In this document: piece by piece, positions 1 through 41,906 of the stretch | Layout: every line of letters starts with the position of its first letter | Numbering within the stretch: the stretch's first letter is position 1 | Source: Syntrophaceae bacterium | GTDB taxonomy: Bacteria; Desulfobacterota; BSN033; UBA1163 | DNA: 41,906 nucleotides | Direction: 5' to 3' | NCBI GenBank assembly: GCA_013388645.1 | Contig: JACAEV010000110.1 | Location: 1-41,906 of the forward strand | Made by a program: the position numbers and the translations under genes | Notes under the pieces: generated by a model | Told to the model about the DNA's origin: nothing | What the model saw: only the letters and a program-made list of their open reading frames with translations | Databases searched by the model: none

Positions 1-492
1 AACAACGCAGCCACGTTGGACCACCTCGGTCAGCTGCTGGAGCAGAAAGATAAACTCTGGGAAAGGGATCTTCGCGTTAATCTCACCGGCACTTACAATT
101 GCTCCAGAGCGGTCTGGTCCCAAATGCAACAAAAAAAGTGGGGGAGGATCATCAATATGGCATCTGTCGCTGGAACGCTTGGAGGCTTTGGTCAAGCCAG
201 TTACTCCACTACGAAAGCTGGGATCATTGGATTCACCAAGACATTGGCGCTGGAGGGAGCCCGACACGGGATTACTTGTAATGTAGTCTGCCCTGGAGTC
301 ATCCGTTCAGAATCCTTCCAGGTGATTTCTCCAGAAATGAGGGAAAGGCTGATCAAACGGACTGCATTTAAAAAACTCGGGGAACCTGAAGATGTGGCCA
401 ATGCGATTGTCTTTTTGGCCTCTGACAAGGCAAAGTATATTACGGGCATTGTGCTGAATGTTTCAGGTGGGATCGAACTTTTTACTTTTTAA
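1..492 (+). CDS. Short-chain dehydrogenase/reductase, FabG-like (5' truncated by window edge)
   Basis: NAD(P)H-dependent oxidoreductase of the classical SDR family, closest in look to 3-oxoacyl-ACP reductase. The frame is open from base 1 and begins NNAAT, the conserved NNAG-type motif of strand beta-4, so roughly the first 80-90 residues including the TGxxxGxG nucleotide loop lie outside the window. A TTG at 16 is not a real start. The catalytic serine lies in the MASVAG stretch and the YxxxK pair in SYSTTKAG. The NVVCPGVI segment and the C-terminal ASDKAKYITG...NVSGG are typical of FabG proteins. The substrate cannot be fixed from this fragment; many SDRs of this type act on hydroxyacyl-CoA or other alcohols. 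It converges on rpoD with only 13 bp between the stop codons. Confidence 0.85.
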   Translation, partial: NNAATLDHLGQLLEQKDKLWERDLRVNLTGTYNCSRAVWSQMQQKKWGRIINMASVAGTLGGFGQASYSTTKAGIIGFTKTLALEGARHGITCNVVCPGVIRSESFQVISPEMRERLIKRTAFKKLGEPEDVANAIVFLASDKAKYITGIVLNVSGGIELFTF

Positions 493-505
493 TAAGGAAA
501 GCGTT

Positions 506-2170
506 TTAATATTCGATAAACCCTCTCAGTTTTTCTGCTCGGGTGGGATGCTGTAATTTTTTTAAGGCTTTTTCTTCAATCTGTCGGATCCGTTCTCGTG
601 TCACCTTGAAGTCCTGCCCCACTTCTTCCAGGGTATGGTCGTGTTTTTCACCAATTCCAAAACGCATTCTTAAAATCTTTTCTTCTCTTTTATCCAAGGT
701 CGAGAGGACTCGTTGGGTCTGCTTTGCCAAATTGGCATGGATGGCCGCATCCTGGGGAGAGATGGACCCCTTATCTTCAATGAAATCCTCCAGTCGACTA
801 TCCTCTTCCTCACCGATAGGCGTTTCGAGGGAAATGGTCTTTTTACTCGCCTTTAAAATCTTTTGAACGTGTTGAAGGGGTATCCCCATTCTCTTGGCAA
901 TTTCTTCCATGGTGGGTTCCCTTCCCATCTCCTGGACCAGGGAACGAGAGGTTCGATTCAGCTTATTAATGACCTCGATCATATGGACTGGAATGCGTAT
1001 CGTCCGAGCTTGATCTGCTATGGCTCGTGTAATGGCCTGACGGACCCACCACGTGGCATAAGTCCCGAACTTATATCCTCTTTGATATTCGAACTTTTCG
1101 ACGGCCCTCATTAAACCAATATTTCCCTCTTGAATCAGATCCAAAAAATGAAGACCTCGATTGATGTATCTTTTAGCAATCGAGATGACCAATCGCAAAT
1201 TGGCTTTGATCAATTCGGCCTTGGCCTCCCTGACCCTGATCTCTCCTTTTTCTATCGCCCTGAGCGCCTCTTTGAGCTGCTCATGAGAAAGCCCACACTC
1301 CCTTTCCATCTTTCTCAAGGTACGTTGGCTATGCCGGAGGATCCTTCGTGTTTTTTCCAACTCTTTCTGCTTCAGTGCGCCTTGCTTTGCTTTCGCCAAT
1401 TTCTTCATTTTAGGGACAACCACTTCCAATACCCCGTGATATTTTTTTACGTCTTTCTTAATCTTTTCCATTTGGATGTCCCATTGCTTCAGCCTCTGGA
1501 TAATTCGATTAATCTGTTCTTCTCTTAAATTGATTTCTTTAAAAGCACCCAGAATCTTCGCTTGGGTTTTCCTTATCTCTTCCTCCACCTTCCGCTTAGA
1601 GGATTTTCGTTTTAGGGTCTTCACCTTTTTCTGAAGGGTTTGGGTTCTCCTTCCTTCTTTCCGAATCTGGTCGATGAGGTGGAGGACTTTTATTTTTTGA
1701 AGCCTTTCGATTTTAAGATTCATCTCCTCGTCGTCCACCTCATTGGTCACCTCGCTAACTTTTGTCTTTCCAGTTTTCAGAGACTTTCCAAGAAGGACGA
1801 TCTCTTTGATCGCCACAGGACAACCCAGAACCACTCGGAGAACCTCCTGCTGTCCGCTTTCGATCCTCTTGGCCACCTCCACCTCTCCCTCGCGGGTCAA
1901 TAGGGGGAAGGATCCCATCTCCTTTAGGTAAATGCGAACAGGATCAAACACCTTTTCAGGAAGACTACTATATTCAGCTTCAACCGATTCCTCTTCTTCC
2001 TCTACAAGCGGAGTCATTTGACTCTCGGTATCGATTTCAGGTAGATCAACCCCTAAATCAATATCCAATTCTTCAGACAGGAGAAAAGGATCTTCATTTG
2101 AATCAAGGAGGTAAGGCTTTTCCAAAATTTCTTCTTTCAAGCTCTTCTCCTTTTTAAAATTTTTTTCCAT
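506..2170 (-). CDS. rpoD: RNA polymerase primary sigma factor RpoD (sigma-70)
   Basis: Housekeeping sigma factor. Region 1.2 is seen at [16 protein letters not shown] (about residues 76-91), followed by a long, highly charged non-conserved insert of about 200 residues. Region 2 has the near-invariant core [19 protein letters not shown] and the -10 recognition part [15 protein letters not shown]. Region 3 follows, and region 4 has the helix-turn-helix [20 protein letters not shown]. The length (554 aa) is at the short end for group 1 factors. The N-terminal 75 residues are very acidic (a run of EEEEE) and I do not recognise a normal region 1.1. No dnaG lies upstream, unlike the common macromolecular-synthesis operon; a separate sigma-70 promoter and a hairpin-bearing leader precede it. 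Confidence 0.97.
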
Positions 2171-2232
2171 CCAATTATTCTGATTGAAGTACCATGAAGA
2201 AGTCCTTCAAAGTAGGGGGGGCTTTTTATAAG

Positions 2233-2272
2233 AAAGCCGCAAAAAAGTTGTTGAGGGCTTCTTTGCGGCTTT
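2233..2272. terminator. 11-bp stem hairpin in the queG-like/rpoD gap
   Basis: AAAGCCGCAAA (2233-2243) pairs perfectly with TTTGCGGCTTT (2262-2272) across an 18-nt loop. The T tracts after the stem are short on both strands (TTTT on plus, TTT on minus), so it is a weak intrinsic terminator at best. It lies between a good promoter at 2319-2347 and rpoD, so on the minus strand it would sit in the rpoD 5' leader. An attenuator or mRNA-stability role is as likely as termination of the upstream gene. Confidence 0.5.
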
Positions 2273-2318
2273 TCCCATGTTATAACAATTTTAAGCTCTT
2301 TCCAACTAAATTTTCCAT

Positions 2319-2347
2319 ATTATAAGTTATTTTAAGCCAAATGGCAA
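2319..2347 (-). promoter_or_regulatory. Sigma-70 promoter for rpoD
   Basis: On the minus strand TTGCCA (2342-2347) is separated by 17 bp from a perfect TATAAT (2319-2324). The start would be near 2312, giving rpoD a leader of about 140 nt. The region also carries a near direct repeat of the form TTATAA-N5-TTTTAAGC (2280s and 2320s). Confidence 0.7.
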
Positions 2348-2415
2348 GGAAATTTGTATCTTATGGTAATCTTTACTATTTTTTCGTCTACTCAGAAATC
2401 CATAGACTTTCCCCC

Positions 2416-3237
2416 TTAGGCTCCCTCCGAAACCGAAAGGCTCCCTGGGCAATATCGGGTGCAGTTATCACAGTGATAGTGAATGAAGAACTGAAGATAT
2501 TGGAGGTGACGAAAAAAACGTGGAGACTTAATCATCTCGAGGCGTTCATTCATGGAAGGTTTCTGTGCCATTTCCATTAAAAACCGCATAAAGTTTCCTA
2601 CATCATTGGGTTGGCTCACCTTCACACAGCGATGACTGAGGACACGACCCTCCTCTGTAAAAGCCTTTCCAGGGCAGGTTGAACGACAATCATATTGACA
2701 AGTGCTGCATGGGTCGTAGCCTTTTATGGGAGGGTCAGAGGTAATGTCAAGGCTATTGAGGAGACCAAGAAACATGACACGAGGTCCATATTCTCGGGTT
2801 AAGGCCAGAGTATTTTTTCCCCATACCGCCATTCCACTCTGAACCGCTGCATGCCGGAGTGAAACACTTCCGATGGGAGAACGAAAGGTCTCCTCATTGA
2901 TCTCAAAAGGTCGATGAGCCTGGACCAAAAAACATTCAGCTTTGTACTGCCTTTCCATCAATTTTCCTAAGTGATAGGCGGCCGTATTGCCTGCGGATTC
3001 CACAGCATAGAGAAAAGAAGGCATCTTGCTCCAGGTATTTTCTCTATAGCGATAGGCTCCCGCAAGAGGACTAAAAGCGAGGATGACAATCGACTTTGCG
3101 GAAGGAAGATAACGGAGAGGGTCCGGTGACCGCGGGCTCTTATAATCTTTAAGATTTAAAAAACTGACCAAATCAGCACCGAGTTCTTTACCTTTATTTC
3201 GGATCCCCTCTTTTAGGGTCACATCTTCATATGTCAT
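2416..3237 (-). CDS. QueG-like 4Fe-4S protein (DUF1730/reductive-dehalogenase-type ferredoxin domain)
   Basis: Probable soluble iron-sulfur reductase related to epoxyqueuosine reductase. The segment RHAAVQSGMAVWGKNTL matches the conserved QueG-type stretch around the GKN(T/S) motif. The ferredoxin part has C-x2-C-x3-C-x3-CP at about residues 180-192 and C-x2-C-x3-CP near the C terminus (CDNCTRYCPG). True QueG has C-x2-C-x2-C-x3-CP in cluster 1 and is longer (usually about 310-380 aa), so at 273 aa this is more likely a paralogue with a different substrate. The start is supported by GAGGT seven bases before the ATG. It lies 51 bp downstream of livF on the same strand and could be read through from the transport operon. 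Confidence 0.75.
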   Translation of the reverse strand: MTYEDVTLKEGIRNKGKELGADLVSFLNLKDYKSPRSPDPLRYLPSAKSIVILAFSPLAGAYRYRENTWSKMPSFLYAVESAGNTAAYHLGKLMERQYKAECFLVQAHRPFEINEETFRSPIGSVSLRHAAVQSGMAVWGKNTLALTREYGPRVMFLGLLNSLDITSDPPIKGYDPCSTCQYDCRSTCPGKAFTEEGRVLSHRCVKVSQPNDVGNFMRFLMEMAQKPSMNERLEMIKSPRFFRHLQYLQFFIHYHCDNCTRYCPGSLSVSEGA

Positions 3238-3288
3238 TATTTACCTCTCATCCCTTTATTAGGACTGAATCATAGAGCGCTTTACCGG

Positions 3289-4083
3289 CTATGATAACCA
3301 CCTTTTTCTTCTTCGATAGTGTTTCACCTCACGGAAACTTTTCCGTTTTCCGACCTGGCTCAGGCCAAGATAAAACTCCTTAATGTCCTCGTTCTCCTTT
3401 AACTTAGGTGAAGGACCGTCTAAGACGACCCGTCCATTTTCCATAATATAGCCATAGTCCGAAGTGGAAAGAGCAATCTTTGCATTCTGTTCGACCAGAA
3501 GGATGGATGTCTTCTCCTCTCGATTAATTTTTCTGATGACGGCAAAAATATCCCTGACGAGAAGGGGACTGAGTCCAAGGGATGGTTCGTCAAGAAGCAT
3601 CACCTTTGGATGGGACATCAGGGCGCGACCCATCACCAGCATCTGCCTTTCTCCCCCGGAGAGGTAGCCGCTCACCTGTCTTCCGAGGTCTTTGAGTCTT
3701 GGAAAATAGTGGTAGACCAATTCAAGATCTTTTAAGATGGCCTCTTTATCGCTTCTGGCATACGCACCCACCCAAAGGTTTTCTTCCACGGTGAGATGCT
3801 CGAACAGGCGGCGGCCCTCCATCACTTGGACGATTCCCATCTGGACAATCTCTTCCGGTGCTTTCCCATCGATCCTTCTCTCATCAAACTCAATGCTTCC
3901 ATCCGTGACCTTCCCCAGCTCTGTATAGAGAACTCCTGAGATGGCCTTCAGGGTGGTCGTCTTCCCCGCACCGTTGGCGCCCAACAAAGAAATGATCTTT
4001 CCATCCGGCACCTCCAGGGAGACCCCTTTGAGGACCAAGATGACATCACTATAAATCACTTCGATGTTGTTGAGACGAAGCAT
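3289..4083 (-). CDS. livF: Branched-chain amino acid-type ABC transporter ATP-binding protein LivF
   Basis: Cytoplasmic ATPase of a HAAT-family importer. Walker A GANGAGKT is at residues 35-42, then a Q-loop region, the signature LSGGERQ, and Walker B VMLLDEPSLGLSP, which is the form typical of LivF. The EQN switch (LLVEQNA) follows. At 264 aa it is about 25 residues longer than usual; the extra is a basic C-terminal tail (SFREVKHYRRRKRW). No Shine-Dalgarno sequence is visible before the ATG. It is the last transport gene of the cluster, separated from the small lipoprotein gene by a 302-bp repeat-filled gap, so it may be expressed less tightly with the rest. Substrate specificity is not shown by the sequence. 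Confidence 0.93.
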   Translation of the reverse strand: MLRLNNIEVIYSDVILVLKGVSLEVPDGKIISLLGANGAGKTTTLKAISGVLYTELGKVTDGSIEFDERRIDGKAPEEIVQMGIVQVMEGRRLFEHLTVEENLWVGAYARSDKEAILKDLELVYHYFPRLKDLGRQVSGYLSGGERQMLVMGRALMSHPKVMLLDEPSLGLSPLLVRDIFAVIRKINREEKTSILLVEQNAKIALSTSDYGYIMENGRVVLDGPSPKLKENEDIKEFYLGLSQVGKRKSFREVKHYRRRKRWLS

Positions 4084-4385
4084 ATGATGTAAAGGGTATC
4101 AGGGTAAGGGTTATGAAGCCGGTTTAGTATAGAGTCAAAAGGTTAAGGGAACCTCTAATAATTCCTAATTCGTCATTCCCGCCCCGTATCAAGTACGGGG
4201 TAAACTCCGGCGGGAGTCCAGTAATTTCAAAAGTTTATGGATTCCTGCTTCCGCAGGAATGACATTTTTAGAGGTTGCCTTAAGGTTAAAGAATTAAATA
4301 CCATTGACTTTACCTCTTAACAAAACGGGCATCATTACCATAACCCTTTCATTAAAGCCCTTCATTTTCTATCTGCCATCCCTCT
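4084..4385. other. Gene-free gap livF/lipoprotein: nested inverted repeats
   Basis: No gene seen. Outer arms AAGGGTTATG (4106-4115) and CATAACCCTT (4339-4348) form a perfect 10-bp inverted repeat amid AGGGT/ACCCT words. A MITE-like element (4143-4283) sits between them, as if inserted into the loop of an older repeat. Confidence 0.6.
4143..4283. repeat. MITE-like palindromic element, copy 1
   Basis: A 141-bp element. The terminal inverted repeats TTAAGGGAACCTCTAA (4143-4158) and TTAGAGGTTGCCTTAA (4268-4283) pair with one mismatch. Inside are CGTCATTCC, a hairpin CCCCGTA/TACGGGG, the core GGGAGTCCAGTAATTCAAA-like segment, and a hairpin ATTCCTGC/GCAGGAAT ending in GAATGAC. The core matches the element at 33379-33499. 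No coding capacity. Confidence 0.75.
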
Positions 4386-4883
4386 TTATTTCTTCGGAGG
4401 GGGTGCTACAAACTCCAATGTCGTTGTTGCGATGGCTCCAGAATCTGCACCGGAAGCCTTTATTTTATAGACGCCGGGAGGAATGGGATTGAGCGTCTTT
4501 GGATCTGGAACTAAAATTGGGGTCCATCCCACCCGAAAAAGGGTGTTCAATTTAGCTGTGGCAGGAACCTCTCCTTTGAAATTGCCTGCATCATCTGCCT
4601 CCCCATAGGCGATTCCAACATCCTCTCCAGGCTTGACCCCTTGTATTTGTACCTCCGGAGGGAGGACCATGTCCACCACCACTGTCTCCTTGGGTTTCCA
4701 TCCCGTCCCAGTAAAAACGATTGGTACTTTCAAGATTGCCGGGAAAGCCAACTCCACTTTCTCGGGAGTGACGGTCACTGTGGCTTTGGGCTTTGGAGGT
4801 GGGAATAGAGTGCTGCAGGCCACTAACGGCAAAAGGAACATTATAAGGCTGAGGATAATGATTATCTTTCTGAAGGAGTTCAT
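4386..4883 (-). CDS. Small lipoprotein within the liv cluster, function unknown
   Basis: A 165-aa exported lipoprotein. The N terminus has two basic residues, a hydrophobic core and the lipobox LVAC (cysteine at residue 23), followed by proline-rich STLFPPPKPK. The rest is a compact, mostly beta-looking domain with an IPTxxGxxxG-type layout: PAILKVPIVFTGTGWKPKETVVV and a closing PPGVYKIKASG...TTTLEFVAPP resemble an Ig-like or surface-fold domain, but I do not recognise the family. A GGGGGA ribosome binding site sits eight bases before the ATG. It follows livK by 89 bp in the same direction, so a role in handling the transported solute or in anchoring the binding protein is a reasonable inference from position only. 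Confidence 0.75.
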   Translation of the reverse strand: MNSFRKIIIILSLIMFLLPLVACSTLFPPPKPKATVTVTPEKVELAFPAILKVPIVFTGTGWKPKETVVVDMVLPPEVQIQGVKPGEDVGIAYGEADDAGNFKGEVPATAKLNTLFRVGWTPILVPDPKTLNPIPPGVYKIKASGADSGAIATTTLEFVAPPPKK

Positions 4884-4972
4884 CGATTTTCCCCCTTTCT
4901 TTAGATTTCTGAAAAAGGCCAGAAATCTTTAATCAATAGAGCGTAAGGCAGTTTTTCAGAGTTCTCCTCTCT

Positions 4973-6181
4973 CTAAAATTTGTGAAGGGATACAGCGTCG
5001 GGAGCTTTTATCCAATCTGATATCGAAACAACCTTTCCTGCTCGAACCTGATAGAATTTGACCTCCCAGCTTCCCCTTCGAGAGGTCGGGCTATAAGCAC
5101 AGGGGCCTTGGAGTCCAGCCCAATTCTGACCTGTGAGTTTTTGGTAAGCCTGGTACATGGCTTCGCCATCCAACTTCTTGTAACCCACTTCTTTCAAAGC
5201 GATCTTCAGCCCTGCCTCGAAGGTCATAGCCCAAATCATTCCAATGGTATAGACCTCATTCATATCTTCCAATTTTCCACGTCCGTATTTTGTCCAAAGA
5301 TTTGCCATGGGATGTTTTCTGGCATCGTCTCCTCGGAGGTAGTAGGAGACGATCACCGTTCCCTCCAGGGCTTCGGGATGGAGCCGGGTCCCGAGGGAGG
5401 TGGGCCCCCAATAGTCACAGAAGAATTGAATATTTTTAGTCAGGCCCAATTTATGAGCATCCCGAATGACATTGGTTGGTGTGGGATCCACTCCTCCGAC
5501 AAAAATATAATTGACATCTGCCTTTGCCAATCGGCTGAGATAAACCGTATGATCCAAAGTTCCTGGCGGGAAAAACTCTGGCGGAGCCAAAGCGACTCCC
5601 ATCTTTTCAGCATATTCTTTTCCACCTCGGAGAGGTTCTTTGCCATAAGCGCTATCCCAGGAGATAAAGCCGAGTTTAGGTGCTCCTGTTTTTCCTTTCT
5701 TTTTCCAATCTGCGAGGAGCCAGTCAACAGTAGCCGCAAAAGCGTCTTGGTAAGTCGGACCCCAAACAAAGATCCTTCCAAGATTCGCTTGGAACTCTCC
5801 GTCTCCAGGTACAAGTTGAACAATTTTATCTTTTGTTGCCAGAGGGGCAACAGCTTTACCAATCGGTGTACCGATCGCATTGGCCACTAAAAGCTTCGGC
5901 TCGGCCCGATACCGTTTATACGCAGAAACACCTCTTGCCACATCATATCGGGTGTCGACTCCAATAAATTTTACCTTCACTCCATCCACACCACCTTTGG
6001 CGTTCAAATCCTTAAAGTAATCCTCAGTCCCCATATCACCAGGAACATTAAGACCTGCAATGGCAGCAGTGTAATCAGCCAGACTGAGATAAGTCACTTC
6101 CTTTTCCGCCGCACCACCCAGGAAAACTCCAGTGGTGAAAAGAGAAGCAAAAATGAAGACCCCACATAATATCTTTTTCAT
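4973..6181 (-). CDS. livK: Periplasmic substrate-binding protein of the liv-type ABC transporter
   Basis: Periplasmic type I binding protein (Peripla_BP_6) for a HAAT-family importer. The chosen start gives MKKILCGVFIFASLFTTGVF, a clear signal peptide, with GGAG six bases ahead; an ATG one codon earlier (6184) is the alternative. The open frame extends another 30 codons upstream but that part has no ribosome binding site and would bury the signal. The mature protein begins with a strand-rich segment (EVTYLSLADYTA) and has the usual interior such as LGFISWDSAYGKE and NYIFVGGVDPT. Mature size of about 375 aa suits the family. These proteins bind branched-chain amino acids but also short acids, amides or aromatics. 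The neighbouring acyl-CoA ligase favours an organic acid here, which is inference. Confidence 0.92.
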   Translation of the reverse strand: MKKILCGVFIFASLFTTGVFLGGAAEKEVTYLSLADYTAAIAGLNVPGDMGTEDYFKDLNAKGGVDGVKVKFIGVDTRYDVARGVSAYKRYRAEPKLLVANAIGTPIGKAVAPLATKDKIVQLVPGDGEFQANLGRIFVWGPTYQDAFAATVDWLLADWKKKGKTGAPKLGFISWDSAYGKEPLRGGKEYAEKMGVALAPPEFFPPGTLDHTVYLSRLAKADVNYIFVGGVDPTPTNVIRDAHKLGLTKNIQFFCDYWGPTSLGTRLHPEALEGTVIVSYYLRGDDARKHPMANLWTKYGRGKLEDMNEVYTIGMIWAMTFEAGLKIALKEVGYKKLDGEAMYQAYQKLTGQNWAGLQGPCAYSPTSRRGSWEVKFYQVRAGKVVSISDWIKAPDAVSLHKF

Positions 6182-6353
6182 CATAATCTCCTTTCTCCTT
6201 AAAGGATTTGAGGGTTCAAGGCTTCTCGTTACGATATTTCCAGTTGAATCCTTGAGCCCTATTACCCTTATCATTTATTTGCTTAAACCAATACCTGATC
6301 CACCTCCTTTCCAAATTTCCTCCATCCCATTTCATCAGCGGGATGAAGGAAAA

Positions 6354-7400
6354 TTAATGAGCAAATGGGTAGAGCCGATAAGAGGCTTTAAAGATTTCCC
6401 AGCGGTGAGCCAAGCCTCTGGGTTCATAAATTAAAAAGAGAATCAGGACAATACCAAAAACCGAAACGCTCATGGAAGCGGCCGGGGCAATACCTATCCA
6501 AGGGAAAATGCTTGCCAGAAGAGGGGCTGCGAACATCACACCTTCATCCAGAAGACGGAGAAAGATCACGCCGAAAAAGACCCCTGGAATGCTCCCACCC
6601 CCTCCAATAATCAACATCCCAATGTAATTTAGGGCATGGAGTAAGGTGAATTGCTCGGGGTGAACCACTTGAATCCAATGGGCCCATAAAGACCCGGCAA
6701 TTCCCGCATAAAAACAGGAGATGAAGAAAGCGAGAAGCTTATAACGATAGAGTTCGATCCCCATCACCTCGGCCGCCAAATCATTATCTCTGATGGCCAC
6801 GAATGCCCTGCCCACACGAGTGCGAACGATATTTCGAGCGCCATATGTCATCAGTAACATAACGGTGATGATGACATAATAAATTTTTTCATCGCTATCA
6901 AAACTAAAACTCCCAATTTGAGGGGCAGGGGGATGTAATCCCTGAGTCTTTCCTGTGATTTCGAGATGGGGGATCAGCCACATCACTACAAAGTGGATCG
7001 CGATCGTGGCCATAGCGAGATAAAAACCCTTGATCCGCAGGGAGGGAGCACCTCCGCCTAATCCAATCAGACCCGCTACGATCCCTGAAATAGGAAGGGC
7101 CAGGAAAAAGGAAATTCCAGCCTTTCCAGTGAGAACAGCTGAGGTGTAAGCACCAACGGCCATGAAGGCAGCTTGCCCAAATGAAATCTGACCACAGTAA
7201 CCGCTCACAAGCTGTAAGCCCAGAACGATGATGATCGTGATGCTAAGATGATTGATCAAACTGATGAAATAATAGGATCCGTAAAGGGGGAATGTATAGA
7301 GGAAGATTAAGATACTTATCAAAAATCCCCAATGTCTCTTAATTCGCAAAATCGCCATGTCTTGGCTATAATGTTCATCAAACGTCCCGCAAGGCCTCAT
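6354..7400 (-). CDS. livM: ABC transporter permease LivM
   Basis: Inner-membrane permease (BPD_transp_2 family) with about 9-10 hydrophobic segments. Motifs include GLQLVSGYCGQISFGQAAFMAVGAY, the conserved LivM helix, and SFF-like cytoplasmic loop GRAFVAIRDNDLAAEVMGIELYRYKLLAF, the EAA-type loop that contacts the ATPases. The ATG at 7400 is preceded by GAGG with seven-base spacing; the next ATG (7358) has none, so the longer form (348 aa) is kept, with a 17-residue hydrophilic leader. It follows livH after a 110-bp gap filled by an inverted repeat, and livK follows 172 bp downstream. Confidence 0.93.
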   Translation of the reverse strand: MRPCGTFDEHYSQDMAILRIKRHWGFLISILIFLYTFPLYGSYYFISLINHLSITIIIVLGLQLVSGYCGQISFGQAAFMAVGAYTSAVLTGKAGISFFLALPISGIVAGLIGLGGGAPSLRIKGFYLAMATIAIHFVVMWLIPHLEITGKTQGLHPPAPQIGSFSFDSDEKIYYVIITVMLLMTYGARNIVRTRVGRAFVAIRDNDLAAEVMGIELYRYKLLAFFISCFYAGIAGSLWAHWIQVVHPEQFTLLHALNYIGMLIIGGGGSIPGVFFGVIFLRLLDEGVMFAAPLLASIFPWIGIAPAASMSVSVFGIVLILFLIYEPRGLAHRWEIFKASYRLYPFAH

Positions 7401-7421
7401 GATTAAACCTCAACCCTAATT

Positions 7422-7510
7422 ATGGAAGAATGGAATATTGGAATAGTGGGTTATCCAATAAAATGTTATTTATCATCGATCCCTCATTCCAGTATTCCAT
7501 CATTCCGGTA
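7422..7510. repeat. Imperfect inverted repeat of GGAAT/ATTCC words
   Basis: Left arm 7422-7450 is built of ATGGAA, GGAATATTGGAAT and AGTGGG words. Right arm 7481-7510 (CCCTCATTCC, AGTATTCC, ATCATTCCGGT) is close to its reverse complement, giving a stem of about 29 bp with several mismatches. It fills the livH/livM gap and may act as an mRNA hairpin between the two genes. A shorter relative lies at 11302-11345. Confidence 0.7.
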
Positions 7511-8395
7511 TTACACTCTTTCTATCCTCTTCAGTCCTAATAGTCCATAGGGTTTTACCAGTAAAACAATCAAAAGCAGTACATAAGCGGCAACATCTTT
7601 CAGGCCACCTCCCACCAGAGGATCGAGATACCCTGCAATGAGATTTTCAAGCATACCAAGAATCAATCCAGCTAAAAGGGCTCCTGGTAAAGAATCCAGT
7701 CCTCCAAAAAGAGCGACGATCAATCCTTTAATGCCAATATAGGGAAGAGGAAAATGGATATCCATGACGTAGGCGGTTCCCATCCCCGCCACCGAAGCGA
7801 CGGTGGCAGAGATGACCCAAATGATTGAGAAGATGGTGCGGACATTAATCCCCGTGCTTTGAGAAAGTTGATGGTCCTCTGCAGTGGCTCGCATCCCCAG
7901 TCCTGTTTTGGTGAATCGAAAGAAAAGGGCCAGGAGTAAAAAAACAAATAAGACGACAGCAAAACTAATCAACTGGACGATACGGATGGGCACGCCTAAC
8001 AAATCAAATTCCCCCAAAGCTAAGAGCGTGGCGTAGGTCTTTGATTCCCCTTTCAGAATCAGCTGAAACACCCCATCCAAGGCCATAAAAATAGCGAAAG
8101 TCATCAGAAAGGCAGAAATTAAAGGTTGACCGATTAAGGGGCGAAGGGTGATGCGTTCGACGAGCCAGCCCATGATGGTGGAACAGACCAGTGCCATCAG
8201 GATGCTGATCCAAAGTGGGAGATGCAGGGCCACAAGGCCAATCCAGAAAAAAAGACCTCCAAACGCTAAGAGTTGTCCATGGGCTAGGCTGACGACACGG
8301 GTTGATTTATAAACCAGTACGATCGCTGCAGCCACCAAAGAATAAAGCCCACCGATCATCAATCCAGGAATGGCCAGTTGAAGGAATTCTCTCAC
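7511..8395 (-). CDS. livH: ABC transporter permease LivH
   Basis: Inner-membrane permease partner of LivM, 294 aa, with about 8 hydrophobic helices. The N-terminal GLMIGGLYSLVAAAIVLVYKSTRVVSLAHGQLL is the typical LivH signature (glycine-rich first helix, then the N-x-A-H-G-type segment). The loop TKTGLGMRATAEDHQLSQSTGINV is the EAA-like coupling segment. The start is GTG at 8393-8395, with GGAGG seven bases upstream, and it overlaps the stop of the acyl-CoA ligase gene as GTGA, so the two are translationally coupled. This coupling ties the CoA ligase to the transporter more firmly than position alone. Confidence 0.94.
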   Translation of the reverse strand: MREFLQLAIPGLMIGGLYSLVAAAIVLVYKSTRVVSLAHGQLLAFGGLFFWIGLVALHLPLWISILMALVCSTIMGWLVERITLRPLIGQPLISAFLMTFAIFMALDGVFQLILKGESKTYATLLALGEFDLLGVPIRIVQLISFAVVLFVFLLLALFFRFTKTGLGMRATAEDHQLSQSTGINVRTIFSIIWVISATVASVAGMGTAYVMDIHFPLPYIGIKGLIVALFGGLDSLPGALLAGLILGMLENLIAGYLDPLVGGGLKDVAAYVLLLIVLLVKPYGLLGLKRIERV

Positions 8396-10299
8396 TGGGC
8401 TTCCTCCTCCACCGGGTTGATTTGTATGGCTGTTTTGATCACTCCTTTTCTCCCATCCCGGTAGGTGATGGATGCTTCCACACTGTATTCCCTTTCGTTT
8501 CCATAGAGTGCCGTAATCAGATCGCTATAACGACTTTCCACAAAGGTCCTTCTCAACTTTCGGGTCCGTGTCAGTTCCGCTTCATCCGCGTCGAATTCCT
8601 TGTGGAGATTGACAAATTTCCTGATTCGGGTCCACTCTGGAAGAAACTTATTAATCCGCTGGATATCCTTTTTGATCAATCCGATCACTTCTGGTTTCTG
8701 TGAAAGATCGGTGAAGGTCGTGTATGGGATGCGTCTGGCTTCTGCCCATCGGCCAACGTTTTCGAGGTCAATATTAATGATGGCCGTAACATAATCTTTG
8801 TCTTCGCCTCCAACCACCAAGGCATCCTTTATATAAGGACAAAACCTTAGTCGGATTTCAGCAAATTGGGGTGAGAATTTTCGGCCGCTCTTTAACGCCT
8901 TGAGATCCTCCATCCGGTCGATGACGACGAGATGGCGATCCTCGTCGATATGGCCGAAGTCACCGGTATAATACCAGCCGTCTCTGATTTTCTCTTGCGT
9001 GGCTTCAAGATTTTTGTAATACCCAGAAAAGATGTTTTCACCTTTGACCAATATTTCTCCTTCAGGAGAAAGACGGACTTCTACCCCTGGCATCGGAGGT
9101 CCACAGGTTTCGTATTTGATCTCACCATCCAGATGAATGGTGACCAATCCTTGCTCCGACCCCCCGTAGAGTTGCTTGATGTTCACGCCGATGGCTTGAA
9201 AATAATTGAGAATCTCCGGACTGACCGCACTTCCTGCGGTATAGGCACATCGAATTCGAGAAAGCCCTACTCGGTCTCGAAGAGGTCGGAAGAGAAACCA
9301 ATGAGCCATGCGTGAAAGGATTCTCAAAGAAATGCCCGGACTTTTTTTAGATGAACGGAATTCTGCCGCCTGATAACCGATGGGTAGAAAGAGTTGGTAC
9401 AACCACCTTCTGAGCGCGGAAGTATCCGTAATTTTCGCTTGGATCATTCGATTAATGTTCTCCCATAAGCGGGGAGCAAAAAAGAGGATACTCGGTCCGA
9501 TCTCTCGGATATTTTCTTGGACGGTTTCCGGTTCTTCAGGGAAATTGACCTCCATTCCGGAAACTAATTGGCCAGCCACACCCACGGCTTGCTCGGCTAT
9601 CCACCCTGGAGGGATAAACGAGACATAACGATCGCTGTCAGACCAATGATCGACTTTCTGCCATGCCTGAGCAATGGCCACCAATCCACCATGACTGATC
9701 ATGGCTCCTTTGGGCAAACCCGTGGTTCCAGAGGTATAGCAGATGAGGGCGATTTCTTCTCCTTTTCCATTTTCGATGTTTTTCTCAAAAAGTCCGGCAT
9801 GATGCTTTTCATATTCCTGACCTAAACGGATCATCTCGGAAAAACTGATCAGGATTGAATCCTCATAGTTCCACAATCCTTTGGAATCCCAATAAATGAC
9901 TTTTTTTACCAGAGGGAGGTCCTCTTTGATCTGAAGGAGTTTATCGACCTGCTCTTGGTCATGAGCGATGACAAAGGTGGAATCCGAATCTGTCACATAA
10001 AATTTGACCTCGGGGGGCGTACAATCCGTAAAAATGCCTACCATGGTTCCGCCGACGGCCTGAACTCCCAATTCAGCCCAGAAGATTTCAGGTTTATTCT
10101 CTCCGAGGATGGACACCTTGTCTCCCCGACTCATTCCAAGGGAGATGAGGCCGAGCGAAAAATATTTGACTTTCTCGTAATAATCCCTCCAGGTAAAGCA
10201 CTGCCAAATGCCCCGGTCCTTGACCCTCATGGCAATCCTTCGATTCCCATAGGCTTCAGCATTCCTTTTGAGAAGCTTGGGTAAGGTATCTTCATGCAT
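8392..10299 (-). CDS. AMP-dependent acyl-CoA synthetase (long-chain FadD-like)
   Basis: Adenylate-forming ligase that activates a carboxylic acid to acyl-AMP and then acyl-CoA. The P-loop ICYTSGTTGLPKGAM is near residue 190, the aryl/acyl site region YGGSEQG near 390, and the hinge motif WYYTGDFGHIDEDRHL near 450. The C-terminal domain continues RMEDLKALKSGRKFSPQFAEIRL and is longer than in short-chain ligases, which fits the long-chain/bubblegum-like FAA1 subgroup; 635 aa agrees. It lies between livG and livH and overlaps livH by 4 bp, so import and activation are co-expressed. The substrate may be a fatty, branched or aromatic acid; the sequence alone does not decide. No Shine-Dalgarno sequence is seen before the ATG, and the gap to livG is a repeat. 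Confidence 0.92.
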   Translation of the reverse strand: MHEDTLPKLLKRNAEAYGNRRIAMRVKDRGIWQCFTWRDYYEKVKYFSLGLISLGMSRGDKVSILGENKPEIFWAELGVQAVGGTMVGIFTDCTPPEVKFYVTDSDSTFVIAHDQEQVDKLLQIKEDLPLVKKVIYWDSKGLWNYEDSILISFSEMIRLGQEYEKHHAGLFEKNIENGKGEEIALICYTSGTTGLPKGAMISHGGLVAIAQAWQKVDHWSDSDRYVSFIPPGWIAEQAVGVAGQLVSGMEVNFPEEPETVQENIREIGPSILFFAPRLWENINRMIQAKITDTSALRRWLYQLFLPIGYQAAEFRSSKKSPGISLRILSRMAHWFLFRPLRDRVGLSRIRCAYTAGSAVSPEILNYFQAIGVNIKQLYGGSEQGLVTIHLDGEIKYETCGPPMPGVEVRLSPEGEILVKGENIFSGYYKNLEATQEKIRDGWYYTGDFGHIDEDRHLVVIDRMEDLKALKSGRKFSPQFAEIRLRFCPYIKDALVVGGEDKDYVTAIINIDLENVGRWAEARRIPYTTFTDLSQKPEVIGLIKKDIQRINKFLPEWTRIRKFVNLHKEFDADEAELTRTRKLRRTFVESRYSDLITALYGNEREYSVEASITYRDGRKGVIKTAIQINPVEEEAQ

Positions 10300-10307
10300 A
10301 GAAAACT

Positions 10308-10387
10308 CAATGCAAAATGCAAAATGAAAATTGAAAAATTTAAAATTTAATGGCTAAATTTTCAATTGCACTTTGCAATTTTCAATG
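10308..10387. repeat. AT-rich inverted repeat of CAAAATG/TGCAAT words
   Basis: Left arm 10308-10342 (CAATGCAAAATGCAAAATGAA and TTGAAAAATTT words) is nearly the reverse complement of right arm 10356-10387 (AAATTTTCAATTGCACTTTG and CAATTTTCAATG words). It spans the ligase/livG gap and just covers the livG stop codon. Confidence 0.7.
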
Positions 10388-11134
10388 ATTACTTTCAGTT
10401 CCTTCTTCTTCTCCCAGATAGGCACGGATCACTAACGGGTTTTGTCTGATTTCATCTGGTTCTCCTTCGGCAATTTTCTTTCCGAAGTCGAGAACCACCA
10501 GCCTCTCTGCGATATCCATGACCACTTCCATATCATGTTCGACTAAGACAATGGGGATCTGCTTGAGTTCATGGATGTCAATGATAAATCGAGCCATATC
10601 TTCTTTCTCTTCGAGGTTCATACCCGCCATGGGTTCGTCAAGCAGAAGCAGTTTGGGCTCGAGGGCGAGGGCTCTTCCTAACTCCACCCGTTTTCGCACA
10701 CCATACGGGAGAAGCCCCACGACCTTTTTTCGGTATGGTTCCATTTCAAGGAGGTCGATGATGTCCTCGACCACTTCTCGATGCCGGATCTCCTCACGAC
10801 GGGCAGGGCCAAAATAGAGGGCACCCGCTAAGGCGCCGCGTTTCAAATGGAGATGTCTGGCAGCCATCAGGTTGTCTAAAACGGAGAGCCCTGTGAAGAG
10901 TTCAATATTTTGGAAGGTTCGTCCAATGCCCATCCTAGCGATCAGGTGTGGGGGGAGATGATGGAGGTTCTGTCCTTCGAAGATCATCCCTCCCTTTTGA
11001 GGACGATAAAATCCATTGATGCAATTCAGGATGCTGGTTTTCCCCGCCCCATTAGGGCCGATGATGGCGAGCATCTCGCCCTCTTTCACATCAAAACTGA
11101 TGCCTGAAAGAGCAGCGACTCCTCCAAAATTCAA
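10382..11134 (-). CDS. livG: ABC transporter ATP-binding protein LivG; N-terminal start uncertain
   Basis: Second ATPase of the transporter. Walker A is GPNGAGKT, then the LivG-type RTFQNIELF Q-loop, the variant signature LPYGVRKRVELGRAL, Walker B LLLLDEPMAGM and the switch VLVEHDMEVVM. The coordinate given starts at the first TTG, but the homology clearly continues upstream in frame (KLTIHDIWLNFGGVAAL is the family's first strand). No ATG, GTG or TTG lies further up before a stop at about 11213. An ATT at 11165-11167 has AAAAGGA seven bases ahead and would give 261 aa with a normal N terminus. It is the first gene of the liv operon. Confidence 0.9.
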   Translation of the reverse strand: MNFGGVAALSGISFDVKEGEMLAIIGPNGAGKTSILNCINGFYRPQKGGMIFEGQNLHHLPPHLIARMGIGRTFQNIELFTGLSVLDNLMAARHLHLKRGALAGALYFGPARREEIRHREVVEDIIDLLEMEPYRKKVVGLLPYGVRKRVELGRALALEPKLLLLDEPMAGMNLEEKEDMARFIIDIHELKQIPIVLVEHDMEVVMDIAERLVVLDFGKKIAEGEPDEIRQNPLVIRAYLGEEEGTESNH

Positions 11135-11206
11135 CCAGATGTCATGGATCGTTAATTTTATCGAAATTTTTTTATCCTTTTGAAAAGGAGGGAAGTAAAC
11201 GCCTTC

Positions 11207-11236
11207 ATCCTATCCAATCAAACCCAGTCCTGTCAA
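11207..11236 (-). promoter_or_regulatory. Probable promoter of the liv operon
   Basis: On the minus strand a perfect -35 TTGACA (11231-11236) is followed after 18 bp by TAGGAT (11207-11212). Transcription would begin near 11200, about 33 nt before the ATT candidate start of livG. Confidence 0.5.
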
Positions 11237-11259
11237 TAGAAAAAATTGACAGTTTGGGT
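11222..11259. promoter_or_regulatory. Palindrome carrying divergent -35 boxes (possible operator)
   Basis: CTGTCAAT (11230-11237) and ATTGACAG (11245-11252) form a perfect 8-bp inverted repeat with a 7-bp spacer. It is extended by ACCCA/TGGGT on the outside. Each arm supplies an outward TTGACA: one toward livG, one toward tRNA-Arg. A dimeric repressor on this site would block both. Confidence 0.6.
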
Positions 11260-11275
11260 GAAATTGTGATAGATA
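11246..11275 (+). promoter_or_regulatory. Probable promoter of tRNA-Arg
   Basis: TTGACA (11246-11251), an 18-bp spacer and TAGATA (11270-11275). The same -35/-10 pair is found before tRNA-fMet (TTGACA-N17-TAGATA), which supports the call. Confidence 0.55.
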
Positions 11276-11301
11276 AATTTTCATATAAGGATCAAACGAT
11301 G

Positions 11302-11345
11302 GATGGAATATTGGAAGGAGGGTTCTAAAATTCCGTTATTCCATC
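11302..11345. repeat. Short inverted repeat GATGGAATA/TATTCCATC
   Basis: GATGGAATATTGGAA (11302-11316) pairs with TTCCGTTATTCCATC (11331-11345) with two mismatches. It lies in the leader of the tRNA-Arg transcript, 13 nt before the mature 5' end, and uses the same words as the 7422-7510 repeat. Confidence 0.6.
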
Positions 11346-11357
11346 AGGGTTCTTTTC

Positions 11358-11434
11358 GGGCGATTAGCTCAGTTGGATAGAGCGTTGGTCTCCGGAACCA
11401 AAGGCCGTGGGTTCAACTCCCGCATCGCCCACCA
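11358..11434 (+). tRNA. tRNA-Arg (anticodon CCG)
   Basis: Full cloverleaf of 77 nt. The acceptor GGGCGAT pairs with ATCGCCC, followed by discriminator A and an encoded CCA. The D arm is GCTCAGTTGGATAGAGC; the anticodon stem is TTGGT/ACCAA with loop CTCCGGA, giving anticodon CCG, which reads CGG. The T arm contains GTTCAACTC. Confidence 0.97.
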
Positions 11435-11461
11435 TGTTTAAGATCGAGGGATGGATCAGCG

Positions 11462-11893
11462 ATGAAAAAATGGATGAGTCCTTTACTGGTAATCTTTCTA
11501 ATTTCTTTTTTCACTGTGGGAATGGCTTTGAGTTCTTTCTCTTTTTTGAAAAAAGGGGGATCGAGAGAGAGCCTCATCTCAGAATGCCGGATCATACTCA
11601 TCCAGGATGAGGAAAAGAAAGAAACAGATCCTCATATGCTCTTGGTTTGGAAAGAAATACAGAAGAAGCTGGATGAGTGGTTAAAATCGATCAATGAAAG
11701 GATCGAAAGTGAAGACGTCACCCGATTGGAGGTCCGATTTTTAGAGGTTTTAAGAAACATTTTGGAGTGGATTAAAGAGAAGGTGGATGCGAAGGTGGAT
11801 GCAGGCGAAAAGACGAAACCAGAAAGGAAAAAAGGAAGAGGGCTATTTCGAGAGACGCATCAGAAAAATCAGCCATTGACCCCATTGGGATGA
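11462..11893 (+). CDS. Small membrane-anchored or secreted protein, unknown function
   Basis: A 143-aa protein. Residues 1-26 (MKKWMSPLLVIFLISFFTVG...) form one hydrophobic segment, either an uncleaved anchor or a signal peptide. The remainder is highly charged and helical, with a likely coiled coil at about residues 60-115 (VWKEIQKKLDEWLKSINERI, then FLEVLRNILEWIKEKVDAKV). The tail is basic. I do not recognise a family. Its last codons overlap the start of the alpha/beta hydrolase gene (ATGA), so the pair is coupled. It lies 27 bp after the tRNA gene and may share its transcript. Confidence 0.7.
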   Translation: MKKWMSPLLVIFLISFFTVGMALSSFSFLKKGGSRESLISECRIILIQDEEKKETDPHMLLVWKEIQKKLDEWLKSINERIESEDVTRLEVRFLEVLRNILEWIKEKVDAKVDAGEKTKPERKKGRGLFRETHQKNQPLTPLG

Positions 11894-12522
11894 AAGAAGA
11901 AAGGGTATTCATTCCATCGAAGGAGATCAGATTAGAGGGCCTCTTGAGCATTCAAGAGGCCTCTGCGTTTAAGGGGGGTGTCCTCCTCTGCCATCCTCAT
12001 CCGCAGTATGGCGGAGATATGAATCATCCAGTGATCACAGTGGCGGCGGAGACAGCTTTTGAAGAAGGGTTCACCACCCTTCGTTTTAATTTCAGAGGTG
12101 TGGGGCAAAGTGGGGGGTCTTACGGAGAGGGCGTGGGAGAGAGAGAGGATGTTAAGGCTGCAACGCATTATCTCTCTTCAAGAATCCGGAACGCCATCGC
12201 TCCTCTGGTTTTGGTAGGTTACTCTTTTGGGGCATGGGTGGGCTTTCCCATTGCCATCGAAGATGAAAAATTTAAAGGGATGATAGCGGTAGCCCCACCT
12301 TTGGAGATTTATGATTTTTCATTCTTAAAAGGTTGTAAAAAGAAAAAGCTTTTCCTTGCGGGGGATCGTGATTTCTTCTGCCCTCCCTCTCGTTTGGAGG
12401 CATGGTATGAAAGCCTTGAAGAACCAAAATCTTTAGCCACCATTCCAGGCGCCGATCACTTTTTCCTTTTTCATACTCGATATCTCACTCAACCGTTGAA
12501 AGGGTTCTTAAGAGAGTTCTGA
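11890..12522 (+). CDS. Alpha/beta hydrolase (COG2945-like)
   Basis: Predicted serine hydrolase of the small, lidless alpha/beta group. An oxyanion region is seen at LLCHPHPQYGGDMNHPV, and FNFRGVGQSGGSYGEG is the hallmark segment of this subfamily. The nucleophile elbow GYSFGA puts the catalytic Ser at about residue 117. An acid residue near GDRDFFCP and the catalytic His in GADHFFLF complete the triad. 210 aa is the usual size. The substrate is not known for most members (carboxyl esters or peptides). It overlaps the upstream small membrane protein gene by 4 bp and converges on the Kdo-kinase-like gene with 2 bp between stops. Confidence 0.88.
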   Translation: MKEERVFIPSKEIRLEGLLSIQEASAFKGGVLLCHPHPQYGGDMNHPVITVAAETAFEEGFTTLRFNFRGVGQSGGSYGEGVGEREDVKAATHYLSSRIRNAIAPLVLVGYSFGAWVGFPIAIEDEKFKGMIAVAPPLEIYDFSFLKGCKKKKLFLAGDRDFFCPPSRLEAWYESLEEPKSLATIPGADHFFLFHTRYLTQPLKGFLREF

Positions 12523-12524
12523 AC

Positions 12525-13397
12525 TTAACACTCTTCACCACGAACTATTTTTTCAATCCCCCAGCTCAGTCGATAAAATATGAGACGGATTGAATAAGTA
12601 CGCAATACCCTTTCCATGGCTTTTCGTATCTTTTGGTCGTCTCCGGCATAAGCTAAAAAGAAACGCCAGCGGTCTGTATGCGTAATCGGCAACCCTTGGC
12701 GCTTCCACTTTTCAACGGAACGGTTGAGGCGAAGAAGATTCCTCAATCTTTCTGAATTAGAAAGTGCTGATTTCCGGTAGGAGCGATCAAAATCAATGAG
12801 AAGAGTTTGATCCCCTGCTATCAGGATGTTTTTTAATTGGAGATCCCCATGAAAGAACCCAGCTTGATGAAATTGATGAATAAGGCCTCCTATCGAGCGA
12901 ATGGTTTTTCGCTTCTGGAGGAGATTTTCTTGGGAGGGTTTTGGTCCGAGGTCACAAAGGTATTGAGTTAAATCCTTGGCATATGGGACTTCTAAGGAAA
13001 GAAAATAGGCTTGGTAAACAGGTCGAAAAATTCGATGATGGATGGCTCCAACGGAGGGGATGGTAGAAATTCCACAGGATCGGATCTCCTCTGTTAAGGC
13101 AAGTTCCCGGAAAGATCGGGATCCGAAAAGATAGAAACTACCCGTGATGGCCCGCAGTAGTCCTCCATGGGAATATTGGCGAAGAATCATTCTTTTTTTA
13201 CCCTCAAGGGAGATGGAAGGATGAGGCATTCGACCTTTAAACGTGTGAGCGGTTGGACGGTTTTTTTGAAGAAAAGTTTTAATATCCTCAATCCCCTGCT
13301 TGAGAAGAAGGTTTTTATACTCTTGCTTCAGCAGGAGAGAGACGTTTCCTTTTTCAGTGAGGGAAAAGGAAGGGGGGATTTGGATGTTTTTAAACAT
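12525..13397 (-). CDS. Lipopolysaccharide kinase, KdkA/WaaP-type
   Basis: Cytoplasmic-side kinase of the Kdo/WaaP family that phosphorylates Kdo or heptose in the LPS inner core. The protein-kinase-like catalytic loop is HGDLQLKNIL (about residues 190-200), and IDFDRS is the DFG-equivalent. The segment FLSLEVPYAKDLTQYL fits the hinge. The N-terminal glycine-rich area around GGLLRAITGSFYLFGSRSFRE is typical of KdkA. 290 aa is slightly longer than E. coli-type WaaP and KdkA. No Shine-Dalgarno sequence precedes the ATG, and a promoter places the mRNA start about 2 nt upstream, so it may be leaderless. It stands alone, outside an LPS operon. Confidence 0.85.
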   Translation of the reverse strand: MFKNIQIPPSFSLTEKGNVSLLLKQEYKNLLLKQGIEDIKTFLQKNRPTAHTFKGRMPHPSISLEGKKRMILRQYSHGGLLRAITGSFYLFGSRSFRELALTEEIRSCGISTIPSVGAIHHRIFRPVYQAYFLSLEVPYAKDLTQYLCDLGPKPSQENLLQKRKTIRSIGGLIHQFHQAGFFHGDLQLKNILIAGDQTLLIDFDRSYRKSALSNSERLRNLLRLNRSVEKWKRQGLPITHTDRWRFFLAYAGDDQKIRKAMERVLRTYSIRLIFYRLSWGIEKIVRGEEC

Positions 13398-13405
13398 TTT
13401 CGATT

Positions 13406-13434
13406 AAAGTAATGGAAACATTCCCAATTGTCAA
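13406..13434 (-). promoter_or_regulatory. Promoter of the Kdo-kinase-like gene
   Basis: Perfect TTGACA (13429-13434), 17-bp spacer, then a weaker -10 TACTTT (13406-13411) on the minus strand. The start codon begins only 8 nt after the -10 box. Confidence 0.5.
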
Positions 13435-13557
13435 CTCACTTGATGGGTTGAAGATAAATATCAGAGGAGAGCAAAGCAAATGGAAGCTTCATTTGACAAG
13501 GGAGATGGGTTTATTATATTTTTAAACGTCCTTATTTCGATGAGATGGGAGAGAATT

Positions 13558-15003
13558 GTGGAATACGAACCTGTGATCGGTTTAGAAGTTCATGCTCAAC
13601 TGGAGACCAAGTCAAAAATATTCTGTGGGTGTTCTACTGCCTTTGGCGAAGAACCCAATAGCCAGACCTGTCCTGTCTGCACTGGGCAACCCGGCTCTCT
13701 TCCGGTGGTTAACCGTAAGGCGGTGGAGTTTGCCATTAAATTGGGATTGGCTACCTCCTGTCGAATTGCTCCTTATAGTCTTTTTGCAAGAAAGAATTAT
13801 TTTTATCCTGATCTTCCCAAGGGATATCAGATTTCAATGTATGAATATCCGTTAGCCGAGCATGGTTTTATTGAAATTATCGCTTCGGGGCAGAAGAAGC
13901 GAATTCAGATTATCCGAATCCATATGGAAGAGGATGCAGGAAAACTAAAACACGGTGAAACCCCTGAAACAGAGGCATTCAGTTATGTTGATTTCAATCG
14001 TACCGGTGTCCCTCTGGTTGAAATTGTAAGTGGACCGGATATTCGATCCCCAGAGGAAGCAGGGGCTTATTTGAGGAAACTCCGGGCCATCCTTCAATAC
14101 CTCGAAATCTGCACAGGAGATATGGAAAAAGGGACCTTCCGGTGTGATGCGAATGTCTCTGTCCGTCCAAAGGGACAGAAACAATTTGGGACCAGAACGG
14201 AGTTGAAGAATATGAACTCTTTCCGACATGTTGAAAAGGCATTGGAGTATGAGATCAAGCGTCAGGTGGCGGTGCTGGAGGAGGGAGGAGAAGTCATTCA
14301 GGAGACCCGACTTTGGGATGTGAATCAGGGGATGACCGTTTCGATGAGGGGGAAAGAGGAGGCCCACGATTATCGTTATTTTCCCGATCCGGATTTAGTC
14401 CCTTTAAGGATCGGAGAGGAATGGATTGAGAAACTCCGTCAACATCTTCCTGAACTTCCAGATCAAAAAAAGGAGCGATTGATTGGGCAGTATCAGATTC
14501 CTGAATATGACGCAGAAATCCTCACCGCCACGAAAGCCATGGCCAACTATTTTGAAGAATGCGTCCATTTATTTCCGGAGCCCAAATCCGTCAGTAATTG
14601 GATGATGGGGGATCTCCTTCGGGAACTGAAGCGAGACGAGAGAGAGATCGATCAATGTCCTGTGAGCCCGAAGCACTTGGCAGAGATGCTTTCCATGGTG
14701 AAAGAAGGGACGATCAGTGGTAAAATTGCCAAAGAAGTCTTTGGAGAGATTTATCGAACCGGAAAATTTCCAGCAGAAATTGTGAAAGAAAAAGGTTGGG
14801 TCCAAATCCTCGACGAAGGGGAGATCGGGAAAGCCATCGAAAAAGCAATGGAGGCTCATCCCAAGCAGGTGGAGGACGTTCGAAAAGGGAAAGAGAAGGT
14901 GTTTGGATTTTTGGTGGGAGAGGTGATGAAACAGACCCAAGGAAAGGCAAATCCCAAATTAGTCAATGAATTGCTCCGCAAGAGACTCAAAGGTGAGGGT
15001 TAG
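13558..15003 (+). CDS. gatB: Aspartyl/glutamyl-tRNA(Asn/Gln) amidotransferase subunit B
   Basis: Subunit B of GatCAB, which binds the misacylated tRNA and phosphorylates its side chain before amidation. Family signatures include [12 protein letters not shown], the zinc cysteines CGCS...[14 protein letters not shown], the [21 protein letters not shown] block, and [20 protein letters not shown]. The C-terminal GatB/YqeY domain ends [13 protein letters not shown]. The GTG at 13558 is chosen: GGGAGAG precedes it and it yields [11 protein letters not shown], matching the usual N terminus. An upstream ATG at 13480 also has AGGAGAG but would add 26 unrelated residues. gatA and gatC are not beside it. 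Confidence 0.96.
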
Positions 15004-15070
15004 ATTGAGGGGGAACCTAAAAAGTTTTTACCTAGACCCAAACCTTAACCTCAACCTGAGATAAAGGTCT

Positions 15071-16126
15071 ATGAAATTTAAACCCATTGAATGGAAGAAT
15101 GATTGTGTAAGGATCCTTGACCAGAGGAAACTTCCTCATGAGGTCAGCTATCTCGAGTGCCGAGATGCCTCTTCAGTGGCAAAAGCGATCAAAACCATGG
15201 CTATTCGCGGAGCGCCTGCTATTGGTGTGGCGGCAGCAATGGGGATCGCTTTGGCCGGTGAAAGGATTCGAACATATCGTCCAGAAATATTTCGGAGGGA
15301 GATGGAAAAAGTCTGTAATCAGATGGCCAAAACTCGGCCAACCGCAGTGAACCTCTTCTGGGCGACCAACAGAATGAAGAGAATATTGAACGAATCCGTT
15401 CTCGATGTGAAAAAGAAGAAAGATCAATTGAAAAAGGAGGCCCTCAACATCTATCGAGAGGATATTGACATCAATCAAAAGATAGGAGAGATGGGCAGGG
15501 TTCTCGTTCAGGAAGGGGTAGGGGTTCTCACCCACTGCAATGCAGGGGCTCTGGCAACAGCTGGTTACGGAACTGCCCTGGGCGTGCTTTATGCAGCCTG
15601 GGCAGAGGGGAAAAGATTTCAGATCTATGTGGACGAGACAAGACCCCAGCTTCAAGGGGCGAGACTCACCACCTGGGAATTATTGCAAGAGGGATTACCC
15701 GTGACCGTCATCACGGATAATATGGCAGGATGGCTCATGAAAAAAGGGAAAATTCATCTCGTCTTAGTAGGAGCGGATCGAATTGCACTCAACGGAGATA
15801 CTGCCAATAAGATTGGAACTTATAGTCTGGCCATCCTCTCAAAATACCACCATGTTCCTTTTTATGTGGTTGCCCCGATCTCCACCTTTGATCTGACCTT
15901 AACATCCGGAGCGGATATTCCTATCGAGGAAAGGGAGATCAAAGAGGTGACCTGTTTCCAAGGAATCCCAACCACTCCAAAAGGAGTGGGGGCATTAAAT
16001 CCTGCCTTCGACGTAACGCCTCATCCCCTGATTCGTGGATTCGTCACAGAAAAAGGAATTGTCCAGAAGCCTTTCAATAAGAATTTAAAAAAATTGTTTT
16101 CGACTCCGAACTTCCGAGAGGCCTGA
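15071..16126 (+). CDS. mtnA: S-methyl-5-thioribose-1-phosphate isomerase
   Basis: Isomerises methylthioribose-1-phosphate to methylthioribulose-1-phosphate in methionine salvage (eIF-2B alpha-like family). Diagnostic blocks are AIRGAPAIGVAAAMG near residue 45, the catalytic cysteine segment LTHCNAGALATAGYGTALGV near residue 155, VDETRPQLQGARLTTWEL, and the catalytic Asp region VGADRIALNGDTANKIGTY near residue 235. 351 aa is normal. An AAAGG site precedes the ATG. The stop overlaps the start of the SAM-hydrolase gene as TGATG, so the two are co-translated. No mtnP or other salvage gene is present in the window. Confidence 0.96.
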   Translation: MKFKPIEWKNDCVRILDQRKLPHEVSYLECRDASSVAKAIKTMAIRGAPAIGVAAAMGIALAGERIRTYRPEIFRREMEKVCNQMAKTRPTAVNLFWATNRMKRILNESVLDVKKKKDQLKKEALNIYREDIDINQKIGEMGRVLVQEGVGVLTHCNAGALATAGYGTALGVLYAAWAEGKRFQIYVDETRPQLQGARLTTWELLQEGLPVTVITDNMAGWLMKKGKIHLVLVGADRIALNGDTANKIGTYSLAILSKYHHVPFYVVAPISTFDLTLTSGADIPIEEREIKEVTCFQGIPTTPKGVGALNPAFDVTPHPLIRGFVTEKGIVQKPFNKNLKKLFSTPNFREA

Positions 16127-16926
16127 TGAGGAATTCCGTCATTACTTTACTCACCGATTTCGGGACCAAAGACCATTACGTGGCCTCCATGAAGGGGGTG
16201 ATCTTGAGTATGAATCCCCGATGTACCCTCATCGACATTACCCACCAAGTCAGTCCCCAGAATATAAAAGAGGGGGCCTTCCTTTTGGCTCTTAGCTATT
16301 CTTACTTCCCCAAAGGGACAATTCATCTCTGTGTGATAGATCCTGGGGTAGGGGGGGCCCGAAAGCCCATTCTTCTTGTGACCCAAAATTATTTTTTTGT
16401 GGGTCCTGACAATGGCCTCTTCAGTTTGGTTGCACAGAGGGAGAAAGTGAAGCAGGTGATCGTCCTCACCCAGTCGAAATATTTCCTTTCTAAGCTCAGC
16501 CAGACGTTTCACGGAAGAGATCTCTTTGCCCCAGTGGCAGCCCATCTTTCATTGGGTATCCCACCCAGTGCATTCGGATATCCAACCCATTCATGGGTAA
16601 AGGTCCTCTTTGGAAAACCTGTTATTCGAGACCAAAAATTATTAGGGGAATTTCTCCATATCGATAGCTTTGGTAATCTGATCAGCAATATTGATGAAAG
16701 ACTATTTTCAACGTTTACAAAAGGTCACCCTGTTACCATTCAGGTGGGAAAGAAGAAGCTACACACACTGCGAAAAGGATACTGGGAAGGAAAGCCCGGC
16801 GAGCCAATCGGGCTTTTTGGTAGCACCGGCTTCTTAGAAATATCCATCAGAGAGGGAAATGCTCACAAGACATTAAACCTAAGAAGAGGGGACCCGATCA
16901 TTGTGTCACGAATCAGTCAATCGTGA
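16126..16926 (+). CDS. SAM hydroxide adenosyltransferase (DUF62/COG1912)
   Basis: Member of the DUF62 family related to fluorinase. Family members studied biochemically hydrolyse S-adenosyl-L-methionine to adenosine and methionine. Motifs are VITLLTDFGTKDHYVASMKG at the N terminus, IDITHQVSPQNIKEGAFLL, VIDPGVGGARKP and FVGPDNGLFS in the N-terminal domain. A C-terminal beta domain contains the conserved IDSFGNLISNI segment. 266 aa is typical. It overlaps mtnA, and an aminotransferase gene follows after 58 bp, so three sulfur/SAM-related genes may form one unit. A link between SAM cleavage and methylthio recycling is inference from this order. Confidence 0.93.
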   Translation: MRNSVITLLTDFGTKDHYVASMKGVILSMNPRCTLIDITHQVSPQNIKEGAFLLALSYSYFPKGTIHLCVIDPGVGGARKPILLVTQNYFFVGPDNGLFSLVAQREKVKQVIVLTQSKYFLSKLSQTFHGRDLFAPVAAHLSLGIPPSAFGYPTHSWVKVLFGKPVIRDQKLLGEFLHIDSFGNLISNIDERLFSTFTKGHPVTIQVGKKKLHTLRKGYWEGKPGEPIGLFGSTGFLEISIREGNAHKTLNLRRGDPIIVSRISQS

Positions 16927-16984
16927 TTCGTCATTCGATCATCTATTTTTAAACCGATCAGGAACCTGAGTGAAGGAGTCAAGG

Positions 16985-18127
16985 ATGATATCGAAGAAGG
17001 CAAGAGATATTTCTCCCTTTCTTGTCATGGATGTTTTGGAAAAAGCTCAAGAGATGGAAAGGAGGGGAGAACACATCATTCATTTGGAAGTGGGGGAGCC
17101 GGATTTCGATACCCCAGAATGTATTAATGAAGCTTGTTATCGTGCCATTTGCGAAGGGAAAACCCACTACACGCACAGCTTGGGTTTGATTGAGCTAAGA
17201 GAAGCCATCGCTGAAGATTATTGGAATAAGTATCGGGTGAAGGTCTCCCCCGAACAAATTCTCGTCGCTTCAGGAACATCACCAGCAATGCTTCTCCTCT
17301 TTGCAGCCCTTTTGGAGCCAGGCGATGAGGTCATCCTTTCCAATCCCTATTATCCTTGCTATCCCAATATCATTCAGTTTGTCGATGGAGTCCCTGTCTT
17401 TGTTGAGGTATTGGAGGAGGAGGGTTTTCAATATCTGCCCGAAATGATCGAAGCGAAATTGAACCCAAAGGTGAAAGGAGTGATGATCAATTCGCCCTCC
17501 AACCCCACGGGAAATGTGATGTCGCCGGAGAGGATGAAGGCCATTGCGAAATTCTCTCCCTTCATCCTCTCCGATGAAATTTACCATGGACTCGTCTACG
17601 AAGGAGAGGTCCATTCAATTCTTGAATTTACCGATCGCGCCTTTGTCATCAATGGATTTTCAAAACTCTATGCCATGACGGGATGGAGGTTGGGATACCT
17701 GATTGCGCCCAAAGAGTTCATCAGGCCCATACAAAAAATCCAGCAGAACCTATTCATCTCTGCCAGTTCCTTTGCGCAGTGGGGTGCTCTCGCCGGCCTG
17801 AAGGAAGCGGAAAGAGATGTCCAGAAGATGAGGGAAACTTACAATCAGCGACGTCGTTTTTTACTTCCCAAGCTCAAAGAGATCGGGTTTGGGATCACGG
17901 TGGAACCCACCGGAGCGTTTTATATCTTGGCCAACGCAAAAAAATTTTCTAAGGATTCTTACCATTTCGCTTTTGATATCCTGACGGAGGCCAAGGTCGG
18001 TGTTGCACCCGGCATTGATTTTGGGACGAATGCCGAGGGATATCTTCGTTTCTGCTATGCCAATTCGATGGAGAATATCGAAGAGGGGATGAACCGTCTG
18101 GAAAAGTATCTAAAACGTTATAAATAA
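16985..18127 (+). CDS. PLP-dependent aminotransferase, class I
   Basis: Fold-type I aminotransferase of the AspC/AlaT-like subgroup. HLEVGEPDFDTPE and the cofactor segment VASGTSPAML are near the N-terminal third. The substrate/cofactor Asn-Pro segment is MINSPSNPTGNVM, the PLP Asp/Tyr pair lies in LSDEIYHGLVYE, and the Schiff-base lysine in NGFSKLYAMTGWRLGYL (about residue 230). Arg of FCYANS-type motif YLRFCYANS binds the carboxylate. The ATG at 16985 has GAAGGAG six bases upstream; a GTG at 16970 in the same frame overlaps that site and is rejected. Substrate is not determined; its neighbours mtnA and SAM hydrolase make a methionine or keto-methylthiobutyrate role possible. Confidence 0.93.
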   Translation: MISKKARDISPFLVMDVLEKAQEMERRGEHIIHLEVGEPDFDTPECINEACYRAICEGKTHYTHSLGLIELREAIAEDYWNKYRVKVSPEQILVASGTSPAMLLLFAALLEPGDEVILSNPYYPCYPNIIQFVDGVPVFVEVLEEEGFQYLPEMIEAKLNPKVKGVMINSPSNPTGNVMSPERMKAIAKFSPFILSDEIYHGLVYEGEVHSILEFTDRAFVINGFSKLYAMTGWRLGYLIAPKEFIRPIQKIQQNLFISASSFAQWGALAGLKEAERDVQKMRETYNQRRRFLLPKLKEIGFGITVEPTGAFYILANAKKFSKDSYHFAFDILTEAKVGVAPGIDFGTNAEGYLRFCYANSMENIEEGMNRLEKYLKRYK

Positions 18128-18263
18128 TTATTCTTTTGAAAAAATAGAGTGATAAACGTCTAAAATTTAAAAATATAGTTTCTTCCTCTTTCGTTCAAAG
18201 CTAAAAAAGTGCGTTAGCATTTGGATAGAGGCATTCTAACGGCATTACTTGCAGGTGTGGGTA

Positions 18264-18521
18264 TTATAAAGAATAAACAGCCATAGGGATTTTGCTTTCT
18301 GCTTTTCTTCTGCCACGAATGCTTGACTCTATGGTTTTAAGAACATTGGCTGCATAATATTTAGTGCCACACCTCTTACATACACCGACTGGTACATTTC
18401 TAATAAGAATATACTTATCCCTTACCTTTCTGGGCAGGTCAATTATTTTTTCAACAATTGGACCATTACAATACTCGCATTGTTCTCCGTCCCAAAATCC
18501 CAATTTAATTCCTCCTTTCAT
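18264..18521 (-). CDS. YgiT-type zinc finger protein, probable antitoxin
   Basis: An 85-aa protein with C-x2-C (CEYCNG) near residue 15 and C-x2-C (CKRCGT) near residue 49, separated by a beta segment RKVRDKYILIRNVPVGV. This is the layout of the YgiT/MqsA N-terminal zinc domain. The C-terminal part (NVLKTIESSIRGRRKAES) is short, without the full helix-turn-helix of MqsA. It follows the DUF4258 gene with a 4-bp overlap (ATGA), the usual order for this toxin-antitoxin family: toxin first, antitoxin second. Confidence 0.82.
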   Translation of the reverse strand: MKGGIKLGFWDGEQCEYCNGPIVEKIIDLPRKVRDKYILIRNVPVGVCKRCGTKYYAANVLKTIESSIRGRRKAESKIPMAVYSL

Positions 18522-18796
18522 TTCCCTTTTGGTTTGTCTTCATAGACAGTTATGACTCTAACTTTACCAGTAGCCGTTATGCGACATACGATGCCAATAT
18601 GCCGCCTATCTAAGGAGACGCCAACTATTTCATATTTCCCTTCTTTGGGCCAAGTTCTTCGAATTTTCCCACTTAAAATGCCATGTTCAATATCATAAAT
18701 GTCAAAACCATCAATCCCGGCCTCATCATCAGCATGTTCTGTTAAGTAAAATAATCCATTACGAACAAGTGCCTTAATCTGTCCTATTTTACTCAA
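18518..18796 (-). CDS. DUF4258-domain protein, probable toxin
   Basis: A 92-aa protein with the DUF4258 pattern: an N-terminal helix (IGQIKALVRNG), the conserved segment YLTEHADDEA with His at about residue 21, then GFDIYDIEHGILSGKI and beta strands ending RVITVYE. The fold is thought to resemble RelE/BrnT-type toxins, but activity is not established for this family. It starts at TTG (18796) with GGGAGG eight bases upstream. The AT-rich, gene-poor flanks on both sides suggest acquisition by transfer. Confidence 0.8.
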   Translation of the reverse strand: MSKIGQIKALVRNGLFYLTEHADDEAGIDGFDIYDIEHGILSGKIRRTWPKEGKYEIVGVSLDRRHIGIVCRITATGKVRVITVYEDKPKGK

Positions 18797-19144
18797 TCAA
18801 AGATCCTCCCTTACCCATTTTGTATTTTAATATGTTATTTACCATTATGGCCAAATATTCTTTTTAATCTCTCCTTCAATTTGTCCCGTGTGAAGGGCTG
18901 ACCCCTTGGTTTTTTACTGCCCACAATGAGCAGATAACTTGTTCACATTTGTACTTGGTGCGGATATTCTACCCTTCATCAAATAATTTGCTATAAATTA
19001 ATATACGGTAAATTCATAATACCCCAATCAACTTTATATTTTATCGCAAATTGAAGAAAAATTTAACAGAAATTTTTGGGTTAAATGTGCAGTACCAGCT
19101 TGTAAAAAATTAAGTTTTAAACTTTCACATCCATTTGATTAATT
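18797..19144. other. Gene-free AT-rich gap upstream of the toxin gene
   Basis: No ORF, RNA gene or strong promoter is recognised. Near 18883-18913 there is a small hairpin AAGGG/CCCTT followed by GGTTTTTT that could terminate plus-strand reading. The rest is A/T-rich and unlike neighbouring coding DNA, which suits the border of an acquired module. Confidence 0.5.
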
Positions 19145-19807
19145 CTACTCACGCATGAGGCGGGAGGCTTGGTGGGCTTTTCGAAGGGGTTCTGGGATTC
19201 GGAATCCTCGACAGCTTTTAAGAATAAGTTCAATGCTCGTCATCAAATCAATTCGATGACCGGGAGAAATGAAAAGAGGTTTCACCTTCTCTTTCGTTCT
19301 AAGTACAGCGCCTACCTTTTTTCCTTCTTTTCGAATCCATTCAAAATTCCCTTTGGAAGGACCGGGCAAAACGGATCCAACCAACAAAGGGGTCTTAGCA
19401 CAACCAATCGAGGGGAGATTAAGCCATAAGCCCATGTGTGAAGCCAGGCCGATTCCACTTGGATGGGCAATTCCTTGACCATCAAAAATCATCACATCGG
19501 GTTTTATTTTTAATTTCTGAAAGGTTTTGGTCAAAATGGGGCCCTCCCGGAAACTTAAGAGGGTAGGGATATAAGGAAAGGAAACTTTTCCTTCACAGGT
19601 AGCCACATCAAGAGTTTCCATTTGGGGAAATGAAAGGACAACGATCGCACCGAAAAGACGATTTCCATTTTTTGAATAAGACACATCTCCTCCTCCGATG
19701 GTCCTTATCTCTGAGAAGGTTTTTTTCAGAATGATCCGGTCGTTCAATGCCTCCTGAATATGGATGGCTTCTTCCACACTGACGTCCCAGGGGTGAAGAG
19801 GTTTCAT
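19145..19807 (-). CDS. nfi: Endonuclease V
   Basis: Deaminated-base repair nuclease that cuts near deoxyinosine in DNA. Catalytic acidic residues are visible at IGGGDVSYS (Asp41) and in MIFDGQGIAHP (Asp at about 110). The wedge/minor-groove motif region is FPYIPTLLSFREGPIL, with the PYIP segment expected for the family. GLASHMGLWLNLPSIGCAKTPL is the conserved His/Lys block, and the C-terminal ISPGHRIDL is present. 220 aa is normal. GGCGAG precedes the ATG. It lies downstream of the periplasmic-binding-like gene with only 43 bp between, filled by a perfect palindrome. Confidence 0.95.
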   Translation of the reverse strand: MKPLHPWDVSVEEAIHIQEALNDRIILKKTFSEIRTIGGGDVSYSKNGNRLFGAIVVLSFPQMETLDVATCEGKVSFPYIPTLLSFREGPILTKTFQKLKIKPDVMIFDGQGIAHPSGIGLASHMGLWLNLPSIGCAKTPLLVGSVLPGPSKGNFEWIRKEGKKVGAVLRTKEKVKPLFISPGHRIDLMTSIELILKSCRGFRIPEPLRKAHQASRLMRE

Positions 19808-19826
19808 AATCTCGCCATGCGCATAG

Positions 19827-19842
19827 CGCTAAGCGCTTAGCG
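19827..19842. repeat. Perfect 16-bp palindrome CGCTAAGCGCTTAGCG
   Basis: A self-complementary 16-mer between the stop of the TPR/binding protein gene and the start of nfi, flanked by GCGCATAG words. It could fold as a short hairpin after the upstream gene, or be a protein-binding site for nfi. Confidence 0.7.
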
Positions 19843-19850
19843 TCTTTAAA

Positions 19851-21626
19851 TTAGGGTGAGACTTTTTCAATTTGCCCCTTGTTGACTTTTAGAATGGTGA
19901 GGGTTCGAATGGCTTTCCCATTTTCCTCGAACCCTTTCAAACCAGAAACTCCTTGGAAGTTTTGGGCCTGCCGCAACTCTTCTTTGAGCTCGAGAGGGGA
20001 AGAGATCGCTTTGGATTGGAGAATATCCTTTAAGAATTTGGCTCCATCATAACCGAGGGCTTCGAGAATCTCAGGATCTCTCTGGTAGTTTTTTCGGAAT
20101 TCCTGAACAAACTGGGCAACGAGAGGGGATGGATCTCTTTTAAAAAAGGCATCGACAAAAATGGCTCCTTCAGCCGCCTTCCCAGCAACGGAGGTCAGAC
20201 TCGAGCCATGCCATGCATTTGAGCCTAAAAAAGTCACCTTCACATCATAAAACGCCATTTGTGCAATGATGATCGCTACCCGATCGTGAGTATCAGGGAT
20301 AAAAACCCCATCGACGGAGTGAAGGGATTTGAACTCAGTTTCTTTTTTTCTCTTTCCGTCAGATTCCAGAAGGGGTTCGATCTTAAAAAATCCTTTAATT
20401 TCCTGACTGAAGTCAGTTTGATCTTCTTGGTAAACCACCATCCCTGAAATTTTTCCTCCCTTTCGAGGGATCTCTTGCACAAAAAGGTTTTTGAAGTGGA
20501 GACCATAAGGAGAATTCGGATAAAAGACAGCAAATGTTTTTAGACCTAATTCTTTCGTCGCAAATTCAACCAATGTTTGAATCTGATCCGAAAGGGAGAT
20601 CGAGTTTTGGAAAATGAAGTCGCCTTTCGCTTCTTTTTGGGAAAAAGTGAGAAGGGGAATTTTCATCTGTTGTGCCTTTTGAGCGGCTCTCTCTGAGGTG
20701 TGACTAAGCAGGGGGCCGATGATGGCAATTGCCTTCTCCTTGGTTGCTAATTCTTCAACGGCTTTTTCTGCCTCCAAAGGATTTCCTTTTGAATCCCGAA
20801 TGGATAGTGAGATGAGCGGAATTTTCCCTGGAGATTCAAATTCTCTAATCGCTAATTGAATTCCTTGTAACACTTTATCGCCAAAAGGTTGATGAACCCC
20901 ACTCAAAGGGAGAATCACTCCGAGGGTGTATCTGGCTTTTGGAGGGGGTGGAATCGATTCCGAAAGTTCCTTGGCGAAGATTCCATAATCCACCCCTCGG
21001 TATTCCCTCTCCAAATCGATGAGCATCTTTTTGGCAAGCGCGTCATGTCCCTTTCGCTTGGCGAGTTGAGCCAATTTCAATTTTGCATAACCCCCTGCAT
21101 AGACCCCTCGATAAAGAGATTCAATAGAGTTCAATTCCTCTTCCGAATCGTAGAAATCGATAATAAATTTTATTTTTTTCTTTAGCTCTTCGTGGGGCTG
21201 TCCTGGAACGAGTATTCCCTTTCCATACCAATAGAGGGCGTTCGTGTAATCCTTCAATTCAAAGTAGTTTTCTCCCAAAAGGGTGAAAACCTGAACCATT
21301 CTGGCTGGGGCGAGAAAAGTTGGGAAAAGTTCATTGAGAATACGGATGGCATCCTTTGGTTTTTTGAGTTGGGTGTAACAGATCCCCATTCGAAATTTGG
21401 TTTCATTGATTAAAGGGCTTTTGGGAAAATCGGTGATTAACTTTTTGAAACGCCACAGCGCTCTTTCCGTATCTCCCTTGGATAGGAGAATCTCTCCTTC
21501 CCGGAAGAGGAAAGTGTCATCGGGCGAGGAAGGAGGTTGAGCCAAGACAAGACTGTGTATGAGGAATATGAAAAGGAGAATGAGTTTCCATCCTCTACTT
21601 CTTTGAGTGATGGGTTGGAGTAACAT
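19851..21626 (-). CDS. TPR plus periplasmic-binding-protein fusion, LpoA-like
   Basis: An exported protein of about 590 aa in two parts. After a signal sequence (WKLILLFIFLIHSLVLAQPP, no lipobox cysteine) come TPR-like helices at about residues 30-190 (FLFREGEILLSKGDTERAL, ALYWYGKGILVPGQPHEEL). A type I periplasmic binding domain follows from ARYTLGVILPLSGVHQPFG to the end, with FAVFYPNSPYG and DGVFIPDTHDRVAII. This layout is that of LpoA (activator of PBP1A) and of deltaproteobacterial amino-acid-binding relatives; without the lipobox the assignment stays loose. The ATG at 21626 is used; an ATG at 21659 would lengthen the overlap with hpt. Neither has a clear ribosome binding site. Confidence 0.8.
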   Translation of the reverse strand: MLLQPITQRSRGWKLILLFIFLIHSLVLAQPPSSPDDTFLFREGEILLSKGDTERALWRFKKLITDFPKSPLINETKFRMGICYTQLKKPKDAIRILNELFPTFLAPARMVQVFTLLGENYFELKDYTNALYWYGKGILVPGQPHEELKKKIKFIIDFYDSEEELNSIESLYRGVYAGGYAKLKLAQLAKRKGHDALAKKMLIDLEREYRGVDYGIFAKELSESIPPPPKARYTLGVILPLSGVHQPFGDKVLQGIQLAIREFESPGKIPLISLSIRDSKGNPLEAEKAVEELATKEKAIAIIGPLLSHTSERAAQKAQQMKIPLLTFSQKEAKGDFIFQNSISLSDQIQTLVEFATKELGLKTFAVFYPNSPYGLHFKNLFVQEIPRKGGKISGMVVYQEDQTDFSQEIKGFFKIEPLLESDGKRKKETEFKSLHSVDGVFIPDTHDRVAIIIAQMAFYDVKVTFLGSNAWHGSSLTSVAGKAAEGAIFVDAFFKRDPSPLVAQFVQEFRKNYQRDPEILEALGYDGAKFLKDILQSKAISSPLELKEELRQAQNFQGVSGLKGFEENGKAIRTLTILKVNKGQIEKVSP

Positions 21627-22137
21627 AATAAATTTCGGGTAAATTTCGGTAATTTTCATTCATATCAATTCCATAACCTACGATAAAAACATCTTCCACA
21701 TCAAATCCCAAGTAATCTGCCTCCATCTCCAACTCTCGTCGTGCTTTCTTGTCTAAAAGAGCACATATTTTTACAGAGCGAGGATTCGAGAGAATAATCC
21801 GATCCTTTAAAAACTTAAGGGTGTGACCGCTATCGATGATGTCTTCGATGATGAGGACATCCTTGCCCTCGATGGGAAGCTCGAGATCCTTCGTGATCTC
21901 AATCCTCCCCGTAGTTTTCGTTCCAGAACCATAACTGGCCAATCGCACAAAGTCGATTTTAACAGGAATCTTGAGATGTCGGACGAGGTCGGAGAGAAAC
22001 ACGAAAGCCCCCTTCAGGATACAGACCAAGATGAGTTCTTTTCCGACATAATCCCGGGAAATTTGGTCCGCCAATTTTTTTACAATCGAGTTGATTTCTT
22101 CTGCAGTAAACAAGCGATTAAGATGATGTTGATCCAT
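21595..22137 (-). CDS. hpt: Hypoxanthine phosphoribosyltransferase
   Basis: Purine salvage enzyme that converts hypoxanthine or guanine plus PRPP to IMP or GMP. The PRPP-binding motif VLIIEDIIDSGHTL is at about residues 95-108. The N-terminal loop LILVCILKGAFVFLSDLVRHL and flexible-loop region FVRLASYGSGTKTTG are present. The C-terminal purine-binding segment is DFDVEDVFIVGYGIDMNENYRNLPEIYYV-like, ending with eight extra residues. 180 aa is typical. The 3' end overlaps the start of the downstream LpoA-like gene on the same strand, an unrelated partner. Confidence 0.96.
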   Translation of the reverse strand: MDQHHLNRLFTAEEINSIVKKLADQISRDYVGKELILVCILKGAFVFLSDLVRHLKIPVKIDFVRLASYGSGTKTTGRIEITKDLELPIEGKDVLIIEDIIDSGHTLKFLKDRIILSNPRSVKICALLDKKARRELEMEADYLGFDVEDVFIVGYGIDMNENYRNLPEIYYVTPTHHSKK

Positions 22138-22149
22138 AGAATTTACCTA

Positions 22150-22330
22150 AACATAAAGGTCACCAGTCTAAAGGGAAGGGCAGGGAAGCCAATTTGGTTA
22201 ATGGGTTAGGTCATTGGTCTTTCCGCCATAGGCGGATCCACCTTAAGTGGAAAAGAATTCACTTAACCTTTTGCCCTTGCCCGTACTGGCCTCCTCGCCA
22301 TTACCTTAACCTTAACCCGAGGACCATTTC
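22150..22330. repeat. Imperfect inverted-repeat spacer upstream of hpt
   Basis: Left-hand words (CCAGTCTAAAGGGAAGGGC, GGTTAATGGGTTAGG) are mirrored by right-hand words (AACCTTTTGCCCTTGCCCG, GTACTGG, AACCTTAACCC). A hairpin CCGCCATAGGCGG (about 22226-22238) lies inside. No gene is seen. Confidence 0.55.
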
Positions 22331-22363
22331 ATTGTTCGGAGTTGATGAATCCGTCATAAAAAA

Positions 22364-23020
22364 TTAAAGAGCGGGTTCCAAGACTACAATTTCCATCTGT
22401 TGAGGAAGGGTCGATTGATCGAACGTGGCTTCACTGGTCTTAGGCCGCTTGATATTCGATTTCCCCTTCAAAAAGTCCTCTACGGGTGCAATGGGAAATC
22501 CGCATTTCTCCGTCTTGAAATGCATCGGGATAAGGATTTTCGGTTTGATCTGTTCGGCAACGCGTGTGGCTTCCTTTGGGTCAATAGTGAAAAACCCTCC
22601 GACGGGAATTAATAGAATATCTACCGGACCGATTTCAGACAACTCTTTATCGCTCAAGAGATGGCCCAGGTCTCCGAGGTGGCTAAGTTTTACCTGATCG
22701 ATGGTGAGATGGAAGATGGTATTGGTGCCGCGTTCGTTTCCTTTGGAAGGATCATGATAAGTGGAGATTCCTTTTATAGAAATTTCTTTTATTGCCTTTA
22801 AACCACTTCCCTTGACCAGTTGGAAACCCTTGGGCAGATCCTTGGTATAGTTATGGTCCGCATGGTCGTGGCTGGTCAAAACGATATCTGCCTGGTCGGT
22901 GATCTTTCCATAAGTGAGTTGGCCGCCAAAAGCCCCGGGCTCATAAGGATCAATGATTATTTTAACCCCTCGATTGGAGGTGATTAAAAACGCTGCATGT
23001 CCATAATATTTGATTTTCAT
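22364..23020 (-). CDS. UPF0173 metallo-hydrolase (beta-lactamase fold)
   Basis: A 218-aa metal-dependent hydrolase of the YtkL/UPF0173 group. The metal-binding motif LTSHDHADHNYT (HxHxDH-like) is near residue 50. A second-shell His lies in LSHLGDLGHLL, and a late His in PKILIPMHFKTEKCG. The N terminus MKIKYYGHAAFLI is the family's opening strand. The natural substrate is unknown for the family. GGGAGG lies six bases before the ATG, a strong site. A 14-bp tandem repeat lies just upstream. Confidence 0.92.
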   Translation of the reverse strand: MKIKYYGHAAFLITSNRGVKIIIDPYEPGAFGGQLTYGKITDQADIVLTSHDHADHNYTKDLPKGFQLVKGSGLKAIKEISIKGISTYHDPSKGNERGTNTIFHLTIDQVKLSHLGDLGHLLSDKELSEIGPVDILLIPVGGFFTIDPKEATRVAEQIKPKILIPMHFKTEKCGFPIAPVEDFLKGKSNIKRPKTSEATFDQSTLPQQMEIVVLEPAL

Positions 23021-23043
23021 AGAAACCTCCCTTTTTTATAAAC

Positions 23044-23078
23044 GATGAACAATGAACGATGAACAATGAACGATGAAC
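23044..23078. repeat. Tandem repeat, 14-bp unit GATGAACAATGAAC x2.5
   Basis: Units at 23044-23057 and 23058-23071 are identical, with a half unit to 23078. It lies in the gap between two minus-strand genes and has related words (GAACAGTGAACATTGAA) at 24300-24335. There are no unique spacers, so it is not a CRISPR array. Confidence 0.85.
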
Positions 23079-23121
23079 CTTGACTCGATACGGTTAATTC
23101 TTAACACTCCATCCTAATCTC

Positions 23122-23430
23122 TTAACCCCCTTTTAATAACTTATTCTTGACGGCTCGCTTCTTTCCAGAAAGAGTGCCTTTTTTATCTCTTCGGTCATCA
23201 ATCTTCAAAGTGGTCAATACCCGAAGCGCACCTTTTTTAAAAGGGGTCTGGTGCATTTTAAGGGCGATTTTGAAAAGGTCTTTAAGGTCTCCCTCAATAT
23301 TTGTTCCCATCGATGAGAGTTCATAACGAACTTTTTCTTTTTTCAATATGCGGAGACATTCCGCCACGTAAGCACTTAGACTCGTCTCGCCTGTTCCAAT
23401 TGGGACGACGCTGATTTCTAAAATGGCCAT
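23122..23430 (-). CDS. Thiamine-binding-type protein (UPF0045/MTH1187 family)
   Basis: A 102-aa ferredoxin-like-fold protein. The opening MAILEISVVPIGTGETSLS is the family signature, and YELSSMGTNIEGDLKDLF holds the conserved residues of the ligand site. The C-terminal tail is unusually basic (RRDKKGTLSGKKRAVKNKLL). Members of this family bind thiamine or a related small molecule as dimers or tetramers. The start at 23430 has GGAGG with eight-base spacing; the open frame extends 14 codons upstream with no support. It is divergent from ccdA across a 131-bp gap. Confidence 0.9.
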   Translation of the reverse strand: MAILEISVVPIGTGETSLSAYVAECLRILKKEKVRYELSSMGTNIEGDLKDLFKIALKMHQTPFKKGALRVLTTLKIDDRRDKKGTLSGKKRAVKNKLLKGG

Positions 23431-23517
23431 GCTTCTTTCCTCCCAAGCAAGTTTTTTAAAAGTTACCATCAACTCATTGAGTTGTCAACGGCCATGAGAG
23501 ATGCATGATAAAAAACA

Positions 23518-23546
23518 TTTTTTTTTAAAGCAAAGTAAGCTATAAT
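23518..23546 (+). promoter_or_regulatory. Promoter of ccdA
   Basis: A perfect TATAAT (23541-23546) 16 bp before the ccdA start codon, with only a poor T-rich -35 (23518-23523) at 17-bp spacing. The transcript would have a leader of about 9 nt and no Shine-Dalgarno sequence. Confidence 0.5.
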
Positions 23547-23561
23547 GGTTTTTAAATTAAC

Positions 23562-24290
23562 ATGGGCCAGCCACAAGAAATTTCTGGATTAATTGCTTTT
23601 TCCGCAGGACTTCTTTCCTTTGTTTCGCCCTGCGTCCTTCCATTAGTTCCTTCCTATATTACCTACATTACAGGAGTATCCTTCAAAGAGCTTACAGAAG
23701 CTGAAGCCAAAGCAAAACTCAGATGGGCTACTGTTTTTCACTCCTTTTTTTTCATCATAGGTTTTTCATTCATTTTTATCCTGATGGGAGCCTCGGCTTC
23801 TTATTTAGGACAGGTGTTGGCTGAATACCAATACTGGATCATGAAAGCAGGGGGAGTATTGATCATCCTTTTGGGCATTCACTTCACTGGGATCATTAAC
23901 CTTCCTTTTCTTCAGATGGAAAAACGATTTGAGATGAGGAGGAAACCCCTGGGTTATCTCGGTTCATTTCTGGTAGGGATCGTTTTTGCGGCAGGTTGGA
24001 CCCCCTGTATCGGACCGATCCTTTCGACCATTCTGATTTATGCAAGCACGACGAAGAGTATGGCGACAGGAATTCTCCTTCTGACTTACTATTCGATCGG
24101 CTTGGGTATTCCATTTTTTTTCTCTTCTCTGGCCTTTAATTCATTCCTCTCTGCCTTTGATAAAATCAAGCGATATATGAGGGTCATCACCATTATCAGT
24201 GGGCTTTTTCTGATTGCTATTGGGATTCTTTTCCTGACCGATACTTTTAGAGAAATCAATTTCTACCTGAATGCTCTCACCAATCCCTAA
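23562..24290 (+). CDS. ccdA: Cytochrome c biogenesis protein CcdA (DsbD transmembrane domain)
   Basis: Inner-membrane thiol reductant conduit of six predicted helices. It passes electrons from cytoplasmic thioredoxin to periplasmic apocytochrome or other thiols. The two redox cysteines sit in the signatures GLLSFVSPCVLPLVP (Cys24) and AAGWTPCIGPILS (Cys near residue 148). 242 aa is the usual size. The GTGLG-like helix breaks and the C-terminal helix LFLIAIGILFLTDTF are present. It stands alone, with no ccsAB or thioredoxin-like partner adjacent. The start codon lies close behind a -10 box. Confidence 0.95.
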   Translation: MGQPQEISGLIAFSAGLLSFVSPCVLPLVPSYITYITGVSFKELTEAEAKAKLRWATVFHSFFFIIGFSFIFILMGASASYLGQVLAEYQYWIMKAGGVLIILLGIHFTGIINLPFLQMEKRFEMRRKPLGYLGSFLVGIVFAAGWTPCIGPILSTILIYASTTKSMATGILLLTYYSIGLGIPFFFSSLAFNSFLSAFDKIKRYMRVITIISGLFLIAIGILFLTDTFREINFYLNALTNP

Positions 24291-24295
24291 TGTCA

Positions 24296-24378
24296 CTCGA
24301 ATGATGAATCATGGACAAGGAACAGTGAACATTGAAGGACTTTGTTCATCGTTTAACGTTCTCCGTTCAACGTTTTCT
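24296..24378. repeat. Degenerate inverted repeat of GAAC/GTTC words
   Basis: Left part (GATGAATCATGGACAAGG, AACAGTGAACATTGAA) is loosely mirrored by the right part (GTTCATCGTTTAACG, TTCTCCGTTCAACG). It lies between the convergent ccdA and lptG genes and reaches the lptG stop. Confidence 0.5.
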
Positions 24379-25468
24379 ACTGCCTGACGCTCATCAGGGT
24401 GAAGATTCCAGCCAGACCGAAAAGAATGGTGGGAATCCAAGCAGAAAGAAAGGGAGCAAGGACTCCAGATTTTCCGAAGGAGAGGAAGACATAAAAGGTG
24501 ACCCCATAGGCGAAGCCGATCATGACACTGGCCCCAATGCTCAAAGCGACCCCTCCCGATCGGCCGGTCTTCAGAGCAAACGGGACACCGATCAGGATCA
24601 TGATTAAATTTAAAAAAGGGTAGGAAAGCTTCGAATAGAGGTCAACCAGGTATCGGGTGGAATCATAACCTGCGGCTTGGATTCTTTGGATGTAAGTGCG
24701 AAGCTCTGTATAACTCATCTCTCGTGATTGGCGCTCCATACTTTGAAGGGATTCCCAGCTTTCCAGTAGGGAGAGTTCAATTTCTTTAAAAGGAGTCGTC
24801 TGGATGGAGCTTCCATCAAAATCTCTCACCGATCCCTCTAAAAATTTCCATTTTCCATTAATCCATTTGACTTCTTTGGCATCGATCCGTTGAAGACATC
24901 GAAACTGATCATCAAATTTATAGAGGGTGAACCCCTTTAAAGCTTTTTCCTCTGTGTCGAGCAATTGGATGTTAAAGATTTGATGGTCACTGCGGAACCA
25001 GATTTTATAGTTTTTGAAGAAACTGGCAGGGGTCTCTTTCTTTACCTGAACAGAGAGAAGATATCGACCCTCCTGGTTGGCCTCCGGGACCAGATACTCA
25101 TTCCCTAAAAAAGAACAGAGTCCAATGAAAAGAGCGATAAAAAACAGCGGGAAGGTGATCCGGTAAAGGCTAACCCCCCCGGCTTTCATCGCGGTGATCT
25201 CGCTGTGTCGTGAGAGTGTTCCAAGGGTGAGGAGGGTGGCCAGTAAAACCCCGTAGGGAAGGGTCCATTGAAAAATGACCTCCGGGGTCTTGTAGAGGAG
25301 GTAGAGAAAGATGAGGTGAAAGGGAGCTTGATGTTTGATGAAAACATCGATCTTCTGGAAGAAAAGGACAATCATGTAGATGAGGATCAGGCTGCTTAGG
25401 CTCAAACTAAAGACTTTCAGATATTCCAAGATGACATATCGATGAAGGACACGGAGACGATCAAACAT
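24377..25468 (-). CDS. lptG: LPS export ABC transporter permease LptG
   Basis: One of the two inner-membrane permeases of the LptB2FG complex that extracts LPS from the membrane. Six transmembrane helices flank a periplasmic beta-jellyroll domain (about residues 130-240, with WINGKWKFLEGSVRDFDGSS). Coupling helix EITAMKAGGVSLYRI and the C-terminal helices GVPFALKTGRSGGVALSIGAS are typical of the YjgQ group, as is ending in a hydrophobic helix. It overlaps lptF by 8 bp and follows it, so the two are coupled. Confidence 0.94.
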   Translation of the reverse strand: MFDRLRVLHRYVILEYLKVFSLSLSSLILIYMIVLFFQKIDVFIKHQAPFHLIFLYLLYKTPEVIFQWTLPYGVLLATLLTLGTLSRHSEITAMKAGGVSLYRITFPLFFIALFIGLCSFLGNEYLVPEANQEGRYLLSVQVKKETPASFFKNYKIWFRSDHQIFNIQLLDTEEKALKGFTLYKFDDQFRCLQRIDAKEVKWINGKWKFLEGSVRDFDGSSIQTTPFKEIELSLLESWESLQSMERQSREMSYTELRTYIQRIQAAGYDSTRYLVDLYSKLSYPFLNLIMILIGVPFALKTGRSGGVALSIGASVMIGFAYGVTFYVFLSFGKSGVLAPFLSAWIPTILFGLAGIFTLMSVRQ

Positions 25469-26639
25469 CTTTGAAAAGTCCTTTCCATTTTCGTTGAATG
25501 AAATCGAGCCCTTCGTTCAGCCATACCAATGGTTTAAAAGGGGATTCTTTGGCCGTTTTAATGAGGAGATAGACGCCGAGACCAAAGAAAAGAAGGTTTG
25601 GGGTCCAACCTGCCATGTAGGGGAGCAATGTTTTTTTCATGGCGAGGATTTCTGAAATCGTGAGAGAGATATAGTACATCATGATGATAAAAATGCTGAG
25701 AATAAACCCGTAGGATCTCCCCGAACGACGAGGTTGAATTCCCAAAGGGACGCCGATCAGGCCAAAAACGATGCAGGCAAAGGGAATGGCATATCGTTTG
25801 TGGAGTTCGACCTCCTGAGAGGTGGTGTCTAACCCCACTGCTTTCATCTTATTGATCTTCTCTTTTATCTCATCAATGGACATTTCATGTTCTTTAAGCC
25901 TTGCACTCCAAGCCGTAAAGGTCTTTGATAATTCTAATCTTAAGTCATAGGTATCGAATTTCATTTTTTGATAGACCTTTGTTTGGGATTCAGACCGATG
26001 GATATCTCCATCCATGAGCCTCAAGATGACCTCCTGAGTTTCGGGGTTATTGACCAAGAAACCTTCTTTGGCAAAGATCGTATGAATTTTCTCCGGATCT
26101 CTCTCATCATAAATTAAAATCCCCTCCATCTTTTTCCCTTGAACGGGAACTTTATCGACATAGACCACCAAGCCATTGAACATATCATTAAAGACGCGTT
26201 CTTTGATTTCGATGTTTGCCTTGGATTGGGCAATCTGATAGAGCGTTGACATAAACCCTTGGTTTCCCCAGGGAAGGCCATAAAAAACCAAAAAAGTCGT
26301 GAAGAGGTAAGCGACAGCAGAAAGAATCGAGATGGGCAAAAAGAGCTGGTACAGACTGATTCCAGAAGCCTTAAAGGCGATGATTTCACTATCGCCGGAT
26401 AACCTTCCGAAGGAGAGAAGTGTCCCCAAGAGGAATGCCATCGGAATCGTGAAGATTAGAAAAGAAGGGGAGATGAAAAAGAGGAGCATCAGAATCTGCG
26501 AAAGACTGACTCCACTGACAATTAATTCAATGAGCCTTAGTATCTTATCCATAAGGAGGATGACTGTAAAAGTGAGCAGGCCGATGAGAAAGATGGGGAA
26601 TGTCTCTTTGAGGATATAGAGATATGCAGTTTTTCTCAT
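25461..26639 (-). CDS. lptF: LPS export ABC transporter permease LptF
   Basis: Partner permease of LptG (YjgP group), 392 aa. Six helices, with coupling segment GDSEIIAFKASGISLYQLFLP and the C-terminal GLIGVPLGIQPRRSGRSYGF block. The periplasmic beta domain lies at about residues 130-270. The ATG at 26639 has no Shine-Dalgarno sequence; a near-consensus promoter puts the mRNA 5' end about 2 nt ahead of it, so lptF-lptG is a candidate leaderless transcript. lptA, lptB and lptC are not in the window. Confidence 0.94.
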   Translation of the reverse strand: MRKTAYLYILKETFPIFLIGLLTFTVILLMDKILRLIELIVSGVSLSQILMLLFFISPSFLIFTIPMAFLLGTLLSFGRLSGDSEIIAFKASGISLYQLFLPISILSAVAYLFTTFLVFYGLPWGNQGFMSTLYQIAQSKANIEIKERVFNDMFNGLVVYVDKVPVQGKKMEGILIYDERDPEKIHTIFAKEGFLVNNPETQEVILRLMDGDIHRSESQTKVYQKMKFDTYDLRLELSKTFTAWSARLKEHEMSIDEIKEKINKMKAVGLDTTSQEVELHKRYAIPFACIVFGLIGVPLGIQPRRSGRSYGFILSIFIIMMYYISLTISEILAMKKTLLPYMAGWTPNLLFFGLGVYLLIKTAKESPFKPLVWLNEGLDFIQRKWKGLFKDV

Positions 26640-26647
26640 GTTTAGGT

Positions 26648-26676
26648 ATTCTAAGGGACAGATAGGGGGTTGTCAA
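26648..26676 (-). promoter_or_regulatory. Sigma-70 promoter of lptF-lptG
   Basis: TTGACA (26671-26676), exact 17-bp spacer, TAGAAT (26648-26653): 11 of 12 consensus bases. Transcription should start near 26641, with the ATG at 26639. It lies back-to-back with the tRNA-fMet promoter. Confidence 0.75.
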
Positions 26677-26693
26677 GGAAGGTCTGGAAAAGC

Positions 26694-26722
26694 TTGACAA
26701 ATTTTGATGGATGGATTAGATA
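26694..26722 (+). promoter_or_regulatory. Promoter of tRNA-fMet
   Basis: TTGACA (26694-26699), 17-bp spacer, TAGATA (26717-26722). A further TATGAT lies at 26721-26726. The predicted start is very close to the mature tRNA 5' end at 26733. Confidence 0.6.
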
Positions 26723-26732
26723 TGATTTAGAT

Positions 26733-26809
<77 letters not shown>

Positions 26810-26818
26810 ATAAAATCG

Positions 26819-26853
26819 AGAGGTTGCAGAATTTTTTTTGCAACCTCTTTTTT
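26819..26853 (+). terminator. Intrinsic terminator after tRNA-fMet
   Basis: AGAGGTTGCA (26819-26828) pairs perfectly with TGCAACCTCT (26839-26848) over a loop rich in T, followed by a T tract to 26853. It begins 9 nt after the tRNA. Confidence 0.92.
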
Positions 26854-26901
26854 CTTGCTTAGTTTTTTATTCCTACCATTATCCAATTCCAATTAGGGCA
26901 C

Positions 26902-27180
26902 TCAATTCGTTTCAGACCTTCTTTTTGAAAACCTTGATTCTAAGACATCGTAGAGATTGATGAACCCATACTTTAAGGCATAGAGAACGATGGAGGAGAC
27001 ATCCGGGGCATTTAATTTTTTCATAAGATGGATTTGGTTGTTTAGGACTGTCCTCTCACTGATATAAAGCTCATTCGCAATTTCTTTATTCCCATAACCT
27101 TCTGCAATGAGATGGAGGATGGTCCGTTCGCGAGGAGTAATCATCTGTGAACTTTGTTTTGCCTGCCGAGACTTTATCAA
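26902..27180 (-). CDS. Small LuxR-type (GerE) transcription regulator without receiver
   Basis: A 92-aa DNA-binding protein made of little but a LuxR/GerE helix-turn-helix: MITPRERTILHLIAEGYGNKEIANELYISERTVLNNQIHLMKKL. The usual V-x2-H of the recognition helix is here VLNNQIHLM. The C-terminal tail (SSIVLYALKYGFINLYDVLE) resembles the extra helix that follows the domain in NarL proteins. A near-perfect Shine-Dalgarno AAGGAGGTGA (27188-27197) points to the TTG at 27180 as start; a longer frame to 27228 has no support. It lies 152-200 bp downstream of the TPR lipoprotein gene, in the same direction as the sensor kinase, and may be part of that signalling unit. Confidence 0.8.
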   Translation of the reverse strand: MIKSRQAKQSSQMITPRERTILHLIAEGYGNKEIANELYISERTVLNNQIHLMKKLNAPDVSSIVLYALKYGFINLYDVLESRFSKRRSETN

Positions 27181-27379
27181 GGCCGTCTCACCTCCTTGAT
27201 TAAACTCATCTGGTTCTAAAAAATACAAATTTTATGCCAAGGAAGAACGTTTACAGTGGTTTACTTGATTTGATAGGAGTTGATTCAAATTGATTTGGCA
27301 CTCAGGATAAAAGAAGAAATAGTTTTCCATTTTTTACTAATTTGTGGTCATCGCCTGAGGATAAAAAAATTATTTTCGA

Positions 27380-28261
27380 TCATTTTTTTCTTTTCATTTC
27401 TTCAACTTCAATATCGACCTGTTTAAGTTTCTGAATGAGACGGTTTAATTCTCCATTTTCTTGAAGGATTCCGATCCATATTTTGGCCTGGTCAACCAGG
27501 GTGCTTTTGGGATAGGCCTTGAGTAATCTATTGAAATAATCGATGGATTTATCAATATCTCTCTGTGGGTTTCCAAGGTGTGCGTAAATGAGTCCCAGGT
27601 TGAAAAGAGCTTCATCTTTTGGAAATCGAGGGTCAGTGGCTGTCAGAATCTTCTGGTTTTCACCCACCGCTCCCTCGTAATTCCCCTGAGCCAAGAACTT
27701 ATTGCTTTGAAGGATATGGTCCCGACCCAATTTGGGTTCTTCCATTTTCGTTTCAGAAGGTTTTAGCTTTGATGATTCCTGAAGCGATCGGTTTCGCTTT
27801 TCCATGTCCTGAATCGTATCGGCCATTTTTTCGATCTTCTTGGCGGATTCAACGTTTTCCCTTAAAATGCCCACCCAGATTTTAGCTTGTTCTGCGAGAG
27901 GACTATCAGGGTATTCCTTCAACATTCTCAAAAAAAGATCGATGGATTTTTTATAATCTTTTTTCGGGTTTCCAAGATGAGCATAAATCAGGGCGATGTT
28001 AAAAAGGGCTTGGTCCTCTGGAGGCTGACGAGGGGAGAGCAAAAGGACCTTTTCGTATTCGGTGATGGCTTCCTGATAGTTTTTTTTGGCCATAAGGATT
28101 TGGCCACGCAAGAGATGTTCCTGGGCCTCATCCGTTGGCCTTGATTCCATGACTACAGGTTTAGGCTCCTTGATCAAAGCGCAGCTTATAAGAGAAAGAG
28201 AGATCAGGCTGGCAAGAAGAAGAAAAAGATACTTCCGTGCCCGAGCTGGCTCTCTGCCCAT
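27380..28261 (-). CDS. TPR lipoprotein with two duplicated halves (QseG-like position)
   Basis: An exported lipoprotein of 293 aa with lipobox SLISCAL (Cys at residue 27). The mature part holds two copies of a roughly 100-residue module at about 45-145 and 183-283. Each contains a TPR-like start (LMAKKNYQEAITEYEK; FLAQGNYEGAVGENQK), the near-identical LFNIALIYAHLGNPKKD and LFNLGLIYAHLGNPQRD, and a close YPDSPLAEQAKIWVGIL / YPKSTLVDQAKIWIGIL. The halves are joined by a coiled-coil linker. Its start overlaps the sensor-kinase gene by 58 bp. The order kinase, lipoprotein, with a sigma-54 activator nearby recalls QseE-QseG-QseF (GlrK/GlrR), where the lipoprotein modulates the kinase; that parallel is inference. 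Confidence 0.85.
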   Translation of the reverse strand: MGREPARARKYLFLLLASLISLSLISCALIKEPKPVVMESRPTDEAQEHLLRGQILMAKKNYQEAITEYEKVLLLSPRQPPEDQALFNIALIYAHLGNPKKDYKKSIDLFLRMLKEYPDSPLAEQAKIWVGILRENVESAKKIEKMADTIQDMEKRNRSLQESSKLKPSETKMEEPKLGRDHILQSNKFLAQGNYEGAVGENQKILTATDPRFPKDEALFNLGLIYAHLGNPQRDIDKSIDYFNRLLKAYPKSTLVDQAKIWIGILQENGELNRLIQKLKQVDIEVEEMKRKK

Positions 28262-29649
28262 ATCTTACCCCCATGATGGTTGATAATTTGTTTGGCAATG
28301 GCTAACCCCAATCCCGTCCCCTGGGTTGAGCCTGTTCGATCCGTGATGACCTGCTGGAATTTTTCGAAAATGGTGATGAGATTTTCTTTTGGGATGCCTG
28401 GTCCTGTGTCGGCAATGGCCACCTCCACCCCATGGTCAACCGTGCGAGCCGATACCTTGATGCGACCTCCCTCTGGGGTGAATTTAATCGCATTTCCGAT
28501 AATGTTTCGCAGTGCCTGAAGTATCCTTTCGCCGTCCACCTTGACTACAGGCAATCCCTCCGTCATCTTCCTTTCGAGGATGATTTTCTTAGAATCCACC
28601 AGAGGCCTTAATTCTTTGATCGTTTGGTCAATCAAAGGTGTAATGGGTTGAGGTCGAAGATGAAATGACATCATTCCGGCTTCCATCTTTGAAAGGTCCA
28701 AGATGGAATTGACCAAACCGATGAGCCGATCGCTTTCCTTTTCAATCACCGTCAGGAGTTCTTTTTGTCCTTCCGTCACAGGACCCTCCACTCCATCCCG
28801 GAGGAGGTCCATTCCCATTTTGATTGAGGAGAGAGGGGTTCGGAGCTCATGGGTGACCAGAGACAAAAAATCGGATTTCATCTTATCTAATTCATTCAAC
28901 TTGTTACACATGAGATTAAATGCACCTGCCAGCTCAGCTAATTCGGGGGGGGAGGTGAGACGAAGATCCCCTTGAAAATTTCCTTGCCCAATTTCCCTGG
29001 TCTTCTTCTTCAGAATAGAGACAGGTGCCGTGATGCTTCGATGGATAAATAAAGAGACAAGTATGCCAATGAGGATAAAGGCTCCTGTCATCACCATCCC
29101 CACTTGCCGAAGTTCCATTCCGATCTTATATAATAACCTCGTCTTATCGGTCGCATTCTGTCTGATGGTCGTTTTCAGTTTTTCAATTTCACTGATGATC
29201 GATTGGGTGGCCTCTTCTTTCTGTTGATTCAGCGGCAGATGGGATGGAGGATATCCTCTTTTGAGATCCTCTGCTTCCTCATGGACCAGTGATTGATAAT
29301 TCTGGAAAAGTTCTTTGATATTTTTCAGAGAGAGACTTGTTTGGGAGAGGTCTGCCAGGGGGGTCATTTCTTCAAGATATCGATCGAAATCATTCTTCAA
29401 TCGTAAGAACTCAATGTAAAATATGTCATCCTTAGAAATGATGAACTTCTTTTCATATCGGACTTGAGAGTAGATCAGGTCTAAAAGTTTCTCCGAATAA
29501 TCCAACATCTGATTATTGACGGTGAGGATCGATTGGGTGACTTCGTTAATTTTGACCATCTGATAAAAGGTATACCCCCCCATGGCGATGACTAATATAA
29601 TGAGGATTAGATATCCAATGAGAACCCTTGAAAAAATGGTCAATTTCAT
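28204..29649 (-). CDS. Membrane sensor histidine kinase with HAMP domain
   Basis: A 481-aa kinase. TM1 is at about residues 8-30 and TM2 at about 182-204, around a helical periplasmic sensor of about 150 residues (four-helix-bundle type). Then come HAMP (HRSITAPVSILKKKTREIG), the H-box VTHELRTPLSSI, N-box LRNIIGNAIKFTPEGG, G1 IADTGPGIPKENL and G2 GTGLGLAIAKQIINHHGG. All catalytic motifs are intact. The TPR lipoprotein gene overlaps its end. Its cognate regulator is not certain: it is divergent from a receiver-kinase and an NtrC-type gene, and NtrC-type regulators are the usual partners in this arrangement. Confidence 0.94.
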   Translation of the reverse strand: MKLTIFSRVLIGYLILIILVIAMGGYTFYQMVKINEVTQSILTVNNQMLDYSEKLLDLIYSQVRYEKKFIISKDDIFYIEFLRLKNDFDRYLEEMTPLADLSQTSLSLKNIKELFQNYQSLVHEEAEDLKRGYPPSHLPLNQQKEEATQSIISEIEKLKTTIRQNATDKTRLLYKIGMELRQVGMVMTGAFILIGILVSLFIHRSITAPVSILKKKTREIGQGNFQGDLRLTSPPELAELAGAFNLMCNKLNELDKMKSDFLSLVTHELRTPLSSIKMGMDLLRDGVEGPVTEGQKELLTVIEKESDRLIGLVNSILDLSKMEAGMMSFHLRPQPITPLIDQTIKELRPLVDSKKIILERKMTEGLPVVKVDGERILQALRNIIGNAIKFTPEGGRIKVSARTVDHGVEVAIADTGPGIPKENLITIFEKFQQVITDRTGSTQGTGLGLAIAKQIINHHGGKIWAESQLGHGSIFFFFLPA

Positions 29650-29728
29650 ATTTTAAAGTTCTTCTTAAAAGGGCGAAAAGGTCATGAGCAAGGTCAGAAA
29701 CCATTCCCTTTCGATCGTCCTTGGGCTC

Positions 29729-29737
29729 ATTATATCA
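29729..29737 (-). promoter_or_regulatory. Extended -10 promoter of the sensor kinase
   Basis: Minus-strand TGATATAAT is an exact extended -10 (TGn-TATAAT) with no good -35. Transcription would start near 29722, giving a leader of about 73 nt. Confidence 0.45.
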
Positions 29738-29957
29738 CAATCTTAAAACAAATAGGATGAGGAATGCCAAATCTTTGTCATCCCGCCGTCTCGGGTACAA
29801 AACAGGATCGATAGGGATGCTGGAGAAAATGTTAGAGCGGGAACCTTAGCTTTGTTCTTTAACTTGATCGGTTCATTCAGCCGATCTTACGACTCCTTTC
29901 CATCAGTGAATTCAGCCTTACCATCACCGAGGGACGACCTAATAACCTTTTTCTCAG

Positions 29958-29986
29958 TTGAACTAATTTATTTTTTGTTCTAATAT
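29958..29986 (+). promoter_or_regulatory. Promoter of the receiver-kinase gene
   Basis: TTGAAC (29958-29963), 17-bp spacer, TAATAT (29981-29986), each 4 of 6 to consensus. The -10 lies within an inverted repeat TTGTT-N7-AACAA (29976-29992), a possible operator. The predicted start falls next to the ATG at 29994. Confidence 0.45.
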
Positions 29987-29993
29987 AACAAAA

Positions 29994-31088
29994 ATGAAGG
30001 CGATGAAAAGAAAAATCTTAGTGGTCGATGACAATGTAGAATTTGTCGGGCTGGTCAGGCGATTGCTGGAACATAAGGATTTCCAGGTTTTCATTGCTTT
30101 GGATGGAAAAACGGCTGTCGAAAAAGTTCGTTCAGAGGAGCCGGAGATCGTGCTTCTCGATTTGAAATTACCCGATTCACCCGGTGAGGAGATATTAAAA
30201 CGCGTTAAAGAAATAAATCGGGATATTGCCGTGATCATTGTCACCGGGTTTGGGGGCGAGCAGGTGGCCGTCGATTTAATGAGAAAGGGAGCCATCGACT
30301 TTCTCTCGAAACCCATTGATAGCGACGTCCTTTATTCGGCGGTCAAGAACGCCTTCGAAATGCGAGATGCTCAAATTGAAGATCGACAGTTTGAACAGCA
30401 TCCCACGTTGGAAAAGTTTTTTCCCTTTTTAGCTCATGAGATTCGAAATCCCCTCCATGCCATTTCTGGGGCCCTTGCGATCATCCGGAGGCGGTCGGAT
30501 TTAAAAGACGAGGTCCTCGGGCAATCGATCAACATTATTAATGAAGAGGTTCACCATTTAAATGAATTTGTCCAGGAGTGTTTGAATTTTGTAAGACCTC
30601 CCGACCAGGTTCGTTTTGTCGAGGTCGGAATGAATGAAGTCATTTCGGTCGTGATGAATATCGTCTCTCACATCTATGAATCCGAATCCAAAAGAATCAA
30701 GGTCATCCAAGATTTGGATCCTCATCTTCCCAAAATTTTTGCCAATTATGAAGAGATCAAACAAGCCTTTATCAATATTGTGAAAAATGCTTTTGAGGCA
30801 ATGCCTGAGGGAGGGGTATTGTCGATCCAGACGGCTTGTAAAGCGGAATCTACCCCACTCATTGAAATCATTTTTGCAGATAACGGGATTGGCATCAAAC
30901 CAGAAAACTTAAAATCCCTATTCAATCCTTTTTTCACTACCAAACTGAGGGGCACGGGATTGGGGTTAGCCATCTGTCGAAGAATCATCGTTGAGCGGCA
31001 TCATGGGAGAATTCAGATCGAGAGCGAAGAAAAGAAGGGGACAACCATTCGAATTGAATTACCCTCAACCCGTCCGATAGGAGAGTGA
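29994..31088 (+). CDS. Receiver-histidine kinase (REC-HisKA-HATPase)
   Basis: A soluble 364-aa hybrid with the receiver at the front. The acidic pair is Asp12/Asp13, phosphoacceptor Asp56 (VLLDLKLPDSPG), Thr84, Lys106 in SKPID. The kinase H-box is FLAHEIRNPLHAI (His148), then N-box INIVKNAFEAMPEGG, G1 FADNGIGIKP and G2 GTGLGLAICRRI. With no membrane segment, it likely receives phosphate from another kinase and passes it on, or phosphorylates the NtrC-type protein next to it. The downstream gene overlaps by 4 bp (GTGA). An in-frame ATG at 30003 is an alternative start. Confidence 0.93.
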   Translation: MKAMKRKILVVDDNVEFVGLVRRLLEHKDFQVFIALDGKTAVEKVRSEEPEIVLLDLKLPDSPGEEILKRVKEINRDIAVIIVTGFGGEQVAVDLMRKGAIDFLSKPIDSDVLYSAVKNAFEMRDAQIEDRQFEQHPTLEKFFPFLAHEIRNPLHAISGALAIIRRRSDLKDEVLGQSINIINEEVHHLNEFVQECLNFVRPPDQVRFVEVGMNEVISVVMNIVSHIYESESKRIKVIQDLDPHLPKIFANYEEIKQAFINIVKNAFEAMPEGGVLSIQTACKAESTPLIEIIFADNGIGIKPENLKSLFNPFFTTKLRGTGLGLAICRRIIVERHHGRIQIESEEKKGTTIRIELPSTRPIGE

Positions 31089-32494
31089 CCATCGTGTCTC
31101 AACCCTCTATTTTAGTCGTCGATGACGAGCCCAATTCCCTTTTTGGCCTATGCCAGGTATTAGCCGATGAGGGATTTCATACGCTTTCCGCTGAAAGTGG
31201 GAAGAAGGCGTTAGACCTCCTCAAAACGAATACTGTGAATTTAATCGTTACCGATGTCAGGATGTCCGATTTTTCTGGGATGGATCTCCTTTCAGAGGTA
31301 AAGAGAGCCGATCCCCACCTTCCTGTGATCCTGATCACCGCTTATGGCTCTGTGACCATGGCGGTCGAGGCCTTAAAAAAAGGGGCCTTCTATTTTTTTG
31401 AAAAACCGATCTTTGACAAATTAGAAAGGTTTTTTATTATCATTCGCCAAGCCCTCAAAGCCCAGGAGATGGAAAAAGAGATCGACTACTTAAGAAAAGA
31501 GGTGACGGAAAGATATTCTTTTCCGAACATCATTGGGGACCACCCCAAAATGCTTGAGATTTTTGATCTCATCAGAAAAATTGCCGAAACCGATGCGACC
31601 GTTTTGATCCAAGGGGAGAGCGGGACAGGAAAAGATCTCATCGCAAAGACCATTCACTACAACAGCCTGAGGAGAAAAAAACCGTTGGTCACAGTGAATT
31701 GTGGCGCCTTGACCGAAAGTCTTCTCACCAGCGAGCTATTTGGTCATAAGAAAGGGTCTTTTACAGGGGCAATTAAAGACACCATCGGTCGTTTCCAGGC
31801 TGCCGACGGAGGGACATTGGTCTTAGATGAAATCGGTGAGATCCCCATGAATTTCCAAAAGACGCTCCTCAGGGTGATTGAAGAGAAGGAGTTCGAAAGG
31901 GTTGGAGAGAGCCAGCCGACCAAAGTTGATATTCGAATTATTTCGACGACCAACCGAAATCTTCAAGAAGAGGTCGCCAAAGGAAATTTTAGGGAAGATC
32001 TTTTTTACAGATTGAGCATTGTTCCGATGACGATCCCTCCCCTAAGAGAACGGATTTCAGATATTCCTTTATTGGTCGATTATTATCTCAAGAAATTCCA
32101 AAGGGGGAAAACTCTGATTCGAATTGAGCCCGATGTCATCGAACAATTGAAGACATTTTCTTGGTCCGGAAACGTAAGAGAATTGGCCAATATTATTCAG
32201 CAGATGACAGTATTTTGCGGAGGAAATACGATCACGATGGACGATCTCCCTTCTTCCCTTTTTATAAAAAATGGAATGGAGGTGAAAAAAGAAACGGGGA
32301 AACTCCATTTGATAAGAATGGTTTCTGAATTAGAGAAAAAGTGGATCGTCACAAAATTGAGAGAGACCAATTGGAACCAGGAAAGGGCGGCAAAACTTTT
32401 AGGCATCACTCGGAAAATGCTAACCAATCGAATCAACAAATACCACATCAAACCACAAAAAAATAGATTAGGAGGTTTTAAGAGTTGGCAATAA
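31085..32494 (+). CDS. Sigma-54-dependent response regulator (NtrC family)
   Basis: REC-AAA+-Fis activator of 469 aa. Receiver: Asp13/Asp14, phosphoacceptor Asp57 (VTDVRMSDFSG), Lys in FEKPIF. AAA+: Walker A GESGTGKD at 177-184, sigma-54 contact loop GSFTGA at 224-229 (Ser replaces Ala of GAFTGA), Walker B TLVLDEIGE, sensor I STTNRN, arginine finger region FREDLFYRL. The C-terminal Fis-type helix-turn-helix is NWNQERAAKLLGITRKMLTNRI. It is coupled to the receiver-kinase upstream. The GTG at 31085 overlaps that gene; a GTG at 31094, ten bases after AGGAG, may be the true start. The last codons carry a sigma-54 promoter for the next gene. Confidence 0.95.
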   Translation: MTIVSQPSILVVDDEPNSLFGLCQVLADEGFHTLSAESGKKALDLLKTNTVNLIVTDVRMSDFSGMDLLSEVKRADPHLPVILITAYGSVTMAVEALKKGAFYFFEKPIFDKLERFFIIIRQALKAQEMEKEIDYLRKEVTERYSFPNIIGDHPKMLEIFDLIRKIAETDATVLIQGESGTGKDLIAKTIHYNSLRRKKPLVTVNCGALTESLLTSELFGHKKGSFTGAIKDTIGRFQAADGGTLVLDEIGEIPMNFQKTLLRVIEEKEFERVGESQPTKVDIRIISTTNRNLQEEVAKGNFREDLFYRLSIVPMTIPPLRERISDIPLLVDYYLKKFQRGKTLIRIEPDVIEQLKTFSWSGNVRELANIIQQMTVFCGGNTITMDDLPSSLFIKNGMEVKKETGKLHLIRMVSELEKKWIVTKLRETNWNQERAAKLLGITRKMLTNRINKYHIKPQKNRLGGFKSWQ

Positions 32495-32500
32495 ATTTGC
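32486..32500 (+). promoter_or_regulatory. Sigma-54 promoter (-24/-12)
   Basis: TGGCAATAAATTTGC matches TGGCAC-N5-TTGC with exact GG-N10-GC spacing (GG 32487-32488, GC 32499-32500). The start should be near 32511-32512, right at the ATG at 32514. The site overlaps the stop codon of the NtrC-type gene. Confidence 0.75.
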
Positions 32501-32513
32501 ATTAAAACTGCCC

Positions 32514-33374
32514 ATGTCCACCCATTCGATTCTCCTCATTGACCCGTTTAAAAATCTCCTCAATGCTTACCGGATGATCTTAGGAGAAGAACAATATCAA
32601 GTAGATACGACGATCAATTTAAAGGATGCTTACGATTTTTTTAAGAAAAGAAAATATTCTGTCATCATCACAGAATATATCCCTCCTTATGAAACAACCG
32701 ATGATTTTATTCAATGGGTAAAAAAGGGCTCTCCAGAAGTCCATATTCTCATCGTTACGAATGCGACGATTGACGAAAAAACCTATGAAAAACTTTTTGC
32801 ACTTGGAGTGGGCGATATTATATTGAAGCCCTATTCTCCGGAAAAAATTCTTGTCCATATTAAGAGGGGTTTAAAAGAGAGAAGTTTGATTCTTAAAATA
32901 CGAGAGATGGAAAGACTTAGTCTTCTGGAGCCGATCTCAGAAGAAATTCAAGGGCTTATATTTACTCCTCCTTTTTTTAAAAAGTGCCTTCGCCAGGAGA
33001 TTAAGAAGGCTAAGCGGCATCGCCATCCTTTTTCTCTGTTATTGATCCAGATTCCGAAGACGAATGATTTAGCTGATCGGTTCGAAAGTTTTTATGCAGA
33101 CCTTTTAAAAATTTTAAGAAAGCATACGAGGGAAGAAGATTTGATAGGCAGAAGTAATGGTGAAATAGGTATTATTCTCCCAGAAACGGACCAAAATGGT
33201 TCTCAGGCCCTCATGAAAAGACTTTTAAATTTGGTTGATCAATATCCGTCTTTCAAACTTGATGATGTGATGAAGGCGTCTGTTCAAGCCCTATTTTTTC
33301 AATCATTTACGTATCCAAATCGATTTGAACTTCCTAAAAGTCTAAGCCCTGTTTTGGGCGAAATTGACAGATGA
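32514..33374 (+). CDS. Pseudo-receiver fused to a degenerate GGDEF domain
   Basis: A 286-aa protein. Residues 5-120 have the receiver fold, but the phosphoacceptor is Glu54 (VIITEYIPP), and the acidic pair is reduced to a single Asp10 (LLIDPF); Lys of ILKPYSP is kept. So it should not be phosphorylated normally, and Glu may mimic the active state. Residues 150-280 look like a GGDEF-type fold (FFKKCLRQEIKKAKRHRHPF; LRKHTREEDLIGRSNGEIGI) in which the GGDEF motif has become SNGEI, so no cyclase activity is expected. The lone protein at 37634-38095 resembles this second half. No ribosome binding site is present; the sigma-54 promoter places the mRNA start 2-3 nt upstream. Confidence 0.85.
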   Translation: MSTHSILLIDPFKNLLNAYRMILGEEQYQVDTTINLKDAYDFFKKRKYSVIITEYIPPYETTDDFIQWVKKGSPEVHILIVTNATIDEKTYEKLFALGVGDIILKPYSPEKILVHIKRGLKERSLILKIREMERLSLLEPISEEIQGLIFTPPFFKKCLRQEIKKAKRHRHPFSLLLIQIPKTNDLADRFESFYADLLKILRKHTREEDLIGRSNGEIGIILPETDQNGSQALMKRLLNLVDQYPSFKLDDVMKASVQALFFQSFTYPNRFELPKSLSPVLGEIDR

Positions 33375-33378
33375 TGAA

Positions 33379-33499
33379 CTCGTAAAAAGTCCGATTCAGC
33401 CCATTATTGTCATTCCCGTGAAAACGGGAATCCAGTGAATTCAAATACTTCTGGACTTCTGCTTTCGCAGGAGTGACGGGTGGGGAGACTTTTTACGAG
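33379..33499. repeat. MITE-like palindromic element, copy 2
   Basis: A 121-bp element just after the stop of the preceding gene, with perfect 13-bp terminal inverted repeats CTCGTAAAAAGTC (33379-33391) and GACTTTTTACGAG (33487-33499). Inside are GTCATTCCCG/CGGGAATCCAG and CTGCTTTCGCAGGAGTGAC hairpin parts shared with 4143-4283; the terminal repeats differ between copies. Confidence 0.8.
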
Positions 33500-33727
33500 A
33501 TTCTCACAGATAATATATTCCGCAATAAATCCGCTTCTTCTTTTCATTTGTTCCTCACATATACAAGGTTTTAAAAAAACCAACAAAGCATTTCTATAAT
33601 AAAAACGAAAAGTTAACTCATGCGATTATTAAATGGCCATAGGATTGAATCTACCATTTTGGATGTGTCATAAAACTGCTTGTAAATATTAAACTATTAT
33701 TTCATTATGTGCCATTTGGCGCAGCGA

Positions 33728-33745
33728 ATTTACCAAAAGGTAAAT
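33728..33745. promoter_or_regulatory. Candidate upstream activator site (perfect inverted repeat)
   Basis: ATTTACC and GGTAAAT arms separated by AAAA, framed by GTGCCA and TGGCAT. Size and distance from the sigma-54 promoter fit an enhancer for an NtrC-type dimer. Confidence 0.45.
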
Positions 33746-33837
33746 CATTTATTTAGTGGCATCTTATTGAAAAAACATATTTTTTAAAAAATTAATAAAA
33801 TCAATAAGATAAGATAAATCAATTTATGATGGTGAAA

Positions 33838-33852
33838 TGGTATAGGAATTGC
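33838..33852 (+). promoter_or_regulatory. Sigma-54 promoter (-24/-12)
   Basis: TGGTATAGGAATTGC has exact GG-N10-GC spacing (GG 33839-33840, GC 33851-33852) and a consensus TTGC. Start near 33863; leader about 43 nt to the ATG at 33906. Confidence 0.65.
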
Positions 33853-33905
33853 TATTTTTCTATCCTATCTCAATACAAATATCACCCATTTTTGAAGGTG
33901 GGCTT

Positions 33906-34364
33906 ATGGCCAAAGAGACAGTTCTCATCCTCGATAAAGAATTTCATACACAATGGACGCTTAAAACACTCTTAGAAGGAGAAAAATATATTGTTCTTGC
34001 TGTCAATAGCATTGAGCGAGCTTTACAGAATTTCCAAGAATTTGAGGTTTCCTGCCTGATCACCGAATATCGAATCGATGACCTTTGCACTCCAGACATG
34101 GTCCGGGAGCTGAAAAAGAAATTTCCAGAACTTTATGTGATGATGCTCACTCACGAGAATTTAGATGAGACTGAGTATCGAAAAGTAATGAATGCTGGGA
34201 TTGATGATTTTTTCCTGAAACCAATTTCGAGCATCAAGATTTTGGTCCATCTCAAAAAAGGATTGAGACAACGGAAGATGCTTGTTCAAAAGAAACGTTT
34301 AGAACAACAGTTGAATGCCATGAAGACGAACCGAAGTGTCGGAGGAGTTGCTGTCAGTAAGTGA
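33906..34364 (+). CDS. Stand-alone pseudo-receiver
   Basis: A 152-aa single-domain receiver-like protein with a coiled-coil tail (RQRKMLVQKKRLEQQLNAMK). As in the protein at 32514, the phosphoacceptor position is Glu54 (CLITEYRIDD) and only Asp10 of the acidic pair remains (LILDKEF). Thr (MMLTHE) and Lys (FLKPIS) are kept. The shared substitution and the similar ILVHLKKGLRQR / ILVHIKRGLKER ends show the two arose by duplication. The ATG at 33906 is preceded by GAAGGTGGG; the frame continues 19 codons upstream without a ribosome binding site. It runs from its own sigma-54 promoter and precedes a GAF-AAA+ activator by 59 bp. Confidence 0.87.
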   Translation: MAKETVLILDKEFHTQWTLKTLLEGEKYIVLAVNSIERALQNFQEFEVSCLITEYRIDDLCTPDMVRELKKKFPELYVMMLTHENLDETEYRKVMNAGIDDFFLKPISSIKILVHLKKGLRQRKMLVQKKRLEQQLNAMKTNRSVGGVAVSK

Positions 34365-34423
34365 AGCTCCATCTCTTCATCAGTCATTTTTACAGAAATT
34401 GCATTTAGCCGATTGGAGACATT

Positions 34424-36112
34424 ATGGAAACGGAGTTTACGCAAAAACAATTTGAAGTCACCTCTCCTGCTCTTTTTCCTCTCGAAAAAAAGGGGAGGGT
34501 ATTTACCCTTTTTCAAAAAGTTCAAGGAGCCTTGCGAAATGTCCCTGATTTTGGTGAAACCTGCAGGGCGATTTTGGATGCCGTGATTGACGAAATGGAC
34601 GCTGATAACTGCTCCTTGATGTTGAAAGACCCCGGGACAGGAGAGTTGACCATCCGCGCCGCTCGTGGGAAGAATGAAAGGGAGAGCATTTATTATTCTG
34701 ATCACTCCGGTCGCGGGAAGCGGTTCAAATTAGGAGAAGGGATTGCAGGGCGGGTTCTTAAAGAGGGGCAGGCCGTCATGGTAAATGACGTCGATAAGGA
34801 ACCCCATTTTGTGAAGGTGGCAGGGCTAAACAATGGAGTCAATTCTTTGATCTGTTTTCCAGTTCGCGAAAAAGACCAGGTGGTGGGAGTTTTCAACCTC
34901 AGTCATTCCAAAAGGGGTGCTTTTAATGAGGAAGATAAATTAGCTCTGGCTTATATTTCCAACCAGATGGGGGCGGCACTGACCTCAGCACGTTTCTTTT
35001 TAGAAATCAAAGAGATGAATCGACTGGTGAGAAATTCCACCAAATCTTTTTCTAAAGAAAAAATTGTTCCACTCTTTCCTCGTTCTGCTTCCACGTTTGT
35101 TGAAGTCGGTGAGATGAGAGGAAAGGATGGGATCTTTCTTTATGCCAATGAGAAAATGCGTCAGGTTAAAGAAATTATTGATCAGGTGGCCAATACCGAT
35201 GTCACCGTCCTCATCCAGGGAGAAAGTGGTGTGGGAAAAGAGGTAGTCGCCCGCTCGATTCATCTCAATTCTTTTCGTCGCGAGAAGCCATTTGTCAAAG
35301 TAAATTGCGCTGCTTTGCCTCAGGAGCTTTTGGAGAGTGAGCTGTTTGGCTACGAAAAAGGGGCCTTCACAGGGGCTTATCGTCAGAAACCGGGGAAGTT
35401 TGAATTGGCCAATGGGGGGACGATTTTCTTAGATGAGATTTCAGAGATGAGCCTTTCCCTTCAAGGTAAACTTCTTCAAGTCCTTCAAGATAAGGAATTT
35501 TCAAGATTGGGGGGAAAAAGGGATATCCAGGTGGACGTCCGGGTCTTAATTGCAACCAATAAGAAAATAGAGGAAGGTGTGAAGAACGGGCAATTCCGAG
35601 AAGACCTATACTATCGACTGAATGTGGTCAATATCACGATTCCCCCTTTAAGGGAGAGAAAAGAAGAGATTCCCATCTTTATTGAATATTTTTTAGATAA
35701 GTTTAGTAAAAAATACCAGAAACAGATCCATCCAATTTCATATAAAATGATGAAGGCTTTTTCTCAACATCATTGGTCTGGGAATGTTCGAGAATTGGAA
35801 AATGTCATCCAACGATTTGTCGTGCTGGGAGATGAAGACCTGATTATTGAGGAATTAGGGTCCGGTATCAAGCCGACGATTAGTCAAGAAAAGAAAGGTA
35901 CGGCTGAACAAATAAAAACCTGGCCGTCGTTGAAAAAAGTCCATCAGGAGGCTTCAATCAGGGCGGAATCAGAGATGATCCTCAAGGCATTAGAAATAAC
36001 CAATTGGAATCGGAAAAAGGCAGCTCAAAAATTAAACGTGAGCTACAAAACCCTCCTCAATAAAATTAAGGAATTTGGTCTCGATCATCGATTTGTTCAC
36101 CCCAGGTTGTGA
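34424..36112 (+). CDS. GAF-AAA+-Fis sigma-54 activator (NifA-like layout)
   Basis: A 562-aa enhancer-binding protein. The GAF sensory domain is at about residues 40-200 (FGETCRAILDAVIDEMDADN; LICFPVREKDQVVGVFNLSH). The AAA+ domain has Walker A GESGVGKE (266-273), GAFTGA (313-318), Walker B TIFLDEISE, sensor I IATNKK and the R-finger region FREDLYYRL; all catalytic parts are intact. The C-terminal helix-turn-helix is NWNRKKAAQKLNVSYKTLLNKI. GGAG lies five bases before the ATG. It is likely co-transcribed with the pseudo-receiver gene upstream, which might control it. The ligand of the GAF domain cannot be told. Confidence 0.95.
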   Translation: METEFTQKQFEVTSPALFPLEKKGRVFTLFQKVQGALRNVPDFGETCRAILDAVIDEMDADNCSLMLKDPGTGELTIRAARGKNERESIYYSDHSGRGKRFKLGEGIAGRVLKEGQAVMVNDVDKEPHFVKVAGLNNGVNSLICFPVREKDQVVGVFNLSHSKRGAFNEEDKLALAYISNQMGAALTSARFFLEIKEMNRLVRNSTKSFSKEKIVPLFPRSASTFVEVGEMRGKDGIFLYANEKMRQVKEIIDQVANTDVTVLIQGESGVGKEVVARSIHLNSFRREKPFVKVNCAALPQELLESELFGYEKGAFTGAYRQKPGKFELANGGTIFLDEISEMSLSLQGKLLQVLQDKEFSRLGGKRDIQVDVRVLIATNKKIEEGVKNGQFREDLYYRLNVVNITIPPLRERKEEIPIFIEYFLDKFSKKYQKQIHPISYKMMKAFSQHHWSGNVRELENVIQRFVVLGDEDLIIEELGSGIKPTISQEKKGTAEQIKTWPSLKKVHQEASIRAESEMILKALEITNWNRKKAAQKLNVSYKTLLNKIKEFGLDHRFVHPRL

Positions 36113-36160
36113 ACCTCATCCTTTCATCACGTTCCTTTTAAATTCCACATAAAATTTAGG

Positions 36161-36207
36161 ATCAAATATCCCCCCCCTTTTTCTTAAAGGGGGATGGGAG
36201 GATTAGT
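36161..36207. repeat. C-run/G-run hairpin, copy 1
   Basis: CCCCCTTT (36173-36180) pairs with AAAGGGGG (36186-36193), between ATCAAAT and GGATTAG words. The same arrangement occurs at 38096-38145. It directly follows the GAF-AAA+ gene and may help end or protect its mRNA. Confidence 0.7.
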
Positions 36208-36514
36208 AATTTGTATGATTCGCTGGGGGCGATTAAATAATGAAAAATTCAAAATAAGTTAACGTAAAAAGAAAGCAATGCATTTCTACTTTGAGAAAAG
36301 ATTTTTATTATTTTTGAACATAGTTGGAATAAGAGAAATCAAATTCAATTTTTTTCTAAAAAAGAAAATGTGGAAGTCCTTTACCACTTTTTTCCCTCCT
36401 CGTTCCACTTTTTCAATTCCTTTTTGAAGAGAGATGAGGACTCTTTTCTATGAGAGTAAGAGAATATAATTCAATTTCAAGAGGTTATTTAAGAGTAGTC
36501 TATGGCATCGTATT

Positions 36515-36529
36515 TGGCATATAGATTGC
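36515..36529 (+). promoter_or_regulatory. Sigma-54 promoter (-24/-12)
   Basis: TGGCATATAGATTGC gives exact GG-N10-GC spacing (GG 36516-36517, GC 36528-36529). The start should be near 36540, about 5 nt before the ATG at 36546. Confidence 0.75.
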
Positions 36530-36545
36530 TCTTAATATAAAACCC

Positions 36546-37568
36546 ATGAAAGAAATTTATCAGCTTATTTTTTCCAATAGTTCTCAAATGAGTAGAATCA
36601 AAACGGTCATTGATGAGATCGCCAAGACGGATATTACTGTTCTGATAAAAGGGGAGACTGGGACAGGGAAAGAATTGCTGGCTCAGGTGATCCACTCCCA
36701 TTCCCCTCGAAAGGATAAACCTTTCGTAAAAGTAAATTGTGCGGCCATTCCAAAAGGTCTCCTCGAAAGCGAACTGTTTGGGTTTGAAAAGGGAGCCTTC
36801 ACAGGGGCTTATATCAAGAAACCCGGGAAATTCGAATTAGCCAATCATGGGACGATCTTATTAAATGATATCGGGGAAATAGACATTTCTGTTCAGGCCA
36901 AACTCCTCGATATTCTCCAGGATGGGGTGTTTTCCCGTTTAGGGGGGGATGGAGAGGTGATGGTCAACACCCGTGTGATCACCACCACCAAAGACCATTT
37001 AGAGAAATCGGTAATGGAGGGCCAATTCCGGGAGGATCTATTTTTCAGGGTCAACGTCATGAACATCACCCTTCCCCCTTTGCGAGAGAGAAAAGATCAG
37101 ATCCTTCCTCTTTCCCAATATTATTTTGATTTCTATAAAGAGAAGTTTGGAAAAGCAATTCCTCCATTTTCGTCAAAAGCGATTCACACCTTTCAAGAGT
37201 ATCCCTGGCCTGGGAATATTCGGGAATTAGAAAATATGATTAAGCGAATAGTCCTGTTCGGCGAGGAGGATCTCATTCTGGAGGATCTCATGAGTCGGAG
37301 TAAGGACAATGGAAAAAGTCCAGAAGGACTTAAAAATGGTTCGTCAAACCCCATGAAAGGAGAAGAGTATTTTAACTTAAAGGATGCAGGGAAAAGAGCG
37401 GCTGAGGAAGCAGAAAAAGAGATCATTCTAAACATATTACAAGAAACCCATTGGAACCGAAAGAAGGCAGCCCAATTGCTTCACGTAAGTTACAAGGCTC
37501 TTCTCAATAAGATTCAAAAATATCATTTAGATGGCACGAAAGATGACGTTGAATGGAAAAGAAATTAG
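36546..37568 (+). CDS. AAA+-Fis protein of the sigma-54 activator family with altered Walker B
   Basis: A 340-aa PspF-like protein with no sensory domain; the AAA+ fold begins at once. Walker A GETGTGKE (36-43) and the sigma-54 loop GAFTGA (83-88) are intact. Walker B, normally LDE, reads LLNDIGE: Asn107-Asp108. The family's GG before it is HG, and sensor I reads TTTKD rather than ATN(R). The R-finger region FREDLFFRV, the GNIRELENM sensor II and the C-terminal helix-turn-helix NWNRKKAAQLLHVSYKALLNKI are kept. ATP hydrolysis may be weak or absent, so it may dampen or steer its active paralogue at 34424, with which it shares most motifs. The gene has its own sigma-54 promoter and no Shine-Dalgarno sequence. 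Confidence 0.9.
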   Translation: MKEIYQLIFSNSSQMSRIKTVIDEIAKTDITVLIKGETGTGKELLAQVIHSHSPRKDKPFVKVNCAAIPKGLLESELFGFEKGAFTGAYIKKPGKFELANHGTILLNDIGEIDISVQAKLLDILQDGVFSRLGGDGEVMVNTRVITTTKDHLEKSVMEGQFREDLFFRVNVMNITLPPLRERKDQILPLSQYYFDFYKEKFGKAIPPFSSKAIHTFQEYPWPGNIRELENMIKRIVLFGEEDLILEDLMSRSKDNGKSPEGLKNGSSNPMKGEEYFNLKDAGKRAAEEAEKEIILNILQETHWNRKKAAQLLHVSYKALLNKIQKYHLDGTKDDVEWKRN

Positions 37569-37633
37569 TGAAAAAACTCTAAATGAGTGTTTCAGACACA
37601 GATCATCTCTAAACAGACGAGACGGGGGAGAAG

Positions 37634-38095
37634 GTGGAAAAATTAGAGGGCAAATTCGCGGAGAGCGTGGAGCTGGGATCGGGGAGGGTGGTGAATCGAG
37701 ATTTATTTCTTTTTCTTTTGGACCTTGAAGTGAAACGGTCTCGACGTTACCAAAATTTCCTATGTCTGATGTTTTTCAACATTCAACCATTTTCTAAGAA
37801 TGGTAATGGGGGAGGGTTACAGAACTGCTACGACACATTAACGAAGATTTTATTGGAGGAGATGCGCGAAAGTGACATCATCGGTACTCTTGAATTAAAC
37901 AAACTCGTTGTTCTTCTCCCTTATGCTGATGCCAAAGCAGGAGCCTATGTCCAATCCCGTTTTGAAGATGTAATGAAATATTATGATTTTAAAAGTAAAG
38001 GGTTTGAAATCAAAATTCATCAGGTCTGTTTTCCTGTTCATGGTACCGATACGATGGATCTCATTCGAAAAGCCTTAGAGGCGGAAACAACATAA
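37634..38095 (+). CDS. Stand-alone degenerate GGDEF-type protein
   Basis: A 153-aa protein. FLLDLEVKRSRRYQNFLCLMFFNI, LLEEMRESDIIGTLELNKLVVLLP and ADAKAGAYVQSRFEDVM follow the helix-strand order of GGDEF domains, with the ESDIIGR-like turn. The GGDEF motif itself is replaced by LELNK, so it should not make c-di-GMP. It resembles the C-terminal half of the 32514 protein. The start is GTG at 37634 after GGGGGAG. It lies between the sigma-54 family protein and the EPS export gene. A structural or sensory role in EPS control is inference from position. Confidence 0.75.
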   Translation: MEKLEGKFAESVELGSGRVVNRDLFLFLLDLEVKRSRRYQNFLCLMFFNIQPFSKNGNGGGLQNCYDTLTKILLEEMRESDIIGTLELNKLVVLLPYADAKAGAYVQSRFEDVMKYYDFKSKGFEIKIHQVCFPVHGTDTMDLIRKALEAETT

Positions 38096-38145
38096 TCAAA
38101 TCCCCCCATCCCCCCCTTTTCTAAAGGGGGGTGAGGGGGGATTAG
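38096..38145. repeat. C-run/G-run hairpin, copy 2
   Basis: Inner stem CCCCCCTTT (38111-38119)/AAAGGGGGG (38123-38131) and outer CCCCCC (38102-38107)/GGGGGG (38135-38140), within ATCAAAT...GGATTAGG. It lies just before the wza-like gene. Confidence 0.8.
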
Positions 38146-38155
38146 GGGCAGAAAA

Positions 38156-38773
38156 ATGAAAAAAACAGTTTACATCGGGTTATTTGGGTTACTGGTCTTT
38201 TTAATTTTTGCACCAATTGTTTTTTCACAAGCTGACAAGGAGGTCATGGTGAAAAAGCAGGCCCAGGCAGAAGTCCCTGCCGATAGTGACCAATATATTA
38301 TTGGAGCGGAGGATGTCCTTTATATCCATGTGTGGAGAGAGGATGCCTTATCGAGAACGGTCCCTGTGAGGATGGATGGGAATATCTCTCTTCCGATCAT
38401 TCAAGAAATTAAAGCCGCGGGGCTGACTCCACTTCAATTAAAAGAAGCATTAACCCTGAAATTAAAAGAATTTATTGAGACCCCCACGGTTTCCGTCACC
38501 GTGATGGAGGCCAATAGCTTCAAGGTTTTTGTTACAGGCCAGGTCAGAACTCCAGGGGTTTACCGACTGCGAAGTGAAACGACGGTGCTTCAAATCATCC
38601 CGATGGCAGGTGGGTTTACGGATTGGGCGAATCAAAAGAAGATCTTGATCCTCAGGAAAGAGAACGGGAAGGAAAAACGAATCATTGTCAATTATAAAAA
38701 AATTATGCAAGGGGGCGATCCGGGTTCCAATATCGTTCTTAAAGCTGGCGATACCATTATTGTTCCGGATTAA
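38156..38773 (+). CDS. Polysaccharide export protein, Wza/EpsE type
   Basis: A 205-aa exported protein with a signal peptide (LFGLLVFLIFAPIVFSQA) but no lipobox cysteine. The polysaccharide export domain begins YIIGAEDVLYIHVWREDALS and contains RMDGNISLPIIQEIKAAGLT. One SLBB domain follows (FKVFVTGQVRTPGVYRLRS to VVPD end). Such proteins form the outer-membrane or periplasmic export channel with a Wzz/GumC-type partner, which follows two genes downstream. AGGGG precedes the ATG with seven-base spacing. The short length (one SLBB repeat) is as in EpsE-type proteins of exosortase-linked EPS clusters. Confidence 0.93.
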   Translation: MKKTVYIGLFGLLVFLIFAPIVFSQADKEVMVKKQAQAEVPADSDQYIIGAEDVLYIHVWREDALSRTVPVRMDGNISLPIIQEIKAAGLTPLQLKEALTLKLKEFIETPTVSVTVMEANSFKVFVTGQVRTPGVYRLRSETTVLQIIPMAGGFTDWANQKKILILRKENGKEKRIIVNYKKIMQGGDPGSNIVLKAGDTIIVPD

Positions 38774-38790
38774 AAAATTTATCCAAACTT

Positions 38791-38813
38791 CCCTCCCCTA
38801 TTATGGGGGAGGG
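38791..38813. repeat. GC-rich hairpin CCCTCCCC/GGGGAGGG
   Basis: Perfect 8-bp stem (38791-38798 with 38806-38813) followed by TGAGGGTGGAGG. It lies between the export gene and the barrel gene and resembles, but is not identical to, the two C-run/G-run hairpins. Confidence 0.65.
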
Positions 38814-38855
38814 TGAGGGTGGAGGTGAAGAGATAACATTAATCGGGGTGAAGAG

Positions 38856-40223
38856 ATGAAAAAAACAAAAAGAATTGCCTGGATGGGTTGTCTAACAGCG
38901 TTGCTTCTTATGTTATTACCCACTATGGTCCACGCTTGGGCAGAAGATATTTTCTCTCATTTTCAGGTCTATATTACTGCCGAGGAGGAATATAACAGCA
39001 ATCTCGACCTGACATCGAACAGACTAAAAAGAAGCGACTATATTACTACGGTCTCTCCCGGATTAAGATTTTCCACCTCACCAAAGTCTCCGACAACCGG
39101 TGAATTTAGAAGAGAACCCACAGCCGAAGATAGGTTTGGAGTGGATTTGGACGTTCGGGCAGGATTCGTCTTTTATGCCAAAGAACACGATGACAATTAT
39201 ATCAGTCTCAATGGGACGCTCAATGCCTGGTATGCCTTCACCCGGAATTTCACTTTCCGGGTCAGGGATTATCTGGTTCGGTCCGATGAGGTAAGGGAAC
39301 AAGATTATTCAGTGACTGCCATCCCTGGTCAAAGTCTCCTTTCGCGAATGAGCATCAGGGAGCCTTATTACCGGAATGTATTTGAACCTTCTCTCGAATA
39401 TCGTTTCGGAAGAGACAACGTTCTTACGCTCAATTACAGGAATAACATCTATGAAATCAGTAGCCGCACAGCCGAGGATAGCATGGAAAATTATGTCAAT
39501 CCAAGGCTCACTTATTGGTTCAATGTTAAGCATGGAATCTATCTGGAGTATGGTTTCACTCTTGCAGATTTTGAAAATTCTCGAGATTGGGTAGGCCACC
39601 TGGGAACAGCACGTTACATGTATCGGTTTAATCCGAGAACATCCGTTTTTGTAGAATATACTCAATTATGGCGTAATTTTGATAAGCCTTCCTTCGGTGA
39701 AAACACTGCATTGGATTACGTGGTGTACAGGCCAAGCATCGGCATTGAACATGCCTTTAGCCCCACCCTCAGCGCAAGGGGTCAATTTGGATATTTTTGG
39801 CAGGATCCTAATGGGGGCACCACCACCGATTCGTTCTACTACGATGTGAGCCTTACAAAACGGGCTGGGAAAACGACTTATACCCTCTCCTCTCAAGGAG
39901 GATACACGGAGGATTATTTTACCTCAGAGAATCTTGGTTTTACGAAATATTACCGGGTCGTCGGGAGAGTGACTCATCAACTTCTGCAAAGGATGAATGT
40001 CGGCCTTTTTGGAAGCTATGAATGGGCCAAATACCCTGGAACCGTGATAGACGATAAAAAACCAAAAGATCAGATTTGGGCGGTAGGATGCAACGCCTCT
40101 TATCAGATCCTGAGGTGGCTGACTATTTCATTGGATGGTTCTCACCGGGAGAACCGTTCAAACATTGAAGATAGAGACTATAGCGAATACCGCGGAATAT
40201 TGCGGATCACGGCTACTTATTAA
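38856..40223 (+). CDS. Outer-membrane beta-barrel protein of the EPS cluster
   Basis: A 455-aa protein with signal peptide MKKTKRIAWMGCLTALLLML...VHAWA. The mature part has alternating polar/aromatic strands: SDYITTVSPGLRFSTSP, VDLDVRAGFVFYAKE, VLTLNYRNNIYEIS, ASYQILRWLTISLDGSHREN. It ends in an aromatic residue (RITATY), as outer-membrane barrels do. Similar barrels lie beside wza- and wzz-like genes in exosortase/PEP-CTERM-type EPS clusters (EpsL or TIGR03016-like group). No enzymatic motif is seen. GGGGTG precedes the ATG. A role in EPS passage or surface attachment is inference. Confidence 0.87.
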   Translation: MKKTKRIAWMGCLTALLLMLLPTMVHAWAEDIFSHFQVYITAEEEYNSNLDLTSNRLKRSDYITTVSPGLRFSTSPKSPTTGEFRREPTAEDRFGVDLDVRAGFVFYAKEHDDNYISLNGTLNAWYAFTRNFTFRVRDYLVRSDEVREQDYSVTAIPGQSLLSRMSIREPYYRNVFEPSLEYRFGRDNVLTLNYRNNIYEISSRTAEDSMENYVNPRLTYWFNVKHGIYLEYGFTLADFENSRDWVGHLGTARYMYRFNPRTSVFVEYTQLWRNFDKPSFGENTALDYVVYRPSIGIEHAFSPTLSARGQFGYFWQDPNGGTTTDSFYYDVSLTKRAGKTTYTLSSQGGYTEDYFTSENLGFTKYYRVVGRVTHQLLQRMNVGLFGSYEWAKYPGTVIDDKKPKDQIWAVGCNASYQILRWLTISLDGSHRENRSNIEDRDYSEYRGILRITATY

Positions 40224-40225
40224 TG

Positions 40226-40319
40226 CGTGAGGTGTAAGGTGAGAGGTGTTAGGCGGTAACCCGAAACTCGCAACTCGTAACAGATCGGTAGAATTCTCCC
40301 TTATCGTCTTACCTCATGC
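40226..40319. repeat. Inverted-repeat spacer of GTGAGG/CCTCAT words
   Basis: GCGTGAGGTGTAAGGTGAG at the left is loosely mirrored by CTTATCGTCTTACCTCATGC at the right, with a small CGCAACTCGTAAC word repeat in the middle. No gene. Confidence 0.55.
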
Positions 40320-40348
40320 GACTGACGAACTAAGATGGAGCTAACACG

Positions 40349-41906
40349 ATGGCACAAATTGAAACGTCCTTCAACATCCAAGATTACTTAGCCATAGGCC
40401 TTCGCCGAAAATGGTACATCATTATTCCATTAATAGTTGGCGTTCTGGCCTCCGTTGGGGTTTATAAATATCTGCCCAAAGTCTATCAGGCAACGACTCT
40501 GATCCTGGTTCAACCCCAGAGCGTACCAGAGAATTATGTACGATCAACGATTACGGACTCTGTGGCCAATCGATTAAATACGATCAGCCAGGAAATCATG
40601 AGCCGCACCCGGTTGGAGAAGATTATTCATGAATTTAATCTTTACCCCAATCTTCGCAATAAAGCTCCCATGGAAGTAGTGGTTGAGACCATGAGAAAAG
40701 CAATCGAGGTGAAGGTGCAAGAGCAAAGGAGAGAGCGTTCACAAAACTCTTTTACCATCTCCTATGAAGGAGAAGAACCTAAAACCGTGATGTTGGTGAC
40801 CAATAAACTTGCCTCCATGTTCATTGAGGAAAATCTAAGAGTTCGTGAATCCCAGGCGGAAGGCACTTCCGAATTCCTTGCTAAAGAACTCCAGGGGATG
40901 GAACAACGATTAAAACAAAAAGAATACGATATTCGAAATTTTAAAGAGCGATCCATGGGGCAACTCCCTCAACAATTGGATGCGAATCTGAGAATCCTCG
41001 AACGTTTACAGGACCAGCTCAAGACGACCAATGAGAGCATAAGAGCCGCAGAGGATAGAAGCGTGCTGTTTCAAAATCAGATTGAACAGTTAAAAGCAAG
41101 GGATCGATTTTCCACTCCCCGAAGTTCACGTGGATTGGGGGGCACGGGTTCCGAGGAATTGAATCTGGGGAGAGCGACGGATGACCCGATCGTGATCCAG
41201 TATGATAATCTCAAACGCGAATTAGCGACCGCACAGTCTAAATATAAAGAGACCCACCCGGATGTAATCGATCTGAAGAGAAAAATAGCAAACCTCGAAC
41301 CCAAGGTTAAGGAATGGTTAGAAAAGCAAGAGGCTGAGAAGAAAGAGAGAGCCAGGACCCGCCAGGGAGCAATCATTGAAGCAGATTTGTCTCCACCCAC
41401 TCTGGACCCCAACACCGAAAGGCTCATCACCCAGTATACAGAACAATACAATGCGGCTTTGCTCGAAGCGAAGCGAGCAAAGGAAGAGGCGAAATATTTG
41501 AAAGAACAGCTCACCCTCTATCAGCGAAGAATTGAAGATACACCCAGAAGGGAACAGGAATTAGTCCTTCTAACAAGGGATTACGAACTCCTCAAGACGA
41601 ATTATCAGTCCCTTATGGATAAAAAAATCCAGGCGCAGATGGCAGAGAATCTCGAGAGGAAGCAACAGGGCGAGCAATTTAAAATTTTGGATCCCGCACG
41701 ACTTCCTGAACGGCCATTCAAACCCGATCGGAATAAAATATTGCTCATAGGAGCAGTGATGGGTCTTGTGGCAGGGTTAGGATTGGCGTGGTTTCGAGAA
41801 TCCATGGATCAAACGTTCCATACCGTTACGGACGTGGAGGATTATTTGGGAATTTCCGTAATCGCAACGATCCCAAACCTAAAAGAGGAAGAAAAAAAAG
41901 CCGCCT
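40349..41906 (+). CDS. Polysaccharide chain-length determinant, Wzz/GumC/EpsF type (3' end outside window)
   Basis: Inner-membrane co-polymerase that sets EPS chain length. The frame is open for 519 codons to the window edge. TM1 is at residues 22-42 (KWYIIIPLIVGVLASVGVY) and the Wzz domain follows (YQATTLILVQPQSVPENYVR). Long periplasmic coiled coils occupy about 165-440. A proline-rich segment LPERPFKPDR leads into TM2 (ILLIGAVMGLVAGLGLAWF, about 478-496), then a cytoplasmic tail MDQTFHTVTDVEDYLGI. The tail continues past the window, so a fused tyrosine kinase cannot be excluded. GGAG lies eight bases before the ATG. It completes the wza - barrel - wzz order of Wzy-dependent EPS systems. 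Confidence 0.93.
   Translation, partial: MAQIETSFNIQDYLAIGLRRKWYIIIPLIVGVLASVGVYKYLPKVYQATTLILVQPQSVPENYVRSTITDSVANRLNTISQEIMSRTRLEKIIHEFNLYPNLRNKAPMEVVVETMRKAIEVKVQEQRRERSQNSFTISYEGEEPKTVMLVTNKLASMFIEENLRVRESQAEGTSEFLAKELQGMEQRLKQKEYDIRNFKERSMGQLPQQLDANLRILERLQDQLKTTNESIRAAEDRSVLFQNQIEQLKARDRFSTPRSSRGLGGTGSEELNLGRATDDPIVIQYDNLKRELATAQSKYKETHPDVIDLKRKIANLEPKVKEWLEKQEAEKKERARTRQGAIIEADLSPPTLDPNTERLITQYTEQYNAALLEAKRAKEEAKYLKEQLTLYQRRIEDTPRREQELVLLTRDYELLKTNYQSLMDKKIQAQMAENLERKQQGEQFKILDPARLPERPFKPDRNKILLIGAVMGLVAGLGLAWFRESMDQTFHTVTDVEDYLGISVIATIPNLKEEEKKAA

Follow-up and report, generated by a model that had tools for sequence, protein, structure and literature searches.

Two neighbouring genes of a sigma54 regulatory locus encode paralogous receiver proteins in which the phosphoacceptor aspartate has been replaced by the same glutamate, Glu54. 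The window, i.e. the whole stretch of 41,906 nucleotides that was analysed, corresponds to contig C208 in a draft genome of 3.95 Mb and 250 contigs, the closest named relatives of which are metagenome assemblies of Syntrophaceae; the genes and candidate regulatory sites described for it here lie on its + strand. Protein A (32514..33374, 286 aa) consists of a pseudo-receiver and a degenerate GGDEF domain, as judged from its translation, Pfam matches, an alignment of homologues and a structural model; protein B (33906..34364, 152 aa), as judged from its translation, Pfam and a model, is a lone pseudo-receiver in which a long last helix (residues 109-146) is predicted. The preferred reading, to which a probability of about 0.5 is assigned, is that A and B are non-phosphorylated receivers held in an on-like conformation by Glu54, that they act in a sigma54 cascade and are dosed by their own synthesis, and that A probably has an additional input from c-di-GMP.

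Both proteins match the Pfam receiver family Response_reg (PF00072; A with 45.6 bits, B with 52.0 bits, cut-off 30.2), and A also matches GGDEF (34.7 bits, cut-off 23.8). The receiver motifs are SILLIDPF...VIITEYIP...LIVTNA...ILKPY in A and TVLILDKE...CLITEYRI...MMLTHE...FLKPI in B. The first-pass annotation had placed Glu54 within an ITEY motif of each protein, and the translations bear this out, the glutamate being encoded by GAA at 32673..32675 in A and by GAA at 34065..34067 in B. Instead of the quintet Asp-Asp/Asp/Thr/Lys of ordinary response regulators, A has Asp-Pro/Glu/Thr/Lys and B has Asp-Lys/Glu/Thr/Lys; that is, Asp10, Glu54, Thr82 and Lys105 are present in both proteins of the window, and B additionally has Glu12. 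Relative to ordinary receivers, A and B also carry a one-residue insertion after strand 4. Among 80 receiver segments of the same genome, the phosphoacceptor position is occupied by Asp in 72 and by Glu in four (A, B and two partial matches), and the occurrence of Glu54 in both A and B is not due to chance. Each protein matches the receiver family, has the receiver fold and lacks Asp at the phosphoacceptor position, and both are accordingly aspartate-less receivers (pseudo-receivers).

The predicted structures (mean pLDDT 82 for A and 89 for B, falling below 50 in a linker of A at about residues 140-147) show the receiver fold in both proteins. Among solved chains, the HupR D55E receiver comes closest to the model of B (TM-score 0.81 by query length), a likeness to a Glu mutant that is not equivalent to an on state, and the REC-GGDEF proteins DgcR and WspR come closest to the model of A. 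These AlphaFold models do not decide between an on and an off state of A or B.

Glu54 is ancient in this family. Among the A-type homologues, Glu54 and Asp10 (codon 32541..32543 of the window) are each invariant in 14/14 genomes and Lys105 is present in 13/14, with Glu54 holding down to approximately 30% identity; the B of the window likewise has all three residues. Among 12 B-type sequences, a count that takes two fragments from genome G159 as one sequence, position 54 is Glu in nine and Asp in three (G009, G010 and G015), the latter forming one subclade. In B, Glu54 is encoded by both GAA and GAG, so its conservation is not merely a matter of recency. A glutamate fixed in all homologues, which the first-pass annotation proposed to look for by alignment, was thus found for A and is ruled out for B. 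The same annotation had held that homologues with Asp at this position and normal phosphorylation would speak against it; Asp54 does exist in the three B proteins, yet these carry Asn in place of Asp10 and Val or Ala in place of Thr, and because of these replacements they look incapable of normal phosphorylation and do not qualify as ordinary receivers either.

When a receiver tree was built with column 54 left out, A and B formed one clade (SH-aLRT 98) separate from 97 other receivers, and therefore one Asp-to-Glu substitution was inherited by both. Two independent Asp-to-Glu events are ruled out by this result, and the same change in two copies does not amount to independent evidence of selection, as the earlier argument had it. 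The simplest account of the sequences would be a single Asp-to-Glu change before the duplication, followed by one return to Asp. The order of events at the rest of the site may also be read from surviving members: the A proteins of G021 and G022 have an intact Asp-Glu pair alongside Glu54, Thr and Lys, an N-terminal fragment of B from G159 combines Asp-Asp with Glu, and another contig of G159 carries the C-terminal part of a closely similar B copy, with Glu, Thr and Lys. Since members with an intact acidic pair already have Glu, Glu came first and the second acidic residue decayed later, to Pro in A and mostly to Lys or Gln in B. The first-pass statement that only Asp10 of the acidic pair is kept is correct for the window (Pro11 in A, Lys11 in B), although it describes a later state that was reached separately in A (Pro) and in B (Lys, Gln or Glu). 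The two partial B sequences of G159 (L122 8726-8953 and L123 2154-2468) differ at several residues, and hence this genome has either two B copies or mixed strains.

Under the preferred reading, the ancestral Asp-to-Glu change would have occurred while the rest of the site was intact, so that Glu54 could pair with Lys105 and Asp10 and hold the on-like conformation; the second acidic residue would then have been free to decay because no Mg2+ has to be bound. Two observations weigh against parts of this reading: Thr82, which belongs to the usual on-state network, is replaced by Ala in A of G006 and G008 and in B of G140, and the combination of Asp54 with Asn10 in one B subclade argues against Glu54 being indispensable. 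In characterised aspartate-less receivers, Glu is sometimes important but often not sufficient, and a single replacement often changes little (PMC4395418, PMC12632262). It is less likely, though well possible, that A and B are instead phosphorylation-dead interaction modules in which Glu54 only preserves a salt-bridge network and the fold, such that their surfaces matter and not an on state. Their residue pattern is typical of domains of this kind (Maule et al., PMC4395418), and both the losses of Thr82 and the tolerance of Asp54 with Asn10 in B would suit a scaffold of this kind; however, the invariance of Glu54 in A across such divergent homologues and its origin before the decay of the site favour Glu itself as the functional change. 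The proposal of the first-pass annotation that selection has maintained a permanently active or non-phosphorylated signalling surface keeps the backing of an ancient glutamate that arose in an intact site, is invariant in A and is accompanied by near-invariant Asp10 and Lys105, and loses that of a glutamate fixed in B.

That A and B are still phosphorylated, on Glu54 or on another residue, would be very surprising. Some members do keep Asp-Glu or Asp-Asp together with Thr and Lys beside Glu54, and one subclade of B has the aspartate itself, but position 11 is Pro or Lys in the proteins of the window, from which it follows that their Mg2+ site is gone, and the subclade with Asp54 is without Asp10 and Thr.

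The genes for A and B are part of a conserved block. Its first gene (29994..31088; Pfam) encodes a receiver-histidine kinase (REC-HisKA-HATPase) with canonical receiver residues, which is likely to be the partner kinase of the NtrC-type response regulator encoded next (31085..32494; REC-sigma54 AAA+-Fis HTH; Pfam, NCBIfam and conserved order), whose receiver has the canonical Asp-Asp/Asp/Thr/Lys residues. Directly downstream of B is its conserved neighbour, a GAF-sigma54 AAA+-HTH activator (34424..36112; Pfam), followed by a second sigma54 AAA+-HTH activator without a sensory domain (36546..37568; Pfam and conserved order) and a stand-alone degenerate GGDEF protein (37634..38095; Pfam and alignment) that has kept RxxD (as RESD) and lost GGDEF. 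The block continues with a Wza-like polysaccharide export lipoprotein (38156..38773; Pfam), which is close to the XrtA/PEP-CTERM type while falling under the cut-off of that model (TIGR03027, 148.8 bits, cut-off 180), and with an outer-membrane beta-barrel protein of polysaccharide loci (38856..40223; Pfam and a weak match to TIGR03016). The contig end after the barrel gene reads by eye as a chain-length protein.

The order kinase, NtrC-type regulator, A, B, GAF activator, second activator, GGDEF-like protein, Wza-like protein and outer-membrane protein is conserved among relatives from within the family and class of this genome, the exceptions being contig ends, G012, which is without B, and G009 and G015, in which the GGDEF-like gene was not detected. 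It recurs, as far as the contigs reach, in G140 and G159, which belong to other families; a search for further homologues around these two found only the same two genomes, and each of them has 8-9% contamination, making either transfer or a mixed bin possible. The kinase, the NtrC-type regulator, the GAF activator, the second activator and the GGDEF-like protein are all present in G018 and A and B are missing, which identifies A and B as an added module of the locus. The second sigma54 activator of G018 (L176 2442-3944) has an extra N-terminal extension of about 160 residues that by eye resembles a very degenerate receiver; it could be a partner domain that was once fused to its activator.

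It is in this setting that a role as a decoy or sink has to be weighed, in which A and B would bind the kinase of the locus, or form heterodimers with its NtrC-type regulator, without accepting phosphate and would thereby tune the phosphorelay. That A and B immediately follow the genes for the kinase and the NtrC-type regulator wherever the region is complete is suggestive of such a role, and heterodimers of CmrR and CmrT have been reported (PMC12548384), but B has the closer link to the GAF activator, through its own promoter and an adjacent gene, and the decoy role is judged unlikely. According to the preferred reading, A and B would act, in one direction or the other, on the sigma54 activators of the locus through protein contacts made by the last helix and its neighbourhood, and the last helix of B, which is predicted to run on, would be long and possibly dimerising.

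Candidate sigma54 promoters suggest how these proteins may be dosed. A -24/-12 candidate, TGGTATAGGAATTGCT (33838..33853), precedes B at a conserved site; among the relatives, a site of this kind (TGGTAT-N5-ATTGCT) scoring at least 13 occurs within 200 bp before B in 9/11 genomes, compared with 0.1 expected from shuffling. A second candidate, TGGCATATAGATTGCT (36515..36530), precedes the second activator, where a sigma54 site is found in 8/10 genomes (shuffle expectation 0.09), and a third, TGGCAATAAATTTGCA (32486..32501), lies 12 bp before A, with its first bases still within the NtrC gene, a strong site before A being present in 4/14 genomes (shuffle expectation 0.28). No sigma54 sites were found before the kinase, NtrC, Wza or outer-membrane protein genes across the relatives. 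Over the whole window there are 10 sigma54-like sites against 12.3 expected, no excess above chance, so the candidate promoters are credible only by virtue of their positions relative to genes and their conservation in relatives.

Upstream of two of these promoters are candidate activator sites. The one before the promoter of B is a dyad, CCATTTGG...CCAAAAGG (33712..33740), which forms an aligned block in most relatives (as CCWTTTGG...CCAAAAGG). The one before the promoter of the second activator is a different element, the palindrome GTGGAAGTCCTTTACCAC (36370..36387), and the pattern GTGG-N10-CCAC occurs in this intergenic region in 6/10 genomes, compared with a shuffle expectation of 0.02. 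Because the two upstream sites differ, they suggest that two different sigma54 activators may act in sequence, the assignment of activators to sites being tentative. As a regulon marker GTGG-N10-CCAC was rejected: there are few copies elsewhere in the genome, not above the control, and the one that was inspected (C17) is inside a gene region unrelated to polysaccharide. The region between A and B also contains an element at 33412-33480 with ATTCCCGTGAAAACGGGAATCCAG; the corresponding intergenic regions of G015 and G140 contain similar pieces (ATTCCCGCTTTCGCGGGAAT and ACTCCGGTGAAAACCGGAGT), as dispersed repeats might leave.

Taken with the preferred reading, these sites would mean that the input of A and B is their amount and not phosphate: B, along with the GAF activator, would be made from sigma54 promoters, as would A in several genomes, in a cascade that may end in the exopolysaccharide genes.

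A second input is suggested for A by its GGDEF part. The catalytic residues are gone in comparison with intact relatives, NG-EI replacing GGDEF and the metal Asp and the GHxxGD region being lost, and the c-di-GMP I-site motif RxxD (REED, residues 206-209, 33129..33140), identified by alignment with intact GGDEF proteins, is retained in register before the GGDEF turn, with Arg206 and Asp209 invariant in 14/14 homologues of A. Likewise, the lone GGDEF-like protein of the locus has RxxD in 10/10 homologues and has lost the catalytic motif. All eight intact GGDEF relatives that served as controls have RxxD as well, and its retention may for this reason be partly structural. From the pattern of retained and lost residues, A probably reads c-di-GMP at the I-site of a catalytically dead GGDEF domain, and the lone GGDEF-like protein may be a second receptor for c-di-GMP in the locus.

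That A and B are decaying leftovers of a duplicated response regulator is suggested chiefly by B in one part of the family. In the subclade with Asp54, dN/dS is 0.44-0.65 for B, on only 17-19 changed codons, versus 0.06-0.20 for A's receiver in those genomes, and in the related G012, B is absent and A is directly followed by the GAF activator. The raised dN/dS and the absence from G012 are suggestive, and only suggestive, of B mattering less in that branch; together with the lack of both genes from the locus of G018, they speak for a history of decay. However, within the genus of the window, NG86 on start-trimmed genes gives, where computable, dN/dS values of 0.09-0.15 (A) and 0.05-0.11 (B), which are rough because synonymous changes have almost reached saturation; both genes are under purifying selection there and are found again in other families, so that decay is a highly unlikely explanation. 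The A of G012 (L041 162-1169) has an in-frame insertion of about 50 residues in its GGDEF-like part, containing NNTLAVGPEPVEGQ.

A more specific form of the preferred reading is doubtful: that the pair forms a relay whose phosphate input has been replaced twice over, that one ancestral Glu has locked both receivers on-like, that A is an adaptor through which c-di-GMP is read, and that B is a detached NtrC-type regulatory domain controlling in trans the sigma54 activators that lack a receiver, with each of the two dosed by its own sigma54 promoter.

Comparison with known systems places A and B among proteins of a familiar kind. In the survey of aspartate-less receivers by Maule et al., Glu is the commonest replacement (26%), the first acidic residue is kept in 65% and the second in only 29%, and the Lys site is basic in 70% (PMC4395418). 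A and B agree with these receivers in their fold, in having Glu at the phosphosite (the largest class), in keeping the first acidic residue and Lys, and in having lost the second acidic residue (PMC4395418, PMC12632262); they differ in being side-by-side paralogues whose single common Asp-to-Glu event can be traced and of which intermediates still exist. The family offers an ordered series, from Glu with an intact acidic pair, to Glu with the pair lost, to a subclade that is back to Asp and has lost Asp10. Comparing members of this series would show which change matters and when, making it a natural experiment on the origin of pseudo-receivers. According to a 2025 review, it is unknown how pseudo-receivers are switched on and off (PMC12632262), and the neighbouring promoters and I-site motifs suggest where the signal may now enter the cascade of A and B.

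Three other comparisons concern the setting of A and B. VemR of Xanthomonas is a lone receiver whose operon also encodes sigma54 and a sigma54 activator; it affects polysaccharide, and mutations of its phosphosites have no effect on this (PMC6637908). B resembles it in consisting of a receiver alone, in having sigma54 activators encoded next to it and in its tie to polysaccharide, but unlike B, VemR keeps putative phosphorylation sites, and the likeness is one of description that does not imply orthology. PopA of Caulobacter and ActA and SgmT of Myxococcus are c-di-GMP receptors with degenerate GGDEF domains and intact I-sites (PMC12564702, PMC3509222). In ActA, as in A, a receiver precedes a GGDEF domain whose active site is dead and whose RxxD is kept; A differs from these proteins in that its receiver is aspartate-less and its binding of c-di-GMP is only predicted. 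NtrC-like polysaccharide regulators such as EpsI/Nla24 of Myxococcus are activators that bind c-di-GMP themselves (PMC4877007). The locus described here likewise has sigma54-type activators in a polysaccharide context with a putative c-di-GMP input, whereas its I-sites are in separate proteins encoded beside the activators.

The best parallel is CmrT of the CmrRST system of Clostridioides difficile, in which Glu53 forms a network with Asp9 and Lys102, the DD motif is broken and the protein is proposed to be constitutively active (PMC12548384). CmrT is made under the control of its partner CmrR, and a single replacement of Glu53 had little effect while Asp9 and Lys102 mattered more (PMC12548384). 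A and B share with CmrT the Glu phosphosite, the altered DD motif, the normal kinase and regulator encoded beside them and, by the preferred reading, control via expression; in contrast, CmrT is a DNA-binding regulator of the OmpR type, and A and B, which have no DNA-binding domain, would act in a sigma54 cascade. The kind of protein is already known from aspartate-less receivers and especially from CmrT, and the system in which A and B are found adds a new member to it.
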